A stretch of 64,000 bases of DNA from Niveispirillum cyanobacteriorum. Its GTDB lineage: Bacteria > Pseudomonadota > Alphaproteobacteria > Azospirillales > Azospirillaceae. The translations under genes and the position numbers were made by a program. Of the stretch, positions 1 through 64,000 are shown piece by piece. Where the stretch lies: the NCBI RefSeq assembly GCF_002868735.1, contig NZ_CP025611.1, forward strand, positions 800,501 through 864,500, in the 5' to 3' direction. Position 1 is the stretch's first letter. Every line of letters starts with the position of its first letter. The notes under the pieces are model-generated. The model saw only the letters and a program-made list of their open reading frames with translations. It made no database searches and was not told where the DNA came from.

Positions 1-489
1 GCTGACGGCAAGCGGCTTCCACAGCCGCTCCGTCAACGGCGTCCCCGCTGGCAGTACATCCGCTACCGGCGCATCCGGGCTGACAAAGGCCAGTTTGAAC
101 GCAGCCAGATAGTCCAGCAGCCTACTGTCAGGCACCCGCCGGGCAGGATTGGTAAGCCAAAGGGGAAGCGGGCCGTTGCCGGGGCGCAGGGTCCAGGACC
201 GCCTATCCCGCAGGTCCAGAAAGGGCAGGGCGACCGGATCAACCGTAATCAAGCCCGCCCGCCCCCCAATCCGGTCCAGATAGGCGAAGCATTCGGGATT
301 GGCGCCCAGGATCAGGTGATTGCCATTATCGATCACCCTATCCAGCAAACCGTCATGCCAGGACCGGCAGCGGCCACCGGCATGATCGGTTGCTTCGTAA
401 AGGATGACGTCGCGACCAGAACCGGCCAGTGCCGTGGCACAGGCCAGCCCCGCCAGCCCGGCCCCGACCACATGGACCGTGCCGGTCAC
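1..489 (-). CDS. hpnE: Hydroxysqualene dehydroxylase HpnE, N-terminal part (cut by window edge)
   Basis: FAD-dependent amine-oxidase-fold enzyme that reduces hydroxysqualene to squalene, the last step of the HpnC/D/E route feeding hopanoid synthesis. The visible 163 codons begin with a Rossmann dinucleotide-binding stretch (VVGAGLAGLACA, about residues 6-17) followed by an acidic residue and a GGR motif (about residues 36-40), as in the phytoene desaturase/HpnE family. The start is a GTG whose last two bases form part of the upstream gene's stop (GTGA overlap), so translation is probably coupled to the HpnC-HpnD fusion gene. The 3' end lies beyond base 1. The assignment rests on the FAD motif plus the neighbour; other FAD desaturases are less likely in this context. 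Confidence 0.88.
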   Translation of the reverse strand, partial: MTGTVHVVGAGLAGLACATALAGSGRDVILYEATDHAGGRCRSWHDGLLDRVIDNGNHLILGANPECFAYLDRIGGRAGLITVDPVALPFLDLRDRRSWTLRPGNGPLPLWLTNPARRVPDSRLLDYLAAFKLAFVSPDAPVADVLPAGTPLTERLWKPLAVS

Positions 490-2240
490 AGGCGGGGGGC
501 GCGGCCCAGGGCGCAGGACAGCGCCACGCTGATCTTTTCCCACTTGCCCAGGCGCGGGCGGCGGGACAGGGCGTCAGGTGACCAGCCCCGCTGACGCAGG
601 CGCAACAGAATGCGGTGATACAGCACCATCATGGCGGCGGCCGGCCACAGCTTGCGATGCGGCTGCTTCAACAGGCCGTTGGCCTGATGGAAAGCGGCTT
701 CCGCACGGGCGGCCAGCGCCTCGCAGACCTGCGGCAATGCCGGGTCAGTTAGCAGGGAGACGGGATCGGACTGCACGGCATAAATGTCGATGCCCGCATC
801 CTCCAGCATCTCCTCCGGCAGGTAGCAGCGGCCATCGCGCGCATCCTCCTCCACATCCCGCAGGATGTTGGTGAGCTGCAACGCCTCGCCCAGCGCCAGA
901 GCAAAGGCATCGGCGCTTGCATCGCCCTTGCCAAAGACGCGCACGGACAACAGGCCCACAGCCCCCGCCACGCGCCGGCAATATTGCGCCAGCATGCCAA
1001 GCGAGGGGGCGCGGATGGGCCCATCCACATCCATCATCATGCCGTCAATCACGGCCTGGAATTCGGCCTGGGGCAGGTTATAGCGCCGCACGGCAGAAGC
1101 CAGATCGCGCAGCCGGCCATGATGGCGGCCCGGGCTGGGCATGCCATACATGGCGTCGATGCGCCGCTGCCAGTCGGTCAGGGCGCCGCGCTTGACCTCG
1201 TTATTCTCCTTGCCGTCGGCAATGTCGTCCACGGCGCGGCAGAAGCCATAGATGGCGAACATCGCCCGGCGCTTGCGCTGCCCCAGCAGCCGCAGCGGCC
1301 AGTAGAAGGTGGAGGTGCCGCAACTGCCGGCCTTGGCCAGCCCGCTTTCGGGTGACAGGCGCGGCGGGCGGCGCGACATGCCGCGCAACACACCCAGCAG
1401 CACCGCGCCCAGCCGGCTGAACGCCGACAATTGCACCTTGCCGGCCAGCGGGTCACGCCGACGCAACTGCTTCGACAGGGCCACCGCCATCTCGATAATG
1501 ACCGCCGATTCCATGCGCAGGCCCGGATTGGCGATCAGGCGGGGCAGGGCACCGGCCCGGCGTAGCAGCGAATCGACATTGTCGAGCGTCCGGTCGATCA
1601 CGGCACGAACGGGGGGCGTCGCCTCCGTCTCGACCAGATGTTCGACCGATCCACCGGCCTCCTTGAACCAGGCGGTGGGCAGGTAGCAGCGGCCTAACTC
1701 CACCCAGTCATGCCGGCAATCCTGGATATGGTTCAGGATCTGCAGCGCGGTGCACAGTGCGTCCGAGGCGGGGGCGGCATTGATCCCCTCCCCATGCAGT
1801 TCCAGCAGGAAGCGGCCCACGGGGTTCGCGGAATAACGGCAGTAAAGGACAAGGTCCTGCCATGTCTTGCAATGGCTGCCCGTGGCATCACGGCGGAAGG
1901 CTTGCAACAACTGCCGGGCATGCAGGCCCGATACGCCAGTGGCCGTCTGCGTTGCCTTCAGCGTCAGGGCAGGGGCCAGCCACGGCTGGTTGCCGATGCC
2001 ACTGACCAGGGCGCGTTCCAGCGCGTCCAACTGTGCAATCTTCATGTCGGGTTCGACATGGGGATCATCGGCAATATCATCGCCCAGCCGCGCGAACGCA
2101 TAAAAGGCCATGACATGCGGGCGATAGGGAGCCGGGATCAGCCGGGAGGCGACGGGAAAATTCTCCGCCTCCGCGCCCTTGCGGGCGGCGGGGTCGCCCG
2201 GTTGGGCGGGGTTCTGTGCTGACAGGCGGAATTCAGCCAT
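486..2240 (-). CDS. hpnCD: Fused squalene synthase-like protein HpnC-HpnD
   Basis: One 584-residue reading frame contains two complete trans-isoprenyl diphosphate synthase-like halves that are normally separate proteins of about 280 residues each. The N-terminal half has HpnC features: the Asp-rich DDIADD at residues 54-59 and DCRHD at 174-178. The C-terminal half has HpnD features: DDIADG at 338-343 and DVEED at 461-465. The joint is around residues 285-308 and there is no internal stop or frameshift. HpnD condenses two farnesyl diphosphates to presqualene diphosphate and HpnC converts this to hydroxysqualene, so the fusion could channel the intermediate. The hpnE gene follows with a 4-base overlap. 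ATG start at 2240. The function of each half is inferred from motifs and order; the fusion itself is read directly. Confidence 0.9.
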   Translation of the reverse strand: MAEFRLSAQNPAQPGDPAARKGAEAENFPVASRLIPAPYRPHVMAFYAFARLGDDIADDPHVEPDMKIAQLDALERALVSGIGNQPWLAPALTLKATQTATGVSGLHARQLLQAFRRDATGSHCKTWQDLVLYCRYSANPVGRFLLELHGEGINAAPASDALCTALQILNHIQDCRHDWVELGRCYLPTAWFKEAGGSVEHLVETEATPPVRAVIDRTLDNVDSLLRRAGALPRLIANPGLRMESAVIIEMAVALSKQLRRRDPLAGKVQLSAFSRLGAVLLGVLRGMSRRPPRLSPESGLAKAGSCGTSTFYWPLRLLGQRKRRAMFAIYGFCRAVDDIADGKENNEVKRGALTDWQRRIDAMYGMPSPGRHHGRLRDLASAVRRYNLPQAEFQAVIDGMMMDVDGPIRAPSLGMLAQYCRRVAGAVGLLSVRVFGKGDASADAFALALGEALQLTNILRDVEEDARDGRCYLPEEMLEDAGIDIYAVQSDPVSLLTDPALPQVCEALAARAEAAFHQANGLLKQPHRKLWPAAAMMVLYHRILLRLRQRGWSPDALSRRPRLGKWEKISVALSCALGRAPRL

Positions 2241-2333
2241 GGGTCCCGGCGCTCTTCATCATCGTGTCCTTACTCTGCCATGACAGAGAGGCACGGTGAA
2301 GTGGCGATAATGCGGCGCGGCCCCGATATGACA

Positions 2334-2361
2334 AACCCCGCCGGCTTGCACCGACGGGGTT
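2334..2361 (-). terminator. Hairpin terminator after the superoxide dismutase gene
   Basis: On the minus strand AACCCCGTCGG and CCGGCGGGGTT form an 11-bp stem (one G-U) around a 6-nt loop, followed by TTTGTC. It lies about 135 nt past the sod stop codon and before the hpnCD start, so it probably separates the two transcripts. The T-run is short. Confidence 0.55.
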
Positions 2362-2410
2362 CGCAGCAGACATCAGACCAGGAGAGCATACCACCGGTCA
2401 TCTCCATGAC

Positions 2411-2492
2411 TGGTGGAGGCCGGCGACTGCCGGCCCGCGCCACATGGGGCGTGAGCCAAGGGTGCGGATGCGCCCGCCCGGCGCCTGAGGGA
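2411..2492 (-). repeat. Three-hairpin 3'-UTR element, copy 1
   Basis: First of three dispersed copies of an element of about 80 bp (others at 36545-36620 and 41971-42050). On the plus strand it reads as three successive hairpins: GGCCGGC-GACT-GCCGGCC, CGCGCC-ACAT-GGGGCG (one mismatch) and GGGTGC-GGAT-GCGCCC (one G-T pair). A conserved linker TGAGCCAAG lies between the second and third. It ends in CCTGAGGGA, 4 nt from the stop codon of the sod gene, which is transcribed leftwards. An additional imperfect hairpin (2392-2417) flanks this copy. Function is unknown; it would be transcribed as the proximal part of the sod 3'-UTR. Confidence 0.8.
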
Positions 2493-2496
2493 AAAC

Positions 2497-3123
2497 TTAG
2501 ATCACCGCACCGGCCTTGATCTTGGCCAGACGCGCGTTCACCGCGTCCCAGCTGACGGTGTTCCACCAGGCGGCCAGATAGTCCGCGCGGCGGTTCTGAT
2601 ACTTCAGATAATAGGCGTGTTCCCACACGTCATTGCCGAACAGGACGGGCGTGCCGTTGAACAGCGGCGTGTCCTGGTTCGGCTGTGCGACGATGGCCAG
2701 TTTGCCGGCGGCGTCGGCGGTGACGAACACCCAGCCGGAGCCGAACTGCTTGGTCCCGGCCTCATTGAACTTCTTCTTGAAGTCGTCGAAGCTGCCGAAA
2801 TCGCGGGTGATGGCCGCGCCGACATCGCCGGTCGGATCGCCGCCGCCATTCGGACCCATGATGGACCAGAACATGGAATGGTTGGCGTGACCGCCGCCAT
2901 TGTTGCGGACGGCGGTGCGGATGCTTTCCGGCAGCTCGCCCAGACGCTTCAGCAGGTCTTCCAGCGACAGGTCATGCAACTGGCTGTGGTCGGCCAGGGC
3001 ATTGTTCAGGTTGGTGATATAGGTCTGGTGATGCTTGCCATGGTGGGTGGCCATGGTCAGCGCGTCGATATGCGGCTCCAGCGCCGCGGTGTCATAGGTC
3101 AGTGCCGGCAGGGTGAAGGCCAT
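2497..3123 (-). CDS. sodA: Superoxide dismutase, Mn/Fe family (Mn-type residues)
   Basis: Cytoplasmic 208-residue enzyme that dismutates superoxide to hydrogen peroxide and oxygen. The metal ligands are visible: the N-terminal HGKHHQTY region, HANHSMFW and the family signature DVWEHAYY. GGGHANHS and NQDTPL resemble the Mn-type enzymes (E. coli SodA) more than the AQxWNH and DAGTPL of Fe-type enzymes, so Mn or cambialistic use is inferred. The ATG at 3123 is chosen because AGGAG lies 7-8 nt upstream and the protein then starts at the usual MAFTLP; upstream in-frame codons have no homology. A three-hairpin repeat and then a terminator follow the stop codon. It is transcribed divergently from the NDUFAF6-like gene. 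Confidence 0.95.
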   Translation of the reverse strand: MAFTLPALTYDTAALEPHIDALTMATHHGKHHQTYITNLNNALADHSQLHDLSLEDLLKRLGELPESIRTAVRNNGGGHANHSMFWSIMGPNGGGDPTGDVGAAITRDFGSFDDFKKKFNEAGTKQFGSGWVFVTADAAGKLAIVAQPNQDTPLFNGTPVLFGNDVWEHAYYLKYQNRRADYLAAWWNTVSWDAVNARLAKIKAGAVI

Positions 3124-3193
3124 GATGATGGCTCCTGTTCTCTCTCGGGGTGGGTGTCGCCCCTGACGCGGGGACGACCGGACACGGGGTTGA

Positions 3194-3222
3194 GAGATAC
3201 GACCGCACCGCGCGCGGGTCAA
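3194..3222 (-). promoter_or_regulatory. Sigma-70-type promoter candidate for sod
   Basis: On the minus strand TTGACC (3222-3217) is followed after exactly 17 nt by TATCTC (3199-3194). This lies about 70 nt upstream of the sod start codon in the divergent intergenic region. Called by eye from the -35/-10 consensus. Confidence 0.5.
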
Positions 3223-3274
3223 CCCGATCCACCCCTGAATAATTGTCGTATCAACCATATGGGATGCTTGGGCT

Positions 3275-3302
3275 TTGCGAACAGGGGCGGAGCGCCTATA
3301 AG
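3275..3302 (+). promoter_or_regulatory. Sigma-70-type promoter candidate for the NDUFAF6-like gene
   Basis: TTGCGA at 3275-3280 and TATAAG at 3297-3302 with a 16-nt spacer, about 30 nt upstream of the ATG at 3333. Called by eye from the consensus. Confidence 0.42.
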
Positions 3303-3332
3303 GCGGCATCACCCCTGATGGATTGAGCAAGA

Positions 3333-4178
3333 ATGGCGCCCCCCGCCCTGTCCGCCTGTGCCGAGGCGGTCCGCAAGCATGATAATGACCGGTTCCTGAC
3401 GGCCCTGTTCGCGCCGGCAACGGTCCGTGAAGATATGTTCGCGCTGTACGCCTTCAATCATGAGGTCGCCAAAACGCGCGAGGTGGTGACAGAGCCGACC
3501 TTGGGCCAGATCCGCTTGCAATGGTGGCGGGAAAGCATCGACGGCGCCTATGCCGGTACCCCCCGCCGGCATGAGGTGGTGGAACCGCTGGCCGCATCCA
3601 TCGCCCGGCACGGCCTGGACCGCACCCAGTTCGATCTGCTGATCGACGGGCGGGAGGCGGACATGGATGACGAGGCGCCAGCCGACATGGAATGCTTGGT
3701 CAATTACGCCCAGGTCACGGGGGCACCCCTGACCCGGCTGGCCTGTCAAACACTCGGGCTGCGTGATCAGGCCACGATGGAGGCAGCAAGGCTGGTCGGT
3801 ACAGCCTGGGCGCTGACCGGTATCCTGCGCGCCACGCCCTTCCTGGCGCGTGGCCACCGCTCCCGCCTGCCGCTGACCCTGATGGTCGAACATGGGGTGA
3901 CCGAGCCGGCCTTGTTCGACCTGAAGCCGGAACCCGGCCTGTCCAGCGTGGCCGCCGCCGTGGCCGATACGGCCCGTTCGCTGCTGTCAGACGCCCGCCG
4001 GTTGCGGCGGGAGGTGCCGAAGGCCGCCCTGCCGGCCCTGCTGCCAGCCATTCTGGCTGACCATTATCTGGGCCGGATGGCGGCGGCTGGCTATGACCTG
4101 ATGAACCCTGGCCTGCTGCGCCCCAGCGTGCGCCGCCCGCTGTCGGTCGGCTGGGCCGCGACCGTCGGGCGGTGGTAG
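3333..4178 (+). CDS. NDUFAF6-like squalene/phytoene-synthase-fold protein (complex I assembly factor family)
   Basis: A 281-residue member of the squalene/phytoene synthase fold. The first Asp-rich motif of active enzymes (DDxxD) is replaced by FNHEVAKTRE around residues 41-50, and the second region reads GILRATPFLARG around residues 163-174. This matches the non-catalytic NDUFAF6 family, whose mitochondrial members assist respiratory complex I assembly, and not the active HpnC/HpnD proteins nearby. The bacterial role is inferred by family only. It has no signal peptide and is probably cytoplasmic or peripheral to the membrane. ATG at 3333 follows a promoter-like sequence. It could be mistaken for a third squalene synthase in automated annotation, but the lost Asp residues argue against catalysis. 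Confidence 0.8.
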   Translation: MAPPALSACAEAVRKHDNDRFLTALFAPATVREDMFALYAFNHEVAKTREVVTEPTLGQIRLQWWRESIDGAYAGTPRRHEVVEPLAASIARHGLDRTQFDLLIDGREADMDDEAPADMECLVNYAQVTGAPLTRLACQTLGLRDQATMEAARLVGTAWALTGILRATPFLARGHRSRLPLTLMVEHGVTEPALFDLKPEPGLSSVAAAVADTARSLLSDARRLRREVPKAALPALLPAILADHYLGRMAAAGYDLMNPGLLRPSVRRPLSVGWAATVGRW

Positions 4179-4322
4179 TCCACAGCCTGTGCAACATTGT
4201 GCACCATAAAATCGGGGCGTGTTTCATATCGGGGGCCTTCCCGAACACCTGCGCCCGGCCTGGACACAGCCAACCCCTCAATTGTTCGAATATAGCACGA
4301 AACGGCCCCGCATGCAGCGGTT

Positions 4323-4340
4323 AACCCATTAAAATGGGTT
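4323..4340. promoter_or_regulatory. Perfect inverted repeat upstream of the pepsin-like gene
   Basis: AACCCATT-AA-AATGGGTT, an 8-bp perfect dyad about 125 nt upstream of the next start codon, in a 288-bp intergenic region with no other gene signal. It could be an operator or the terminator of the preceding gene; there is no T-run typical of a strong terminator. Confidence 0.4.
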
Positions 4341-4466
4341 TAGTGGCGCCTGCAATTATGCTCGCTTTACGTGAAAATGTCAGATGCCTGATCGGCGGAC
4401 TTTCTGTATGTTTGGTGCCGGATGTCGGGTAACGCCGCGTCCAACCAACGGCGAAGGGGGCTGATC

Positions 4467-5435
4467 ATGCTGGACGCGGTGCAGGGGCTGTTCCTTTCTT
4501 ATGTTTCGGGCGGCGGCAGTGTGGAGGCCGCCTACCATTTCAACGTCTCCTTCGATGGCGGGCAGACGCAGACACCCCTGCTAATGGATACCGGCTCCCC
4601 CTGGTTGAATGTCGGGGCGGATTACCTGCCCGATGGCACCTATCAGGTGATCGAGCCGCAGCCGCCCTACACCCCTCCCTTCTATTCCAGCAGCGGTAAG
4701 GCCTATCAGGGGCAGTGGGTGACGGTGTCCGCCATTGTCACCGGGGGGAACGGGGCCAGTTTCACCGTGCCGTCGCTGACGATCTTCCGCAGCACCAGCC
4801 CGTCCAACGTCGCCATGATGGGGGTCAGTACCCGCATGACGGGCCTGGACCCGCTGAACATCTTCCTGAACGTGCCGGAGATCGTGGCCGGTACCTGGGC
4901 CCCCGGTTACATGCTGGACCAGAATGGCGTGCTGTTCGGCTATGACGCCGCATTGGCGCAGCAATTCCTGCAGGTGCCAGTGAACATGAATCTGGGGCAG
5001 CGGACGGCATCCGCCAGCGTCACCCTGTCGCCACCGGCCAATAGCGGCCTGACGCAATATGACGCCACGCTGCCCTTCCTGATGGATACCGGCATCGATT
5101 ACACCATCATCACACCCAACCAGCCCGACACGCCAAACCAGCCCGGTAATCCGCCACCCAACCCGGCGGACTGGGAGCAGGCCAACCCCAATGGCGGCCA
5201 AATGCTGATCCCGGATGTCACCGTTGGTGTGGTATTGGGCAGCGTATCATGGGGCTTCAACACCAGCCAATGCGGTGGTGCACCCGTCAACCCCGCCTAT
5301 GCAAGGCTGGCCGTACCGTCACAGTACGGCATTCTCAATACGGGCCGGCATTTCCTGGCAAGCTATAAGTACATGATCCAGTTGGATGAACGGATCGGTG
5401 CGACGACGGGGGTTATGGGCTTCCTGAAGGTCTGA
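4467..5435 (+). CDS. Putative bacterial pepsin-like (two-DTG) aspartic protease
   Basis: A 322-residue protein carrying two aspartic-protease-type motifs in equivalent local contexts: PLLMDTGS at residues 37-44 and PFLMDTGI at 203-210. The 166-residue spacing is near that of bilobal A1 proteases. Near the C terminus, YGILNTGRHFL (about 287-297) followed by YMIQLDE and VMGF resembles the family's final strand region (ILGDxFLRxxYxxFD). A tyrosine at residue 80 could be the flap residue. No signal peptide is visible. The ATG at 4467 is preceded by AAGGGGG with good spacing; an in-frame ATG 45 nt earlier has no ribosome site. A Pro/Asn-rich loop (about 217-242) is unusual. Protease activity is inferred from motifs alone; a retropepsin-fold or non-catalytic protein is possible. 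Confidence 0.55.
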   Translation: MLDAVQGLFLSYVSGGGSVEAAYHFNVSFDGGQTQTPLLMDTGSPWLNVGADYLPDGTYQVIEPQPPYTPPFYSSSGKAYQGQWVTVSAIVTGGNGASFTVPSLTIFRSTSPSNVAMMGVSTRMTGLDPLNIFLNVPEIVAGTWAPGYMLDQNGVLFGYDAALAQQFLQVPVNMNLGQRTASASVTLSPPANSGLTQYDATLPFLMDTGIDYTIITPNQPDTPNQPGNPPPNPADWEQANPNGGQMLIPDVTVGVVLGSVSWGFNTSQCGGAPVNPAYARLAVPSQYGILNTGRHFLASYKYMIQLDERIGATTGVMGFLKV

Positions 5436-5491
5436 GCGAACGCTTCAAGGGGAGCCTGTAGTGGGAGGCGGCGCAGGGTGAGCGGTACAGA

Positions 5492-6868
5492 TCACTGCAC
5501 CGCCTGACCCTCGCCACCTTCCAGCCACCCCGCCAAATCCCGCAAAGCCCGCGTGCTGTAGGCCTTCTTGCGGTCCTTGCCGTGCAGTTCCTTGCCATTC
5601 GGCTGACGCTCAGTCACGGGCGGGAACAGGCCGAAATTGACGTTCATGGGCTGGAACGTCTCTGCCTCTGCCCCGCCCGTGATGTGGGCCAGAAGCGCAC
5701 CCAGGGCCGTGGTACGCGGGGGCAGGGAGGGTTCACTGCCCAGCCGGTCGGCGGCAGCAAAGCGCCCGGCCATCAGGCCGACAGCGGCACTTTCGACATA
5801 GCCTTCGCAGCCGGTAATCTGCCCAGCAAAGCGCAGCCGCGGCATGGCCTTCAGGCGCAAGGACCCGTCCAGCAGGCGCGGCGAATTGATGAAGGTGTTA
5901 CGGTGCAGGCCGCCCAGACGCGCGAACTCTGCATTCTCCAGGCCGGGGATCATGCGGAAGACCCGCACCTGTTCGGCATATTTCAGCTTGGTCTGGAACC
6001 CGACCAGATTATAGAGCGTGCCCAGCGCATTATCCTGACGCAGCTGCACCACGGCATAGGGGCGCTTGCCCTCATGCGGGTTGGTCAGGCCCACGGGTTT
6101 CATGGGGCCATAGCGCAGGGTGTCGACGCCGCGCTCCGCCATCACCTCAATGGGCAGGCAGCCTTCGAAATAGGGGGTGTTCTTCTCCCACTCCTTGAAG
6201 TCGCCCTTTTCCCCATCGATCAGCGCCTGGATGAAGGCCTGATACTGCTCCTTGTCCATGGCGCAGTTGATATAGTCCTTGCCGGTACCGCCCGGCCCGA
6301 CCTTGTCATAGCGCGACTGGAACCAGGCCTTGGACAGGTCGATGCTGTCGGTATGGATGATCGGGGCGATGGCGTCGAAGAAGCTGAGCTGTTCTTCGCC
6401 CGTGAAGGCGCGGATGGCCTCGGCCAGCTTCATGCTGGTCAGGGGCCCCGTGGCGATGATGGTATTATCCCAGTCTTCGGGCGGAATGCCGGCCACTTCG
6501 CCCCGCTCCACCGTCACCAACGGATGGCTGGTCAGGGTGGCGGTCACGTGTTCGGCGAAATGATCGCGGTCCACGGCCAGTGCGCCGCCCGCCGGCACCT
6601 TGTGCGTGTCGGCCGCCGTCAGGATCAGCGAGCCGCAGCGGCGCATCTCCTCATGCAGCAGGCCGACGGCGTTATACTCGGCATCGTCGGACCGGAAGGA
6701 GTTGGAACAGACCAGCTCCGCAAAGAAATCCGTCTGGTGCGCATCCGTTTTCTGGACAGGGCGCATCTCATGCAGGATGACGGGGATGCCGGCCTGAGCG
6801 ATCTGCCAAGCAGCTTCGCTGCCGGCCATGCCGGCGCCGATGACGTGGATGGGGTTCTTCTGGGTCAT
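5492..6868 (-). CDS. trmFO: TrmFO, folate/FAD-dependent tRNA (uracil-54-C5) methyltransferase
   Basis: A 458-residue flavoprotein that makes ribothymidine at position 54 of tRNA using methylenetetrahydrofolate and FADH2. The N-terminal FAD-binding motif [13 protein letters not shown] lies within the first 22 residues. HEMRP, the catalytic-cysteine region [11 protein letters not shown], and GGLHRNTF with GCEGYVES further on are family hallmarks. The ATG at 6868 places [13 protein letters not shown] at the N terminus as expected; longer in-frame extension has no similarity. A 59-residue proline-rich gene lies 32 nt upstream on the same strand. Length is normal for the family. Confidence 0.96.
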
Positions 6869-6900
6869 GGGCCGTGATGTCGCGCGCCACGGCCCCGCCG

Positions 6901-7080
6901 TCAAGCCCCCAGCATGCATGTGCGACCGGACATGTGCATCGGCTTGGGTTCAGGGTCCGGCTGCGGCACGGGTGGCGGTTCGGGCGGCCCGCCCGGCTGC
7001 GGTGTCGGCAGCTCGTCCGGCGGCGGCACTTCGGTCTGGTCGGGCGGGGTGGAGCCGGGAAGCGGTGGCACGATGCCCAT
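6901..7080 (-). CDS. Small proline-rich protein, 59 residues
   Basis: ATG at 7080 is preceded by AAAGGA at an 8-nt spacing and opens a frame of 59 codons ending in TGA at 6903-6901. The composition is extreme: roughly 40 percent proline, with acidic residues, as in the segment [15 protein letters not shown]. There is no membrane segment or signal peptide. The frame ends 32 nt before trmFO on the same strand, so co-transcription is likely. I do not recognise the protein. The Pro/Glu/Asp pattern, the ribosome site and the absence of a better reading on the other strand support coding; short length keeps confidence moderate. Confidence 0.55.
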
Positions 7081-7161
7081 GGGCCGGGTCCTTTCTTGTG
7101 ACGGTTGCTACCAACCAACCCCGGCGTGGGCTGAATTGTTCCCCCGACATGGCGGCACTGG

Positions 7162-7181
7162 ACATTTCCGATATCGGATGT
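7162..7181. promoter_or_regulatory. Palindromic operator candidate before the MATE gene
   Basis: The core TCCGATATCGGA (7167-7178) is a perfect 12-bp palindrome. The flanks extend it to ACAT-T-core-TGT, almost fully symmetric. It lies 18-42 nt upstream of the possible start codons of the efflux gene, where a repressor site would be expected. No regulator gene is adjacent. Confidence 0.45.
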
Positions 7182-7222
7182 ATCGTGCGCGGCGTTTCAT
7201 GCTTACTGGATTCATCCCCCAA

Positions 7223-8599
7223 ATGACCCTTGCTGTCCAACAGGCCGAAATCCTTTCCCACCGCATTCGCCGCCATGTGCGCGAATTGTTTCGTCTGGCC
7301 ATTCCTGTGATCATCGCACGGGCGGGAATCATGGTGATGGCCTTGACGGACACCTTGATGGTGGGCCGTTTCGGGGCGCAGGAACTGGCCTATTACGGGT
7401 TGGGCAACATGCCGGTGGGCGTGATGATGGGCGTCATGGTCGGCCTGCTGCTGGGGGTGGTGGTGATGGTTTCCCAAGCCGTTGGACGCGGTGAGGATGC
7501 GAGCACTGGTACCATCTGGCGCCGCGCCATTCCCTATTCGCTGTTGGTCGGCGGGGTGATGGCCGGGCTGTGCCTGTGGGGGGAGGAATTCCTGCTTGTC
7601 ACAGGGCAGGCGCCGGATTTGGCCGCCGGTGGGGCCGGCGTGATGGCGGTGATCGCCATTGGCATGCCCGCCGCCGGGCTGCATCTGGCCACCAGCCTGT
7701 ATCTGGAGGGGATGAAACGACCGATTCCCGGTATGGTCGCGATGCTGATCGGCAATGTTTTGAATGTCGGGCTTAACTGGGTTCTGGTCTGGGGCCATTT
7801 CGGATTTCCCGCCATGGGGGCCGAAGGGGCCGCCTGGGCCACCACCATCCTGCGCTGGCTGGGGGCCATCGGCCTGATCGCCTATGTCTGGTGGCTGCCG
7901 CAGCGTCAAGCCTGGGGAATCCGGGGCGGGTTCAAGGGTTGGTGGCGCGACAGCGGCGACCAGCGGCAGGTCGGTTATGCGGCGGGTCTGTCCAACGGAC
8001 TGGAGGGGTCTGCCTTCGCCGCCCTTGCCCTTTTCGCGGGCTGGCTGGGCGCCATGTCGGTCGGTGCCTATACGATCGGGCTGAACCTGATCGCTCTTCC
8101 TTTCATGTGCGCCCTGGGACTGGCGACGGCCACATCGGTACGTGTGGGCAATGCCTATGGTGCCGGAGATCGGGTGGAAACCAAGGTCGCGGGCTGGACA
8201 GGCCTTGGCGTGACCAGTGTCATCCTGGCCCTGGTCGGCGTGATCTTCCTGCTGTTCCCCACCTGGGTTGCATCGCAATTCACGGCTGACCCGGCGCTTG
8301 TTGCCCTGACGGCGCCGTTGCTGGCCCTGTCCGCTTGGCTGCTGATCGCCGATGGCGGGCAGGTGGTGATGGCGCAGGCCCTACGTGGACGCAGCGATAC
8401 CTGGGTACCCACCGCCATGCATTTTGTCAGCTATTACGCCATCATGATGCCGCTGGGCTGGTTCCTGGCCTTCCCCATGGGGCATGGGGTGCTGGGCCTG
8501 TTTATGGGCATCCTGATCGCCAGTTTCGTGGCTGTCAGCTTTCTTATGGGCCGTTTCTGGTGGCTGTCGCGCCGGGATGATCGGGCCGCGGTGGGGTGA
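7223..8599 (+). CDS. MATE family multidrug efflux transporter (NorM-like)
   Basis: Inner-membrane cation/drug antiporter of about 458 residues with some twelve hydrophobic segments. Family-typical stretches are LAIPVIIARAGIMVMALTDT near the N terminus and the MATE-domain repeat LGLATATSVRVGNAYGAGD in the second half. The protein probably starts at ATG 7223; ATG 7199 is equally possible in frame and neither has a clear ribosome site. Codons further upstream in this frame give a Gly-rich artefact overlapping the small gene on the other strand. A palindrome sits just upstream. Substrates cannot be told from the sequence. Confidence 0.9.
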   Translation: MTLAVQQAEILSHRIRRHVRELFRLAIPVIIARAGIMVMALTDTLMVGRFGAQELAYYGLGNMPVGVMMGVMVGLLLGVVVMVSQAVGRGEDASTGTIWRRAIPYSLLVGGVMAGLCLWGEEFLLVTGQAPDLAAGGAGVMAVIAIGMPAAGLHLATSLYLEGMKRPIPGMVAMLIGNVLNVGLNWVLVWGHFGFPAMGAEGAAWATTILRWLGAIGLIAYVWWLPQRQAWGIRGGFKGWWRDSGDQRQVGYAAGLSNGLEGSAFAALALFAGWLGAMSVGAYTIGLNLIALPFMCALGLATATSVRVGNAYGAGDRVETKVAGWTGLGVTSVILALVGVIFLLFPTWVASQFTADPALVALTAPLLALSAWLLIADGGQVVMAQALRGRSDTWVPTAMHFVSYYAIMMPLGWFLAFPMGHGVLGLFMGILIASFVAVSFLMGRFWWLSRRDDRAAVG

Positions 8600-8706
8600 T
8601 TTCCCCTTTCGTTGTTCGCACCCGCGAATGGTGCTACAAGGGGTGCCCGATGGCTGGTATCCCCGGCCCTCTGGTTTTGTAGACCCGTAATGACGAGTTC
8701 CCCTCG

Positions 8707-11436
8707 GTGACCTCCACGCCCGCTCTGCCGTCCGATATCACGCCCATCACCATCGAAGATGAGATGCGGCGATCCTATCTCGATTACGCGATGAGCGTGA
8801 TCGTTAGCCGAGCCCTGCCGGATGTTCGCGATGGGTTGAAGCCCGTGCATCGCCGCATCCTGTTCGCCATGAAGGAAGGCGGATACGACAGCACCAAGCC
8901 CTACAAGAAGTCGGCGCGTATCGTCGGTGACGTGATGGGTAAATACCATCCGCACGGCGACAGCGCGATTTACGACGCCATGGTGCGTATGGCGCAGGAT
9001 TTCTCCATGCGCCTGCCCCTGATCGACGGTCAGGGCAATTACGGCTCCATGGATGGCGATGCGGCGGCGGCCATGCGTTACACCGAGGCCCGTCTGGCCA
9101 AGGTCGCCGAATTCATGCTGGACGATATCGACAAGGAAACCGTCGATTTCCAGCCGAACTATGACGAGTCGGAAGAAGAACCAACGGTCCTTCCGGCCAA
9201 GTTCCCCAACCTGCTGGTCAATGGCGCCGGCGGTATCGCGGTGGGCATGGCCACCAACATCCCCCCCCATAATCTGGGGGAGGTGATCGACGCCTGTCTG
9301 GCCTATATCGACAACCCCGACATCTCGATTGATGAGCTGATCGAAATCGTCCCCGGCCCGGATTTCCCCACCGGTGCGCTGATCCTGGGCCGGTCGGGCA
9401 TCCGGTCGGCCTTCCATACGGGCCGTGGCAGCGTGATCATGCGCGCCAAGACGGAGGTGGAGGAGATCCGCAAGGATCGCTGGGCCATCGTCGCCACCGA
9501 AATCCCGTTCCAGGTGAACAAGGGCAAGCTGCTGGAACGCATTGCCGAATGCGTAAACGAGAAGCTGGTCGAGGGCATCAGCGATGTCCGCGACGAGTCG
9601 GACCGCGACGGCGTGCGCGTGGTCGTTGAACTGAAGCGCGATGCCGTGCCCGACGTCGTTCTGGCGCAGCTGTTCCGTCATACCGCCCTGCAGACCAGCT
9701 TTGGCGTGAACACGCTGGCGCTGAATGGCGGTCGTCCCGAACTGATGGACCTGAAGACCATCATCGCCGCCTTTGTCCGCTTCCGCGAACAGGTAGTGAC
9801 GCGGCGCACGGAGTTCGAGCTGGGCAAGGCGCGCGAGCGCGCCCACATTTTGGTCGGTCTGGCCGTTGCCGTCGCCAACCTGGATGAGATGATCGCGCTC
9901 ATCCGCAACGCGCCTGATCCGCAGACGGCGCGTGAGCAGATGATGGCCCGCGACTGGCCCGCCGCCGACGTGGCGCCGTTGATCGCGCTGATTGACGAGC
10001 CGGGCCGTGGCCTGTCGGAGGCTGGGACCTACCGCGTGTCCGAAGCCCAGGCCCGCGCCATCCTTGACCTGCGCCTGCACCGCCTGACCGGGCTGGAGCG
10101 TGACAAGATCGGCGAGGAACTGACCGGCGTTACCGATCAGATTAAGACCTACCTGGCGATCCTGGCCGATCGTTTCCTGCTGCTGGATGTAATCCGCAAC
10201 GAGCTGGGCGAGATGAAGGCCCGCTTTGCCACCCCGCGCCGCACCCAGATCGAGGAGTCGGAGTTCGAGTCTGACATCGAGGACCTGATCCAGCGCGAGG
10301 ATATGGTCGTCATCGTCACCCAGGGCGGCTATATCAAGCGCGTGCCGCTCTCCACCTATCGGGCGCAGGCGCGTGGTGGCAAGGGCCGCTCAGGCATGAG
10401 CCTGAAGGCGGAGGACAATGTCTCCGACCTGTTCGTGTCCAACACCCACACACCCATGCTGTTCTTCACCAGCCGGGGTATCGTCCATAAGCTGAAGGTC
10501 TATCGCCTGCCGCAGGGCACGCCGCAGACGCGCGGCAAGGCCCTTGTCAATCTGCTGCCGCTGGAGGAGGGGGAAACCATCTCCACCGTCATGCCGATGC
10601 CGGAGGATGAGGGCACCTGGGGCGATCTGGAGATCGTGTTTGCCACCAGCAAGGGCGGCATCCGCCGCAACAAGCTGTCGGACTTCCAGAATATCCGCGC
10701 CAATGGCCTGATCGCCATGAAGCTGGAGGAAGAGGGCGAGACCCTGATTTCCGTCCGCACCTGTACCGATCAGGATGATGTGTTGCTGGCCACCCATCTG
10801 GGCCGCTGCATCCGCTTCCCCGTCACCGAAGTGCGCGTCTTCTCCGGCCGTACCTCTACCGGCGTGCGCGGCATCAAATTGGCCAGCGGGGATGCGGTGA
10901 TCGGCATGTCGATCCTGCACCATACTGATTACAGCATGGAAGAACGCGCCGCCTATCTGAAGCAGGCGCGCGAACTGCGCCGGGCCGAGGGCGAGGATAC
11001 CGACGATGCGGTGGATGTGGATGCCGAGCCGGTGGGCGAAGCGACGCTGTCGGCGGAGCAGTTCGCCGAAATGAAGGCGCGCGAGGAAATGATCCTCACC
11101 GTGTCCGAACAGGGCTTCGGCAAGCGTACATCGGCCTACGAGTACCGCCTGACGGGCCGTGGCGGCCAGGGCATCTGGAACATGGATATGGGTGACCGCA
11201 ACAAGGCCATTGCCGCCGTGTTCCCCATCCATGAGACCGATCAGCTGATGATGGTCAGCGATGGCGGCCAGGTCATCCGCATGCCCGTCCATGACATCCG
11301 CCTGACGGGCCGCAAGAGCAAGGGCGTCACCCTGTTCCGTTTGTCGGGCGAGGAGAAGGTGGTGTCCGTGGCCCGTCTGGAAGATGACGGTTCCGAAACC
11401 AGTGGCGACTCCGCCGAGGTCGCCGCGACCGAGTGA
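8707..11436 (+). CDS. gyrA: DNA gyrase subunit A
   Basis: The 909-residue breakage-reunion subunit of DNA gyrase, which with GyrB introduces negative supercoils. The active-site tyrosine is Tyr125 in AMRYTEARL. The quinolone-resistance region reads GDSAIYDAM with Ser86 and Asp90, the sensitive residues (E. coli Ser83, Asp87). The C-terminal beta-pinwheel contains a GyrA-box variant QARGGKG at about 554-560, which separates it from ParC. An acidic insertion around residues 760-795 in the C-terminal domain resembles those of alphaproteobacteria. The start is GTG at 8707 with only a weak ribosome site; the ATG at 8691 is out of frame and soon stops. Confidence 0.98.
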
Positions 11437-11568
11437 GTTGACGACAATCCGCGTCGGTTTCAGGGAGAGAGCCCCTGGAACAGACGCGGGTGACCGGACA
11501 AGTGCGCGGGCCATGGACCCGTCCCGACGGTCAGCAGACAGAGCCTTGAGGGGAAGGGGAAGAGGACC

Positions 11569-12090
11569 ATGGCGGCACCGCGTATCGGCGTCTATCCGGG
11601 CACATTCGACCCGGTAACCAACGGTCATTTCGATATTATCCAGCGCGCCTGCCGTATGGTGGATCATCTGATCGTCGGCGTGGCCAGCAATGCCGGCAAG
11701 GGTCCGCTTTACACTACGGACGAACGCGTCGCCCTGGTGGCGGGCGAACTGGCCACCTTGAACCAGCAGGGGTTCAGCGTGGAGGTCCGGCCATTCGACC
11801 AGCTGTTGATGAAATTCGCGGTGGATTGCGGGGCATCGGTGATTATCCGCGGCCTTCGCGCCGTTTCAGATTTCGAATACGAGTTTCAGATGGCCGGCAT
11901 GAATGCCCGCCTGAACCCGGCTGTCGATACTGTCTTCCTGATGGCGTCGGACAAGCACCAGTTCATCTCGTCCCGCTTCGTGAAAGAGATCGGACGGCTG
12001 GGCGGTGATATCAGCCAGTTCGTTAGCCCACGCGTCGCGGCCAGCCTTCAGGCTCGTTTCGATGCCGAAAGGGCGAACAAGCCGGGGTGA
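11569..12090 (+). CDS. coaD: Phosphopantetheine adenylyltransferase
   Basis: A 173-residue nucleotidyltransferase catalysing the fourth step of coenzyme A synthesis, ATP plus 4'-phosphopantetheine to dephospho-CoA. The family signature GVYPGTFDPVTNGH is at residues 7-20, followed by IIRGLRAVSDFEYE and the C-terminal FISSRFVKEI. AGAGGA precedes the ATG by 5 nt. The gene follows gyrA by about 130 bp of leader with no other gene. Size and motifs are typical. Confidence 0.97.
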   Translation: MAAPRIGVYPGTFDPVTNGHFDIIQRACRMVDHLIVGVASNAGKGPLYTTDERVALVAGELATLNQQGFSVEVRPFDQLLMKFAVDCGASVIIRGLRAVSDFEYEFQMAGMNARLNPAVDTVFLMASDKHQFISSRFVKEIGRLGGDISQFVSPRVAASLQARFDAERANKPG

Positions 12091-12132
12091 AGCCCTGCGA
12101 AAATTCAAAGGTGCGATGCCGCATCGCGCATG

Positions 12133-12161
12133 TTGACGGACGCCGTCGGCTTGCCTATGGT
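12133..12161 (+). promoter_or_regulatory. Sigma-70-type promoter for tRNA-Lys
   Basis: TTGACG at 12133-12138 and TATGGT at 12156-12161 with a 17-nt spacer, ending 20 nt before the mature tRNA. The position and spacing are what a stable-RNA promoter would show. Confidence 0.6.
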
Positions 12162-12181
12162 GCGCGCCACTTCGGGAGCAT

Positions 12182-12257
12182 GATTCCGTAGCTCAGTCGG
12201 TAGAGCACGTGACTTTTAATCATGGGGTCGTGGGTTCGAATCCCACCGGAATCACCA
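12182..12257 (+). tRNA. tRNA-Lys (anticodon TTT)
   Basis: A 76-nt cloverleaf with encoded CCA. The acceptor stem pairs GATTCCG with CGGAATC and the discriminator base is A. The anticodon stem CGTGA/TCATG encloses the loop CTTTTAA, and the T-arm contains GGTTCGAATCC. It is flanked by a promoter upstream and a strong terminator downstream, so it appears to be a single-gene transcript. Confidence 0.97.
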
Positions 12258-12285
12258 TCCCGGAGTAAATTCAGTCTGTTACGAG

Positions 12286-12319
12286 AAGGCCCGGACATTG
12301 CACCGGGCCTTTCGTTTTT
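12286..12319 (+). terminator. Rho-independent terminator after tRNA-Lys
   Basis: AAGGCCCGG and CCGGGCCTT form a 9-bp stem with an 8-nt loop, followed by TCGTTTTT. It starts 28 nt after the tRNA CCA end. Confidence 0.85.
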
Positions 12320-12509
12320 GCGATGTTTCCATCATCGGTGGAAAGATACATTCCCTGCCCAAAGGATATAAGCAGGCGATTGCGCGCTATGCGTGTCGCC
12401 TACATACTATGCTGTGTGGAAAGCCATCCACCAGTGGCGACGACGGGCGATTCCGGCGTCGGCGGGGTTCCGGTCGTGTTTCCACTTCTCTTGTGCACGG
12501 AACACGCCT

Positions 12510-15500
12510 GTGTTGAGCCCTTGGTACCGTATCCAGGACGATGAAACGATACGGGCTGCCCAATCGGCGGCCTTCGTCCGGCAGTTGCCCATGATCATTC
12601 TGGGAAATCTGCTGGGCGCATGGATCGGTGCCGTCGTCCTTTGGCATGATTTCTCGTTTCTGGCGTTGACCCCCCTTCTGCTGGGGGTGCCTCTGCTGAT
12701 GCTGCCGGCCATCCGGGGGCTGTTGCGCAGCCGGGGACGGCGCCCACCGCGCACAGCATCCCGCCGGCGAATTCGCACCATCATTTTCAGTTCAAGCGTC
12801 ATGGGTCTCTATTGGGGCGGCATGATGCTGTTCTACCTGTCCAATGCTCCGCTGGAGGCAAAGGCGCTGCTGCTGGGTGGCTGCGCTTTCCTGGCCGTGG
12901 GGGCCAACGCCGCCCTGTCGGTGGTGCCGCAGGCCTGTGTCGCCTATGCCGGCCCCATGATGGCGGCTGCCATCGTGCTGAGTATTGCCGACCGCAGCGA
13001 CCCGATCTGGCTGGGCACGTCCCTGCTGATGCTGCTGATGAGTATGGGGCAGATCCTGTTCCTGCGCGGCAACTGGGAAGGATTTCGCGCCCTGCGCTGG
13101 GGAGAGGAACGGATGGCGGCGGCGCAGCGCGTCGCCAATCTGGCCTGGCTGGTGGAGGATGCGGGCGGCGGTTGCGAAATCTCCGGCAACCTGCCGCGTC
13201 TGATGGGCCTGTCGCATGACGAGGCGATGTCCACCGAACGCCTGCCCGCCCTGATCGCCGAACGTCTGGAGGCGGGGGAGCAGGCTGACGCACTGCGCAG
13301 CGCCGATGGTGTCATCAACCGGCTGTGCCGGCTGACCATGCCCGATGGCGGTCACCGCTGGATCCGGGAGGAAAGCGCTCCCGTCCTGGGTGATGGCGAC
13401 CGTGTCAGCCAATGGATTCGCACCTTCCAGGATGTCAGCCTGCTGGAGGAGACGCGGGCCACGGCGCGATCGCGGGAAACGATGCTGGCCACCGTCCTGG
13501 ACACGGTGGATCAGGGAATTGTGGCCTTTGATGCCGATCTGCGCGTCCTGGCCTTCAACACCCGCTTCATTTCCATGCATGGCCTGCCACCTGGCCTGTG
13601 CCGGCAGGGCGTGGGCATGCGCGACCTGATCCGCTGGAAGGCCCTGCGGGAAGAATATGGCCCCGTGGCGCCGGACGGTGTCGATGCCCTGATCGATGAA
13701 AGACTGCGCGGCACCGCCAATAACGAGCCGCATCATTTCGAACTGACAAGGCCTGACGGAACCGTGCTGGACGCCCATGGCAACCCGATGCCGGGCGGTG
13801 GCTTCGTCACGTCCTATGCCGATGTTACCCAGGCGCGCCGGCGCGAGGAGGAGCTGCAACGACTTGCTGAGGCGCTGGGCGAGGCGAAGCTGGCCGCCGA
13901 GGCCGCCAGCCGCGCCAAGTCGGAATTCCTGGCCAATATGAGCCATGAAATCCGTACGCCCATGAACGCCGTGATCGGCATGAGCTATCTGGCGCTGCGC
14001 ACCGATCTGCCGCCCAAGGCGCGCGAATATCTGACCAAGATCGAAGAGGCCGGCAAATCCCTGCTGGGCATCATCAACAGCGTTCTGGACCTGTCCAAGA
14101 TCGAAGCAGGCCGCGTCACCATCGAATGCGTAGATTTCCTGCTGGATGAGTTGCTGGACGCTGTTGCCTCGCTGCATGCCGACGAGGCGCGGCGCCATGG
14201 TCTGCAATTCATCCTGCGGCGGCCCACGGGGGCGCCGCGTGTGCTGCTGGGCGACCCGCTGCGTCTGACCCAGGTGATCAGCAACCTGATCGCCAACGCC
14301 ATCAAGTTTACCCATGAGGGCCGTGTCACCGTCACCGCCACATTCGAAGCCGAGGAGAATGAGAGCCTGCGCTTGTCGGTGCAGGTGGAGGATACCGGCA
14401 TCGGCATGAGCGCGGAGCAGATGGAACGGCTGTTCATCAGCTTCTCCCAGGCCGACAGTTCCACCACCCGCCGCTATGGCGGCACCGGGCTGGGGCTCGC
14501 CATCAGCCGGCAACTGGTGGAGATGATGGGGGGCACTATCGGCGTTGAAAGCGCCGTCGGGCAGGGTAGCCGCTTCCATTTCAGCCTGCCGCTGCGCTGG
14601 CGTCCCGTCGCTTCCGGCGATCTGTTGCACAGCGATGTGGACCTGACGGGCAAGCGCGCTCTGCTGGTCGATGACAGCGCGCTGGCCATCGACGTCCTGA
14701 CCAGCATGCTGGAACAGTACGGGCTGGCGGTGGAAGGTGTGCAGACGGTTGAGGAGGCGCTGGAACGTCTGCGCCGCAGCGAGGGATCGGGGTACGATCT
14801 CGTCATCGCTGATTGGCGCATGCCGGGAACGGACGGATTGGATCTGTGCCGTGCCATCATGGCCGCCGCATCGCCGCCACCGCCCATGCTGATGGTCACC
14901 GCCTTTGATGTGGACGAGTTGGCCGCCGCCACGGCGGGCACGCCCGTACGCAACATCCTCGCCAAGCCAGTGACGCCAACGGCCCTGCGCGAGGCGTTGC
15001 GTCAGTCCTTCGCACAGGCGCGGGGGCCGGCATCGACCAGCGCCCGGCCCGAGGAAAGGCTGGCCCCGGTTGCCGGAGGTGAAATCCTGCTGGTCGAGGA
15101 TAACCCGCTGAACCAGCAGGTGGCGTTCGACATGCTGACCCGATGGGGTATGCATGTCACCCTGGCCGAGGACGGGCGGCAGGCCGCCGACAAGGTGAAG
15201 GCCGGCCGGTTCGATCTGGTGCTGATGGATATCCAGATGCCGGTGATGGATGGGTATCAGGCGACCCGCGTGATCCGGGAAGAGGCGCTGGCCGTGCCCG
15301 GCAAGCCGCGCCTGCCCATCCTGGCCATGACTGCACACGCGCTGCAAAGTGATCGGCAGAAATGCCGCGAGGCCGGCATGGACGGCCATGTCACCAAGCC
15401 CGTGGTAGTGGACGAACTGGTCGAAGTGCTGCTGACATGGCTGCCGCGCCGCGCCGCGGACGCCGCCGTGGTCTCCGCGGCGCTGACCGTCCCCCCGCGT

Positions 15501-16328
15501 CTGATGATCAATTTCCTGCGTGAATTGCCGCCCCTTCTGGATGTGGAGGACGCGCTGAAACGGGCGGATGGCAATCCCGATCTGCTGCTTCGGCTTTTGG
15601 ATGGATTCGCGCGGCAGCAGGGGGCGGATTTCCTGCATCTGCGTACGGCGATCCAGGCGCGCGATGCGGACACCGTCCTGCCCATCTTGCACACACTGGC
15701 CGGTACTGCGGCCAGCATCGGTGCCGCCGACCTGGGCGATCAAGCCCGCGCGGTGGAAGACATGATGCGCTCCGGCCATGATCACTGGGCCGCTTCTGTT
15801 GAGCCCGTGCTGGATCGGCTGTCGGCTATCCTCGCCCGGCTGGCACAGCGGCCCGCCCAAACGCCGGAGTATGAGGCGACAAACACAGCCGCGGTGCCTT
15901 CGGTGGAACCGGAGGCACCGCATATCCTGGTGGTGGATGATAACGACATGAACCTGACCCTGGTGACCAGCGTGCTGGCCCGCGCCGGGTACCGCGTCAG
16001 CCAGGCACTGTCGGGGCAGCAGGCCATCGATGCGGTTGCGGACACGTCGTTCGATGCTGTCCTGATGGATGTGCAGATGCCGGGCATGGATGGGGCCGCC
16101 GCGACACGTCGTATCCGTTCCCTGCCGGGACCGGGCCGGCATGTACGCATCATCGGCATGACGGCAGCGGAACGGTCGCGGGCATGGCCGGCACTGGCGG
16201 TGGCAGGCATGGACGGCTTCATCGGCAAGCCCTTTACCGCCACCTCCCTGATCGATCAGGTCCGCGCCGAAATGTCATCGCCCCTGATCCGCGAAGAAGA
16301 GGATGAGGAAGAGGGGCAGGGTGTCTGA
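12510..16328 (+). CDS. Membrane hybrid sensor kinase: PAS-HisKA-HATPase-REC-REC-HPt-REC
   Basis: A large phosphorelay protein of about 1272 residues. The first 200 residues hold about six hydrophobic segments. PAS-like regions follow (one around [15 protein letters not shown]). The HisKA box SHEIRTPMN has its phospho-His at about residue 479. The HATPase boxes NAIKF, DTGIGM and GTGLGL follow. Three receiver domains carry Asp in [17 protein letters not shown] and [10 protein letters not shown]. Between the second and third receivers an HPt domain shows [12 protein letters not shown]. All canonical phosphoacceptor residues are present, so an internal His-Asp-His-Asp relay with an extra terminal receiver is plausible. 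The start is uncertain: GTG 12510 is preferred because the similarity begins near there, but an upstream GTG at 12393 keeps the frame open. No partner regulator is adjacent. Confidence 0.9.
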
Positions 16329-16335
16329 CCTCCTG

Positions 16336-17508
16336 TCAGCGGGCCAGAGAGGCCAGCGGTACGCGCGTCACCTCGATATCTTCCTTGTTCGTGCTGTAGG
16401 CTACGTAGAGATAGCCATTCCAGATCAGGCTTTTGGGATAATGATATCCGGGGCGCTTGAACCGGCCCGCATGCCTTAAAGGCGGCAGATCACCGGCACC
16501 ACGCAGCAGGAACGAGCGGTCGAACACATGTCCGTCCGCCGACAGAGTCAGGGCCAGCGGAATCCGTGCCTTGTCCTGGCTGACGGCAGTGGCCAGAAAG
16601 GCGGCGCCGTCCGGCAGGTTGCCGGCGCTCTGTTTGGCCCGCGCGTCCGGCATGTCAGTAAGAAACGGCAAGGTCCAGCTTTCGCCCCGGTCACAGCTTT
16701 CCGATGCCAGCTGCCGGAAGCTTTCGGCCTGATCGCGGAACACCATGATGGCGCAATCCCCTCGCAGGAACAGGCTTGGTTCCAACTCCCGGCTGACCCG
16801 TCCTTCATGCGGCAGATTGTCAAACCGCCCACGGACCCAGCCCGTCACGGCCAACGGATCATCCGTGTACCAGGGGGCGACGATCATGCCCGGCCGTTGA
16901 TGAAAGGCAGTGATGATGCGGCCATCGCGAAGGGCGTGGGGGTCCTGTTCGATGATGCCTTCAACCGGCTTTCCATCCTTGCCCATCACGCGACGTGCCG
17001 GTGACCAGTTCTGTCCGTCCTCACTGATCCGGTATTCTGCATAACCGCCATCACCAGACTGAAACCCCGTCGGCCAGACATTGGTGAAGGCGACCAACCG
17101 CTGCCCATCGGTCCACCAGCCGCCGTTGGAGCGCATCTCTCCCGGTCTGGTGGCGGGGGGCGACAGGGCGGCTGGTGGTGACCATGTCTTGCCGCCATCA
17201 TCGCTCACGCTGTGGGCGATCCAGGTGTCCAGCGTATCCTCATCGCGCTGCGATGCCTGCCATTGTGCATGCAACCGTCCCTTGAACGCGATCAGCACGA
17301 CACCATTATGGAACTTGTCCCGCGCGTCGGGGGCGGGGGAGAAGATCGTAAAGGTTTCCGTTCCCGGCGCCGGCACCAGCCCCAGATCGCCGGGCCGATC
17401 ATGGTTGAACAGGCCGGTTGCCACGGTATAGGGCGGTCCATCCGCCATAGCCACCGGTGTCATAAGGGTGAGGGTGCTCAACAAGGCAATGCCCGGCAGG
17501 AATTTCAT
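16336..17508 (-). CDS. Secreted Asp-box (BNR) protein, sialidase-like fold
   Basis: A 390-residue protein with a Sec signal peptide (LLSTLTLMTPVAMADG). It has several Asp-box motifs of the six-bladed sialidase propeller: SDDGGKTW, SEDGQNW and CDRGESW. The C-terminal YHYPKSLIWNGYLYVAYS resembles the BNR_2/exo-sialidase-like family. It is probably periplasmic or secreted and acts on a glycan, but the sialidase catalytic Arg triad and Asp/Glu/Tyr cannot be assigned confidently, so the substrate is unknown. Its ATG overlaps the stop of the upstream DUF2786/HTH gene (ATGA), implying coupled translation. It is convergent with the large hybrid kinase, with a 7-bp gap. Confidence 0.72.
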   Translation of the reverse strand: MKFLPGIALLSTLTLMTPVAMADGPPYTVATGLFNHDRPGDLGLVPAPGTETFTIFSPAPDARDKFHNGVVLIAFKGRLHAQWQASQRDEDTLDTWIAHSVSDDGGKTWSPPAALSPPATRPGEMRSNGGWWTDGQRLVAFTNVWPTGFQSGDGGYAEYRISEDGQNWSPARRVMGKDGKPVEGIIEQDPHALRDGRIITAFHQRPGMIVAPWYTDDPLAVTGWVRGRFDNLPHEGRVSRELEPSLFLRGDCAIMVFRDQAESFRQLASESCDRGESWTLPFLTDMPDARAKQSAGNLPDGAAFLATAVSQDKARIPLALTLSADGHVFDRSFLLRGAGDLPPLRHAGRFKRPGYHYPKSLIWNGYLYVAYSTNKEDIEVTRVPLASLAR

Positions 17509-18542
17509 GTGTGGTTTCCCTGTGTCTGGGCCCCATCGGTGACGCGGCGGCGCAGGTTGCCCACTGTCTGCGGCGATACGCCGACGCGCCGGGCGATTTC
17601 ACGGTCAGGCAGGCTGGCCATGGCGGGATCGGACAGGATGCGCATCACTTCTTCGCGCCGTTCCGAGGCGGTGCGGAAATGGGTGGGTGAACCGATCTCC
17701 GTTTCCGGCCCATCCGGGTCCCGGCTAGCGCGGTCGATACCGGCCAGATGGCGCAGGTCGGCTAGGATCGCTGCCTCCACCCAGCTGCCGCGCCCGCTAT
17801 GGGCCCGCCAATATTCGGCCCTGGCCAGGGCATCCTGGATCGTCGCGGCGCGCAGCCCATGTTCGACAAGCCGGCGGATCACGATGGCGCGAGCATAGGC
17901 GGGCAGGTCCAGATGACGCGTCGGCTCGATATCCTCGGCGATCACCTGTCCATCCAGGCTCCGGACGGACGCGATTTCGAACCCGCGCTTTTCCCAGTAT
18001 TCAAGCTCTGCCAGCGCGCCTGTGACACTGATCGGCAGGGAATAGGCCGTTTCCACGGCCCGGCGGATTTCCGGTGGCATGTGGCGGGGCAGGCTGTCGC
18101 TGGTCCAGCCGGACAGGCTCCGCGTCCAGCGCTCATTGGGGGCGTCCTGAGCCACCGACCAGCGGGCGACGGCGGCCCGCAGCAGCTTTTCCCGTGAACA
18201 GGGGGCCATCACGGCTTCCCGCCCGCCATGCCGGTCCAGTACCGCCTGTGCGTCAGGCACACCAGCCCGCGCCCGCCGGCCCTTGAAATCGGGCCGTGGG
18301 GTGGGGGCGGCCGTCGGGGAGGCAGCGGGCGGCGGCGGGGGCGGCGGTGCAGGCGGCGGTGGCGGTGCGATCGGTGCCGTTTCCATCAGCATGGCGGCCA
18401 GGTCGGAGAAGCGTTTGCCGTCGCGGGCCAGAAGGCGCCGTGCGCTTTCAATGGCGGCTGCGGCCTCGCCCTCGTTCGAGCTGTCGACCAGGGCCAGCAC
18501 CTTGCCCAGCTTAACGAGATCCAGCATCCGAAAACCGTCCAT
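17505..18542 (-). CDS. DUF2786-like protein with C-terminal helix-turn-helix
   Basis: A 345-residue protein of unknown function. The N-terminal 50 residues (KLGKVLALVDSSNEGEAAA then ARRLLARDG) resemble the DUF2786 motif. A proline tract follows (about residues 59-73), then a middle region with many Trp/Arg. The C terminus ends in a helix-turn-helix (SLPDREIARRVGVSPQTV, about residues 308-325) like those in Trp-repressor or resolvase-type regulators. A DNA-binding regulatory role is inferred. It is coupled by an ATGA overlap to the secreted Asp-box protein, and a perfect palindrome covers its start codon, which would suit autoregulation. A second in-frame ATG at 18527 would leave the palindrome entirely upstream. 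Identity is uncertain. Confidence 0.65.
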   Translation of the reverse strand: MDGFRMLDLVKLGKVLALVDSSNEGEAAAAIESARRLLARDGKRFSDLAAMLMETAPIAPPPPPAPPPPPPPAASPTAAPTPRPDFKGRRARAGVPDAQAVLDRHGGREAVMAPCSREKLLRAAVARWSVAQDAPNERWTRSLSGWTSDSLPRHMPPEIRRAVETAYSLPISVTGALAELEYWEKRGFEIASVRSLDGQVIAEDIEPTRHLDLPAYARAIVIRRLVEHGLRAATIQDALARAEYWRAHSGRGSWVEAAILADLRHLAGIDRASRDPDGPETEIGSPTHFRTASERREEVMRILSDPAMASLPDREIARRVGVSPQTVGNLRRRVTDGAQTQGNHT

Positions 18543-18552
18543 ATTGGACGGT
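18534..18552. promoter_or_regulatory. Perfect palindrome at the start of the DUF2786/HTH gene
   Basis: ACCGTCCA-TAT-TGGACGGT, 8-bp perfect arms around 3 nt. It overlaps the ATG at 18542 and lies 8 nt upstream of the alternative ATG at 18527. It could be an operator for the HTH protein encoded immediately downstream, or an RNA hairpin masking the start. Confidence 0.5.
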
Positions 18553-18779
18553 CAGCATAGCAGCACCCCGCGCCCTGTCCAGTTCGGCCACGCGGCAGCG
18601 CACAAATTCTCCCGATCCTTGGTTGCGCGACGGGCCTGACAGTTTCCGGTAAAGAGACGATTCTGCCCTATTAAGGAAGTCCGTGCCCGTCCGGCATCAA
18701 GTGCTGACATACATACGCAATCTAAATTCTATCGAAGCGCAATAGGGGCGGTAATGGCTGAAGGGCAGGGGATTGGTGA

Positions 18780-18908
18780 ATGACCCTGACGGCAAACACT
18801 GATCCGATCCTGATGATCCCCGTGGCGCCCAAGGATTTGCCGAGGCCGGACAAAATCCGCATCCGGACGCGGTGCAATCATTTGCTGCGCTTACCCGGAT
18901 GGTGGTAG
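18780..18908 (+). CDS. Possible small protein of 42 residues ahead of cheZ
   Basis: ATG at 18780 follows AGGGGA at a 7-nt spacing. The frame of 42 codons (beginning MTLTANTDPILMIP and rich in Arg near the end) stops at TAG 18906-18908. It sits in the otherwise empty 18553-18996 interval, on the strand of the cheZ operon. No family is recognised. Because the only support is the ribosome site and intact frame, it may be a leader peptide or chance. I see nothing else convincing in this intergenic stretch. Confidence 0.25.
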   Translation: MTLTANTDPILMIPVAPKDLPRPDKIRIRTRCNHLLRLPGWW

Positions 18909-18996
18909 CAATAAGGCGGGCCGGGTTGCCAGCCGCGTGGGGCGGCGGGACCGGGTAACGGCCCGACATAAGGAATGGTGCGGCATCTTGCACGAA

Positions 18997-19833
18997 ATGG
19001 GTAACATTCCGGGTCTGCCAGAGGCGGAGTATACCGCCCTTTACGACCGAATCGCACAGTCGCCGCAAGGACTTGCCTTTTTGCGCGAGCATGCGCGCCG
19101 GGCGGGCGACGCTGGCCAGTCAAAGGTCGACGCGGCCTTGCAGGACCTGCGCTATCTGTTCGAAAGCCAGGCCAGCCTGATGCAGACCTCTGGCCGGGCC
19201 GAGGTGCTGCGTAATGAGCTGCTGGAAATGGCGGCCTCCATCGAACATGCGCGACGCGAGATTGCGGCACTGCGCCCGAAGGACCAGTCCAACAACCGTC
19301 TGGACATCGCCACCAACGAACTGGACGCCATCGTTTCCACGACGGAGCGGGCCTCTATCGAGATTCTGCAATCTGCCGAACGGTTGATGGAGGTCGCGGG
19401 CCGGCTGAAGCGTCTGGGTGCTGATGCCGATCTGGTCAGCGATATCGAGAACGAAGTCACCAATATCTTCACGGCCTGTTCCTTCCAGGACCTGACGGGG
19501 CAGCGCACCAGCAAGGTGGTCAACGCCCTGCGCTATGTGGAGCAGCGTATCAACGCCATGATCTCCATCTGGAGCATCGAAGGCGTGAAGGCGCCGGCGC
19601 CCGCCGGCCCCGTCGATACGCGTCCCGACGCGCATCTGTTGGGCGGTCCCCGTGATGATGGTGTGAACCAGAATGATGTGGATGCGTTGATGTCGGGGGC
19701 CACACCGGCACCGCGTCCGGCATCGCCGCCCCCGCCGCCGCCGAAGCCGGCGTCCCCTGCCGCCGCCTCTGCGGCGGATGAGGAGCCGCCGAACCCGCTT
19801 GATCAATCCGAAATCGACAATCTGTTCGACTGA
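18997..19833 (+). CDS. cheZ: CheZ-family protein phosphatase
   Basis: A chemotaxis phosphatase that removes phosphate from CheY-P. The catalytic segment FQDLTGQR (DNA about 19485-19508) carries the Asp and Gln equivalent to E. coli Asp143 and Gln147, flanked by long helices. After a Pro/Ala-rich linker the C terminus LDQSEIDNLFD is an amphipathic CheY-binding type tail, also like the N-terminal peptide of FliM/FliN. Length is about 278 residues from ATG 18997. The start is uncertain: TTG 18988 and GTG 18937 are in frame and no option has a good ribosome site. It heads a same-strand run of STAS, HATPase, REC-PP2C and PilZ genes. No other che or fli gene is in the window. Confidence 0.85.
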   Translation: MGNIPGLPEAEYTALYDRIAQSPQGLAFLREHARRAGDAGQSKVDAALQDLRYLFESQASLMQTSGRAEVLRNELLEMAASIEHARREIAALRPKDQSNNRLDIATNELDAIVSTTERASIEILQSAERLMEVAGRLKRLGADADLVSDIENEVTNIFTACSFQDLTGQRTSKVVNALRYVEQRINAMISIWSIEGVKAPAPAGPVDTRPDAHLLGGPRDDGVNQNDVDALMSGATPAPRPASPPPPPPKPASPAAASAADEEPPNPLDQSEIDNLFD

Positions 19834-19850
19834 TTTAACGGAGACTTCTG

Positions 19851-20156
19851 ATGGACTACACCGTCCACACCGCCGCTGATGGGTTGCGCGTCACCCTGTC
19901 GGGCCGTATGACGCTGATCGACCATGAAAAGTTCCGCAACGTGGTCGATGCGATCGAAAAGGCGGAAGGTACCGTCTGCATTTTCGATCTGACGAAGCTG
20001 GAATTCGTCGACAGTTCCGGCCTGGGCATGTTCCTCATCGCCCGCGACGTCGCCTTGCCGAAGAAAATGGAGATCGAGCTGTTCGGCGCACAGGAATCGG
20101 TTAAGCGCATCCTGCAGATCGCCAAGTTCCAGACACTGTTCCGCGTCACCCCCTGA
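19851..20156 (+). CDS. STAS-domain anti-anti-sigma-type protein
   Basis: A 101-residue single STAS domain. The motif EFVDSSGLGMF (about residues 51-61) contains the serine that is phosphorylated in SpoIIAA/RsbV-type antagonists. GGAG precedes the ATG by 7 nt and the gene starts 17 nt after cheZ. The next genes are a HATPase protein (possible kinase or binding partner) and a REC-PP2C phosphatase, so it is probably the switch protein of a partner-switching module. Its downstream target is unknown. Confidence 0.9.
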   Translation: MDYTVHTAADGLRVTLSGRMTLIDHEKFRNVVDAIEKAEGTVCIFDLTKLEFVDSSGLGMFLIARDVALPKKMEIELFGAQESVKRILQIAKFQTLFRVTP

Positions 20157-20169
20157 CCCTGGCGCACCG

Positions 20170-20934
20170 ATGGTGACTGCCGCCGATCCCTCTGCCGCGC
20201 ACCCCCACCCGCCATCCATTGGCGGGGAGGTGGCGTCAGCGTTGCTGTGGCGGCTGGCAACCGGTCACGGGCTTCGTGTTGTCGATTGGGCCGTCGAAGC
20301 GGCCGAGATGGGGGAACTGACGGCGGCCCCCGATATCCTGGTGGCCTTGCGGGGATGTGTCCGTGACATCGCTGCCACCCTGTCGCTGGGCGGATCGGCC
20401 TATGTTGAACTGGGTGATGACACAGACCTGCCGCCGGGACTGCTGACGCTGTTGTCGGGGCCGCCCTGTCTGCATGTGTCCTTGTCGACGGCGACCTGTT
20501 TCAGCTTGGATCTGGCACCGCATCTTTGCGCCACCATGGTGGCGCGGGGTTGGTTGTCTGCCGACCGCCGGGCCGATGCCGAAATCTGCGTGCATGAGGC
20601 GGTCAGCAACGCCATCGTCCATGGCAATCTGGATGTCCATCAAGGGCCATCCGCCGATGCCGGCGCCTTTGATGGTTTCTTCCGTGCGGTCCAGACCCGT
20701 TTGACCGACCGTGCCCACGCCGCCCGCCGCGTGACGGTGGAGGCGGTGGCCGAACCGGACATGCTGTGCATCACCATCCGGGATGAGGGGCGGGGCCACC
20801 CCGGCCATGTCCTGACGGCGGTGGAACGGCTGGAGGCCAAGTCGGGCCGGGGTATCCGCATCATGGGTGAACTGGCCGACCGCGTCGCCTTCACTGAGGG
20901 CGGGCGTGCCGCCAATCTGTATTTCCGCCGATGA
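20170..20934 (+). CDS. RsbW-like HATPase protein (partner-switch kinase candidate)
   Basis: A 254-residue protein with a C-terminal GHKL ATPase domain of the RsbW/SpoIIAB type: EICVHEAVSNAIVHGN (N box), IRDEGRGHP (G1) and SGRGIRIMG (G2). The N-terminal 120 residues are not recognised and may confer specificity. In classical systems such a kinase phosphorylates the STAS protein and sequesters a sigma factor; here the STAS gene is directly upstream (13-bp gap) and no sigma factor is in the window. The stop overlaps the ATG of the REC-PP2C gene. Confidence 0.85.
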   Translation: MVTAADPSAAHPHPPSIGGEVASALLWRLATGHGLRVVDWAVEAAEMGELTAAPDILVALRGCVRDIAATLSLGGSAYVELGDDTDLPPGLLTLLSGPPCLHVSLSTATCFSLDLAPHLCATMVARGWLSADRRADAEICVHEAVSNAIVHGNLDVHQGPSADAGAFDGFFRAVQTRLTDRAHAARRVTVEAVAEPDMLCITIRDEGRGHPGHVLTAVERLEAKSGRGIRIMGELADRVAFTEGGRAANLYFRR

Positions 20935-22118
20935 TGGAGGTACCGCCCCTACCGGCCCTGGGCCCCAACCGGATCAGCTTTGCCGATTGCCGCGTTCTCA
21001 TTGTCGATGACAGCCGTTTCAACCGCGAAATCCTGTCGCGTTTCATGCAATGGGTCGGCATCGGTCGCATTGATTTCGCCGGCAATGGAGAGGAAGGGTT
21101 GGCCCATCTGCGGACCACCAGCTACGATCTGATCCTGTTGGATACCGACATGCCGGTGATGGATGGGTTGAGCCTTTGCCGCCATATCCGTGCGGAACCG
21201 ACTTGGGCCGACCTTCCCGTGCTGATGCAGACATCGGCGGCCAGCGACCCAGCAGGCGTCAAATGTTTCGAGGCCGGGGCCAGCGACATCATCACCAAGC
21301 CCATAAATCCGGGCGAATGCATGGCCCGTGTCCGTCTGCATCTGGAAAAGCAGTTCTTTTTCCGCAATCTGACGGATTTCCACCGTCGCCTGCAGAACGA
21401 TCTGAAACTGGCGCGGTCGATGCAGAAATCCCTGATCCCGGACGCCCGTACCATTGCGGGCGCCAGCCAGCGTCACAAGCTGTCCATTGAGGGGCATTTT
21501 GAGCCGTCGGATGAGCTGGGGGGGGACTTCTGGACCATTTTCGACTTAGGCGACGATCAGTTGGGCGTGCTGGCGGCGGATTTTTCCGGCCACGGAATTT
21601 CGGCGGCCATCAACACTTTCCGATTCCATACCCTGATTGAACGGATACCGCCGCAGGGGTTCGAACCGGTGGAATGGCTGACCATGCTGAACCGGCCCTT
21701 GAAGGACCTGTTGCCCGTGGGACAGTTCGCCACCTGCTTCTACGGCATCATCGACAGCCGCCTGGGCACACTGTCCTATGCGGCCGCCGGGGCGCCCAGC
21801 CCCATGCTGTTTCATAACGGTCAGGTAACGATGCTGGATGCTAGCGGCCTGATGCTGGGTGTTTCCAACAATCCGTCGCTGACCGCCGATACGGTACCGT
21901 TTCCGCGCGGGGCCTCCATCCTGATCTATTCCGACGCGATGACGGAGGCCGATGACAAGGGCGGCCACCTGATCGGGGAGGATGGGTTGCTGCGCCTTGT
22001 CCGGCAATGTTTCCCAGGGGGCGAGAACAGGCTTGCGCGATTGCTCGCCGCCTTCGACACTATGGCTGCACGGCCCCTGGCCGACGATCTGACCGCCATT
22101 TGCATCAGCAGGGTATGA
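20931..22118 (+). CDS. Response regulator with PP2C/SpoIIE phosphatase output
   Basis: A 395-residue RsbU/RssB-like protein. The N-terminal receiver (VLIVDDSRFNR, phosphoacceptor Asp in LLDTDMPVMDG, and Lys in ITKPINPG) is followed by a helical linker and a PPM-type Ser/Thr phosphatase domain (GGDFWTIF, ADFSGHGISAA, YSDAMTEA and ADDLTAI, with metal-binding Asp residues). It should dephosphorylate the STAS protein encoded two genes upstream when its receiver is phosphorylated. Start and stop codons overlap those of its neighbours (ATGA both sides), which indicates a tight operon. Confidence 0.92.
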   Translation: MMEVPPLPALGPNRISFADCRVLIVDDSRFNREILSRFMQWVGIGRIDFAGNGEEGLAHLRTTSYDLILLDTDMPVMDGLSLCRHIRAEPTWADLPVLMQTSAASDPAGVKCFEAGASDIITKPINPGECMARVRLHLEKQFFFRNLTDFHRRLQNDLKLARSMQKSLIPDARTIAGASQRHKLSIEGHFEPSDELGGDFWTIFDLGDDQLGVLAADFSGHGISAAINTFRFHTLIERIPPQGFEPVEWLTMLNRPLKDLLPVGQFATCFYGIIDSRLGTLSYAAAGAPSPMLFHNGQVTMLDASGLMLGVSNNPSLTADTVPFPRGASILIYSDAMTEADDKGGHLIGEDGLLRLVRQCFPGGENRLARLLAAFDTMAARPLADDLTAICISRV

Positions 22119-22462
22119 CCATGCCGGCGATGTCCCTCTTCAATTGGTTCAAGGGTCTGTTCAAGCCCAACCGCCGCCGTTACGACCGGCATGCGGTGCA
22201 GTTCCCCGTCCGCATCCAGGCGGGCGGAGAGGGGCATGAATGCAACATGCGCGATGTGTCACCCAGCGGGGCCATGCTGGTCGACGCCCCCGACCTGACC
22301 ATCGGCACCTTGTTGCAGTTGGAAATCCCGCAGATCGCGCTGACCGCCAATGCCCGTGTCGTGCGGCGTACCGAATTGGGAATCGGGATTGAATTCTCCA
22401 AGGAAGGCATTGGCGCCATTGTCGCCGGCTGGGCAAAGGGACAGAGCCCGGTAACACCGTAA
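22115..22462 (+). CDS. PilZ-domain protein (c-di-GMP receptor candidate)
   Basis: A 115-residue protein whose PilZ domain carries both c-di-GMP motifs: RRRYDRH (RxxxR, about residues 21-27) and DVSPSGAML (D/NxSxxG, about residues 48-56). The ATG at 22115 overlaps the phosphatase gene's TGA, so it ends the CheZ-STAS-HATPase-phosphatase operon. The N terminus (SLFNWFKGLFK) is amphipathic and could touch membrane. It suggests that c-di-GMP is an input or output of the module. Confidence 0.88.
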   Translation: MTMPAMSLFNWFKGLFKPNRRRYDRHAVQFPVRIQAGGEGHECNMRDVSPSGAMLVDAPDLTIGTLLQLEIPQIALTANARVVRRTELGIGIEFSKEGIGAIVAGWAKGQSPVTP

Positions 22463-22561
22463 CCGCACGGGAATGCCAGGGTCCTGGACGCCGCCCTTGC
22501 GTCGGCGTGATGCACGGGCCATGTGCTATGGTCTTTCGCGTGCCACCCACGGAACCCGACC

Positions 22562-24337
22562 TTGGCCAAACCGATCATTGTGCCCGCCGTCAAGCGTACG
22601 ACCCCCACCGGCGCCTTGCTGCGCCGTCTCTCCGGGGCCTATCTGGGGCCATACAAGCCGAAGCTTTTGGCGGCCCTGCTGCTGATGGCGCTGGAGGCGG
22701 CGGGGACCGGGGCGGTGGCCTGGGGTTTCCAACCGCTGCTGGATCGCGCGTTCCAGCCGGACAATCACGGTTTCCTGCTGCCCTTCGCGGCCCTGATCAT
22801 GGCGGCGTTTTTCGTGCGTGGCACGGCGGCCTATGGCCATTCGGTGCTGGTCAACCATGTGGGGCAGCGCATCGTGGCGCGCATCCAGGCCCAGGTCTAT
22901 GGCCACCTGATCCGTTCCGACCTTGCCTATCTCCATGGCCGTGCCTCCGGACAGTGGATTTCGCATCTGGTCAATGATGTGAACCAGATGCGGCTGGCCG
23001 TGTCGGAATGCCTGACCGGGGCCGTCAACCACAGCCTGACGCTGGTCGTGCTGGTCGTTATGATGTTCTATCAGGATTGGCGCCTGGGCCTGATCGCCTT
23101 TACCGTGTTTCCCGTTTCGGGCTGGTTCCTGGGGCGTCTGGGCAAGCGTCTGCGCCGCATCGCGACCAGCCAGCAAACGGAACTGGGCAATTTCTCCGCC
23201 GTGCTGGGCCAGACCTTCCAGGGTGCCCGCCATGTGAAGGCCTATGGCATGGAAGCGCATGAAGAGGCGCGGGTGGGCATCACCATTGACCGTCTGCGCA
23301 AGCTGACGGCCAAAAGCTACCGCACCGGCGCCTCCATGCTGCCCATCAACGAGATTTTCAGCGGTGCCGCCGTCGTTGGTGTCATCATCTATGGCGGTCT
23401 GGCCATTGCCGACGGTACCCGCACCGCCGGACAACTGGTCAGCTTCATCGGCTCCTTCATGCTGGCCTATCAGCCCATGAAGGCCCTGACCAAGCTGAAT
23501 GCGCAATTGCAGGTCGGGCTGGCGGCGGCGGAACGGGTGCTGGGCGTGCTGGACATGCCCCCGTCCATCACCGACCGACCCGGTGCGGCAGCGCTGCCAG
23601 CGGATGCCACGCACGATATCCGCTTTGCGGGCGTCCATTTCTCCTATGATGGGGAGAAGGAGGCCTTGGACGGCGTGGATATCATGGTGCCGGCGGGCCG
23701 CACGGTGGCCCTGGTCGGGGCGTCCGGATCGGGCAAGACGACGGTCCTGAACCTGATCCCGCGTTTTTATGAGGTCACGGACGGGTCGGTTACCGTGGCA
23801 GGGCACGATGTACGTGACCTGACCTTATCCAGCCTGCGCGCCTCCATCGCTCTGGTCGCCCAAGAAACCGCCCTGTTCGACGACACGATCCTGGCCAACA
23901 TCGCCTATGGCCGCCCCAGCGCCAGCCGGGCGGAGGTGGAGGCGGCAGCCCGTGATGCGGCGGCCCATGAATTCATCATGGAACTGCCCCATGGCTACGA
24001 CACCGTGGTCGGTGAAATGGGCCTGAAACTGTCGGGCGGACAGCGTCAGCGCATCGCCATCGCCCGCGCCATGTTGAAGAATGCGCCCATCCTGCTGCTG
24101 GATGAAGCCACCTCGGCGCTGGACAGTGCGTCCGAACGCGCGGTGCAGGATGCGCTGCGCCGTCTGGCGGCGGGCCGCACCACGCTCGTCATCGCCCACC
24201 GGCTCTCCACCATCGCTGATGCCGACCACATCTATGTGATGGATCAGGGCAGGGTGGTAGAGCAGGGGACGCACGCCGAACTGCTGGCCGCCGGTGGGGC
24301 CTATGCGCGCTATCAGGCGCTGCAGGGTGGCGCGTAA
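22562..24337 (+). CDS. MsbA-like ABC exporter (fused membrane and ATPase domains)
   Basis: A half-transporter of about 591 residues. Six membrane segments occupy the first 310 residues. The nucleotide-binding domain has Walker A GASGSGKTT, signature LSGGQRQRIA, Walker B ILLLDEATSALD and the H-loop VIAHRLST. It belongs to the MsbA/lipid A-multidrug family and would act as a homodimer in the inner membrane; lipid flipping is possible but unproven. The start is not certain: TTG 22562 gives a conventional N terminus, while GTG 22523 extends it by 13 codons with no ribosome site. It is convergent with plsY, with 1 nt between stops. Confidence 0.9.
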   Translation: MAKPIIVPAVKRTTPTGALLRRLSGAYLGPYKPKLLAALLLMALEAAGTGAVAWGFQPLLDRAFQPDNHGFLLPFAALIMAAFFVRGTAAYGHSVLVNHVGQRIVARIQAQVYGHLIRSDLAYLHGRASGQWISHLVNDVNQMRLAVSECLTGAVNHSLTLVVLVVMMFYQDWRLGLIAFTVFPVSGWFLGRLGKRLRRIATSQQTELGNFSAVLGQTFQGARHVKAYGMEAHEEARVGITIDRLRKLTAKSYRTGASMLPINEIFSGAAVVGVIIYGGLAIADGTRTAGQLVSFIGSFMLAYQPMKALTKLNAQLQVGLAAAERVLGVLDMPPSITDRPGAAALPADATHDIRFAGVHFSYDGEKEALDGVDIMVPAGRTVALVGASGSGKTTVLNLIPRFYEVTDGSVTVAGHDVRDLTLSSLRASIALVAQETALFDDTILANIAYGRPSASRAEVEAAARDAAAHEFIMELPHGYDTVVGEMGLKLSGGQRQRIAIARAMLKNAPILLLDEATSALDSASERAVQDALRRLAAGRTTLVIAHRLSTIADADHIYVMDQGRVVEQGTHAELLAAGGAYARYQALQGGA

Positions 24338-24338
24338 A

Positions 24339-24953
24339 CTACGCCGCGTCCTTCTTCTTCGCCCCGATCTTCGGCTCCTCGCCCTTCAACAGGCGGGCGA
24401 TATTGTCCTTGTGGCGGATATAGACCAGCACCGCGATGAACAGGCACAGGCCCGCCACGGCGGGACCGGCCAGGAACCAGGCCACCACCGGGCTGGCCCC
24501 CACGGCGATCAGGGCGGACAAGGACGAGATACGGAACAACACCGCCGCCAGCAGCCAGGTGCCGCACGCCGCCAGCCCCACGGGCCAGGAAATGGCCAGC
24601 AGCACGCCCAGCGAGGTGGCAACCCCCTTGCCGCCCTTGAAGCCCAGCCAGACCGGGAAGCTGTGGCCCAGCATGGACCCCGCCGCCGCCGCGATCCCGG
24701 CCTCCGTACCCGCCACATACAGCGCGATCAGCGTCGCGATGGCGCCCTTGCCGCTATCCAGCAGCAGGGTGGCCAGCGCCAGCGGCTTGTTCCCGGTGCG
24801 CAGCACATTGGTGGCGCCGATATTGCCGCTGCCGATCTGGCGGATATCGCCATAACCGGCAAGCCGGGTCAGGACGAGGCCGAAGGGGATGGAACCAAGC
24901 AGATAGCCGCCGATCAATGCGAGGATCAGCGGCAGCGGGGAGAGATCGGCCAT
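24339..24953 (-). CDS. plsY: Glycerol-3-phosphate acyltransferase PlsY
   Basis: A 204-residue inner-membrane enzyme that transfers an acyl group from acyl-phosphate to glycerol 3-phosphate, the first step of phospholipid synthesis with PlsX. The family motifs SGNIGATNVLRT, GHSFPVWLGFKGGKGVAT and the C-terminal R-H-K-DNI are present between about five membrane segments. It lies 32 nt downstream of the pyrC-like gene, an arrangement common in alphaproteobacteria (pyrB-pyrC-plsY-dprA), although pyrB and dprA are not here. Confidence 0.97.
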   Translation of the reverse strand: MADLSPLPLILALIGGYLLGSIPFGLVLTRLAGYGDIRQIGSGNIGATNVLRTGNKPLALATLLLDSGKGAIATLIALYVAGTEAGIAAAAGSMLGHSFPVWLGFKGGKGVATSLGVLLAISWPVGLAACGTWLLAAVLFRISSLSALIAVGASPVVAWFLAGPAVAGLCLFIAVLVYIRHKDNIARLLKGEEPKIGAKKKDAA

Positions 24954-24985
24954 GGTCTTGCTTCTTGTTTGTGGTCGGTCTGCAA

Positions 24986-26272
24986 TCAGTCGCGGGCGAA
25001 CACCGTGCGCCCATCTACGATTGTGCGCAAGACCATGCCCTGGACCGGGCGGCGGTCAAAGCAACTGTTCTTGGACTTGGACGCCAGTTTCTCTGCCTCC
25101 ACGCGCCAGGGCCGGTCCAGGTCGAACAGCACCAGATCGGCGGGGCCGCCCACCGACAGCCGGCCCAGATGACGCAAGCCCAGGATATTGGCAGGAATCG
25201 AGGTGACGGCTGCCAGCGCGCGCGACAGCGACATCGCGCCCTTATGCACCAGTTCCAGCGTCAGCGGCAGCAATGTTTCCAGCCCCACCGCACCAAAGGC
25301 CGCCTGGGCAAAGGGCACGCGCTTGCTGTCCTGGTCATGCGGATGGTGATCCGACGCAATGGCGTCGATGGTGCCATCGGCCAGCCCCTCGATGATGGCG
25401 CGGCGGTCCATCTCGCCCCGCAGCGGCGGCGACAGTTTGAAGAAGGTGCGGTAATCGCCGACATCCACTTCCGTCAGCGCAAAATAGGGCGGGGCGGTAT
25501 CGCAGGTGACCTTCAACCCGCGTGCCTTGGCCCGGCGGATAACCGCCACGGATTCGGCGGTGGAGATATTGGCGGCGTGATAACGGCCGCCCGTCATCTC
25601 CACCAGACGCAGGTCGCGTTCCAGCATGATGACTTCCGCCATGCCCGGAATGCCGGCCAAGCCAAGGCGCGTGGCGATCTCGCCCGCATTCATCACACCG
25701 CCGGCCAGACGTGGCTCCGACGGGTGCTGGAAAATCGTCTGGCCAAAGCCGTTGGCATATGAAAGGGCGCGGCGCATCAGGGCCGGGTCGGCGATAGGGC
25801 CGCCATCGGTGAAGCCCACGGCCCCGGCCTCGGCCAGCAGACCGATTTCGCTGATCTCCTTGCCCGCCGTCTCGCGCGTGACGGTACCATAGGCGAAGAT
25901 CTTCACCAGCTTCGTTTCCCGCGCCCGGCGCGCGATGAATTCCAGGCCGGCCTCGTCATCGATCACGGGATCGGTGTTGGGCAGTGCTGCCAGGGCGGTG
26001 ATGCCGCCGGCCGCCGCGCTGCGGCTGGCGGTCTGGATCGTCTCATTATGCTCCAGCCCCGGTTCACCCACCTGGGCACGCAGGTCGACCAGACCGGGGG
26101 CCAGGACCAGGCCCGTGGCATCCACAATCTCGGCACCCGCCGGCAGATCGCGGGCGGCATCCGCACCGATGGCGGCGATCTTGCCACCCATGGTCAGCAG
26201 GTCGCCCACCTGATCCAGGCCGCTGGCCGGGTCGATCAGACGGGCATTGCGGTAAAGCACGGGCTGGGTCAT
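24986..26272 (-). CDS. pyrC: Dihydroorotase-like protein lacking the HxH metal motif
   Basis: A 428-residue amidohydrolase-fold protein of the PyrC type I family. Family regions are ALPNTDPV, the central HPSEP and SDHHPHD (around residue 305). However, the zinc-binding HxH that normally follows the first strand (D-x-H-x-H-x-REPG) is replaced by VDLRAQVGEPG at residues 62-72. In some pseudomonads a similar HxH-less PyrC' is inactive and supports aspartate transcarbamoylase assembly; that role here is inference. ATG 26272 is chosen over an in-frame ATG 102 nt upstream because the homology starts there and a GGGAG lies upstream. It precedes plsY. pyrB is not adjacent. Confidence 0.85.
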   Translation of the reverse strand: MTQPVLYRNARLIDPASGLDQVGDLLTMGGKIAAIGADAARDLPAGAEIVDATGLVLAPGLVDLRAQVGEPGLEHNETIQTASRSAAAGGITALAALPNTDPVIDDEAGLEFIARRARETKLVKIFAYGTVTRETAGKEISEIGLLAEAGAVGFTDGGPIADPALMRRALSYANGFGQTIFQHPSEPRLAGGVMNAGEIATRLGLAGIPGMAEVIMLERDLRLVEMTGGRYHAANISTAESVAVIRRAKARGLKVTCDTAPPYFALTEVDVGDYRTFFKLSPPLRGEMDRRAIIEGLADGTIDAIASDHHPHDQDSKRVPFAQAAFGAVGLETLLPLTLELVHKGAMSLSRALAAVTSIPANILGLRHLGRLSVGGPADLVLFDLDRPWRVEAEKLASKSKNSCFDRRPVQGMVLRTIVDGRTVFARD

Positions 26273-26453
26273 GGCGTGGTCGTCTCCCTGGCGTGGTCCG
26301 GGGGTATTTACCAGAGGCGGCGGCGGCGCGGCGTGCTGATTTCGCGGGCGGAGGTTGAAAATTGGCAGGCTCATCCATTTGCACTGCTGTCATCGGCCTG
26401 CCGGCTTCTGCTAGGCTGATGGCAAGGTTCGTCTTGGCAGGATGTGAAGCATC

Positions 26454-28994
26454 ATGTGCGTTCTGTGCGGCAGGCTTGAGGATTCCCATGCTGTAACCAC
26501 GGCGGAGCTTGCGGCCAGTGCCACGGCAGCCGGTGCCAAGCCTGCCATTTCCGATGCCGCGTTCATTGATCGCTTGCAGGAGGAAGATGGGGGCGCCTGG
26601 GCCCCTAAACAGGTCATCGGCTACAGCTTCCTGACAAGCAGGCCGTCCAGCAGTTCCGGTTCGGACTATACCGGTTTCAACGTCTTTACCGACGCGCAGA
26701 AGGAGACGGCCCGGCTGGCACTACAGCTCTGGTCGGATGTGGCGAACCTGACCTTCAAGGAGGATGCGACCGCCGCCGAACGGCAGGGTCAGATCACCTT
26801 TGCCAATTCCAGCAGCATTTCCAGCGGTGTCTGGGGCTTCGCCTTTACCTCGGGCACAACCCGGCCCGTCTGGGTCAATTTTGATGGCAGCATGGGCACC
26901 TGGGGCGGGCGTACCCCCGGTTCCTATGACCTGACCGCCATGATGCATGAGATCGGGCATGCGCTGGGCCTCAACCATCCGGGCAATTACAATGCCTCGG
27001 ACAAGGGGGAGGCGACCTATGCCAACAACGCCACCTTCATGCAGGATAGCCGCCTCTACACCATCATGTCCTATTTCAGCGCGTCGGAGGTTGGTGGCAA
27101 TCACGGTCGCAAATATGCCGCCACGCCGATGATCTATGATCTGCTGGCGGTTCAGGATTTCTACGGCCGCAATTATGCGACCCGGTCCGATGACACCGTC
27201 TATGGCTTTAACAGCACCGCCGGGCGCAGCGTTCTGGACTTCACGGTCAATACCCAGCCGGTTGTCACCATCTGGGACGGCGGCGGGCGCAACAGCTTGG
27301 ACCTGTCCGGTTTCACCAACACATCCAATATCGACCTGCGCCCCGGTTCCTATTCGGACGCTGCCGGTCTGGTCCGCAACCTGTCGATTGCCTTTGCGAC
27401 CTATATTGCCGATGTGACCACAGGGTCGGGGACCGATACGGTTCGCGACAATGCCCTGGCCAACCGTATCATCACGGGGGCCGGCGACGACGTAGTCACG
27501 CTGACCATCGGCAATGATACGGTGGATGGCGGGGCCGGGACCGACCTGTTGCAGCTCCAAGGCAGCAAGGACCTGTACCGCACTGTTGCCAATGCGGACG
27601 GGACTCTGACCCTGCGCGGCCCGACCGGCAGCATCCTGGTCAGCAATGTCGAGAATTTCAGTTTCAGCGGATCGGTGGGGCAGACCCTGACCCGGCAGCA
27701 GGTGGCCGGGCTGGATTTCAGCAGCATGCTGTATGTCGCGGCCAATCCCGATCTTATCCTGGCCTTTGGCGGCAACCTGACAGCCGCCACCAACCATTGG
27801 CTGACCTACGGCAGGAATGAAAACCGCAGCCTGGATGGGTTCAGCGCGCTCGACTATCTGGCCAGCAACAAGGACCTGATCGCGGCCTTCGGCTATGACC
27901 TGACCGCCGCCACCATGCATTACATTACCTATGGGTATCGCGAGGGGCGGGCTGTCAAAGGCTTCGATGGGCTTGCCTGGTTGGCCAGCGATACGACGCG
28001 CCTGGATACGATCGGGTTGAGTGCTGCGGGCGGCATGATCGACTATATCCAGAACGGGGCGCCCAAAGGTCTGGGCATCACGTTCGACGGTCTTGCCTAT
28101 GTCGCCTCCTATGCCGACCTGCGGGCCAGCATCGGCATGAATGCCGCCGCCGGGCTGCAGCATTATCTGAATAGCGGGGTGAAGGAATATCGGGAGGTGA
28201 AGTTCGACGTCGGCAATTATCTGGCGTCCAACCCCGATCTGGCCCGTGCCTTCGGCTATGACCTGGACCGCGCCTATTTCCACTATTTCTACTACGGTGT
28301 GGTGGAGGGGCGGACGGACAAGAGCTTCAATGTCTATGATTATGCCGGTTCAAACCCCAATGTCGTGGCCTCGCTCGGCTATGATCTTGCGGCATTGACC
28401 CGGCATTACGTCACCACCGGCTTGGCGCAGGGGCTGGATTCTTCAAAGTTTGACGTTGCCGCCTATGCCATGAAGAACAACATCACGGGCGATGACTGGC
28501 AGTTGGCGGCGACCAAGGCCTATCTGGCCGGTAACCGCACGAATGGCACACCCTTCGGCACTGATCAGACGCAGCATCTGCTGACCATTGGCAAGGCCGT
28601 GACGGACAGTTTCAGCAATATCGACGATGTGGATTGGTTCACATTCCATGGTGATGCTTACACCAGATATAAGGTCACCGTGGAATTCCTGACGCAATCG
28701 AGCAGTCCGACGCTGGCGTCGCTGAGTTTGCGGGGGCAGGATAATGTTTCAGTGATCACGGATTATGGCCGCTATCCGTCCATGTCGACGGAGTTTTTCA
28801 CCATGGCGGCGGAGGATATCTATATCGAACTGGAGGCTTTCAGCTCCACCTCAAAGGATTATCGCATCACCGTCAGTGTGGTGACCAACTCTTCTGTTGC
28901 GGCGGCTCCGATGGAGGCTGTTGCATCACCGGCTGATGCGGTGGTGACCGGCTTGTTCGAGGCCGGTTCCAACAGTCATTACTGGCTGGTGTGA
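26454..28994 (+). CDS. Serralysin-family (M10) RTX metalloprotease with internal repeats
   Basis: An 846-residue secreted zinc protease candidate. The catalytic HEIGHALGLNHP is at residues 165-176 and the Met-turn IMSYF at 204-208. An RTX-like calcium region follows (GAGDD, GGAGTD, about 345-365). Residues about 420-692 are six or seven copies of a repeat of about 42-48 residues. A C-terminal beta domain (about 700-800, DDVDWFTFHGD) resembles the pre-peptidase C-terminal domain. There is no Sec signal; type I secretion is inferred from the RTX region, although no T1SS genes are nearby. AGGA lies 10 nt before the ATG. Transcribed divergently from pyrC. Confidence 0.88.
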   Translation: MCVLCGRLEDSHAVTTAELAASATAAGAKPAISDAAFIDRLQEEDGGAWAPKQVIGYSFLTSRPSSSSGSDYTGFNVFTDAQKETARLALQLWSDVANLTFKEDATAAERQGQITFANSSSISSGVWGFAFTSGTTRPVWVNFDGSMGTWGGRTPGSYDLTAMMHEIGHALGLNHPGNYNASDKGEATYANNATFMQDSRLYTIMSYFSASEVGGNHGRKYAATPMIYDLLAVQDFYGRNYATRSDDTVYGFNSTAGRSVLDFTVNTQPVVTIWDGGGRNSLDLSGFTNTSNIDLRPGSYSDAAGLVRNLSIAFATYIADVTTGSGTDTVRDNALANRIITGAGDDVVTLTIGNDTVDGGAGTDLLQLQGSKDLYRTVANADGTLTLRGPTGSILVSNVENFSFSGSVGQTLTRQQVAGLDFSSMLYVAANPDLILAFGGNLTAATNHWLTYGRNENRSLDGFSALDYLASNKDLIAAFGYDLTAATMHYITYGYREGRAVKGFDGLAWLASDTTRLDTIGLSAAGGMIDYIQNGAPKGLGITFDGLAYVASYADLRASIGMNAAAGLQHYLNSGVKEYREVKFDVGNYLASNPDLARAFGYDLDRAYFHYFYYGVVEGRTDKSFNVYDYAGSNPNVVASLGYDLAALTRHYVTTGLAQGLDSSKFDVAAYAMKNNITGDDWQLAATKAYLAGNRTNGTPFGTDQTQHLLTIGKAVTDSFSNIDDVDWFTFHGDAYTRYKVTVEFLTQSSSPTLASLSLRGQDNVSVITDYGRYPSMSTEFFTMAAEDIYIELEAFSSTSKDYRITVSVVTNSSVAAAPMEAVASPADAVVTGLFEAGSNSHYWLV
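27711..28540 (+). repeat. Tandem protein repeats of about 42-48 residues in the metalloprotease
   Basis: Degenerate coding repeats with the pattern F(D/S)xLxYLASNPDL-xx-FGYDLTAAxxHY-xxYGxxEGR. Clear units begin at about 27711, 27837, 27963, 28083, 28203, 28329 and 28446 (last partial). DNA identity is low between most units, so the array is old; protein-level conservation of Tyr, Asn-Pro-Asp, His-Tyr and Gly-Arg is evident. The function of this repeat type is not known to me; adhesion or calcium binding would be guesses. Confidence 0.7.
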
Positions 28995-29013
28995 CGGGCC
29001 TTCGCCCGTCACA
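28990..29013 (+). terminator. Hairpin at the metalloprotease stop codon
   Basis: TGTGACGGGC-CTTC-GCCCGTCACA, a perfect 10-bp stem overlapping the TGA stop. No T-run follows, so it may protect the 3' end or act with Rho; it is a weak intrinsic terminator at best. Confidence 0.45.
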
Positions 29014-29043
29014 ACTGGCGACACACTGATCCCGAAGCGGTGA

Positions 29044-29346
29044 TCAATCTTCCAGCATATTGGCCAGCTTCAGGGCGATGCCCATGCTGCCGCTGACCTT
29101 CAGCTTGCCAGTCATGAAGGCCAGTGTCGGCGCCAGCTTGCCGTCGGCCAGCTTCGCCAGATTTTCCGGAGAAATGGTCAGCGTCGTGTCCGGTGTGCCG
29201 CCTTCGCGGCTGATGGTCGGCGGGGTGGTGCGGCCATCGATGAACAGCGTGCTGCCGCCGCCCAGTTCGAACTTCACCAGCGCGCCCAGGCCGACGAAAT
29301 TCAGCGCATTGGCCTTCATCTGGGCTTCGATCTGGTCAACGGTCAT
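29044..29346 (-). CDS. SCP2 sterol-carrier-domain protein
   Basis: A 100-residue single SCP2-like domain with the family pattern: an N-terminal helix, VKFEL-GGGSTLFIDG, DTTLTISPENLAKLADG and a C-terminal helix with LKVSGSMGIALKLA. Such proteins bind lipids or acyl chains in the cytoplasm; the ligand is unknown. It is a monocistron with its own gaps on both sides (about 50 and 90 bp). Confidence 0.9.
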   Translation of the reverse strand: MTVDQIEAQMKANALNFVGLGALVKFELGGGSTLFIDGRTTPPTISREGGTPDTTLTISPENLAKLADGKLAPTLAFMTGKLKVSGSMGIALKLANMLED

Positions 29347-29434
29347 GACGTTCCCCTTGGTTTTCTAACGTTTACGTAAGCGGAACTTATAACGCAGATG
29401 CATTGTCCAGGCAAGAAGGCCCGGCGAGCAGGGA

Positions 29435-30046
29435 TCAGCGGGCTGCGACCGCGACCGCGACACCAGCCATCAACCCGCCCGTGGCACGGTTGACGGTCCG
29501 CATGCGCTCCGGCGTGGCGATGAAGCGCCGCGCGCTGTCGGCCAGCATGGCATAGCCCGTCATGATACCACCCAGCACCACGACCATGATGGCGCACAGC
29601 TCCACGATGGCCAGTGGCGTGACGGCCTGCAGCGGGATGACCTGCGGCAGGATGGCCAGGAAGAAGACCATGGTCTTTGGATTGCCCAGGGTCAGGCCCA
29701 GCCCGCCCAGCACCAGCTTGAAGCCCTCGCCCTTGATCTGCGGCTGTTCGTCGATGCCCTTGGCCGGGGCGCGCCACAGCTTCCACGCCAAATACAGCAG
29801 ATAGGCGGCACCGGCATATTTGATGATGGTGAAGACAATCTGGAAGCTCTGCGCCAGTACCGCCAAGCCACCCACCACCAGGGCGAACCAGACAAGATCA
29901 CCGATCACGATGCCAGCGATGAAGGGCAGGGTGCGGCGCGTACCGCTGCCCATGGCGCGCGCCACCACGGCGGCTACGCCGGGGCCGGGGGAGGCGACGG
30001 CAACGGCATAGATGCCGACAAAAATCATCAGGGCGGTCAGTTCCAT
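29435..30046 (-). CDS. LysE/RhtB family amino-acid exporter
   Basis: A 203-residue inner-membrane protein with about six hydrophobic segments and the family's N-terminal ASPGPGVAAVVARAMG and central TLGNPKTMVFFLAILPQ. It exports amino acids or related metabolites; the substrate cannot be assigned. No LysR-type activator gene is adjacent. Confidence 0.92.
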   Translation of the reverse strand: MELTALMIFVGIYAVAVASPGPGVAAVVARAMGSGTRRTLPFIAGIVIGDLVWFALVVGGLAVLAQSFQIVFTIIKYAGAAYLLYLAWKLWRAPAKGIDEQPQIKGEGFKLVLGGLGLTLGNPKTMVFFLAILPQVIPLQAVTPLAIVELCAIMVVVLGGIMTGYAMLADSARRFIATPERMRTVNRATGGLMAGVAVAVAAR

Positions 30047-30098
30047 GGCACGGCACCCGCAAACAAGGTTACGGGCGGCAGATTACCACGGAACGTGA

Positions 30099-31460
30099 TC
30101 AGAACCGCAATGTGAAGACGGAACCCCCGTCGGGATCGGGGGACAGGTTGATGCTGCCGCCATGGGCCAGCATCACCTGGCGCGCCAGGGACAGGCCAAC
30201 GCCGGACCCGTCACGCTTGGTCGTGTAGAAGGGGATGAAAATCTTCTCCGCCACGTCGGACGGGATGCCCGGCCCATTATCGCCGACATTGATGACCACA
30301 TGCCCGCCCTCGTCCAGATGGGCCGTGAGCCGGATACGGTGGTCCCCCTCGCGCGGCTCCATATCGCGCATGGCCTCCACCGCGTTCTTCAACAGGTTGA
30401 TCAGCACCTGTTCCACCATGTCGGCATCGGCCACCAGTTCAAGCTGCGGCGGCAGGACCAGCACCTCCAAGGTCACGCCATGGCTCTGCGCGGCGGGTGC
30501 CATCAGGCGCTGCAAGCGTTCGGTGATCTCCTTCACCTTGATGCGTGACAGCTGCGGCTTCGGTACCGAGGTGAATTGGCGGTAGCGTTCGACAAAGCGC
30601 AGCAGGCTGTTGGACCGGCGGGCAACCGTATCAATGGCCATTTCCGCGTCCTGCATCTCCTCTACCAGATCGCTCTGGCCCTCGATCTTTTGCTTCAGGT
30701 CGGCCAGCACCCCCTGCGCCGTGCGGGTCAGGGAGGAGATGGGGGTCAGCGAATTCATCATTTCATGCGTCAACACCCGCACCAGATCCTGCCAGGCCCG
30801 GACCTCTGTTGCCTCCAGATCGCCGGCGATATTCTGTAAGGATAGCAGCAGCCGGCTTTCCCCGCTAAGGATCAGTTGCGTCGCCGTGACCGTCAGCTGC
30901 TGCGGCCCCACCGAACTGCCGGCGGCGACCCGGATCAAGGTGCGTGTACCCGGTGACAGCCGGCGCAGGGCATCGGCAATCAGTACCCCGTCCGTTGTCC
31001 GCCGGCTCAACTCCTCCGGCCCCAGCAGGCGGTGGGCGAAATTGTTCAGCAGTTCGACACGCCCATCCTCATACACAGCGGCCAGCGCCACTGGCACATG
31101 GTTCAGCATGGCGTTCAGGTAGTCGGCCTGCCGTTCGGAGGTGGCGCGGCTGGCGCGGAACTTGTCCATCACCTGGGTGATCGACGCGCCCAGCTCATCA
31201 AAGGCCGACCCCTGGCCCAGTTGGCTGAAGGTCTGGCTGAAATCGGAATGGGCGATAGCGCCCAGGAAACGTGCGACCTCACGGTTGGTCTTGGTCACGG
31301 CGCGCAGCAGCCCGCCCACCTGCGCCAGGATGGCCAGGGCCACCAGAAAGCTGGTGGCGCGGTATGTCGTCTCCACCAGCATGATGCCCAGCAGCATGGA
31401 GGAGAGTGCCAGCAGTGCCACCCGCAGGGTGACATTCAGCTCGAACCGCCTATAGCCCAT
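30099..31460 (-). CDS. NtrY-like membrane sensor histidine kinase
   Basis: A 453-residue kinase with two N-terminal membrane segments (about residues 11-55), a short HAMP/linker region, a PAS domain (about 112-215), the H-box LTHEMMNSLTPISS with the phospho-His near residue 230, and a HATPase domain (NLLKNAVEAM, DNGPGIP, GSGVGLSLARQ). The H-box form HEMxNxLTPI is typical of NtrY/NtrB-like kinases that pair with sigma-54 activators. Its ATG overlaps the end of the regulator gene upstream by 11 bp, so the two are a cognate pair. The signal is unknown. Confidence 0.93.
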   Translation of the reverse strand: MGYRRFELNVTLRVALLALSSMLLGIMLVETTYRATSFLVALAILAQVGGLLRAVTKTNREVARFLGAIAHSDFSQTFSQLGQGSAFDELGASITQVMDKFRASRATSERQADYLNAMLNHVPVALAAVYEDGRVELLNNFAHRLLGPEELSRRTTDGVLIADALRRLSPGTRTLIRVAAGSSVGPQQLTVTATQLILSGESRLLLSLQNIAGDLEATEVRAWQDLVRVLTHEMMNSLTPISSLTRTAQGVLADLKQKIEGQSDLVEEMQDAEMAIDTVARRSNSLLRFVERYRQFTSVPKPQLSRIKVKEITERLQRLMAPAAQSHGVTLEVLVLPPQLELVADADMVEQVLINLLKNAVEAMRDMEPREGDHRIRLTAHLDEGGHVVINVGDNGPGIPSDVAEKIFIPFYTTKRDGSGVGLSLARQVMLAHGGSINLSPDPDGGSVFTLRF

Positions 31461-32871
31461 GCTTTTCCATCCGGCGATAGAGGGAGGCGCGGGTGATGCC
31501 CAGATCCTGGGCGGCGTGGCTGATATTGCCCTGATGCTTGGACAGGGCCTTGCGGATTGCCTCCCGCTCCACCGCTTCCAGATCCAGCGTGTCCAGGACG
31601 AGCGCGCCCGTCGTTGCGGCGGCAGGCGCGGCGGTGGGCGCGGGTGCAGCAGGCGCTTGCCCAGCGGTGGAGGGAAGCGAGAAATCGTCGGCCTCCAGCA
31701 TGGGCCCGCCCGACAGGATCATGGCACGTTCCACCGCATGGCGCAGCGCGCGGACATTGCCGGGCCAGCGCCAGGCCATCAAACGGGGCAGGGCCGCCGG
31801 CGACACCTTCTTGGCCGGCATATTGTATTTGCGGGCATAGATGGCGACGAAATGGTCGATCAGGGCAGGGATATCGTCCGCCCGGTCACGCAGCGGCGGC
31901 AGGTGCAGTTCGACCGTATTGATACGGTAGAGAAGATCCTGCCGGAACACATCCTCCCGGCCTAACTGCTCCAGCGGCATGTTGGTGGCGCTGACCAGAC
32001 GGACATCGATGGGGATGGGCTTGGTCCCGCCCACCGGGATCACCACCCGCTGTTCCAGCACCGACAGCAGTTTGGATTGCAGGTACAGCGGCAGATTGCC
32101 GATTTCGTCCAGAAACAGCGTGCCGCCATTTGCGGCGACCAGACGGCCGACCCGGTCTTCCTTGGCGTCGGTAAAGGCCCCCTTCTTGTGGCCAAACAGC
32201 TCGCTCTCAAACAGGCTTTCAGAGACGGAGCCCAGATCGACCGATACGAAAACCTGATCCCGGCGCTTTGACCGGCGGTGGATTTCCCGCGCGATCACTT
32301 CCTTGCCCGTCCCGTTCTCGCCCAGGATCAGAACATTGGCTTCTGTCGGGGCGGCGCGGTCCAGCAGGGCGAAGATGCGGGCCATGGCGGGGGCCGACCC
32401 GATAATGCTGTTGGGCGTGCCATCCATGACGGCGCTGGCCAGTTCCTTGGTCGTCGCCGCCGATTGCTGGGCTTCCCGCTTCGATGCGGTCAACTTCAGG
32501 GCCGATGACAGGGTGGCCAGCAGCCGTTCATTCTGCCAGGGCTTCAGCACGAAATCGGCGGCCCCCTGCTTCATGGCTTCCACCGCCGTGCCGACATCGC
32601 CATAGGCGGTGATCAGCACCACCGACAGGGTCGGGTCAATCTCCACAATGCGTTTCAGCCATTGGAAACCTTCACGGCCCGTATTGGCCCCGATGGCAAA
32701 ATTCATGTCCAGCAGCACGGCGTCGAAGGTTCCATCCTTCAAAAGCTGCGGAATGCGGTCTGGTCGTGGCTCGGTATGGCAGAGGATGCCTTCGCGTTTC
32801 AGCATCAGGCGGGCGGCGACAAGGATATCCTCGTCATCGTCAACGATCAGAACGCGCGGCTGTTCGGCCAT
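31450..32871 (-). CDS. Sigma-54-dependent response regulator (NtrC family, GAFTDA variant)
   Basis: A 473-residue transcription activator: receiver domain (VLIVDDDED, Asp in LLDMNFAIG with an insertion after it, Lys in VLKPW), AAA+ domain (Walker A GENGTGKE; Walker B-type TLFLDEIG), and a C-terminal Fis-type helix-turn-helix (GNISHAAQDLGITRASLYRRM). The sigma-54 contact loop reads GAFTDA instead of the usual GAFTGA. An Ala/Pro linker joins AAA+ and Fis domains. Paired with the NtrY-like kinase downstream. Target genes are not evident; the divergent oxidoreductase genes at 33074 are candidates because the intergenic region carries a 10-bp direct repeat. Confidence 0.93.
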   Translation of the reverse strand: MAEQPRVLIVDDDEDILVAARLMLKREGILCHTEPRPDRIPQLLKDGTFDAVLLDMNFAIGANTGREGFQWLKRIVEIDPTLSVVLITAYGDVGTAVEAMKQGAADFVLKPWQNERLLATLSSALKLTASKREAQQSAATTKELASAVMDGTPNSIIGSAPAMARIFALLDRAAPTEANVLILGENGTGKEVIAREIHRRSKRRDQVFVSVDLGSVSESLFESELFGHKKGAFTDAKEDRVGRLVAANGGTLFLDEIGNLPLYLQSKLLSVLEQRVVIPVGGTKPIPIDVRLVSATNMPLEQLGREDVFRQDLLYRINTVELHLPPLRDRADDIPALIDHFVAIYARKYNMPAKKVSPAALPRLMAWRWPGNVRALRHAVERAMILSGGPMLEADDFSLPSTAGQAPAAPAPTAAPAAATTGALVLDTLDLEAVEREAIRKALSKHQGNISHAAQDLGITRASLYRRMEKHGL

Positions 32872-33073
32872 GTCTCACCAGAAATCAATGGAACTGTCCG
32901 GAAACGTACAGTCTTTGTCGATTGATGGCGAGGGGATATGGGTTTCAGGCCGGTGCCACAGGCTGACATGTTTTGGCACTGCATTTACCGTCCGGAAACA
33001 AAATGCCCGTCGCCGGCGGCGGTGGTAGAGCTATCTTGTGACCCAAATAATCCCAATGGCAGAGGGTAAGGCG

Positions 33074-33523
33074 ATGATCGAACTGACCATCAATGGCAAG
33101 GCGCACCGGCTGGATGCTGATCCGGACATGCCGCTGCTCTGGGCCATCCGGGACATTGTGGGTCTGACGGGCACCAAATATGGCTGCGGTGTCGCCCAAT
33201 GCGGGGCCTGTACCGTCCATGTCGATGGCGTCGCCACCCGTTCCTGCTCCATCCCGCTGGAATCGGTCGCCGGGTCCAAGGTCACGACGATTGAGGCGCT
33301 GGGCGGCAATCACCCGCTGCAAAAGGCCTGGGAAGAATTGCAGGTTCCTCAGTGTGGCTACTGCCAGTCCGGGCAGATCATGTCGGCCGCCGCACTGCTG
33401 AAGGATACGCCCAAGCCGACCGATGCCGATATTGATGCCGCCATGGATGGCAATCTCTGCCGTTGCGGCACCTATCCGCGCATCAAGGCCGCCATCAAGC
33501 GTGCCGCCGGCGTCGCGTCCTGA
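33074..33523 (+). CDS. iorA: [2Fe-2S] subunit of IorAB-type molybdenum hydroxylase
   Basis: A 149-residue small subunit. The plant-type cluster motif [17 protein letters not shown] lies in the N-terminal half and the second cluster ligands CGYCQSG and LCRCGTY in the C-terminal half. It transfers electrons from the molybdenum subunit. ATG 33074 has AGGGTAAGG upstream and starts at MIELTING as is usual; an in-frame GTG 36 nt earlier lacks support. It is followed by the large subunit after 22 nt. Confidence 0.93.
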
Positions 33524-33545
33524 AGCGGGAAGGGAGGATTAAGCC

Positions 33546-35732
33546 ATGGATAGTCATCTGATCCACGATACCGACCTGTCCCGTCGCGCCATGCTGGCCG
33601 GCATGGGTGGTCTTGCCGTCGCCATCGCGCTGCCCCTGCCGGTTCTGGCGCAGAACGCGCCGCCGGCCCCGCCGCCGCTGGGCGCTGCCGCCGCCGGTGC
33701 CAATGCCCAGGTTGGCATGGTCACCGCCCATCTGGTGGTAAAGCCGGATGGCAAGGTCGTCATCATTTCCCCCACCACGGAAATGGGGCAGGGCACGCAC
33801 ACGGCCCATGCTGCCATCATCGCCGATGAGGTCGGGGTGGATTTCGCCGCCGTATCGGTGGAAACCGCCATCCCCGCCGATGCCTATCGCTGGGGCGGGT
33901 CCATGGGGTCGGGTGGCAGCCAGGGCGTGCGCCGCTGGAATGACCATCTGCGCAAGGGGGCGGCCCAGGCCCGTGCTGTCCTGATCCAGGCGGCGGCCAA
34001 CCGTTGGCAGGTTGATCCCGCTACCGTCACTCTGGAAAATGGCCGTCTGACGCATGCCCCGTCCAAGCGCAGTCTGGGGATTGGCGAGGTTGCTGAAGAC
34101 GCAGCAAAGCTGACCCCACCCGACAACCCGCCGCTGCGCGATCCGAGCACCCGGCGTTATGTGGGCAAGGATATCCCCCGCCTGGACATTCCACCCAAGG
34201 TGCGCGGTGAAACCATCTACAGCATGGATTTCCGCCTGCCCGGCATGCTCTATGCCTGCGCCCGCCTGAACCCTGTTTTCTATGGCGACGTTGCCAGCTT
34301 CGACGCGGCCCCGGCCCTGAAGGTCAAGGGTGTGAAGAAGGTGGTGAAGATCACGGGCGGCGTGGCTGTGGTGGCCGACAGCGTCTGGGCCGCCATGAAG
34401 GGTGCGGATGCCGTCACCGTCACCATGGCACCGTCCCCACAGGATGGCATCAACAGTGCCGCCCTGACGGCCGCCATGATCGAAGGGCTGGGTGCCGCCA
34501 CCGCCATTCCCGCCACCGAACGCGGCGATCTGCCGGCGGCCATGAAGGCGGCGGCCAAGACCGTCACTGCCGATTATGCCGTGCCCTATGTCTGCCACGC
34601 CCCGATGGAGGTGTGGAGCTGCACGGGCCTGTTCAAGGATGGCAAGCTGGAACTCTGGGCCCCGACCCAGGTTCAGGACCGTTCCCGTCGCACTGCCGCC
34701 AGCACCCTGGGCATCGATGCAGAGGCGGTGACGGTCAATACCCTGATGCTGGGTGGGGGCTTTGGCCGTCGCCTGATGGATGAAGGCATTCCCGGTGCGG
34801 CCCAGGTCGCCAAGGAACTGGCCGGAACACCGGTAAAGTTCTTCTGGCGTCGTGAGGATGAGTTCGACCGTGGCTATTACCGCCCTGCCCAGATGGCCCG
34901 CCTGACCGCGTCACTGGATGCGAAGGGGCAGGTCACGGGCATGGCCATCCGGATCTCCGGCCCCTCCATGCGCGCCGAATTCACCCCCGGCAGCGTGAAG
35001 GAAACGGACCTGGACGGCTCCTCCGTGCAGGATCTGTCGAACCTTCCCTACAACCTGCCCAATTTCAAGCTGGAATGGGCCCGCCGGCATGTGCGCGTGA
35101 CGACGGCCCCCTGGCGGGCTGTCGGTGCCACCCATAATGCCTTCTTCTTGGAATGTTTCATCGATGAACTGGCTGCCGCCGCCGGCAAGGACCCGGTGGC
35201 CTTCCGCCGGCAGTTGCTGGCCGGTAACAAGCGGGCGCTGGCCGTGATTGATCTGGTCGCCGCCAAGTCTGACTGGGGCAAGAAGCTGCCCAAGGGCCAT
35301 GGTCAGGGTATCGGCTTCTTCGCCAGCTTCGGTTCCCTGTCAGCCCATGTCGTGGAAGCGTCGGTGTCCGATGGACAACCGAAGATCCACAAGGTCACGA
35401 CGGTGCTGGATTGCGGCGACGTCGTTCTGCCCGATGGCGCGCGCAGCCAGATGATGGGGGGCGTGATCATGGCGCTGTCGGCGGGCCTGTATGAGGCAGT
35501 GACGGTGAAGGATGGCCGTGCCGAACAGCGCAATTTCGACAGCTACCGCCTGATGCGCCATTCCGAAGCCCCGCCCGTCATCGACGTCCATTTCATCAAT
35601 TCGGGGGAGGCGCTGGGCGGTGTCGGCGAACCGGGCCTGCCACCAACCTTCCCGGCGGTCGCCAATGCCCTGTCAGCAGCCACGGGCAAGCGGCTGCGGC
35701 AGTTGCCTCTGGTGGAGGCGCTGCAGGTCTGA
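33546..35732 (+). CDS. iorB: Molybdopterin-binding subunit of IorAB-type oxidoreductase, TAT-exported
   Basis: A 728-residue large subunit of the isoquinoline 1-oxidoreductase / aldehyde dehydrogenase group of the xanthine oxidase family. A twin-arginine signal (LSRRAMLAG then a hydrophobic stretch to VLAQ) indicates export to the periplasm with the small subunit. Cofactor motifs are MGQGTHT, GGGFGRR and the C-terminal catalytic-Glu segment GGVGEPGLPP. The substrate is not predictable; aldehyde or N-heterocycle oxidation is inferred from the family. No cytochrome subunit follows; the next gene is convergent and abuts the stop codon. Confidence 0.9.
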   Translation: MDSHLIHDTDLSRRAMLAGMGGLAVAIALPLPVLAQNAPPAPPPLGAAAAGANAQVGMVTAHLVVKPDGKVVIISPTTEMGQGTHTAHAAIIADEVGVDFAAVSVETAIPADAYRWGGSMGSGGSQGVRRWNDHLRKGAAQARAVLIQAAANRWQVDPATVTLENGRLTHAPSKRSLGIGEVAEDAAKLTPPDNPPLRDPSTRRYVGKDIPRLDIPPKVRGETIYSMDFRLPGMLYACARLNPVFYGDVASFDAAPALKVKGVKKVVKITGGVAVVADSVWAAMKGADAVTVTMAPSPQDGINSAALTAAMIEGLGAATAIPATERGDLPAAMKAAAKTVTADYAVPYVCHAPMEVWSCTGLFKDGKLELWAPTQVQDRSRRTAASTLGIDAEAVTVNTLMLGGGFGRRLMDEGIPGAAQVAKELAGTPVKFFWRREDEFDRGYYRPAQMARLTASLDAKGQVTGMAIRISGPSMRAEFTPGSVKETDLDGSSVQDLSNLPYNLPNFKLEWARRHVRVTTAPWRAVGATHNAFFLECFIDELAAAAGKDPVAFRRQLLAGNKRALAVIDLVAAKSDWGKKLPKGHGQGIGFFASFGSLSAHVVEASVSDGQPKIHKVTTVLDCGDVVLPDGARSQMMGGVIMALSAGLYEAVTVKDGRAEQRNFDSYRLMRHSEAPPVIDVHFINSGEALGGVGEPGLPPTFPAVANALSAATGKRLRQLPLVEALQV

Positions 35733-36413
35733 TCAACCCCGCAGCACCCATGTTTTCAGCATCGGTCGGCCCTGGTGGCGTTCCCATTTCGGGTTCAGCG
35801 CTGCCAGGGCCGCATCGCCCAGTACATCAACGCTCTGTTCCACGCAAAGCCCGGCCTCTGCCGCCGCATGCTCCACATCGCTGACGCTGTGCGGATATCC
35901 GGCCAGCGCCACCTCGTCCCCGTCGTCGGTTTTGAAATGCGCGAAGGTGCCACCCGCCGTCCGCTCCGGATGGATTTCGGAGATGTAGAAGGGTGCGCCG
36001 GGTTTCAGAAGTGCTTTGATCCGGGTAAAGAACCCAGGCAGATCACCAATATGTTCGATGACGAGGGCGGTCAGCGCCGCGTCGAACGGTCCGCCGGGAA
36101 CGGGTGTGCCTCCCATCACATCGCCCTGGATCAGCGTGACAGGCAGCCCGGCCAGCTTGGCCCGCGCTTGAGACAGCATGCCGGGCGATAGGTCCACCCC
36201 CGTCACTCGGTTGCCGGCCAACGCCAGGCGCTGCGTGTGCCGGCCCGTCCCGCATCCGACCTCCAGGATGTTCAATCCCGTCAGGTGCGCCCAAAGCGGC
36301 GGGAAGGCCAAATCATCCGCCGCCACCGTCGGGTTGGGATAGCGGTCATAGAAATCTGACCAGCGATCATAGCCGGCCTGATTGGTGCTGACGGTTCTGT
36401 TGTGATCATTCAC
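35733..36413 (-). CDS. Class I SAM-dependent methyltransferase
   Basis: A 226-residue Rossmann-fold methyltransferase. Motif I is ILEVGCGTGRHT (about residues 50-61), the acidic post-II strand GVDLSPGML and the motif DAALTALVIEHIGD follow. Substrate unknown; the family includes small-molecule methyltransferases of the UbiE/Methyltransf_11 type. The stop codon abuts that of iorB. Confidence 0.9.
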   Translation of the reverse strand: MNDHNRTVSTNQAGYDRWSDFYDRYPNPTVAADDLAFPPLWAHLTGLNILEVGCGTGRHTQRLALAGNRVTGVDLSPGMLSQARAKLAGLPVTLIQGDVMGGTPVPGGPFDAALTALVIEHIGDLPGFFTRIKALLKPGAPFYISEIHPERTAGGTFAHFKTDDGDEVALAGYPHSVSDVEHAAAEAGLCVEQSVDVLGDAALAALNPKWERHQGRPMLKTWVLRG

Positions 36414-36494
36414 GGCGCATCTCTCCCCATCTTGCGTTCACCTGTACGCAAAGGGGCGTAGATTTAGATCCCGCATTCGGAAAGCAGCGCCACT

Positions 36495-36520
36495 GCGGGG
36501 CCGAAACTATCCGGCCCCGC
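36495..36520. terminator. Strong GC hairpin downstream of the sugar dehydrogenase
   Basis: GCGGGGCCG and CGGCCCCGC form a 9-bp perfect stem around an 8-nt loop. It lies about 25 nt beyond repeat copy 2, mirroring the order stop codon-repeat-hairpin seen after sod. No T-run on either strand, so Rho-independent termination is unsure. Confidence 0.45.
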
Positions 36521-36544
36521 ATGGTCAGTCAATATGCCCATTAA

Positions 36545-36620
36545 AGGTGGCCGCCCGGCGGCCCGCGCCATAGGGCGCGTAAGCCAAGCCGCCGGATGGC
36601 GGCGCCTGGCGTTTGAGGGA
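36545..36620 (-). repeat. Three-hairpin 3'-UTR element, copy 2
   Basis: Second copy of the dispersed element. Plus-strand hairpins are GGCCGC-CCG-GCGGCC, CGCGCC-ATAG-GGCGCG and GCCGCC-GGAT-GGCGGC, with linker TAAGCCAAG and tail TTTGAGGGA. The third stem differs from copy 3 (GGGCGC/GCGCCC) at four base pairs, all compensated. It ends 6 nt from the stop codon of the minus-strand sugar dehydrogenase gene. Confidence 0.8.
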
Positions 36621-36626
36621 ACACGT

Positions 36627-37802
36627 TTACTTTCGGTCGATGCGCACCAGCTTGCCATCCGTCCCCGGCGCTTCGATCAGGGCGTACAGGCGGCCATCCG
36701 GCCCCTGGGCCACGTCGCGGGTGCGGGGTAGTTCGTTCTCCAGCAGGCGTTCGGTTGCCACCACCTTCTCGCCCTCCACATCCAGCCGCGCGATGCCGCC
36801 GGCCAGCAGCCCGACGATCAGATCGCCGCGCCAGAAGGGCAGGGAGCCGCCATCATAGAAGGTCATGCCGTTGACAGCCAGCGACGGCACGAAATACAGC
36901 TCCGGCTGCACCATACCGGCCTTTTCGGTGCCTTCACCGATCTTCAGGCCCAGACCATAGGTCTTGCCATAGGTGATGACGGGCCAGCCGTAATTGGTGC
37001 CGGGGCGGATGATGTTGATTTCATCCCCGCCCTGCGGCCCATGCTCGCTTTCCCAGATCAGGCCGGTGCCCGGCTGTGTAGCCAGCCCCTGCGGGTTGCG
37101 GTTGCCATAGGTGAAAATCTCCGGCAGTGCATCGCTGCGCCCCACGAACGGGTTGTCGGCGGGCACGGTGCCGTCGCGGTTCAGGCGGAACACCTTGCCG
37201 GCGGCATCCATCAGGTCCTGCGCCCGGTCCTGCGATCCGCGCTCCCCGATGCTGAAATAGATATGGCCTTGATTGTCAAAGGCGAAGCGGCTGCCGAAAT
37301 GGAAGCCGCTATCCACCAGCGCACCCTTGTACAGGACCTTCATATCCTTGAACGAGGTGCCATCATCGGTAAAGCGGGCGATAACGGTGCGGTTGCCCTT
37401 GTCCTGATCGCGCGGCTTGGCGTCTGGCCCCTTCACGGCCTTTTCGATGAAGGACAGATAGACATAGCGATTCTGGGCGTAATCGGGGTCCAGCGCGATA
37501 TCCATCAGACCGCCTTGCCGCACCTCCTCAATTTTGGGCAGACCCGTGATCGGTTCGGGTAACAGCTTGCCATCTTTCACAACGCGCAGATTCCCGGTGC
37601 GCTCGGTGACCAGGATGCGCCCATCGGGCATGAAGGCAATGGACCAGGGCGTGTCCAGCCCTTCCGCGATAACCGTCACCTTCACATCGTGCCGGGCCTT
37701 CGGCGCCGGAAAGGTTGTGAATTCCTTAGGCGCGGCAAGGGCGGCGGTGCCAGCCAACAGAGTGACGGCAAGGGCGGCCAGAACCTTTCTGGTCAGGGAC
37801 AT
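36627..37802 (-). CDS. PQQ-dependent aldose/sorbosone dehydrogenase-like protein
   Basis: A 391-residue protein with a Sec signal peptide (LAVTLLAGTAALA) and a six-bladed propeller of the soluble glucose / YliI-type aldose sugar dehydrogenase family. Visible family stretches are LDTPWSIAFMPDGRILVTER, the histidine in DSGFHFGSRFAF, SIGERG, TYGNRNPQGLA and WESEHGPQGGDEIN. It is predicted to oxidise aldoses in the periplasm with PQQ; no PQQ biosynthesis genes are nearby. The stop codon is followed 6 nt later by repeat copy 2. Confidence 0.92.
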   Translation of the reverse strand: MSLTRKVLAALAVTLLAGTAALAAPKEFTTFPAPKARHDVKVTVIAEGLDTPWSIAFMPDGRILVTERTGNLRVVKDGKLLPEPITGLPKIEEVRQGGLMDIALDPDYAQNRYVYLSFIEKAVKGPDAKPRDQDKGNRTVIARFTDDGTSFKDMKVLYKGALVDSGFHFGSRFAFDNQGHIYFSIGERGSQDRAQDLMDAAGKVFRLNRDGTVPADNPFVGRSDALPEIFTYGNRNPQGLATQPGTGLIWESEHGPQGGDEINIIRPGTNYGWPVITYGKTYGLGLKIGEGTEKAGMVQPELYFVPSLAVNGMTFYDGGSLPFWRGDLIVGLLAGGIARLDVEGEKVVATERLLENELPRTRDVAQGPDGRLYALIEAPGTDGKLVRIDRK

Positions 37803-37874
37803 AGGGGCAATTCTCCCGTCGGAACATCAACTTGCCCGCAATGTGGTGTGTCCGCCCCCTTCTGCCAAGGGCAA

Positions 37875-38282
37875 TCACGCTTCCGGTCGCGTCTGAATGG
37901 CCACCGTCAGGCGTTTTTGGATATCGGTCAGCGATACCGGCTTCACCAGATAGCCGGATGCCTGATACTGCACCGCCTGCTTCACCAGATCGCTGGTGGC
38001 GTGGCTGGTGACCATCACGATGGGGGTGGTGGCGATATGCTTGATATCGACGGACCGGATACGCTGCAAAACCTCGATGCCGTTCACCGGCTCCATCTCG
38101 ATATCACACAGCACCGCGTCGGGTTTCAGGCGCGTGATGGAGGCGATTGCCGCCTCGCCATTTTCGGCTTCCGCGATCATGCGCACGCCGGCCTGGAACA
38201 GCAGACGTTTCAGGATACCGCGATAGAACTGGTCGTCATCGACGATCAGTACCTTCAGCTTGGCGAAATCCACATCGGCCAT
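37875..38282 (-). CDS. Single-domain response regulator
   Basis: A 135-residue stand-alone receiver: acidic pocket VLIVDDDQF, phosphoacceptor Asp in LCDIEMEPVNG, Thr/Ser in MVTSHA and Lys in LVKPVS. No output domain. It begins 7 nt after the large hybrid kinase upstream on the same strand, so it is likely phosphorylated by that kinase's HPt domain. Its DIEMxP(V/M)xG signature is shared with the regulator at 42064, suggesting that the two modules are related. Confidence 0.92.
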   Translation of the reverse strand: MADVDFAKLKVLIVDDDQFYRGILKRLLFQAGVRMIAEAENGEAAIASITRLKPDAVLCDIEMEPVNGIEVLQRIRSVDIKHIATTPIVMVTSHATSDLVKQAVQYQASGYLVKPVSLTDIQKRLTVAIQTRPEA

Positions 38283-38289
38283 GATGCCG

Positions 38290-41200
38290 TCACCCTTTCA
38301 CAAGTCTGATTTGATGGCGCAGGTCCTCAAAGGCCGGCGCGATGTTCCAGCGCAGGTCCTGTGCCATATCCTCGTTGCCCTCCTTCAGGGCCGCCTCAAT
38401 GCGGGCGAACAGGTCCCCCAACGCGACGGCACCCACCCCGTTGGCGGACCCTTTCAGGGAATGGGACCCATCCTTGGCGGATTTCAGGTCGCCATTATTC
38501 AGCGCCTCTTCCACGGCGGACGCCCGCGTTTCTGCCTGCACCAGGAACTCATCCAGCAAGGCAATGGCCTCGGCATCCAGATGTCCGAACATTTCCTTCA
38601 ACCGGTTGGCATCGAAAATGGCGGGATCGGTTTCGGCCTTGGGGACAGGTGCCGTTGGGGCGGGGGCCACAGGCGGCGCATGCTTGGCTGATACACGCTG
38701 CCGCATCTCCGCCGTTATCGGGGCCCAGCGCAGGATGGCGGCTTCAAGCTTGGTCAGTTCGATGGGCTTGGTCAGGTAGTCATCCATGCCGGCATCACGG
38801 CATTTCTGGGCCGCATCGCTGACGGCATCGGCGGATAGTGCGATAACGGGCACATGCCGGCCATCGGCGGCGGCCCCTTCATCCACTCGGATGGCGCGGG
38901 TCATGTCATATCCGTCCATCTCTGGCATATGGCAGTCGGTAACCACCAATCCGAACCGCCCCGTGCGCCACGCTTCCAGCCCCTCCAGCCCATTACCCGC
39001 GATCTCGGCGGCAAAGCCCAGCTTGCGCATGGCCTGCCGGATGACGATCTGGTTGGTGGCATTATCCTCCACCACCAGAACCAGGGCGCCATTGGCCGCC
39101 GCCACATCCACCTCCGGCGCTTGCCAGACGGTTTCACTGCTGCCCGTGGTGGCCGTGATGTCCAGGGAGGCGCGGCCATCGGCGGCGGCTACCACCTTGA
39201 TCAGGCGAGCCTGCCTTACCGGCTTGGGGATGGCGGCAAAGATGCCCTTGGCACGGCCCGCCTCCGACAGCGTGGAAACCAGCGATACCGGCGCGATCAG
39301 CACCGTGCGCGTTCCGCCCGTGCCCTCGGCCACGCCCAACCGGCGGGCAATATCCAGGCCCACCCCATCGCCCGGATAGGCATCAATCAGGATCGCGTGG
39401 AAATGCATGCCGTCGGCGGCGGCCTGACGCAGGGCCGTCAGGGCTGACGCCTCGTCCGCCATCTCCACCACCTCCGCCTCCCGCGCCGACAGGGTGCGTG
39501 TCAGACTGGCGCGTTCTGCCGGAAGGCCGCCCAGGACGGCAACGCGCAGGCCCCACAGCGACGGTTCATCCGCGCTGTCACCATCCGCCTTGCCCTCATC
39601 CAGGCGCAGTTCGAACCAGAAAGTCGATCCTTCGCCCGCCTCTGACGTGACGCCGATGGTCCCGCCCATCAGTTCCACCAGACGGCGGCAGATGGACAGA
39701 CCAAGGCCCGTTCCGCCAAAGCGGCGCGCCGTAGACCCGTCGGCTTGTGCGAAGGGCTGGAACAGCTTGGCCTGCTGATCGGGCGTCAGGCCGATACCCG
39801 TATCCACAATCTCCGCCCGCAGGCCGACTTTGCCATCACCTGCATCGGGCAAGCGGTTCAGGCGGACGGTGACGCCGCCATGTTCGGTGAACTTGATGGC
39901 ATTGCCCGTCAGGTTCAGCAACACCTGACGCAGGCGGGTGGGATCGGCCACCAGATGGTGGGGCAGGGCGGGATCGACATCGATGGTCAGGGCAAGGCTC
40001 TTTTCCTCCGCCCGGCGTGCCAGAAGATCGCCAACCCCCTCGGCCAGGGACAGGATGTCGGTATCGATCCATTCGATATCCAGCTTGCCCGCCTCGATCT
40101 TCGAGAAGTCCAGGATATCGTTGATGATGGTCAGCAGTGCCCCACCACTGTCGCGCACCACCTTCACCATCCCCTGCTGATCCTCGTTCAGCGGGGTATC
40201 GGCCAGCATTTCCGCCATGGCCAGCACGCCATTCATCGGCGTGCGGATTTCGTGGCTCATGGTGGCCAGGAAGGTGGATTTGGCACGGGTGGCCTGTTCG
40301 GCCTCGTCCCGCGCGCGGGCCAGATCCAGGTTCGTGGCGGCCAGGATGTCGGATTGTTTGCGGATACGGGCATCGGTGCGGCGGCGGAACTCCATACCGC
40401 CGATCAGCCCCAGCAGCAGCAGTGCAACCAGGATGGGCGGCGTGCTTTCCCGCATGACGGCACGCAGATGGCCCGTGCCATCCTGCGCCATCACCATGCG
40501 CCAGGGCGATTTGCGCAGGATATGGCTGGTGAAGGTCCAGCCATCTTTCTCCAGACGCATCTGTCCATCCCGGCTGATCGTTTCCTGGATGGCAGCCTTC
40601 AACGCGGCCTCTGGCGGATGCCGCCGCCCCTCGCCGTGCGAGATGCCGATGACCTGCCCATCGGGCGCCACCAGGGCCAGCGTGCCGAAACCAGCCGGAA
40701 ACCCATCCAGCAGGGAGGAGAGGTAGCCGACCGTCATATCGAGCGCCACCACGCCCAGATGCCGGTCCCCCTGATAGACGGGCATGCCAATGGTGGCCAT
40801 CATGCCCTTGCCGCCATCATCCTCATACAGTTTGGAGAAGAACAGCTCCCCCGACGGGTTGTTGGCGGGCAGCGAAGCCTGGAAATACTCCATCTCCAAG
40901 TCTTTGTCCGCGAAGGTCAGTTCCGTGGACGCGACATAAGGATAGACAAAGCTGAACCGGCTTGCGGAGATGTAATAGACCCAGGGAATGTTGGGCAGCC
41001 GCCGCTGCGCCTGCGCGAAGGCGGTGTGCAGCGACAGGGCCGCCTCCATCTCCGCCTCAAAGGCCGGGCCGCGATCGCTCAGACCGCCCAGACCCGTCAT
41101 GTTGCCGACCAGATCACGCTCATAAGGGTTGGGCGGGTTATCCAGATGGTAGGAACCATCCTCGCCTGCTTGCAGGGCGCGGCGCAGCGGGGAGGGTGGG

Positions 41201-41472
41201 GCGCCCGGCACCGCCTTGACCAGCCCTTCCTCCATCTGCGCATGCATCAGTTCCAGGAAATCCAGCGCCGTGCCGACCGCCTGTTCCACGCGGCGGGTCA
41301 CGTCCACACGGGCCGTCTGCCGCTGTTCCTCAAGGCGCTGATTGGCTTCTGCCACCTGCAGCCAAAGGAAGGTGACGACGGCGGCAATGGCCGCCACGTA
41401 AAACAGGAGATGCCGTACCGGTATCCGCACGTCCCGCGCCCCGTTCTCTATCTTGGATAGTGACCGGACCAT
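38290..41472 (-). CDS. Membrane hybrid sensor kinase: dCache-HisKA-HATPase-REC-REC-HPt
   Basis: A 1060-residue kinase. A membrane segment (about residues 22-40) and a second (about 347-362) bracket a periplasmic sensing region of some 300 residues of dCache/PDC type (WVYYISASRFSFVYPYV, LGVVALDMTVGYLS). The kinase core has [22 protein letters not shown] and GTGLGLS. A first receiver-like region lacks a clear phosphoacceptor context. The second receiver has VTDCHMPEMDG and LTKPIE. The C-terminal HPt domain has HSLKGSANGVGA. A hybrid kinase with terminal HPt can pass phosphate to separate regulators, and a single-domain receiver gene follows after 7 nt. Confidence 0.92.
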   Translation of the reverse strand: MVRSLSKIENGARDVRIPVRHLLFYVAAIAAVVTFLWLQVAEANQRLEEQRQTARVDVTRRVEQAVGTALDFLELMHAQMEEGLVKAVPGAPPSPLRRALQAGEDGSYHLDNPPNPYERDLVGNMTGLGGLSDRGPAFEAEMEAALSLHTAFAQAQRRLPNIPWVYYISASRFSFVYPYVASTELTFADKDLEMEYFQASLPANNPSGELFFSKLYEDDGGKGMMATIGMPVYQGDRHLGVVALDMTVGYLSSLLDGFPAGFGTLALVAPDGQVIGISHGEGRRHPPEAALKAAIQETISRDGQMRLEKDGWTFTSHILRKSPWRMVMAQDGTGHLRAVMRESTPPILVALLLLGLIGGMEFRRRTDARIRKQSDILAATNLDLARARDEAEQATRAKSTFLATMSHEIRTPMNGVLAMAEMLADTPLNEDQQGMVKVVRDSGGALLTIINDILDFSKIEAGKLDIEWIDTDILSLAEGVGDLLARRAEEKSLALTIDVDPALPHHLVADPTRLRQVLLNLTGNAIKFTEHGGVTVRLNRLPDAGDGKVGLRAEIVDTGIGLTPDQQAKLFQPFAQADGSTARRFGGTGLGLSICRRLVELMGGTIGVTSEAGEGSTFWFELRLDEGKADGDSADEPSLWGLRVAVLGGLPAERASLTRTLSAREAEVVEMADEASALTALRQAAADGMHFHAILIDAYPGDGVGLDIARRLGVAEGTGGTRTVLIAPVSLVSTLSEAGRAKGIFAAIPKPVRQARLIKVVAAADGRASLDITATTGSSETVWQAPEVDVAAANGALVLVVEDNATNQIVIRQAMRKLGFAAEIAGNGLEGLEAWRTGRFGLVVTDCHMPEMDGYDMTRAIRVDEGAAADGRHVPVIALSADAVSDAAQKCRDAGMDDYLTKPIELTKLEAAILRWAPITAEMRQRVSAKHAPPVAPAPTAPVPKAETDPAIFDANRLKEMFGHLDAEAIALLDEFLVQAETRASAVEEALNNGDLKSAKDGSHSLKGSANGVGAVALGDLFARIEAALKEGNEDMAQDLRWNIAPAFEDLRHQIRLVKG

Positions 41473-41504
41473 AAAAATCGCGGAAATTCAACCAGGCGTT
41501 CTGT

Positions 41505-41960
41505 TTATCGACGCCACATAGTCACATGCGGGATGCCACCATCATCATAAGGCGGGCCTTCGGTGACAAAGCCGAAACCGGCATAGAAGTCGGCCAGATG
41601 AAGCTGCGCGCCAATCTCGATCGGCTGCCCCGGCCATGTCCGGTCCATGAAGTCCAGCCCTTCCTGAACCAGCCGCCGGCCAAGTCCCGTGCCGCGCCCC
41701 GCCGGGCCCACCACAATACGCCCGATGAAGGCCGGGCTGTCCCCGTCTGGCCCTCGTGCACGCAGATAGGCGACCAGCACTCCGGCTCCATCCGTGACCA
41801 GCAGATGCTGACAAAAGGGGTCCAGCCCGTCCAGGTCAGGATAGGGCGACTGCTGCTCCACGATGAACACATCCTGGCGGAAGCGCAGCATGGCGTAGAG
41901 GCTGGCGATGTCGAAATCGTCGAACCGCTGCCAGCTGAAGTTCAAGCCAGCGATCATCAT
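41505..41960 (-). CDS. ElaA-like GNAT acetyltransferase
   Basis: A protein of about 151 residues of the GNAT N-acyltransferase superfamily, resembling ElaA. SWQRFDDFDIASLYAMLRFR near the N terminus and FIVEQQSPYPDLDGLD are ElaA hallmarks, followed by the acetyl-CoA loop VGPAGRGTGLGRRLV. ATG 41960 (or the adjacent 41957) is the proper start; longer in-frame extension would translate the repeat element and has no homology. No ribosome site is clear, so the hairpin element just upstream may influence its expression. Substrate unknown. Confidence 0.87.
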   Translation of the reverse strand: MMIAGLNFSWQRFDDFDIASLYAMLRFRQDVFIVEQQSPYPDLDGLDPFCQHLLVTDGAGVLVAYLRARGPDGDSPAFIGRIVVGPAGRGTGLGRRLVQEGLDFMDRTWPGQPIEIGAQLHLADFYAGFGFVTEGPPYDDGGIPHVTMWRR

Positions 41961-41970
41961 AGATGACCGT

Positions 41971-42050
41971 TGGTGGCCGGCGACGGCCGGCCCGCGCCTT
42001 GTGGCGCGTGAGCCAAGGGCGCGCAGGCGCCCGCCCGGCGCTTGAGGGGA
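41971..42050 (-). repeat. Three-hairpin intergenic element, copy 3
   Basis: Third and most regular copy. Plus-strand hairpins are GGCCGGC-GACG-GCCGGCC (7 bp), CGCGCC-TTGT-GGCGCG (6 bp) and GGGCGC-GCAG-GCGCCC (6 bp), with linker TGAGCCAAG and tail CTTGAGGGG. It begins 13 nt after the stop of the single-domain regulator (minus strand) and ends 10 nt before the elaA start, so here it is between two same-strand genes. Confidence 0.82.
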
Positions 42051-42063
42051 CAAGAAATCGCGC

Positions 42064-42480
42064 TCACCGCCGGGTACTCAACAGCACGGCCAGCTTCTCC
42101 CGCAGGCCCACCACCGTCACCGGCTTGGCGATAAAGGCATTCACGCCCAGATCGCGGGCCTTCAGCACCATGTCCTTCTGGGCATGGTTGGTCAGGAAGA
42201 TGACGGGTGTGCGCCGGCCCAGCTCTTCCTTCTGCCGCAATTGCTGCAGGAAGGTCAGCCCGTCCATGGGCGCCATCTCGATATCGCAGATGATCACGTC
42301 GGGCTTGCGTTCCAGCGCCAGGGTCAGGCCGCCAGTCCCCTCATCCGCCTCAAAAATCTGATTGAATTCAAGCTGCTTCAGGATGCGGGACACGACGGTC
42401 CGGATGAAGGCCTGATCCTCAACGATCAGGGCATTCATACGACTGAAGCTGCTGAAACCCACCATCGCACTTTTCCCCAT
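42064..42480 (-). CDS. Single-domain response regulator
   Basis: A stand-alone receiver of up to 138 residues: NALIVEDQAF, phosphoacceptor Asp in ICDIEMAPMDG, Thr in FLTNHA and Lys in IAKPVT. Alternative ATGs at 42465 and 42438 are in frame; the domain itself starts at the last. It lies 48 nt downstream of the cytoplasmic hybrid kinase and probably receives phosphate from it. It is followed by repeat copy 3. Confidence 0.9.
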   Translation of the reverse strand: MGKSAMVGFSSFSRMNALIVEDQAFIRTVVSRILKQLEFNQIFEADEGTGGLTLALERKPDVIICDIEMAPMDGLTFLQQLRQKEELGRRTPVIFLTNHAQKDMVLKARDLGVNAFIAKPVTVVGLREKLAVLLSTRR

Positions 42481-42528
42481 GGACGCGCATACATACGGGT
42501 TCTTGCGACCCCGTACCGCCCTAGTTGA

Positions 42529-44925
42529 CTACAAGGCATCGATGGCGGCAACCACCCGATCAATCATGCCGGGTATTTTCAGGGCATTTGTGCGCGCATC
42601 CGCATAGTCCCCCTGTTTCAGGGAGCGCTCAATATTGTCGGCCAAGGCGCCAAGGGCGGGGGCGCCGCCATTCTTCGCAACACCGGCCAGGGCATGGATG
42701 CCGCGCCTTGCTGCTTCCATATCGTCGCTGGCGAAGCCTTTCTCCGCCTCTGCCCGCAAGGTGTGAAGAGAGCTGGTAAACTCCGCCAGGAACCCACGCG
42801 CATCACCATCCAGGCCGCCGAAAAGATCGATGGTCATGGCCGGGTCGAAGATTGCTGCTTCTGCCGGGGCCGCTGCCGATTGTGCTGTCGGCACCGCCGT
42901 TCCCAGCCAGCGTGACAGGCAGCGTTCCAACTGTGTCAGGTCCAGCGGCTTGGACAGGAAATCATCCATGCCCGCATTGATGCAGCGCTGATCCTCACCC
43001 GCCATGGCATTTGCCGTCAGGGCAATGATGGGCAGACGCGGCAATCCGTCCTCTGCCTCGCGCGCTCGGATGGCGGCAGTCAGTTCATACCCGTCCATCA
43101 CCGGCATGTTGCAGTCGGTCAGCAGCAGCCCATGCGCGCCAGGCCGCCAGGCCGCCAGCGCCGCCGCCCCATCGGCATGGATTTCAACCGCGAATCCAAG
43201 GATCGATAGCTGGCGGCTGATCACCATCTGGTTCACCCGCTGATCCTCGGCCACCAGGATCAGACGACCCTGGGCCGCGGCCTCGTCGGGGCTGGGGGCG
43301 GCGACGGCCGCTCGCGGTGCTGCCGCGGTGACCGGCATGCTGCCAGCCAGCCGGTTGGCGGCAACAGCAACAGCTCTGAACAGGGCGGACCGGCGCAGGG
43401 GGCGGGCCACCAGCTGCGTTCCGACCGGAATGTCGACCGACCGGCGCGAATCCGCGTCGGCAATCACGACGGCGGGCAGGGGGCCATCCGGCACCGGCCA
43501 GGGGGCACCGCTGCGCCCGGCACAGATGACCAGATCCGCCGATGGTGTGCCCGCATCCATGGGCACCGCACCCGCCTGCACCAGATAGGCGCTGACCGTC
43601 TGCGCCAGTTCCGGTTCGGCGATGTCGAGTGCCACATGCAGGCCGGCAATGTCAGCAGAAGCTGTCCCATCCGATGTTCCCTGATCGGAAACTTCCAGAT
43701 CCAGCGTGAACCAGAAGGTGGAGCCGTGGCCCGGCACGCTGTCCAGCCCGATATGGCCCTTCATCAGTTCGATCAGGCGGCGGCTGATGGATAGGCCCAG
43801 GCCGGTACCACCGAACCGGCGGCTGGTCGATACCTCCGCCTGGGCAAAGGGCTGGAACAGCTTGGCCTGTTGGTCCGGCGCGATGCCGATGCCGGTATCG
43901 GTAACGGCCACACGGATGCGGGCCACGCCGGGGGCTGCGTCGGGATGACGTTCCGCCCGGACCATGACCCCACCTTGTTCGGTGAACTTGATGGCATTGC
44001 CGGTGAGGTTGAACAGGATCTGGCGCAGCCGCACCGGATCACCCATCAGTGCGGGCGGAATCGCTGGATCGACATGAAGATCGAAGGACAGGCCTTTCTT
44101 GCGCGCTGCCGGGGCCAGAGTGTCGGCCACCCCTTCCATGATGGCACCGATATCGACCGGATGCCGGTCGATATCCATGCGACCGGCCTCTATCTTCGAG
44201 AAATCCAGAATGTCGTCGATGATGCGCAGCAGGGCGCCCGCCGAATCCTGCGCCGTCAGCAGCATGTCACGCTGATCGGCATCCAGCGGCGTATGGCCCA
44301 GCAGTTCCAGCATACCCAGCACCCCGTTCATCGGTGTGCGGATCTCATGGCTCATGGCGGCCAGGAAGCTGGATTTCAGCTTCGACGCGCTCTCGGCCAT
44401 GCGGGCGCTGCGGATATTGTCATAGGACCGCAACCCCGTGATGATGGTGATGAACAGCTTTTCCGACGTCAGTTCTGTCTTCGACTTATAGTCGTTGATG
44501 TCATAGTTGACGATGACATCGCGCACCGGGGCCTGACCCGGCTGCCCCGTGCGCAGAATCAGGCGCGTATCGGTATTGGAAAATTCCTCACGGATGCGGC
44601 GCGCCAGGCGCAGGCCGGCATCATCCGTCTCCATCACGATATCCAGCAGGGCGACGGCAATATCCTCGCGCCGGCGGAAGACATCATCCGCCTCATTCCC
44701 CGACCGGGCGGTCAGCAGTTCAAGCGGGCGGTCCTTATAACGCAGCTTGGATAGGACCAACCGCGTCATGATGTGCACTTCCTCGTCGTCATCAACGACC
44801 AGGACGGGCCAGGGCGGGAGAGGCGGCGGGGCGACAGGGGCCGCGGCGTTCACGCCCTCTGACGCGCCGAACAGCGCATCATCATCTTCTGGGGCGAACA
44901 GGTCATCCGCGTCATCACCACCCAT
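42529..44925 (-). CDS. Cytoplasmic hybrid kinase: REC-HisKA-HATPase-REC-HPt
   Basis: A protein of about 798 residues with no membrane segment. The N-terminal receiver has VLVVDDDEEVHIM, Asp in LLDIVMETDDAG, and INDYKSKTELT, as in regulators associated with DUF3369. The kinase core follows ([29 protein letters not shown]). A divergent receiver-like segment lacking recognisable acidic residues lies before an intact receiver (VAEDQRVNQ, LTDCNMPVMDG, LSKPLD). A C-terminal HPt has HALAGVAKNGGAPA. ATG 44925 has GGGAAGG upstream and an acidic start MGGDDADD; the 28-codon extension upstream is unlikely. A separate receiver gene follows, as in the 38-41 kb module. Confidence 0.9.
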   Translation of the reverse strand: MGGDDADDLFAPEDDDALFGASEGVNAAAPVAPPPLPPWPVLVVDDDEEVHIMTRLVLSKLRYKDRPLELLTARSGNEADDVFRRREDIAVALLDIVMETDDAGLRLARRIREEFSNTDTRLILRTGQPGQAPVRDVIVNYDINDYKSKTELTSEKLFITIITGLRSYDNIRSARMAESASKLKSSFLAAMSHEIRTPMNGVLGMLELLGHTPLDADQRDMLLTAQDSAGALLRIIDDILDFSKIEAGRMDIDRHPVDIGAIMEGVADTLAPAARKKGLSFDLHVDPAIPPALMGDPVRLRQILFNLTGNAIKFTEQGGVMVRAERHPDAAPGVARIRVAVTDTGIGIAPDQQAKLFQPFAQAEVSTSRRFGGTGLGLSISRRLIELMKGHIGLDSVPGHGSTFWFTLDLEVSDQGTSDGTASADIAGLHVALDIAEPELAQTVSAYLVQAGAVPMDAGTPSADLVICAGRSGAPWPVPDGPLPAVVIADADSRRSVDIPVGTQLVARPLRRSALFRAVAVAANRLAGSMPVTAAAPRAAVAAPSPDEAAAQGRLILVAEDQRVNQMVISRQLSILGFAVEIHADGAAALAAWRPGAHGLLLTDCNMPVMDGYELTAAIRAREAEDGLPRLPIIALTANAMAGEDQRCINAGMDDFLSKPLDLTQLERCLSRWLGTAVPTAQSAAAPAEAAIFDPAMTIDLFGGLDGDARGFLAEFTSSLHTLRAEAEKGFASDDMEAARRGIHALAGVAKNGGAPALGALADNIERSLKQGDYADARTNALKIPGMIDRVVAAIDAL

Positions 44926-45082
44926 GAATGCACAACCTTCCCTGCGAACCTGCCGCTCACTATGCGGAACCAAGTTTAAACGCAACGTTAACCAACAGCC
45001 TCGCGACAAAGCGTCTGCGTCAGTAATGCAAGCAGCATATCAGGGCTTTATGTCGATTTCCCGTGCGAACGCGACAGGGGAC

Positions 45083-45111
45083 TTGCCCCTGCCGCGCGTT
45101 TCGGCTAGGCG
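45083..45111 (+). promoter_or_regulatory. Weak promoter candidate for tRNA-Ser
   Basis: TTGCCC at 45083-45088 and TAGGCG at 45106-45111 with a 17-nt spacer, 10 nt before the tRNA. The -10 match is poor; position is the main support. Confidence 0.35.
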
Positions 45112-45121
45112 TGTGCCTGAC

Positions 45122-45209
45122 GGAAGTGTGGCCGAGTGGTTTAAGGCAGCGGTCTTGAAAACCGCCGTGGGGCAACTCACCGTGGGTTCGAATCCCACCG
45201 CTTCCGCCA
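45122..45209 (+). tRNA. tRNA-Ser (anticodon TGA)
   Basis: An 88-nt class II tRNA with encoded CCA. Acceptor GGAAGTG pairs with CGCTTCC (one G-T), discriminator G. The anticodon stem GCGGT/ACCGC encloses CTTGAAA. A long variable arm follows and the T-arm contains GGTTCGAATCC. It is convergent with mfd, whose stop is 24 nt beyond. Confidence 0.97.
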
Positions 45210-45232
45210 CCCTCCCTCCATCATATCTGTGT

Positions 45233-48200
45233 TTACCAACGCCTCTTCGCAGCACCGAATGGTGGGCGCTTCACCAGCGGCTTGGGCGGCGGGGGTGGGG
45301 GAGGCGGCGGCGGAGGGGGCGGAAGATCAGCCGTCACCTTCTCTCCGGCGGCCATCTGGGCCAGCGCCTGCATCAGGGTGCGTGCGCCCGCCATGCGGGT
45401 CTCTTCCGAATCCCAGGGGCGCAGGAAGACCAGCTTATGGTCGGTGGGACGCAACTTGGCCGTGCCCGCCTGCTTCTGGATGAACTCCACCAGCTTGGCC
45501 GGATTCTTGAAACTGTTATTGCGGAATCCGACGGTGGCGCCCTTCGGACCTGCATCCAGATTGGAAACACCCGCCTCCCGGCACAGACGCTTGATCTCCA
45601 TCAGGCGCAGCAGGTTATCGACCTCTGGCGGCATCTGGCCGAACCGGTCGATCAGTTCTACGCCGAACGCCTCCACCTCTTGCTTGCTGTCCAGGTCGGA
45701 CAGTCGGCGGTAAAGGGTAAGGCGTACGCCCAGATCGGGGACGTAGCTTTCCGGGATCAGGACGGGCATGCCCAATGCGATCTGCGGCGACCAGGCGTCT
45801 TCGGCCACCTGCAAGTCCGACAGGCCACCGCGTGCGGCCTCCACCGCCTCTTCCAGCATCTGCTGGTACAGTTCCACGCCGACCTCACGGATCTGGCCCG
45901 ACTGTTCCTCGCCCAGCAGGTTGCCGGCACCACGGATATCCATGTCATGGCTGGCCAACTGGAAGCCGGCACCCAGGCTGTCCAGCGTTTCCAGCACATG
46001 CAGGCGCTGCTGCGCCGTGGCGGACAGGACCGTCTTGGGCTGATAGGTGAGATAGGCGTAGCCGCGCACCTTGGAACGGCCCACGCGACCCCGGATCTGG
46101 TACAGCTGCGCCAGACCGAACAGGTCGGCGCGGTGGACGATCATGGTGTTGGCGCGCGGGATGTCCAAGCCGCTTTCGATGATGTTGGTGGCCAGCAGCA
46201 CGTCATATTTGCCATCGTCGAAGGCCGTCATCACGTCCTCCAGCTCCGTCGCCGCCATCTGGCCATGGGCGGTGATGAGCTTCACCTCCGGCACCAGTTC
46301 CTCCAGCCGGACCCGGACCTTGTCCAGATCCTCCAGGCGCGGGCAGACATAGAAGCTCTGCCCGCCCCGGTGATGTTCGCGCAGGATCGCTTCGCGGATC
46401 ACCACGGGATCAAAGGGCAGGACGAAGGTGCGCACGGCCAGACGGTCAACGGGCGGCGTGGCAATCACGGACAGTTCGCGCACGCCCGAAAGGGCCAATT
46501 GCAAGGTGCGGGGAATGGGCGTGGCGGACAGAGTCAGCACATGCACATCGGCCCGCAGTTCTTTCAGCCGTTCCTTCTGCTTCACGCCAAAATGCTGTTC
46601 CTCGTCCACGATGACCAGGCCCAGGCGTTTGAAATCCAGGCCTTTGCCCAGCAAAGCATGGGTGCCGATGACGATATCGACAGTACCATCGGACACGCCC
46701 TGCTTGGTCAGGTTGGCGTCCTTGGTGGTGACCATGCGCGACAATTGGCCGATGCGGACCGGCAGACCCGCAAACCGCGCCTCGAACGTGCGGGCATGCT
46801 GTCGCGCCAGCAGGGTGGTGGGCACCACCACCGCCACCTGACGGCCCGCCATGACGGCCAGGAAGGCGGCACGCAGCGCCACCTCTGTCTTGCCAAAGCC
46901 GACATCGCCGCAGATCAGGCGGTCCATGGGCTTGCCCGACCCCATATCCTCGATCACATCATCAATGGCCCGCAACTGGTCGTCCGTCTCCGCATAGGGG
47001 AAACGGGCGCAGAACTCATCCCAGGCGCCATCCGGGATGGGCACGGCATCGGCCCGGCGCAGGGCGCGTTCGGCGGCGATGCGGAGCAGCGCGTCGGCCA
47101 TATCCTTCAGACGGCGCTTGACGCGGGCCTTACGTGACTGCCAGCCGGCCCCGCCCAGCTTGTCCAGCGTGGCCCCCGCCTCCTCGCTGCCATAGCGGGA
47201 CAGGACCTCGATATTCTCCACCGGCACATACAGCTTGTCGCCACCATCATAGATGAGGCGCAGGCAATCATGCGGGGCACCGCCAACGGTCAGGGTTTCC
47301 AGTCCGTCATATTTGCCGATGCCATGGTCGATATGGACGACGAAGTCGCCGGGGTTCAGCGACGCGGCTTCCGCAATGAAATTGGCGTTGCGGCGCTTCT
47401 TCTTGGATCCCGCCCGCACCAGACGGTCGCCCAGGATATCCTGTTCGGTAATCACGGCCAGACCTGGGGCCGTAAAGCCATGGTCCAGCGGCAGGACGAT
47501 CAGCGCCGCCGTGCCCTTGTCCAGCGTCAGCAGATCGGCCCAGGCATCCACGGCCTTCAGCCGCGTCAGCCCATGTTCCTTCAGCACCGACAGCAACCGG
47601 TCGCGCGACCCGGTGGTGTAGCCGGCGATGACGGGGGTCCGCCCATCGCGGGTCAGCGCCTCGATATGCTCGCGCAGCACATCATAGACATTGACGCCAG
47701 ACTGCACGCGCGCCTCGGCAAAATCGCGGCCCTTGCGACCGCCGCCATCCACCATGTCCTTGTTGGACGTCTCACCCTCAATCGCGGCGAAGGGCGAAAG
47801 CTGGGCCACGGCGCGCGCGGCCAGATGCCGGTCGAACGTGTCGCCATCCAGGAACAGCAAGGAAGGGGGAATGGGCTTATAGGCCGGGTTGCCGGATTTC
47901 TTTTCCGCCTCCACCATGGTCCGGCGGGCGTTGTAGAAATCCTGGATCTGCTCCAGCCGCTCGTCGCGCGCCTGTTCGACATTGGGGTCCAGCGTCACTG
48001 ACGCGTCGGGCAGATAATCGAACAGGGTTTCCATGGAGCTGTGGAACAAGGGCAGCCAATGTTCCATGCCCGCATGCTTGCGCGCCGCACTGACCGCCTC
48101 ATACAGCGGGTCGTCATCCATGACGGCCCCAAAATGTTCGCGATAGCCGGTGCGAAAGCGCTGGATCGACATTTCATCCAGGAACACCTCTGACATCGGC

Positions 48201-48856
48201 GTCAACAGGAATCCGTCGCGCTTATCGACCGTCAACTGCGTCATGGGATCAAAGCTGCGCACCCCGTCCAGATCATCCCCGAACAGGTCCAGGCGCAGCG
48301 CCTCTCCACTGCCGGGCGGGAACAGGTCGATGATGCCGCCGCGGATGGCGAACTCCCCCGGCTCCCGCACCGTCTGCGCGCGGATATAGCCATTCTGCGA
48401 CAGAAACCGCTGAAGCTCCGCCACATTGATGCGGGAACCGACTTTGCCGGCGAAGCTGGCATTACGGAAGGCCAGACGGGGGGGCAACTTCTGCACCACG
48501 GCATTGACGGTGGTCAGCACCAGGAACGGCTTGCCGGAATTGGGCCGCAGCAGCCGCGTCATGGTGGTGATGCGCTGTGCCACGATCTCCCCATTGGGGG
48601 AGATGCGGTCATAGGGCAGCACGTCCCAGGCCGGGAAATGCAGCACCTCCACATCCGGTGCGAAGAACGCCACCACTTCTGCCAGCCGCGCCGCGCGGGC
48701 ATCATCGCTGGCGATATGCAGCAGGCCCGCCGACCCACCCCGCTTCGCCAGCGCTGCCAGCAAACGCGCATCCTGCCCATCCGGCGCGCCGGACAGCAGC
48801 ATGCGGCGCGGATGGCCCAGGTTAAGGGCGATGTCGGGCGTGGGGATCATGCTCAT
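45233..48856 (-). CDS. mfd: Transcription-repair coupling factor
   Basis: A 1207-residue DNA translocase that removes stalled RNA polymerase and recruits UvrA. The N-terminal UvrB-homology region is followed by the RNA-polymerase-binding domain (around NPGDFVVHIDHGIGKYDGLE) and the SF2 motor with Walker A GDVGFGKTE, Walker B IVDEEQHFG, SATPIPRT and the C-terminal motifs NIIESGLDIP and QIRGRVGRS. The C-terminal domain D7 follows. The last about 35 residues add a run of 13 consecutive prolines then a basic tail, beyond the usual end. The start MSMIPTPDIAL is not preceded by a strong ribosome site. Confidence 0.97.
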   Translation of the reverse strand: MSMIPTPDIALNLGHPRRMLLSGAPDGQDARLLAALAKRGGSAGLLHIASDDARAARLAEVVAFFAPDVEVLHFPAWDVLPYDRISPNGEIVAQRITTMTRLLRPNSGKPFLVLTTVNAVVQKLPPRLAFRNASFAGKVGSRINVAELQRFLSQNGYIRAQTVREPGEFAIRGGIIDLFPPGSGEALRLDLFGDDLDGVRSFDPMTQLTVDKRDGFLLTPMSEVFLDEMSIQRFRTGYREHFGAVMDDDPLYEAVSAARKHAGMEHWLPLFHSSMETLFDYLPDASVTLDPNVEQARDERLEQIQDFYNARRTMVEAEKKSGNPAYKPIPPSLLFLDGDTFDRHLAARAVAQLSPFAAIEGETSNKDMVDGGGRKGRDFAEARVQSGVNVYDVLREHIEALTRDGRTPVIAGYTTGSRDRLLSVLKEHGLTRLKAVDAWADLLTLDKGTAALIVLPLDHGFTAPGLAVITEQDILGDRLVRAGSKKKRRNANFIAEAASLNPGDFVVHIDHGIGKYDGLETLTVGGAPHDCLRLIYDGGDKLYVPVENIEVLSRYGSEEAGATLDKLGGAGWQSRKARVKRRLKDMADALLRIAAERALRRADAVPIPDGAWDEFCARFPYAETDDQLRAIDDVIEDMGSGKPMDRLICGDVGFGKTEVALRAAFLAVMAGRQVAVVVPTTLLARQHARTFEARFAGLPVRIGQLSRMVTTKDANLTKQGVSDGTVDIVIGTHALLGKGLDFKRLGLVIVDEEQHFGVKQKERLKELRADVHVLTLSATPIPRTLQLALSGVRELSVIATPPVDRLAVRTFVLPFDPVVIREAILREHHRGGQSFYVCPRLEDLDKVRVRLEELVPEVKLITAHGQMAATELEDVMTAFDDGKYDVLLATNIIESGLDIPRANTMIVHRADLFGLAQLYQIRGRVGRSKVRGYAYLTYQPKTVLSATAQQRLHVLETLDSLGAGFQLASHDMDIRGAGNLLGEEQSGQIREVGVELYQQMLEEAVEAARGGLSDLQVAEDAWSPQIALGMPVLIPESYVPDLGVRLTLYRRLSDLDSKQEVEAFGVELIDRFGQMPPEVDNLLRLMEIKRLCREAGVSNLDAGPKGATVGFRNNSFKNPAKLVEFIQKQAGTAKLRPTDHKLVFLRPWDSEETRMAGARTLMQALAQMAAGEKVTADLPPPPPPPPPPPPPKPLVKRPPFGAAKRRW

Positions 48857-48951
48857 GACAAGGGCGCTTCACAGCTATCGGCAAAGATGCGGCGGGTATA
48901 GCAGGGTTCGCGGCCGATGGGAACAAAAGGGGGACGCCCTCCCATGTGGCG

Positions 48952-49719
48952 TCAGCCCTGCTTGTCGACAGCCTTGATCCAGAAGACCGCACAGTAATCG
49001 ATGGGCTGGATATGTTCGGTGATCCCGTGTGCGTCGCGGAAATCATGCACGGCCTGTTTGCAGGCCGGGATGATGTTGTAATCATCGACGATGATCACCC
49101 CGCCGGGGGAGACCTTGTGGTACAGGTTCGTCAACCCGTCCATTGTCGATTCATACATATCGCCGTCAAGGCGCAGCAAGGCCAGTTTCTCGATGGGGGC
49201 GGTGGGAAGCGTGTCCTTGAACCAGCCCTTCAGAAACTTTACCTGATCGTCCAGCAGGTCGTATTTCTGGAAATTGGCCTGCACTTCTTCCAGGCTGATG
49301 GCCAGTTCGGCATATTTCGACAAATCGTCGTACTTGGCATCTTCGGGATATTGTTCGGCGTTGATGGGCGGCAGCCCTTCGAAACTGTCGGCTACCCAGA
49401 CGGTGCGGTCGGTCACATTCAGGGCGGCCAGGATGGCGCGCATGAAAATGCAGGCACCACCGCGCCACACGCCGGTTTCAATCAGGTCGCCGGGGATATT
49501 CTCCCGCACCACATGGACGACGGCATCGCGCAGATTATTCATCCGCTTTTCACCGATCATCGTATGGGCTTTCAGGGGCCAATCATGGCCCACCTCCCGG
49601 TGAAACCGGCTGAACGGCTGGCCATAGGGGCCGCAGCCGGGGTCCTCATAGATCAATCCCGTCAGACACTTCTTCATCAAGTCGATGTAAAGAAGACGGG
49701 GATCGGTCTGCACCATCAT
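48952..49719 (-). CDS. TylF/MycF-family O-methyltransferase
   Basis: A 255-residue SAM-dependent macrocin-O-methyltransferase family protein. Visible hallmarks are DLIETGVWRGGACIFMRA (SAM-binding region), ADSFEGLPP, the metal-binding RLDGDMYEST and IIVDDYN. Family members methylate sugar hydroxyls; stand-alone bacterial copies often have unknown substrates. It is separated from mfd by about 95 bp and from the transporter operon by about 90 bp, so it is probably monocistronic. Confidence 0.9.
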   Translation of the reverse strand: MMVQTDPRLLYIDLMKKCLTGLIYEDPGCGPYGQPFSRFHREVGHDWPLKAHTMIGEKRMNNLRDAVVHVVRENIPGDLIETGVWRGGACIFMRAILAALNVTDRTVWVADSFEGLPPINAEQYPEDAKYDDLSKYAELAISLEEVQANFQKYDLLDDQVKFLKGWFKDTLPTAPIEKLALLRLDGDMYESTMDGLTNLYHKVSPGGVIIVDDYNIIPACKQAVHDFRDAHGITEHIQPIDYCAVFWIKAVDKQG

Positions 49720-49811
49720 GGAACCTCAAGGCTGGGGCGGCGGCCGGAACGGCTGACAATGCCTTGCACCATCTCTGCTTGTTCCGGCCTGATCCTGTCA
49801 AGCGGACCGGT

Positions 49812-50768
49812 TCACTTTACCTCAACCGCGTAGGTGGCGACATCCGGCGTGGTCTTGATCAGGCCGCGCGCCTTCAGGAACTGCGCGAACCGGTCATAGC
49901 GGGCATTGTCCAGCGCGCGCGGGCTGTGGGCGAAGCGGGCGACGCTGTCCTTCCAGGCACGCTTGTTCAACTCTGTATCCAGATCCTTGCGACCCTTGAT
50001 GAACAGGCCCCAGGCCTCGTCCGGGTGGTTGATTAGGAACTGTGTGCCGCGTTCCACGGCGTTCAGCAAGCGGCCAATGCGCGGGTCGTTCACCTTGTTC
50101 TTGGCCGTGATGAAGACCAGTTCGTCATAGGCGGGCACACCCTCTTCCTCGGGGAAGAAGGCGCGGCCTTCCTTCTTCTCGATCGCCATCTGGTTCAGTT
50201 CAAAATTGCGGTAGCCGCCGACAATGGCATCCACCTGACCCGCGAACAAAGCCGGCGACAGGGAGAAATTGACGTTGATCAGGGTCACGTCCTTCAGGGA
50301 CAAACCGTGCTTTTCCAGCATGGCGCCCAGCAGCGCATCCTCGAACCCGCCGACGGAGAAGCCGACCTTCTTGCCCTTCAGGTCCTTGATGGACTTGATC
50401 GGGCCATCCTTCAGCACGATGACGGTGTTCAGCGGCGTGGCGACCAGGGTGCCGACGCGCACCACGGGCAGGCCGGCATCCACCTGCAAATGCAGCTGCG
50501 GCTGATAGGAGATGGCGATATCGCCCTGGCCAGCGGCCACCAGGCGCGGCGGATCGTTGGGATCGGCCGGTGCGATCATCTCCACCGTCAGCCCTTCATC
50601 CTTGAAGTAGCCCTTCTCCTGCGCGACAAAGAGCGGGCCATGGTCCGGGTTCACAAACCAGTCCAGCAGCACCGTCATCTTGTCCTGTGCCATCGCGGGC
50701 AGGGCGCTGCTGAGACTGGCGGTCATGGCCGCGGCCACGGCCATCGCGCGCATCCAACGCATCTTCAT
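49812..50768 (-). CDS. thiY: Thiamine-precursor (HMP-type) ABC transporter, binding protein ThiY
   Basis: A 318-residue periplasmic binding protein with a signal peptide (MTASLSSALPAMA). It has the NMT1/THI5-like domain: LLDWFVNPDHGPLFVAQEKG at the mature N terminus and VGFSVGGFEDALL in the middle. This family binds formylaminopyrimidine/HMP thiamine precursors. Its ATG overlaps the permease stop (ATGA). The TPP riboswitch ahead of the operon supports the substrate assignment. Confidence 0.9.
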   Translation of the reverse strand: MKMRWMRAMAVAAAMTASLSSALPAMAQDKMTVLLDWFVNPDHGPLFVAQEKGYFKDEGLTVEMIAPADPNDPPRLVAAGQGDIAISYQPQLHLQVDAGLPVVRVGTLVATPLNTVIVLKDGPIKSIKDLKGKKVGFSVGGFEDALLGAMLEKHGLSLKDVTLINVNFSLSPALFAGQVDAIVGGYRNFELNQMAIEKKEGRAFFPEEEGVPAYDELVFITAKNKVNDPRIGRLLNAVERGTQFLINHPDEAWGLFIKGRKDLDTELNKRAWKDSVARFAHSPRALDNARYDRFAQFLKARGLIKTTPDVATYAVEVK

Positions 50769-51538
50769 CGTGTTTCTTCCTTGTTCATCACGCTGTCAGG
50801 CAGCCAGGGCAAGGCCCGGCGAACGGTAAGATCGACCAGCAGCCACAGGCCAACGGCCAGCAGCGCCAGAATGAAAAGGGCGGCAAAGGTCAGGTCGGTC
50901 TGTACCCGCGCTGTCGAGTGCAGCATCAGGTAGCCCAGCCCCGCCGACGCCCCGACCCATTCCCCGACAACGGCCCCAATGGGGGCTACCGCCGCAGCCA
51001 TGCGCAGGCCGGACCCAAGCGCCGGTAAGGCCGCTGGCATGCGGATATGGCGCAAGATGGTCCAGGGGCTGGCCCCCATGGTGCGCGCCAGATCAAGCCA
51101 GCCGGGGTCGGTGCGGCGCAGCCCGTCATAGAAGCTGGCAGTCACGGGGAAGAAGATGATCAGCGTGGCCATCGCCACCTTGGACGCCATGCCATAGCCG
51201 AGCCACAGCACCAGCAGCGGGGCAATCGCGAACACCGGCACCGCCTGACTGGCCAGCAGCAGCGGCAACAGCCAGCGCCGCGCTGCCGATGATGCCGTGA
51301 GCGCCAGTGCCGCCAGCCCGCCGCAGACCGTGCCCAGGATCAGGCCCAGCACAATTTCCAGCAGCGTGTATCCTGCATGTTCGGCCAGTAGCGCCCAGTC
51401 ATCAACCAGACGTAGCGCCACCCGTTCCGGTCCCGGAAGGATGAAATGCGGCAGGTCCGCCAGCCGCACCAGCAGTGCCCAGGCCAGGATCAGCCCCGCC
51501 ATCGTCACGATACCGCGCAGGAAACGACTGGCCTTCAT
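50765..51538 (-). CDS. thiX: Thiamine-precursor ABC transporter permease ThiX
   Basis: A 257-residue inner-membrane permease with about six hydrophobic segments. The EAA loop that contacts the ATPase reads ARTMGASPWTILRHIRMP. SsuC/ThiX-like family. Start and stop both overlap the neighbouring genes by 4 bases, placing it in the thiZXY operon downstream of the TPP riboswitch. Confidence 0.92.
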   Translation of the reverse strand: MKASRFLRGIVTMAGLILAWALLVRLADLPHFILPGPERVALRLVDDWALLAEHAGYTLLEIVLGLILGTVCGGLAALALTASSAARRWLLPLLLASQAVPVFAIAPLLVLWLGYGMASKVAMATLIIFFPVTASFYDGLRRTDPGWLDLARTMGASPWTILRHIRMPAALPALGSGLRMAAAVAPIGAVVGEWVGASAGLGYLMLHSTARVQTDLTFAALFILALLAVGLWLLVDLTVRRALPWLPDSVMNKEETR

Positions 51539-52305
51539 GCCGCATCTCCCCCGCCGCGCAGGCGCGACAGCAATTCACCCTGCTGCATCAGCAACGCCTG
51601 CTGATCCGGTGCGCGCGGCGTATCGCCAGCGGGGGTCAGCGGCGTGGACAGACGCGCCGGGGTACCGCTCAAGACGAATACCTGATGGCCCAGGCGCAAG
51701 GCCTCCATCGGGTCATGCGTCACCATGATGACCGTTCGGCCCGACAGAAGGCGCGCCGCAAGGTCCTGCATATCCAGCCGGGTGATGGCGTCCAACGCGG
51801 AAAAGGGCTCGTCCATCAGCACGATGGGCCGGTCTTCGAACAGGGTGCGGGCCAGGGCCGCGCGTTGCCGCATGCCACCCGACAGCGCATCTGGTCGGTC
51901 GCCTGCGCGATCCCCCAGACCGACATGGTCCAGAAGGTTCATGGCCCGCGCCCGCTCCGCAGCACCCACCCGGCCTCCCCGCAGCTTGACGCCCAGCGTC
52001 ACATTCTCCAGCACGCTGGCCCAGGGCAGCAGCAAATCCTGCTGCCCCATCCAGGCGATGCGGCCAGACAGCGGTTTGCCATCATCGGCGGTGACGGTGC
52101 CTGTACCGGTCAGCAGCCCGGCAATCAGGCGCAGCAGGCTGGATTTGCCAACCCCGCTGGGACCCAGCAGGCAGGTGGTCATGCCCCCCGGTGCCCGCAT
52201 CGACAGCCCGCTGAACAGCAGACGCCCACCAAAGCCGATGGCGGCGTCGGAGACCTGGATGGCGGGGGCGGGCGGGGCGATCGCGGGCCCCGGAACATCA
52301 ATCAT
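51535..52305 (-). CDS. thiZ: Thiamine-precursor ABC transporter ATPase ThiZ
   Basis: A 256-residue ABC ATPase: Walker A GPSGVGKSS, Q-loop region MGQQDLLLPW, signature LSGGMRQRAALAR, Walker B IVLMDEPFSALD and switch His in VTHDP. SsuB/ThiZ-like. It is the first gene of the operon. Its ATG is 5 nt beyond the riboswitch P1 stem, and the only Shine-Dalgarno-like sequence (AGGGA) lies inside the aptamer. Confidence 0.93.
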   Translation of the reverse strand: MIDVPGPAIAPPAPAIQVSDAAIGFGGRLLFSGLSMRAPGGMTTCLLGPSGVGKSSLLRLIAGLLTGTGTVTADDGKPLSGRIAWMGQQDLLLPWASVLENVTLGVKLRGGRVGAAERARAMNLLDHVGLGDRAGDRPDALSGGMRQRAALARTLFEDRPIVLMDEPFSALDAITRLDMQDLAARLLSGRTVIMVTHDPMEALRLGHQVFVLSGTPARLSTPLTPAGDTPRAPDQQALLMQQGELLSRLRGGGDAA

Positions 52306-52309
52306 GGAT

Positions 52310-52397
52310 CACTGTCCCTACGCCGGTATCAGCCGGATCAGGTTCCAGGGGTCGTCCCGTACAGGACCTCTCAGCCGACCATCGGCTCCCCCCAGTG
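52310..52397 (-). promoter_or_regulatory. TPP riboswitch (thi box)
   Basis: The minus strand holds the conserved thi-box parts in order: GGGGGGAGCC, GGCTGAGAGG, ACCCCTGGAACCTGATCCGG and ATACCGGCGTAGGGA. Terminal CACTG/CAGTG pair as P1. The last conserved segment GTAGGGA also supplies the ribosome site, with a 9-nt spacing to the thiZ ATG. Binding of thiamine pyrophosphate should therefore hide the site and turn off the transporter operon. Confidence 0.97.
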
Positions 52398-52526
52398 AGG
52401 TTGGTTGGTTATGGCAAAGCGTTGAACTGGCTGCAAGGTCATTGGTGCTGACGCTGGTCGGGTCAATGGTTCTTGCGCAAAGATGCAAGCCGTTATCAAA
52501 TCACCCTATCGGAAACAGGAGAAACC

Positions 52527-53027
52527 ATGCGCAAGCCTTTGATCCTCGTCGCCCTTCTGTCGGCCCTGACCGCGACCGCCCAGGCCGCCACCCTGCCGGA
52601 GGGGCCGGCTTTGCGCGCGGCGATTGAAAAGGCCGATGCAGAATTTTTCGCCCTGTTCTTCGAAGGCTGCGATCCGGCCCGTGTTGCCACCATGCTGACC
52701 CCGGATTTTGAGATGTATCACGACAAGGGCGGGGAGGTGGCGCGTGCCGCCGCACCCTTCGTGGCCGAATACAAGAAAGGCTGCGAGGAAAAGAAGAAGC
52801 CCGATGCCTGGCGCTCACGTCGCGAACTGGTGCCGGGTACCATGACCCTGCATCCCATTGCCGGCGTTGGGGTGATCGAACAGGGCGATCATGTCTTCTA
52901 TGAACGCAAGGGCGATGGCCCGGAAAAGCTGGTGGGAAAGGCCCGTTTCACGCAGCTTTGGCGGCTGGAGGCCGACGGCTGGAAACTCTCCCGCGTCTTC
53001 TCCTACGATCACGAAGCCGTGAAATAA
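52527..53027 (+). CDS. Secreted NTF2-like (DUF4440/SnoaL) protein
   Basis: A 166-residue protein with a Sec signal (LILVALLSALTATAQAA) and an NTF2-like domain: AIEKADAEFFALFFEGCDPARVATMLTPDFEMYHDKGG appears in the usual helix-then-strand order, ending with RLEADGWKLSRVFSYDHE. Two cysteines flank the ligand cavity. Ligand unknown; such domains bind small hydrophobic molecules or act as isomerases. CAGGAG precedes the ATG at 52527 by 6 nt. The interval 52400-52526 holds only the start of the divergent riboswitch transcript and possible promoters. Confidence 0.85.
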   Translation: MRKPLILVALLSALTATAQAATLPEGPALRAAIEKADAEFFALFFEGCDPARVATMLTPDFEMYHDKGGEVARAAAPFVAEYKKGCEEKKKPDAWRSRRELVPGTMTLHPIAGVGVIEQGDHVFYERKGDGPEKLVGKARFTQLWRLEADGWKLSRVFSYDHEAVK

Positions 53028-53076
53028 TTTTCCGCCTCTTGTGCCATGTGGCGGCGCAACATAAGTTGCGTTCATC

Positions 53077-54225
53077 ATGCCCGACAGCGCCGCCCCGCTC
53101 CTCTCATCCGTCGCGACGACACGCCCGCTTTACCTGGGCGGTGAGATTTATCGCCATTCCAGTTACGGCAAGAAACACCCGCTTTCCATTCCGCGCGTAT
53201 CGGTGGCAACTGATCTGGCCCGCGCCATGGGCTGGCTGGATGATGCCGTCTACCTCGACAGCCCGATGGCCACGCCTGAACAACTGGCCCGTTTCCATGA
53301 CCGCGACTATATCGCGGCGGTACAACGGGCGGAGCGGGATCAGAAGGTCGATCTGGATACGGCCCTGCGCTATGCCCTGGGCAAGCTGGAAAACCCCGTA
53401 TTCCCGGAAATGTACCGACGCCCCGCCATCGCCGCCGGTGCCGCCATCCTGGCCGCCGATCTGGTGCGCGATGGTGGTGTGGTGCATTCACCGGCCAGCG
53501 GCACGCACCATGCCCGCCCCGCGCGGGCCAGCGGCTTCTGTTTTTTCAACGCACCCGTCCTGGGCATCATGGCGCTGCTGGATCAGGGGCTGGACCGTAT
53601 CCTTTATGTCGATCTCGACGCCCATCATGGCGACGGGGTGCAGGATGCCTTCCATGATGATGAACGCGTCCTGACCATTTCCACGCATGAGGAAGGGCGC
53701 TGGCCGCATACGGGCAAGCTGGATGACCGGGCCGGCGGCATGGCCCGCAATATCCCGCTGCCCGCCGGCGTGAATGATGATGAATTCCGCCATGTGGTGG
53801 AGGAAGCAATCATCCCGCTGGCCGTCGCCTATCGGCCCCAGGCCATGATGATCCAGACCGGCGCCGATGCCCTGGCTGATGATCCCTTGTCGCGCCTGTC
53901 TTTGTCCAATCGCGCCTTGTGGCGGGCGGTGGGTGATCTCGTGGGGCTGGCCCCGCGCACCATCGTGGTTGGCGGTGGCGGCTATAATCCCTGGTCGGTG
54001 GGCCGTGCCTGGGCCGGCATCTGGGCTGTCCTGAACGGCATCGACCCGACGGAAGCCGCCCTGACCCCCGCTGCGGCCGACGTGCTGAAATCACTGACCT
54101 GGGACCGGCGGGAGGGACGCAACCCGCCCCGCCGCTGGATGGAAACGCTGGTCGATCCGCCGCATGAAGGCCCCATCCGCGACATGGTGCGGCAGGCCGC
54201 AGCATCCGTGCGCGACCTGTGGTAA
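53077..54225 (+). CDS. HDAC-fold deacetylase (AcuC/acetylpolyamine amidohydrolase-like)
   Basis: A 382-residue arginase/deacetylase-fold enzyme with class I/II HDAC hallmarks: catalytic His pair in SGTHHARP (residues 144-145), zinc ligands in YVDLDAHHGDGVQD (178-191) and in GADALADDP, and GGGGYNP before the C-terminal region. It removes acetyl groups from lysine or polyamines; bacterial substrates are not predictable. FCFFN(A) and a C-terminal 50-residue extension resemble proteobacterial AcuC-like proteins. It sits 50 bp after the NTF2-like gene and 36 bp before the DUF192 gene, all same strand. Confidence 0.92.
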   Translation: MPDSAAPLLSSVATTRPLYLGGEIYRHSSYGKKHPLSIPRVSVATDLARAMGWLDDAVYLDSPMATPEQLARFHDRDYIAAVQRAERDQKVDLDTALRYALGKLENPVFPEMYRRPAIAAGAAILAADLVRDGGVVHSPASGTHHARPARASGFCFFNAPVLGIMALLDQGLDRILYVDLDAHHGDGVQDAFHDDERVLTISTHEEGRWPHTGKLDDRAGGMARNIPLPAGVNDDEFRHVVEEAIIPLAVAYRPQAMMIQTGADALADDPLSRLSLSNRALWRAVGDLVGLAPRTIVVGGGGYNPWSVGRAWAGIWAVLNGIDPTEAALTPAAADVLKSLTWDRREGRNPPRRWMETLVDPPHEGPIRDMVRQAAASVRDLW

Positions 54226-54261
54226 GACAGAACCCATCTTAACCCCGCGCCGGGATCCATC

Positions 54262-54756
54262 ATGCTGCTGCGCCGTCTGGCCCTTGCCCTGCTGCTGTCC
54301 CTGTCCCCTGTCTTCCTGCCCGTCGCCATCCCTGATGCCGCCGCCCAGATGGGGCCGCAGACGGGCCTGAACCGCGACAATCTGGTGATTGAAACCAAGG
54401 GCGGCCAGCGCCACAGCTTCAATGTCGATCTGGCCTTGACCCCGCAGCAGCAGGCCATCGGCCTGATGTTCGTGGAGAAGATGGCGGATGAGAAGGGGAT
54501 GCTGTTCCTGAATGATCAGGAAAGCAAACTGTCCTTCTGGATGAAGAACACCCTGATCCCGCTGGACATCATCTTCATCGATGCCAAGGGCTATATCCTG
54601 AACATCCAGCATGGCAAGCCGCTGGACCTGACGCCGCTGCCCTCCGCCGGGCCCGCGCTGGCGGTGCTGGAACTGAATGGCGGGCTGTCGGCCAAGCTGG
54701 GGATCAAGCCGGGGGACCGGCTGCTGCATCCCGCCTTTGGGGTACGCCGTCCGTAA
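54262..54756 (+). CDS. Secreted DUF192 protein
   Basis: A 164-residue protein with an N-terminal signal (LLLSLSPVFLPVAIPDAAA) and a DUF192 domain: QAIGLMFVEKMADEKGMLF, FWMKNTLIPLDIIFID and the C-terminal ELNGGLSAKLGIKPGDR are the family's signature blocks. Probably periplasmic. The molecular function of DUF192 is not established. Same-strand neighbours suggest co-transcription with the deacetylase gene. Confidence 0.93.
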   Translation: MLLRRLALALLLSLSPVFLPVAIPDAAAQMGPQTGLNRDNLVIETKGGQRHSFNVDLALTPQQQAIGLMFVEKMADEKGMLFLNDQESKLSFWMKNTLIPLDIIFIDAKGYILNIQHGKPLDLTPLPSAGPALAVLELNGGLSAKLGIKPGDRLLHPAFGVRRP

Positions 54757-54842
54757 CCATCATGCGCCACGCGGGCAACTGAGGCCTCTGAACGCCCGAA
54801 ACCAGCGCATTTCCAATCGGATACGACGTGGTAAACTGGCGT

Positions 54843-55352
54843 ATGGCTTTCTATACGCCCCCTTTGCAGCGACTGCCCACGCCGGTGACGCCCCCGTCGA
54901 AGGACCGGCACGTCCTGGGCGTCAACCGGATTGAGGAGCGGCAGCGGCGGGAGGAGAAGGGACGGGAAGGACGCAGCCTTCGTCATCGCCTGATTGATCT
55001 CGTGATGGATGAGGTCGAAAGCCTGCCCGACCTGACCACACCGCAGAAGCAGCGTATCCGCAACAATCTGGGCCGCTTTGCCGAGCGGCAGCCCGATCAC
55101 GCGCCAGACCATCCGCCACCGCCGCCGCCAACGCCAGAACAGTCACTGGCCGCGCTGACGGCAGGGGAAGAAATGCCGCCGGATGCCGCGGCCCCGCCGG
55201 CCGTCGGCGATGAGGTCGATGCGGTACAACTGGCGCAGCAGATGCAGATCCTGTTGGGTTTGCACAGCGAACGCGCCACCAAGATTTCAAACTACATCCA
55301 TGCCCTGATGGCCGTCACCCCGGACAGCCATCAGGTAGACCTGGATATCTGA
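54843..55352 (+). CDS. Uncharacterised proline-rich acidic/basic protein
   Basis: About 169 residues, not recognised. A basic, probably helical segment (ERQRREEKGREGRSLRHR) is followed by an acidic helix (LIDLVMDEVESLPDLTTPQ). Then comes a Pro-rich linker and a C-terminal helix VQLAQQMQILLGLHSERATK, ending NYIHALMAVTP. No signal peptide or membrane segment. ATG 54843 is preferred; a GTG at 54828 is in frame. It is convergent with the pectate lyase with a 9-bp gap. The amphipathic helices suggest a protein-binding role, which is speculation. Confidence 0.7.
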   Translation: MAFYTPPLQRLPTPVTPPSKDRHVLGVNRIEERQRREEKGREGRSLRHRLIDLVMDEVESLPDLTTPQKQRIRNNLGRFAERQPDHAPDHPPPPPPTPEQSLAALTAGEEMPPDAAAPPAVGDEVDAVQLAQQMQILLGLHSERATKISNYIHALMAVTPDSHQVDLDI

Positions 55353-55361
55353 CGCCGGCCC

Positions 55362-57014
55362 TTACTTCCCCAGCGCCTTGATCAGTTCGCCCATATTCTT
55401 GACAAACGCGGCGGTGGAGATGCCTTCCACCGGGTAATCGGCATTGTAGGGTGACGTGTCATACAGGTCGCCCACACGCGTCGCCCGGTATTCGCCGCCG
55501 GTCGGCGTGGCCGGCCCGTCGCCGATATAAGGGTTCGATACGGCGGTCAGCTTCACCGGCCAATATCCGCGCGGGTTCAGGCCCCGGATCAAATCGGCCA
55601 GCTTGTCGGCACCCGCCACCTTCTCCGCATTGTCCGTCTTCATCATGTCGAAGACATCGACATCGCGCAGCGTGAAATAGCGGGGCAGCTTGTAGGTACC
55701 GGGCTTGGCCAGCATGGGCGAGCCCTTGGAAATCTCTTCGCCCTTCGTGGCCGCCAGCTTCTGATATTCCGTACGCAGGGCTGCGGTGTCGATGGACCGG
55801 AAGGACCCGTAATGGGCAATCACCTCATTCGGGCTGTCGCTGGTGTAATATTCGCCATTCACCACGTTCGACCCGCGCCGATGCAGATATAGCGGCTTGT
55901 CCGTGCCGATGGCCAGGAAGGTCGGGTGCGTACGGCCCTGGGTCCGCAGGCTGGGCGGCGATTGCACCTTGTCCAGCCAATCCAGCGCCTCGGGTACGCG
56001 CGCCAGATATTTTGCATCGCCGGTCAGACGGTAGAAGTTCAGTAACTGCTTGATATTGTTGGCCGTCGTATGGGTGGCAAAGGCCTCTGGCTCATAGGTG
56101 CGGGCACCGGTCGGCTTCAGGTCGGTGGTGCGGTGCTGCAGGCCCCAGGCGGGCTGCGGCTGCGGCTGCTGCGTGGCGATGAAAATGTCCATGCCGCGCC
56201 GGATCGGGTCGATCAGCTTCTTATCGCCCAGCACCTGATAGGCGAAGATCAGCACCTCCAGATTTTCGCCCGATACATCATCGTTGAAGGTGATGTAGCC
56301 GGTATAGTCCGGCTTGCCATGCAGGCCGCCATCCTTGACCAGGGGGAAGCGCTGCGGCCAGCCGCCATTGGGATATTGCGCGTTCAGGATGAAGCCCAGC
56401 GCCTTGTCCAGCGCCTTCTTGATGCCCTTATCCTTCTTCTCCAGGTACAGGCGCAGCAGGAACTGCGTCGCCTCGGCGGTGCCGGCATCGTCGAATGTGC
56501 CGTTGCCGTAGTAATGATGGAATTCCTCCATCCGCCAGGCATTCTTGCCATAGGTATCGTACCAGCGCTTCAGCGAGTCCTCGCCGGCCGTATCGATGAC
56601 GTAGTTCCAGCCACCGCTTTCCAGCTGCCCCTTGATCAGCGCATCTGCCGTCTTCATGGCGGCATCCAGGTACCAGGCGTCACCCGTGGCGTGCCAGGCG
56701 TCCAGGAACAGATGCCCCATGGTGGGCGTGCCCGGTGGCTGCACCCAGATCATGGTTTTGTTGGCTTCCAGCTCACCCCAGCGGCGGGAGAAGTCGGGCA
56801 GATATTGCCAGACATAGCCGCCATTGACGGCCGCCTCCTCCATCATGAACCGGGCCGCCCGCTTCATGGTCTCCAGGATTTCCGCGCGGCTGGGTGCCTG
56901 TACAGCCTCCTGCGTGGCGGGGCTGCTGGTGGCGGACTGGGCATGGCCGGGCAGGGCCAGCATCAGCGGCAGGCAGGCACAGATCAAGGCACGCTTGAAA
57001 GCGGCAATGGACAT
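55362..57014 (-). CDS. Pectate lyase, family PL10-like
   Basis: A 550-residue secreted protein with a signal peptide (ALICACLPLMLALPGHA). The alpha/alpha toroid domain has family PL10/PelA-like stretches: ESGGWNYVID, YPNGGWPQRFPL, GYITFNDDV and THPTFLAIGTDKPLY. It would cleave polygalacturonate by beta-elimination outside the cytoplasm. ATG 57014 has GGAG at a spacing of 8 nt. The upstream gap carries two LacI-type half-palindromes around a TTGACA box, and a TonB-dependent receptor precedes on the same strand, pointing to a pectin-uptake locus. Length exceeds the minimal PL10 catalytic domain (about 330). Confidence 0.85.
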   Translation of the reverse strand: MSIAAFKRALICACLPLMLALPGHAQSATSSPATQEAVQAPSRAEILETMKRAARFMMEEAAVNGGYVWQYLPDFSRRWGELEANKTMIWVQPPGTPTMGHLFLDAWHATGDAWYLDAAMKTADALIKGQLESGGWNYVIDTAGEDSLKRWYDTYGKNAWRMEEFHHYYGNGTFDDAGTAEATQFLLRLYLEKKDKGIKKALDKALGFILNAQYPNGGWPQRFPLVKDGGLHGKPDYTGYITFNDDVSGENLEVLIFAYQVLGDKKLIDPIRRGMDIFIATQQPQPQPAWGLQHRTTDLKPTGARTYEPEAFATHTTANNIKQLLNFYRLTGDAKYLARVPEALDWLDKVQSPPSLRTQGRTHPTFLAIGTDKPLYLHRRGSNVVNGEYYTSDSPNEVIAHYGSFRSIDTAALRTEYQKLAATKGEEISKGSPMLAKPGTYKLPRYFTLRDVDVFDMMKTDNAEKVAGADKLADLIRGLNPRGYWPVKLTAVSNPYIGDGPATPTGGEYRATRVGDLYDTSPYNADYPVEGISTAAFVKNMGELIKALGK

Positions 57015-57085
57015 TCGAACGTCTCCGGGCTTCGCTCCATCGGTGGCTCTGCCGGCCACCTCTCAAGCCCCGAGTAAATCACACA

Positions 57086-57134
57086 TGACACCGGTTTCCT
57101 AGTCTGATCATGTGTCAAATTGTTACCGGTGTCA
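57086..57134 (-). promoter_or_regulatory. Paired LacI-type operator candidates at the pectate lyase promoter
   Basis: Two 14-bp sites related to the perfect palindrome TGACACCGGTGTCA: TGACACCGGTTTCC (57086-57099) and TGTTACCGGTGTCA (57121-57134). Each has one perfect half and central CCGG, with centres 35 bp apart. A minus-strand TTGACA (57118-57113) lies between them, so a repressor would occlude the promoter. No regulator gene is in the window. Confidence 0.55.
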
Positions 57135-57148
57135 GTTGGTCACTGAGA

Positions 57149-57175
57149 AAACGGGCCGGTATCTCCGGCCCGTTT
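57149..57175 (-). terminator. Rho-independent terminator of the TonB-dependent receptor gene
   Basis: On the minus strand AAACGGGCCGG-AGATA-CCGGCCCGTTT forms an 11-bp perfect stem, followed by TCTC, beginning 12 nt past the receptor stop codon. Confidence 0.85.
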
Positions 57176-57187
57176 CGCTGGTGATCG

Positions 57188-59350
57188 TCAGAACCGCACA
57201 GTCCCCATCAGCACCCATTCCCGTGGCGGCTGCGGGAAATAGGCGAAGGGACCGTCATTATTGGCCACCACCGTGTTGACCCTGCGGTCGAACAGGTTGC
57301 GCCCCGTCAGGGTGAGGTCCAGCCCATCCAACGCCGTCCAGGTGATGGCGGCATTGGTCAGCATATAGCCGCCGGCCTTACGGCTGTTGGCGCCGTCATA
57401 GGCGTAATCGCCGGAGATATCGGCCCAGGCGCGCAGGGTAACGGGGACATCTGGCACCGCCTGCACAATCTCCACCCGCCCGGCATGGCGCGGCACGCCC
57501 GCCACATCCTTGCCGGTGAAATCGAAGGGGCGGTTGGTGTCCGGCTCCAAGAAGGCGTTCTCCGTCCAGATGGCTTCGGTAAAGCCATAAGTCAGGTTCA
57601 CCGCCGTACCGTTACCCAGATCGGCGGATGCCTCCACCTCCACACCGCGCGACCGTTGCCGGCCGTTATTGATGGTCCGGGCAGAGCCGCCGACAGGCAG
57701 AAGCTGAAGCAGGTCGGAGCGGCGAAGCTGATAGGCGGTAATGCTGGCCGTGAAGCGCCCATCCGCCGTCTGGCCCTTCAACCCCGCCTCGATATTGCGG
57801 GCGATCTCCGGGTTCAGATCCTTATTGCGGTTGCGGAAGGACCAGATGGGGCCAAAGCCAGGGCTGAACCCCTCGCCAAACGCCGCATAGGCGGTGAGCA
57901 GGTCATTGACCCGCCAGCGCAGTGATGCCTTGGGGCTGACATGGCTGTCGCTGTCCTTGACGGTGACCTCCGGGTCGGGGCCATAGCCACTGCCCGACGG
58001 ACCGTAATGCACCTTGCGCTGAAACCGGTCCAGCCGCGCGCCAATACTGGCCGCCACATCGCCCCAATCACCATCGACCTGGGCAAAGGCCGCCTGCGTG
58101 CGGTTGCGGGCATTGGCGTTCAGCAGGTAATCCGACTGCCACAGGTTGGCATCGACATGCGCGCCGGTCTGGGCGTTGCGCCGCTGGGTATAGAAGCGGG
58201 GGCCGAAATCGAACTCCCCGGTCCAGGTCTCCACATGGTGGGCCTCCACCTGCTCCGCCGACAGACCAGCCAGAACGCGCCAGGTATCATTCAGGCGTGC
58301 ATCCACCTGCTGTTCGGCAAAATAGGTATCGGTGCTGCCATCCACGCGGAAGCCGGTGAAATTCACGGTGCCGCTGGCCGGGTCATACGGGTTGAAGAAA
58401 CCCTGTTTGCCAGCGGTGTTGGCGTGGCGGGCATGCAGGCGGGTGGTGCTGGTGACATTCTCCGTCACCGCGCTGGACAGCACCGCCGTGCCCGTCCACA
58501 TCCGCTTGTCAAAGCCGGCCCCATCCTGGTTCCAGTTGCCCTTGCGCCCGCCGGGCAGAGCGACGGGGATGCCGTTCGCATCGGTCGGTAACTCACCGGC
58601 CAGCCCCTGTTCGGTATTCACATAGGTGCCGGTCAGATTCAGCACCGTGGCCTCGGTCAGGTCGAGACGCTGTTTCACGAACAGGGTCTGTTCCTCGCGA
58701 TCCGTACGGTCGCGCCAGCCATCCGACCCCTGCGCCTGCGCAGAGATCAGGATGGCGCCAACATCGCCGGTCGGGCGCTGCACCATGGCGGCGGCGTTCC
58801 ACCAATTGTGTGAGCCATAGCCGGCCTGGGCCTGGGATAGCGGCTCGTCCGTCACCTCGCGGGTGATGTAATTAATGGTGCCGGCAATGGCGCCACGGCC
58901 ATAAAGGGCGCTGGTGGGCCCGCGCACCACATCGACCTGTCCGACAACGCCAAAGGGCAGTTGCTCCAGGTCCACCTCATCATCGCCGGTGACGAAGGGC
59001 ACGCCATCCATCAGCACGGTGATGGTGTCGTTATGCACCCGGTTGGGCACACCACGGATGGTGATGTCGGTATAGGTGCCCTGGTCGTTGGTCTTAACGA
59101 CAAGTCCGGGCAGGCCGCGCAATTCTTCCCCGATGAAACGGGTTGCCTTGGCCTCAAAGTCATTGCGGTCCACGCGGGATACGCTGGCCGGGATATCGCG
59201 GATGGTCGTGGCGCGGCGGGTGGCGGTGACGACGATCTCGTCAAGGTTCGTGCCAGGGGGGGCCGTTTCTGCCATGGCGGGAAGCGACAGGGCCATAACA
59301 GCGGTCGTCGCGGACAGAATACGGGCGTAGCGGTAGGCAGGGTGTTTCAT
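57188..59350 (-). CDS. TonB-dependent outer-membrane receptor
   Basis: A 720-residue receptor: signal peptide (TAVMALSLPAMAE), a TonB-box-like DEIVVTATR, a plug domain (RFIGEELRGLPGLVV, ITIRGVPNR, VDVVRGPTSALYGRGAIAG) and a 22-strand barrel region ending in aromatic Phe (VLMGTVRF). It imports siderophores, vitamins or carbohydrates with TonB energy. The adjacent pectate lyase gene in the same orientation hints at oligosaccharide uptake, but a strong terminator separates them, so the link is inferential. ATG 59350 is used; the ORF upstream has no homology. Confidence 0.93.
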   Translation of the reverse strand: MKHPAYRYARILSATTAVMALSLPAMAETAPPGTNLDEIVVTATRRATTIRDIPASVSRVDRNDFEAKATRFIGEELRGLPGLVVKTNDQGTYTDITIRGVPNRVHNDTITVLMDGVPFVTGDDEVDLEQLPFGVVGQVDVVRGPTSALYGRGAIAGTINYITREVTDEPLSQAQAGYGSHNWWNAAAMVQRPTGDVGAILISAQAQGSDGWRDRTDREEQTLFVKQRLDLTEATVLNLTGTYVNTEQGLAGELPTDANGIPVALPGGRKGNWNQDGAGFDKRMWTGTAVLSSAVTENVTSTTRLHARHANTAGKQGFFNPYDPASGTVNFTGFRVDGSTDTYFAEQQVDARLNDTWRVLAGLSAEQVEAHHVETWTGEFDFGPRFYTQRRNAQTGAHVDANLWQSDYLLNANARNRTQAAFAQVDGDWGDVAASIGARLDRFQRKVHYGPSGSGYGPDPEVTVKDSDSHVSPKASLRWRVNDLLTAYAAFGEGFSPGFGPIWSFRNRNKDLNPEIARNIEAGLKGQTADGRFTASITAYQLRRSDLLQLLPVGGSARTINNGRQRSRGVEVEASADLGNGTAVNLTYGFTEAIWTENAFLEPDTNRPFDFTGKDVAGVPRHAGRVEIVQAVPDVPVTLRAWADISGDYAYDGANSRKAGGYMLTNAAITWTALDGLDLTLTGRNLFDRRVNTVVANNDGPFAYFPQPPREWVLMGTVRF

Positions 59351-59451
59351 GGGTTGCGGAACCAATGTCTGGGGTTCGATCAGGATTCCGCGCCTGAATT
59401 CACGAAATTTTCTGTCTCTGCAAGAAAAAGCGCACGGGGGGCAGGGTTGCG

Positions 59452-59787
59452 TCAGGTTTTTTCTTCTACGAACGGATTGCTGCCATCCCGCGTCTCCACC
59501 TCGATCACCCATAGATCGGGGTCGCGTTTCACATGGCGTTCCACGAATTCCCGTGCCGCCATTTCATCGATCATCTCGCCATTGGCCCCCGGCTGCCAGC
59601 CAAGCCTGCCGCTGATATCGCGGCCCTGGCTGAACATGCGGCTGCCCTGAAACGGCACCGTGATCTTCAACAGGATCAGGCCGCTTTCCCGCTCCCCCTT
59701 GCGCAGCACATAGGCCGGCACGCCTGCCGCCGACAGGCGCCAGAGATGACTTTGCACAAACAGATGGGTGGGCAGGCGTTCTTCCAT
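59452..59787 (-). CDS. DUF1491 family protein
   Basis: A 111-residue protein typical of alphaproteobacteria: LPTHLFVQSHLWRLSAAGVPAYVLRKG at the N terminus, WQPGANGEMIDEMAAREFVERH and DPDLWVIEVE. Function unknown. No signal peptide. It lies between surE (divergent) and the TonB receptor (same strand, about 100 bp). Confidence 0.85.
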   Translation of the reverse strand: MEERLPTHLFVQSHLWRLSAAGVPAYVLRKGERESGLILLKITVPFQGSRMFSQGRDISGRLGWQPGANGEMIDEMAAREFVERHVKRDPDLWVIEVETRDGSNPFVEEKT

Positions 59788-59858
59788 GGTCTGCGGGTCC
59801 TGTTCGCGCTCGACTTCAAACGCTTGTTCGATTTGAATGGGTATCGCCTCTAACCACC

Positions 59859-60638
59859 ATGTCCGGACCCGCCATGCAAGCCCCGACCGCCCCGCTGTTC
59901 AACCGCGCGCTGCTGACCAATGATGATGGGATCGACGCGCCGGGCATGGCGGCCCTGATCGAAGCGGTGACACCGCTGGCGGCGGAGGTCTGGGTGGTGG
60001 CCCCCGAACATGACCAGTCGGGCGTGTCCCGCGCCATCAGCCTGCACGGCCCCTTACGCGTTCTGGAACGCGGCCCCCGTCGCTTTGCCGTCACCGGCAC
60101 GCCCAGCGACTGTGTGGTGATCGGGCTTAGCCACATCCTGAAGGACAATCCGCCCGACATCGTGTTTTCCGGCATCAACCGCGGCGCCAATATCGGGGAG
60201 GAGGTGGGCTATTCCGGGACCGTCAGCGCCGCCTTGATGGCCCGACTGTGCGGGTTGCCGGCCTATGCCATCAGTCAGGCCTGGCGCGACCGCAAGAATG
60301 TGCGCTGGCACACGGCCATATCGGGGCTGGAGGCCATTGTCCGCCGGTTCGGCACAGCACCGGCCAGCGTCTTGAATGTGAACTTCCCCGATGTGGAGCC
60401 GGAAGAGGTGGCGGGTGTGGCCATCACGCGGCAGGCCCCGCCGGGCAGCATGGCGATGGGCGTGGAAAGCCGGGAAGATACGCGCGGCTTCCCCTATCAC
60501 TGGCTCTCCATCCGCCGCCATCCGGGGCAGGGGGCCGATGACACGGATATCGGCGCGCTGCGCCGCCGGGAAATCAGCGTCACGCCCATCGGCTTCGACA
60601 TGACGGACCATGCCACACTGGCGGCTCTGCGCGGCTAA
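59859..60638 (+). CDS. surE: 5'/3'-nucleotidase SurE
   Basis: A 259-residue metal-dependent nucleoside monophosphate phosphatase. LLTNDDGIDAPG (residues 18-29) carries the Asp-Asp metal site, followed by APEHDQSGVSRAIS, GTPSDCV, SGINRGANIGEEVGYSGTV. Length and motifs are standard. The start ATG 59859 lacks a strong ribosome site. A bidirectional hairpin follows the stop. Confidence 0.96.
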   Translation: MSGPAMQAPTAPLFNRALLTNDDGIDAPGMAALIEAVTPLAAEVWVVAPEHDQSGVSRAISLHGPLRVLERGPRRFAVTGTPSDCVVIGLSHILKDNPPDIVFSGINRGANIGEEVGYSGTVSAALMARLCGLPAYAISQAWRDRKNVRWHTAISGLEAIVRRFGTAPASVLNVNFPDVEPEEVAGVAITRQAPPGSMAMGVESREDTRGFPYHWLSIRRHPGQGADDTDIGALRRREISVTPIGFDMTDHATLAALRG

Positions 60639-60646
60639 AACAAAAA

Positions 60647-60672
60647 GGCCGCCCGGATTGCGCCGGGCGGCC
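60647..60672. terminator. Bidirectional terminator between surE and the POT gene
   Basis: GGCCGCCCGG and CCGGGCGGCC form a perfect 10-bp stem with a 6-nt loop. Reading leftwards from the peptide transporter gene it is followed by TTTTTGTTTT, a strong intrinsic terminator; rightwards from surE by CTTTC. Confidence 0.88.
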
Positions 60673-60700
60673 CTTTCACACTCTACATCAAATCGAAGGA

Positions 60701-62281
60701 TCAGGCGGCCTTGCTGCCCTTGCCTTCCGTGTGCATGTCGGCGGCGTCCGTGTGCATCAGCTTGCGGATCAGCGGGGAGGCGACGCAGACGGCGACGCCG
60801 ATGCCACCGGCCCAGATCAGCAGGTCGTAGAACACGCCGGTATAGACCTTCAGGCTTTCCTGCGGCGACAGGACGGCCCCGCCCTCAGCACTGGCGCTGG
60901 CAGCATCGGCGATGAAGCCCGCCAGATAGTGGGCACCAGCCGACGACAGGAACCAGACACCCATCATCATGGCCGTGATGCGGGCCACCGACAGGCGGCT
61001 GATCATGGACAGGCCGACAGGCGACAGGCACAGCTCACCAGTGGTGTGCAGCAGATAGGCCAGCACCAGCCAGATCAGGCCGGTCTGCGCATCCTCACCC
61101 ACGACAGCACCACCGACGACCAGCGCGCCGAAGCCAAGTGCCACCTGGATGATGGCCAGACCGAACTTCATCGGCGTGGACGGCTCCAGACCCTTGCGGG
61201 CCAGCGCCACCCAGCCCCAGCTGAACAGCGGGCCCAGCAGCACAATGAACATCGGGTTGAAGACCTGCACCACCGAGGCCGGAATGATCAGGCCGAACAG
61301 TGAACGGTCGGAATTGCGGTCAGCGAACAGGGTCAGCGAGGTGCCGGCCTGTTCAAACAGGGTCCAGAACACCACCGACAACGAGATCATGAGCATCATG
61401 GCGATCAGACGCTCGCGCTCGATCTTCGTGCACTGGGTGATGGAGAACCAGATCAGGCCAACCACAACCAGCGCCACGACCGACAGCAGCAAGGAGCCGA
61501 CGACGTGATGGTTCTGCACCAGCTGCCAGTTAATGATCACGCCGATGACAGCGGCGATATAGATCATCCATTCCAGCGACAGGCCGAAGGCGCGCGGCTT
61601 GGACAGTTTCACCGGATCGGGTGCTTCGGAATTGCGGTACCACTTGGTGCCGCGCGCAAACACGATCAGGCCGAACACCATGCCGATACCGGCCAGACCG
61701 AAGCCGTATTTCCAGCCATAGGTCTCGCCCAGGTAACCGCAGGCGATGGTGGAGAAGAACGAGCCCAGGTTCACGCCCATATAGAAGATCGTGTAACCGG
61801 GGTCGCGGCGCGGATCGTCCTTGCTGCCATACAGCTTGCCGACCATGGTCGAGATGTTCGACTTCAGGAAGCCGACGCCGGTGATGATGAAGGCCAGCGA
61901 CAGGAACATGATCTGGTCATAGGGCGACTGACGCACCACGACACCGTCAATGACCTGCGCGGGAGAGCCTTCAAACGCCATGCCGATATGGCCGCAGACC
62001 AGCAGGATGGCGCCCAGCATCACCGCCTTGCGGCTGCCCAGATACCGGTCGGCGATCAGGCCGCCGATCACCGGCATCGCATAGTTCAGGGAGGCGTAGC
62101 TGGCATAGATGAAGCCGGCGGTCCCGTCGCTATAGAGGAAATGCTTGACCAGATAGAGGGTCAGTAGTGCCCGCATGCCGTAGAAGGAGAAGCGTTCCCA
62201 CATCTCGGCGAAGAACAGGGGCGCCAGACCACGCGGATGCCCGAAAAAACCCCGTTCGGGGTCGTTTGATATCCAAGCCAT
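60701..62281 (-). CDS. POT-family proton-coupled peptide transporter
   Basis: A 526-residue major-facilitator protein with about 14 hydrophobic segments. EMWERFSFYGMRALL in the first helix is the ExxERFxYYG-like proton-coupling motif of di/tripeptide transporters, and GVNLGSF and FWTLFEQAGTSLTLF are family stretches. It imports di- and tripeptides. The final residues are charged and cytoplasmic. It has its own terminator and no adjacent peptidase. Confidence 0.94.
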   Translation of the reverse strand: MAWISNDPERGFFGHPRGLAPLFFAEMWERFSFYGMRALLTLYLVKHFLYSDGTAGFIYASYASLNYAMPVIGGLIADRYLGSRKAVMLGAILLVCGHIGMAFEGSPAQVIDGVVVRQSPYDQIMFLSLAFIITGVGFLKSNISTMVGKLYGSKDDPRRDPGYTIFYMGVNLGSFFSTIACGYLGETYGWKYGFGLAGIGMVFGLIVFARGTKWYRNSEAPDPVKLSKPRAFGLSLEWMIYIAAVIGVIINWQLVQNHHVVGSLLLSVVALVVVGLIWFSITQCTKIERERLIAMMLMISLSVVFWTLFEQAGTSLTLFADRNSDRSLFGLIIPASVVQVFNPMFIVLLGPLFSWGWVALARKGLEPSTPMKFGLAIIQVALGFGALVVGGAVVGEDAQTGLIWLVLAYLLHTTGELCLSPVGLSMISRLSVARITAMMMGVWFLSSAGAHYLAGFIADAASASAEGGAVLSPQESLKVYTGVFYDLLIWAGGIGVAVCVASPLIRKLMHTDAADMHTEGKGSKAA

Positions 62282-62402
62282 TGCAGCCTTGTTGTGTTTG
62301 GATGCTGAGGAAGGCGCCGCTATAGCATGTTTGTCATGTCCGACATAGGGGGCAACTGTATCGGCCTGTGATGGCCATCACAGGTTATCGACACTGCTCA
62401 CC

Positions 62403-63440
62403 TCACACGAACAGCGGCCCCGTCTCAAAGCTGCTGCGCTTGCCCAAATCCTTCTCATGCCGCGCCAACCATTCATCGGCCGCCGCCCGGCCCGTATCGC
62501 GCAGGTCGGACAGGAAGCCCCAATCGGCATTCAGCTTGCTGGACACGCCCAGATGGCCCATCCGTTCCTCCGCCTCGATCCGGTGCAGATGGATGGACCG
62601 CATGCCAGACGCCTCTTCCGTCATCGCCCCCTTGGCCAGCAGCCGGTTTACCAGCTCGATCGAGCGCAATTCGCGCAGGAAGATGGAATTGAAGCTGACC
62701 TCATTCATGCGGTCGACAATAGCGGTGGGTGCCTTTGGCACGTCGGGCCGTTCGATGGGCGTGACCTGGATGATCAGGATATCGTTGGTCCGGCACTCCT
62801 TGATGAGCGGGTCCAGGACCGGGTTACCCATATAGCCGCCGTCCCAGTAATGCTCCCCGTCGATCCGCACGGCCTGGAACAGGAAGGGCAGGCAGGCGGC
62901 GGCCAGCAGGCAATCCACCGACAAATCCTTACCCTGGAACAGCCGCATGCGTCCCCGCGCCACATTGGTGGCGCTGACGAAAAGGCGCATCTCCGCCGCC
63001 TCCCGCAGCACCTTGAAATCAATCAACCCTTCCAGAACATCGGCCAGCGGGTTCAGGCCCAGCGGGTTGAACTGATAGGGCGACATCATGCGGATCATCA
63101 GGTCGAACCCGGCATAGACCGGGTGCGCCTCCACATTGGGATTGCCGGTCAACTGCGTCAGGAAGGATGGCGACAGCGGGCCAAACGCGTTGGCTTTGGC
63201 CACCCGCCGCCAGAACCGGTACAGCAGATCACGCGCCGCCTGCGGCCCGCCCGTCAGCCAGCCATAGGCCATCAGGGCGCCGTTCATGGCTCCGGCGGAC
63301 GTGCCGGAAATCGCCTCCACATCCAGCCGATCCAGTTCCAGCAACCGGTCCAGCACCCCCCAGGTAAAGGCCCCATGCGACCCGCCCCCCTGCAACGCAA
63401 GACCAATACGGGGGCGGGCGACGGTTTTTGATCGGGTCAT
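62403..63440 (-). CDS. Patatin-like phospholipase/esterase
   Basis: A 345-residue patatin-fold hydrolase. The oxyanion loop is LQGGGSHGAF, the nucleophile elbow GTSAGAM carries the catalytic Ser (residue about 48), and DGGYMGNP carries the catalytic Asp. No signal peptide, so probably cytoplasmic. It is 40 bp downstream of a 3-hydroxybutyrate dehydrogenase on the same strand, an arrangement that raises the possibility of a role with polyhydroxybutyrate or membrane lipid turnover. Substrate unproven. ATG 63440 begins MTRSKTVARPRIG. Confidence 0.9.
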   Translation of the reverse strand: MTRSKTVARPRIGLALQGGGSHGAFTWGVLDRLLELDRLDVEAISGTSAGAMNGALMAYGWLTGGPQAARDLLYRFWRRVAKANAFGPLSPSFLTQLTGNPNVEAHPVYAGFDLMIRMMSPYQFNPLGLNPLADVLEGLIDFKVLREAAEMRLFVSATNVARGRMRLFQGKDLSVDCLLAAACLPFLFQAVRIDGEHYWDGGYMGNPVLDPLIKECRTNDILIIQVTPIERPDVPKAPTAIVDRMNEVSFNSIFLRELRSIELVNRLLAKGAMTEEASGMRSIHLHRIEAEERMGHLGVSSKLNADWGFLSDLRDTGRAAADEWLARHEKDLGKRSSFETGPLFV

Positions 63441-63480
63441 GATGCGCTTTAACTGGAGGAAGGGAATTTGGAATGGGTAA

Positions 63481-64000
63481 TTACTGCGCGGTCCAGCCGC
63501 CATCCACCGTCAAGGCAGCGCCCTTGATGTTGGCGGCGGCGGGCGATGACAGGAACACGGCCAGATCGCCCAGCTCCTCGGGCGTGGTGAACTGCTTGGA
63601 CGGCTGCTTTTCCGACAGCAGTTTCACCTTGGCTTCCGTCTCGCTGATCCCCTCGCGCGCGGCCAGGGCGTCGATCTGCTTCTGCACCAGCGGCGTCAGC
63701 ACCCAGCCAGGGCAGATGGCGTTGCAGGTGATGCCACCCTCGGCATTTTCCAGCGCCACCACCTTGGTCAGGCCGATCACGCCATGCTTGGCCGCGACAT
63801 AGGCCGCCTTGTTGACGCTGGCCACCAGCCCATGCACCGATGCGATATTGATGATGCGGCCCCAGCCCTTGGCCTGCATATGCGGCAAGGCGGACTGGAT
63901 GCCGTGGAACACCGCCGACAGATTGATGGCGATGACACTGTCCCAGCGTTCGGCGGGGAATTCCGTGACGGGCGCCGTGTGCTGAATCCCGGCATTATTG
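63481..64000 (-). CDS. bdhA: 3-Hydroxybutyrate dehydrogenase, C-terminal part (cut by window edge)
   Basis: Short-chain dehydrogenase; the first about 85 residues lie beyond base 64000. Visible are NNAGIQHTAPV at the very edge, INIASVHGL with the catalytic Ser, YVAAKHG with the catalytic Tyr-Lys pair, and NAICPGWVLTPLV. Q(K)xI and the lid sequence with many charged residues match NAD-dependent D-3-hydroxybutyrate dehydrogenase, which makes acetoacetate during PHB breakdown. The patatin gene follows. Confidence 0.88.
   Translation of the reverse strand, partial: NNAGIQHTAPVTEFPAERWDSVIAINLSAVFHGIQSALPHMQAKGWGRIINIASVHGLVASVNKAAYVAAKHGVIGLTKVVALENAEGGITCNAICPGWVLTPLVQKQIDALAAREGISETEAKVKLLSEKQPSKQFTTPEELGDLAVFLSSPAAANIKGAALTVDGGWTAQ

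Follow-up and report, generated by a model that had tools for sequence, protein, structure and literature searches.

A dispersed multi-hairpin element with a covarying core, often abutting stop codons, in Niveispirillum cyanobacteriorum and its relatives

Three copies in the window and their parts

The stretch of DNA analyzed here (the window) comprises 64,000 nucleotides of Niveispirillum cyanobacteriorum (NCBI RefSeq assembly GCF_002868735.1, contig NZ_CP025611.1, positions 800,501 to 864,500 of the forward strand) and holds three copies of a dispersed element, all on the plus strand and each followed by the stop codon of a minus-strand gene. The original prediction, made from the letters of the window, described an element of about 80 bp consisting of hairpin A, hairpin B, the linker TRAGCCAAG, hairpin C and a tail, and this shared layout was found in all three copies. 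The same three loci were recovered with a covariance model, R1, built from 18 gap-free copies of this genome that were aligned blind to structure and given their structure by hand; its placement shifted the predicted limits (2411-2492, 36545-36620 and 41971-42050) by a few bases, to those given below. A size of about 80 bp holds for the core, but the element is longer, copies 1 and 3 having a further hairpin, D, on the 5' side of A.

The core of copy 1 spans 2416-2497 (+; R1, 96.8 bits), with hairpin A at 2418-2424/2429-2435, hairpin B at 2436-2441/2446-2451, the linker at 2452-2459, hairpin C at 2460-2465/2470-2475 and the tail at 2476-2491. Upstream, hairpin D (2391-2416, +; CCACCGGTCAT-CTCC-ATGACTGGTGG) was recognized in the sequence and folds as a stem, and a TACC end lies at 2389-2392 (+), preceded by GCA and hence without an intact TNA. 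Both the core and hairpin D are also present in G010, the genome of a sister species and the closest relative found, with 90-94% DNA identity over the window. The neighboring gene, a superoxide dismutase gene on the minus strand, has its TAA stop at 2497-2499, read as TTA on the plus strand (this gene and the neighbors of copies 2 and 3 were named from Pfam).

Copy 2 has its core at 36544-36625 (+; R1, 86.5 bits), with hairpins A at 36549-36554/36558-36563, B at 36564-36569/36574-36579 and C at 36588-36593/36598-36603, the linker at 36580-36587 and the tail at 36604-36619, ahead of the TTA stop (36627-36629) of a minus-strand GSDH gene. In its hairpin A the stem is shifted and has 6 bp, closing a loop of 3 nt. 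What looks like the right arm of hairpin D (TGCCCATTAA) lies at 36535-36544 (+) with no left arm seen; judging by the likeness of this arm to hairpin D of locus L022, it is apparently all that copy 2 retains of D. Copy 3 carries hairpin D at 41947-41973 (+; CCAGCGATCAT-CATAG-ATGACCGTTGG, from sequence and fold) and its core at 41973-42054 (+; R1, 89.3 bits), with hairpins A at 41975-41981/41986-41992, B at 41993-41998/42003-42008 and C at 42017-42022/42027-42032, the linker at 42009-42016 and the tail at 42033-42048; the stop of the adjoining minus-strand response-regulator gene, TCA, is at 42064-42066. At the sites of copies 2 and 3, G010 carries no insertion and has 14 and 9 other bases, respectively.

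Between copies 2 and 3, four base pairs of hairpin C differ with both sides changed in the alignment, as predicted. Hairpin B, which had been said to keep its stem while its loop varies, does so with one exception, a G-G mismatch in copy 1 (CGCGCC/GGGGCG) that is absent from the G010 orthologue, where the stem is perfect. RNAalifold additionally pairs an invariant GCC in the linker with GGC in the tail. When copies were folded singly as RNA, copy 1 alone adopted the full proposed structure (D, A, B, C). For copy 3 the best prediction retains D and A and pairs B and C otherwise, and that for copy 2 departs further from the proposed structure. Folding z-scores were -4.4 (copy 1), -1.6 (copy 2) and -4.3 (copy 3). 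Because single folds fit in copy 1 only, the case for the structure rests on comparison between copies.

The element had been thought to belong to no named family, and we found none: Rfam gave nothing above the gathering threshold at the window copies or at ten other loci, and likewise nothing at a relaxed threshold, the best weak matches around copy 3 reaching 13.9-17.5 bits against thresholds of 45-92; literature searches gave no description, though such absence is not proof. An ordinary TPP riboswitch (Rfam RF00059, 78 bits) lies in the window at 52298-52402 (-).

Copy number, covariation and distribution

Searching the genome with the covariance model returned 94 copies at E<1e-4 in 6.05 Mb, after which scores drop, so that the predicted dispersal extends well beyond the three window copies. 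The covariation first proposed from those three copies was borne out by a tree-aware test, in which nine column pairs were significant and all nine fell in the proposed stems, distributed across hairpins A, B and C; the alignment tested (92 of the 94 copies, with duplicate rows and rows of >15% gaps dropped) had been fitted to the structure of the model and so was not structure-blind. The test resembles R-scape, with a FastTree tree, parsimony substitutions randomly re-placed per branch, a GT statistic with APC, and 60 null alignments. The free alignment of 18 copies gave four significant pairs, three in the structure and one beside it, and among the 19 best-scoring pairs 12 lie in the structure in the model-fitted 92-row alignment and 8 in the free 18-copy alignment. 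Across the 18 copies, 98.5% of the 342 stem cells pair, both sides change in 11 of the 19 pairs, and the copies reach a covariation score of 0.462 where shuffles average 0.120. The loop GGAT, the linker AGCCAAG and the tail are conserved across copies whose stems vary.

At E≤0.01, R1 gave matches in each of the 11 congeneric genomes searched, in 17 of another 24 from the family and in 3 of another 24 from the class. In an evenly drawn sample of the class, 14 of 190 genomes matched at E≤1e-7, including this genome and one congener. Hosts among the matches listed include Nitrospirillum, Niveispirillum, Azospirillum, Oleisolibacter, Roseomonas and relatives, as well as Magnetospirillum, Telmatospirillum and some Sphingomonadaceae, and genomes of several genera hold dozens of copies each; 88 of the 120 R1 loci among the matches listed went into one later analysis. 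The patchy distribution suggests horizontal spread or repeated loss. A plasmid search returned one weak match within a coding gene, judged to be chance, and a phage search for the element returned none. Tandem copies exist, with five at 108-bp spacing on a prophage-like contig. Loci L349, L350 and L340 belong to one prophage-like IMG/VR contig, on which tandem arrays stand between apparent phage genes; stems B and C differ in some units of these arrays and the rest is nearly identical.

Element ends, target duplication and stop codons

The limits of the whole element were read where similarity ends between closely similar copies scattered through other genomes (those of an uncultured Rhodospirillales MAG, of Azospirillum sp. 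RU38E and of Aerophototrophica), at TACC on one side and GGTA on the other. A full copy runs TACC-hairpin D-A-B-TRAGCCAAG-C-GCCCGGCGYYTGAGGG-hairpin E-GGTA. The sequence of hairpin D differs widely among copies yet is palindromic in most of those inspected, and hairpin E is found downstream in many copies. Among 33 copies with both ends recognized, the flanking trinucleotides are identical in 16 (shuffle mean 6.3, p = 5e-5) and not identical in 17; all 16 are TNA, and the flanks agree over 4 bp in none of the 33. Full copies mostly measure 145-175 bp with the duplication, as do the 16 TNA-flanked ones, and some measure 105-116 bp. A scan for TNATACC...GGTATNA pairs with equal TNA, in DNA mostly chosen for carrying or surrounding the core, yielded 33 pairs (32 distinct), 26 of the 33 spaced 140-179 bp apart, against 3 in a reversed-motif control. 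In the N. cyanobacteriorum genome itself, a strict pattern recognizes the left end in 14, the right in 11 and both in 5 of the 94 copies (one of these five, own34, is unlike a true pair), and the copies there are mostly worn.

A second subfamily (II), with few copies, has the same core between TAGAGC...GCTCTA ends, and the core is therefore not tied to one end pair, the strangest trait of the family; a target duplication was looked for in this subfamily and none was established. In another subfamily (L149, L155, L142, L164, L175 and L080) hairpin B is replaced by a conserved CCGAGTTAATACGAGG with no clear hairpin, and some of its copies contain internal tandem units.

The comparison with G010 covered 1.48 Mb, within which 33 of the 94 copies were comparable and 61 were not. 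Fifteen of the 33 sites are empty in G010, 10 are occupied, 2 are partial and 6 hold other sequence; the empty sites contain 0-19 other bases, and a clean 3-bp duplication is absent in most of them. At three comparable insertions with intact ends, the unoccupied genome has TNA once in every case, and in all three it forms the in-frame stop codon of the gene on the left, a stop that the duplication rebuilds. Two are insertions of N. cyanobacteriorum copies at TAA stops; G010 likewise reads TAA at one of these sites, and TGA at the second. The empty target site at 16326-16328 of the window (+) is the TGA stop of a gene ending at 16328 and is occupied in G010 by a shortened copy, running from TACC to GGTA between two TGA; three G010 copies have both ends intact, and for one of them the N. 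cyanobacteriorum DNA across the site was compared. The family has apparently been active since the two sister species separated. Truncation at the 5' end, as in retroelements, was considered and rejected, there being no clear bias and few copies cut at either end: half-models matched 44 places in the 1.48 Mb of G010, 24 with both halves, 1 with the 5' half only and 19 with the 3' half only, about 15 of which read by eye as whole copies.

Two other palindromes were noticed in G010. One, dispersed and about 100-130 bp long (GTAGGTCAGGT...ACCTGACCTAC), is absent at window 24330-24340 and has five pattern matches in the N. cyanobacteriorum genome (C1:397062, C1:909606, C1:1541733, C2:833887 and C3:112955), that at C1:909606 directly adjoining a copy of the element studied here. 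It begins with GTAG, as some REPs do (PMC3733652), while no Y1 transposase was found in that genome. The other, an inserted palindrome of about 90 bp (GTCGCATGCG...CGCATGCGAC), stands in G010 and is absent at window 62384-62401.

The position of the element relative to genes was assessed with a purpose-written, simple codon-usage gene caller, trained on the window and applied also to other genomes; neighbor counts cover 93 of the 94 copies, one without a neighbor call being omitted. An opposing gene lies on the tail side of 66 of the 93 copies, and for 45 of these 66 the distance from the core to the stop of that gene is at most 10 nt (median 6). Where a gene starts on the tail side (27 copies), the core is within 10 nt of the start in 3 (median 105). 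At the thresholds used, 64 of 93 copies abut at least one stop and the other 29 abut none. The TNA flank is exactly the predicted stop in 10 of 58 cases at the left end and in 6 of 73 at the right. Of the 93 copies, 31 lie in convergent gaps, compared with about 13 expected by number from the 49 intergenic regions of the window; 11 copies are in divergent gaps, without a nearby stop; and in co-directional gaps the tail points toward the stop in 35 copies and hairpin D in 16 (p 0.011). The pattern TNA includes the stop codons TAA and TGA, as well as TTA and TCA, which are these same stops seen from the opposite strand, and therefore any TAA or TGA stop can be entered with the protein unchanged. 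The stop-adjacent pattern could come from purifying selection alone.

Mobility of the element and maintenance of its structure

We consider it probable that the element is a small non-autonomous, MITE-like DNA transposon that is moved in trans and whose structure is kept for its own spread. Of five MITE traits examined it has four, a partner transposon being the one lacking. It is short, non-coding and present in many copies (94); it has terminal inverted repeats, the short TACC...GGTA, clearest among similar copies in other genomes; it has a target site duplication (TNA, in 16 of 33 copies and at three sites); and it is polymorphic between empty and filled sites (15 of 33 empty in G010). As outlined in the parts of the literature that treat them, bacterial MITEs such as RUP and Correia/NEMIS are non-coding, shorter than 200 bp and equipped with terminal inverted repeats and target duplications, and they are high-copy, intergenic and form stable stem-loops, as is the case here (PMC2229807, PMC10969869). 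The present element differs from them in being G+C-rich, in its very short TACC repeats and its TNA duplication, often at stops, and in having independent covarying hairpins with conserved linkers and not one end-to-end stem. YPAL/RU-2 of Yersinia, compared by description and not by sequence, is summarized as a 168-bp element that is not A+T-rich and has internal inverted repeats and empty and filled sites, with duplications of 3 to 26 bp and in other hosts (PMC2229807).

Insertion at TNA would duplicate those 3 bp, as the flanking repeats and the three empty sites indicate. An insertion within a stop codon would rebuild the stop and leave the protein unchanged, and could thereby survive; surviving insertions would leave the element abutting stop codons, an account that may be general and is drawn from three cases. 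A transposase acting on the terminal inverted repeats probably moves the element in trans, and the TNA duplication suggests an IS5-like enzyme. The hairpins, the invariant linker and the tail may be kept because they are needed for spread, whether they work as RNA, as an array for protein binding or as single-stranded DNA in folded form.

The eight IS4/IS5-type loci found in the N. cyanobacteriorum genome were examined for an autonomous transposon with matching ends, and none of the eight shows TACC ends: one group has GGGTC ends at CTAG-like sites, one locus has GGTGG/GGCCG with TA, and at one further locus ends were sought and none found. Another of these loci, an IS1031-like insertion sequence, has GAGCC ends and a TCA duplication. 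IS1031 elements use a TNA target, and a summary account of the group describes recognition of three nucleotides. Duplications of 3 bp are given, in the portion of PMC4482050 that lists them, as TWA in PIF/Harbinger and TNA in NuwaII, and that of bacterial IS5 as ANT, not TNA; IS5 and PIF/Harbinger elements encode a transposase, and the IS ends found here (GAGCC, GGGTC) differ from TACC. A search of 3.25 Mb (overlaps included) found no longer TACC-ended element of 600-2600 bp with at least 12 of 18 terminal matches; one TACC-ended pair, 2438 bp apart, was seen with 6 matching bases. Neighboring ORFs were clustered around 229 copies, and in the 25 largest clusters, read by eye from partial sequences, no transposase, reverse transcriptase or integrase was recognized; one of the clusters consists of an open frame that crosses the element.

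The original prediction took the covariation as an argument for selection on structure, which fits the comparison between copies; orthologues, in small numbers, show no compensatory change. At two of the ten occupied sites (own indices 8 and 44) only a small part of the core aligns; these two were dropped, and the eight copies left in place in both genomes give 142 stem pairs. These contain 11 single changes (six still pair and five do not, read without direction) and one double change, which is non-pairing, with no compensatory pair. Substitutions in the shared copies amount to 13/284 in stems, 25/352 in the unpaired core (p 0.24) and 86/1280 in sampled flanks. The data are little and give no sign of the host holding each copy, which fits a structure needed by moving copies. 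If selection is responsible, it thus seems to act on the mobile lineage and not on each locus, because orthologues show no compensatory change.

If the host instead kept the structure, as an RNA module serving as a terminator, as an insulator between convergent genes or as a stabilizer of mRNA 3' ends, one would understand the enrichment in convergent intergenic regions, the greater stability of copies 1 and 3 over shuffled sequences when folded, and the slightly lower substitution of stems than of the unpaired core, which is not significant. The excess of G-U over A-C cells in the stems of this genome (35 versus 10), as expected of a plus-strand RNA, points the same way, but it disappears in other genomes (28 versus 27). 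Together with the fast turnover of sites and the lack of a compensatory pair in the eight shared copies, this makes a host RNA module unlikely in our estimation. Nor is the element a classic intrinsic terminator, because the consensus lacks a U-run after any hairpin.

Perfect stems can also arise without selection, when template switching in a hairpin makes one arm from the sequence of its partner and covariation is mutational. Hairpin D, largely unrelated in sequence among many copies yet palindromic, would be explained in this way, as would several stem differences that are blocks of adjacent pairs (GGGCGC to GCCGCC), although single-pair differences also occur. The constancy of the GGAT loop, the AGCCAAG linker and the tail despite stem variation points instead to constraint on the core, and no two-sided repair is seen between orthologous copies; we judge this origin of the covariation improbable.

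By anatomy, the nearest described family is the CcrM-associated intergenic repeat (CIR) of Caulobacter and relatives, here compared by the description in a review and not by sequence; in that description, CIR belongs to the same bacterial class, is about 110 bp long and intergenic, and consists of stem-loop arms with a linker and a conserved GANTC site (PMC2229807). GANTC occurs somewhere in 52 of 135 contexts of other genomes, but in the N. cyanobacteriorum genome it is in 1 of 94 cores and in 7 of 94 when 40 nt on either side are included, and its density is 0.46 per kb compared with 0.56 in flanks. CIR has two arms where this element has three to five hairpins, together with the terminal repeats and duplication described above. 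Since the element is not built around GANTC, we do not assign it to CIR, and membership appears very unlikely. Movement by a RAYT/Y1 transposase is more doubtful still: REP/RAYT elements are likewise dispersed extragenic hairpins, high in copy number and placed behind genes near their ends, but the present element is larger, with several hairpins and terminal repeats with a TNA duplication, and Y1_Tnp (PF01797) has no match in the N. cyanobacteriorum genome at E≤0.001, the same profile being positive in 5 of 14 control genomes.

With the MITE-like transposon as the preferred reading, a broader proposal can be put forward tentatively: that this is a class of element whose TNA target makes the stops of either strand a safe landing place, in which a covarying multi-hairpin core is common to differing termini and is a module recognized by dedicated machinery and not passive filling. 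The element is a real mobile hairpin family for which we found no description, and it is unusual both in how it relates to stop codons and in how conserved its covarying core is. It offers a concrete and testable route by which a mobile element can fill a compact genome harmlessly, by entering a stop codon and rebuilding the stop. Clean covariation, the usual sign of a functional RNA, can also mark a mobile element, which is relevant to RNA discovery pipelines.
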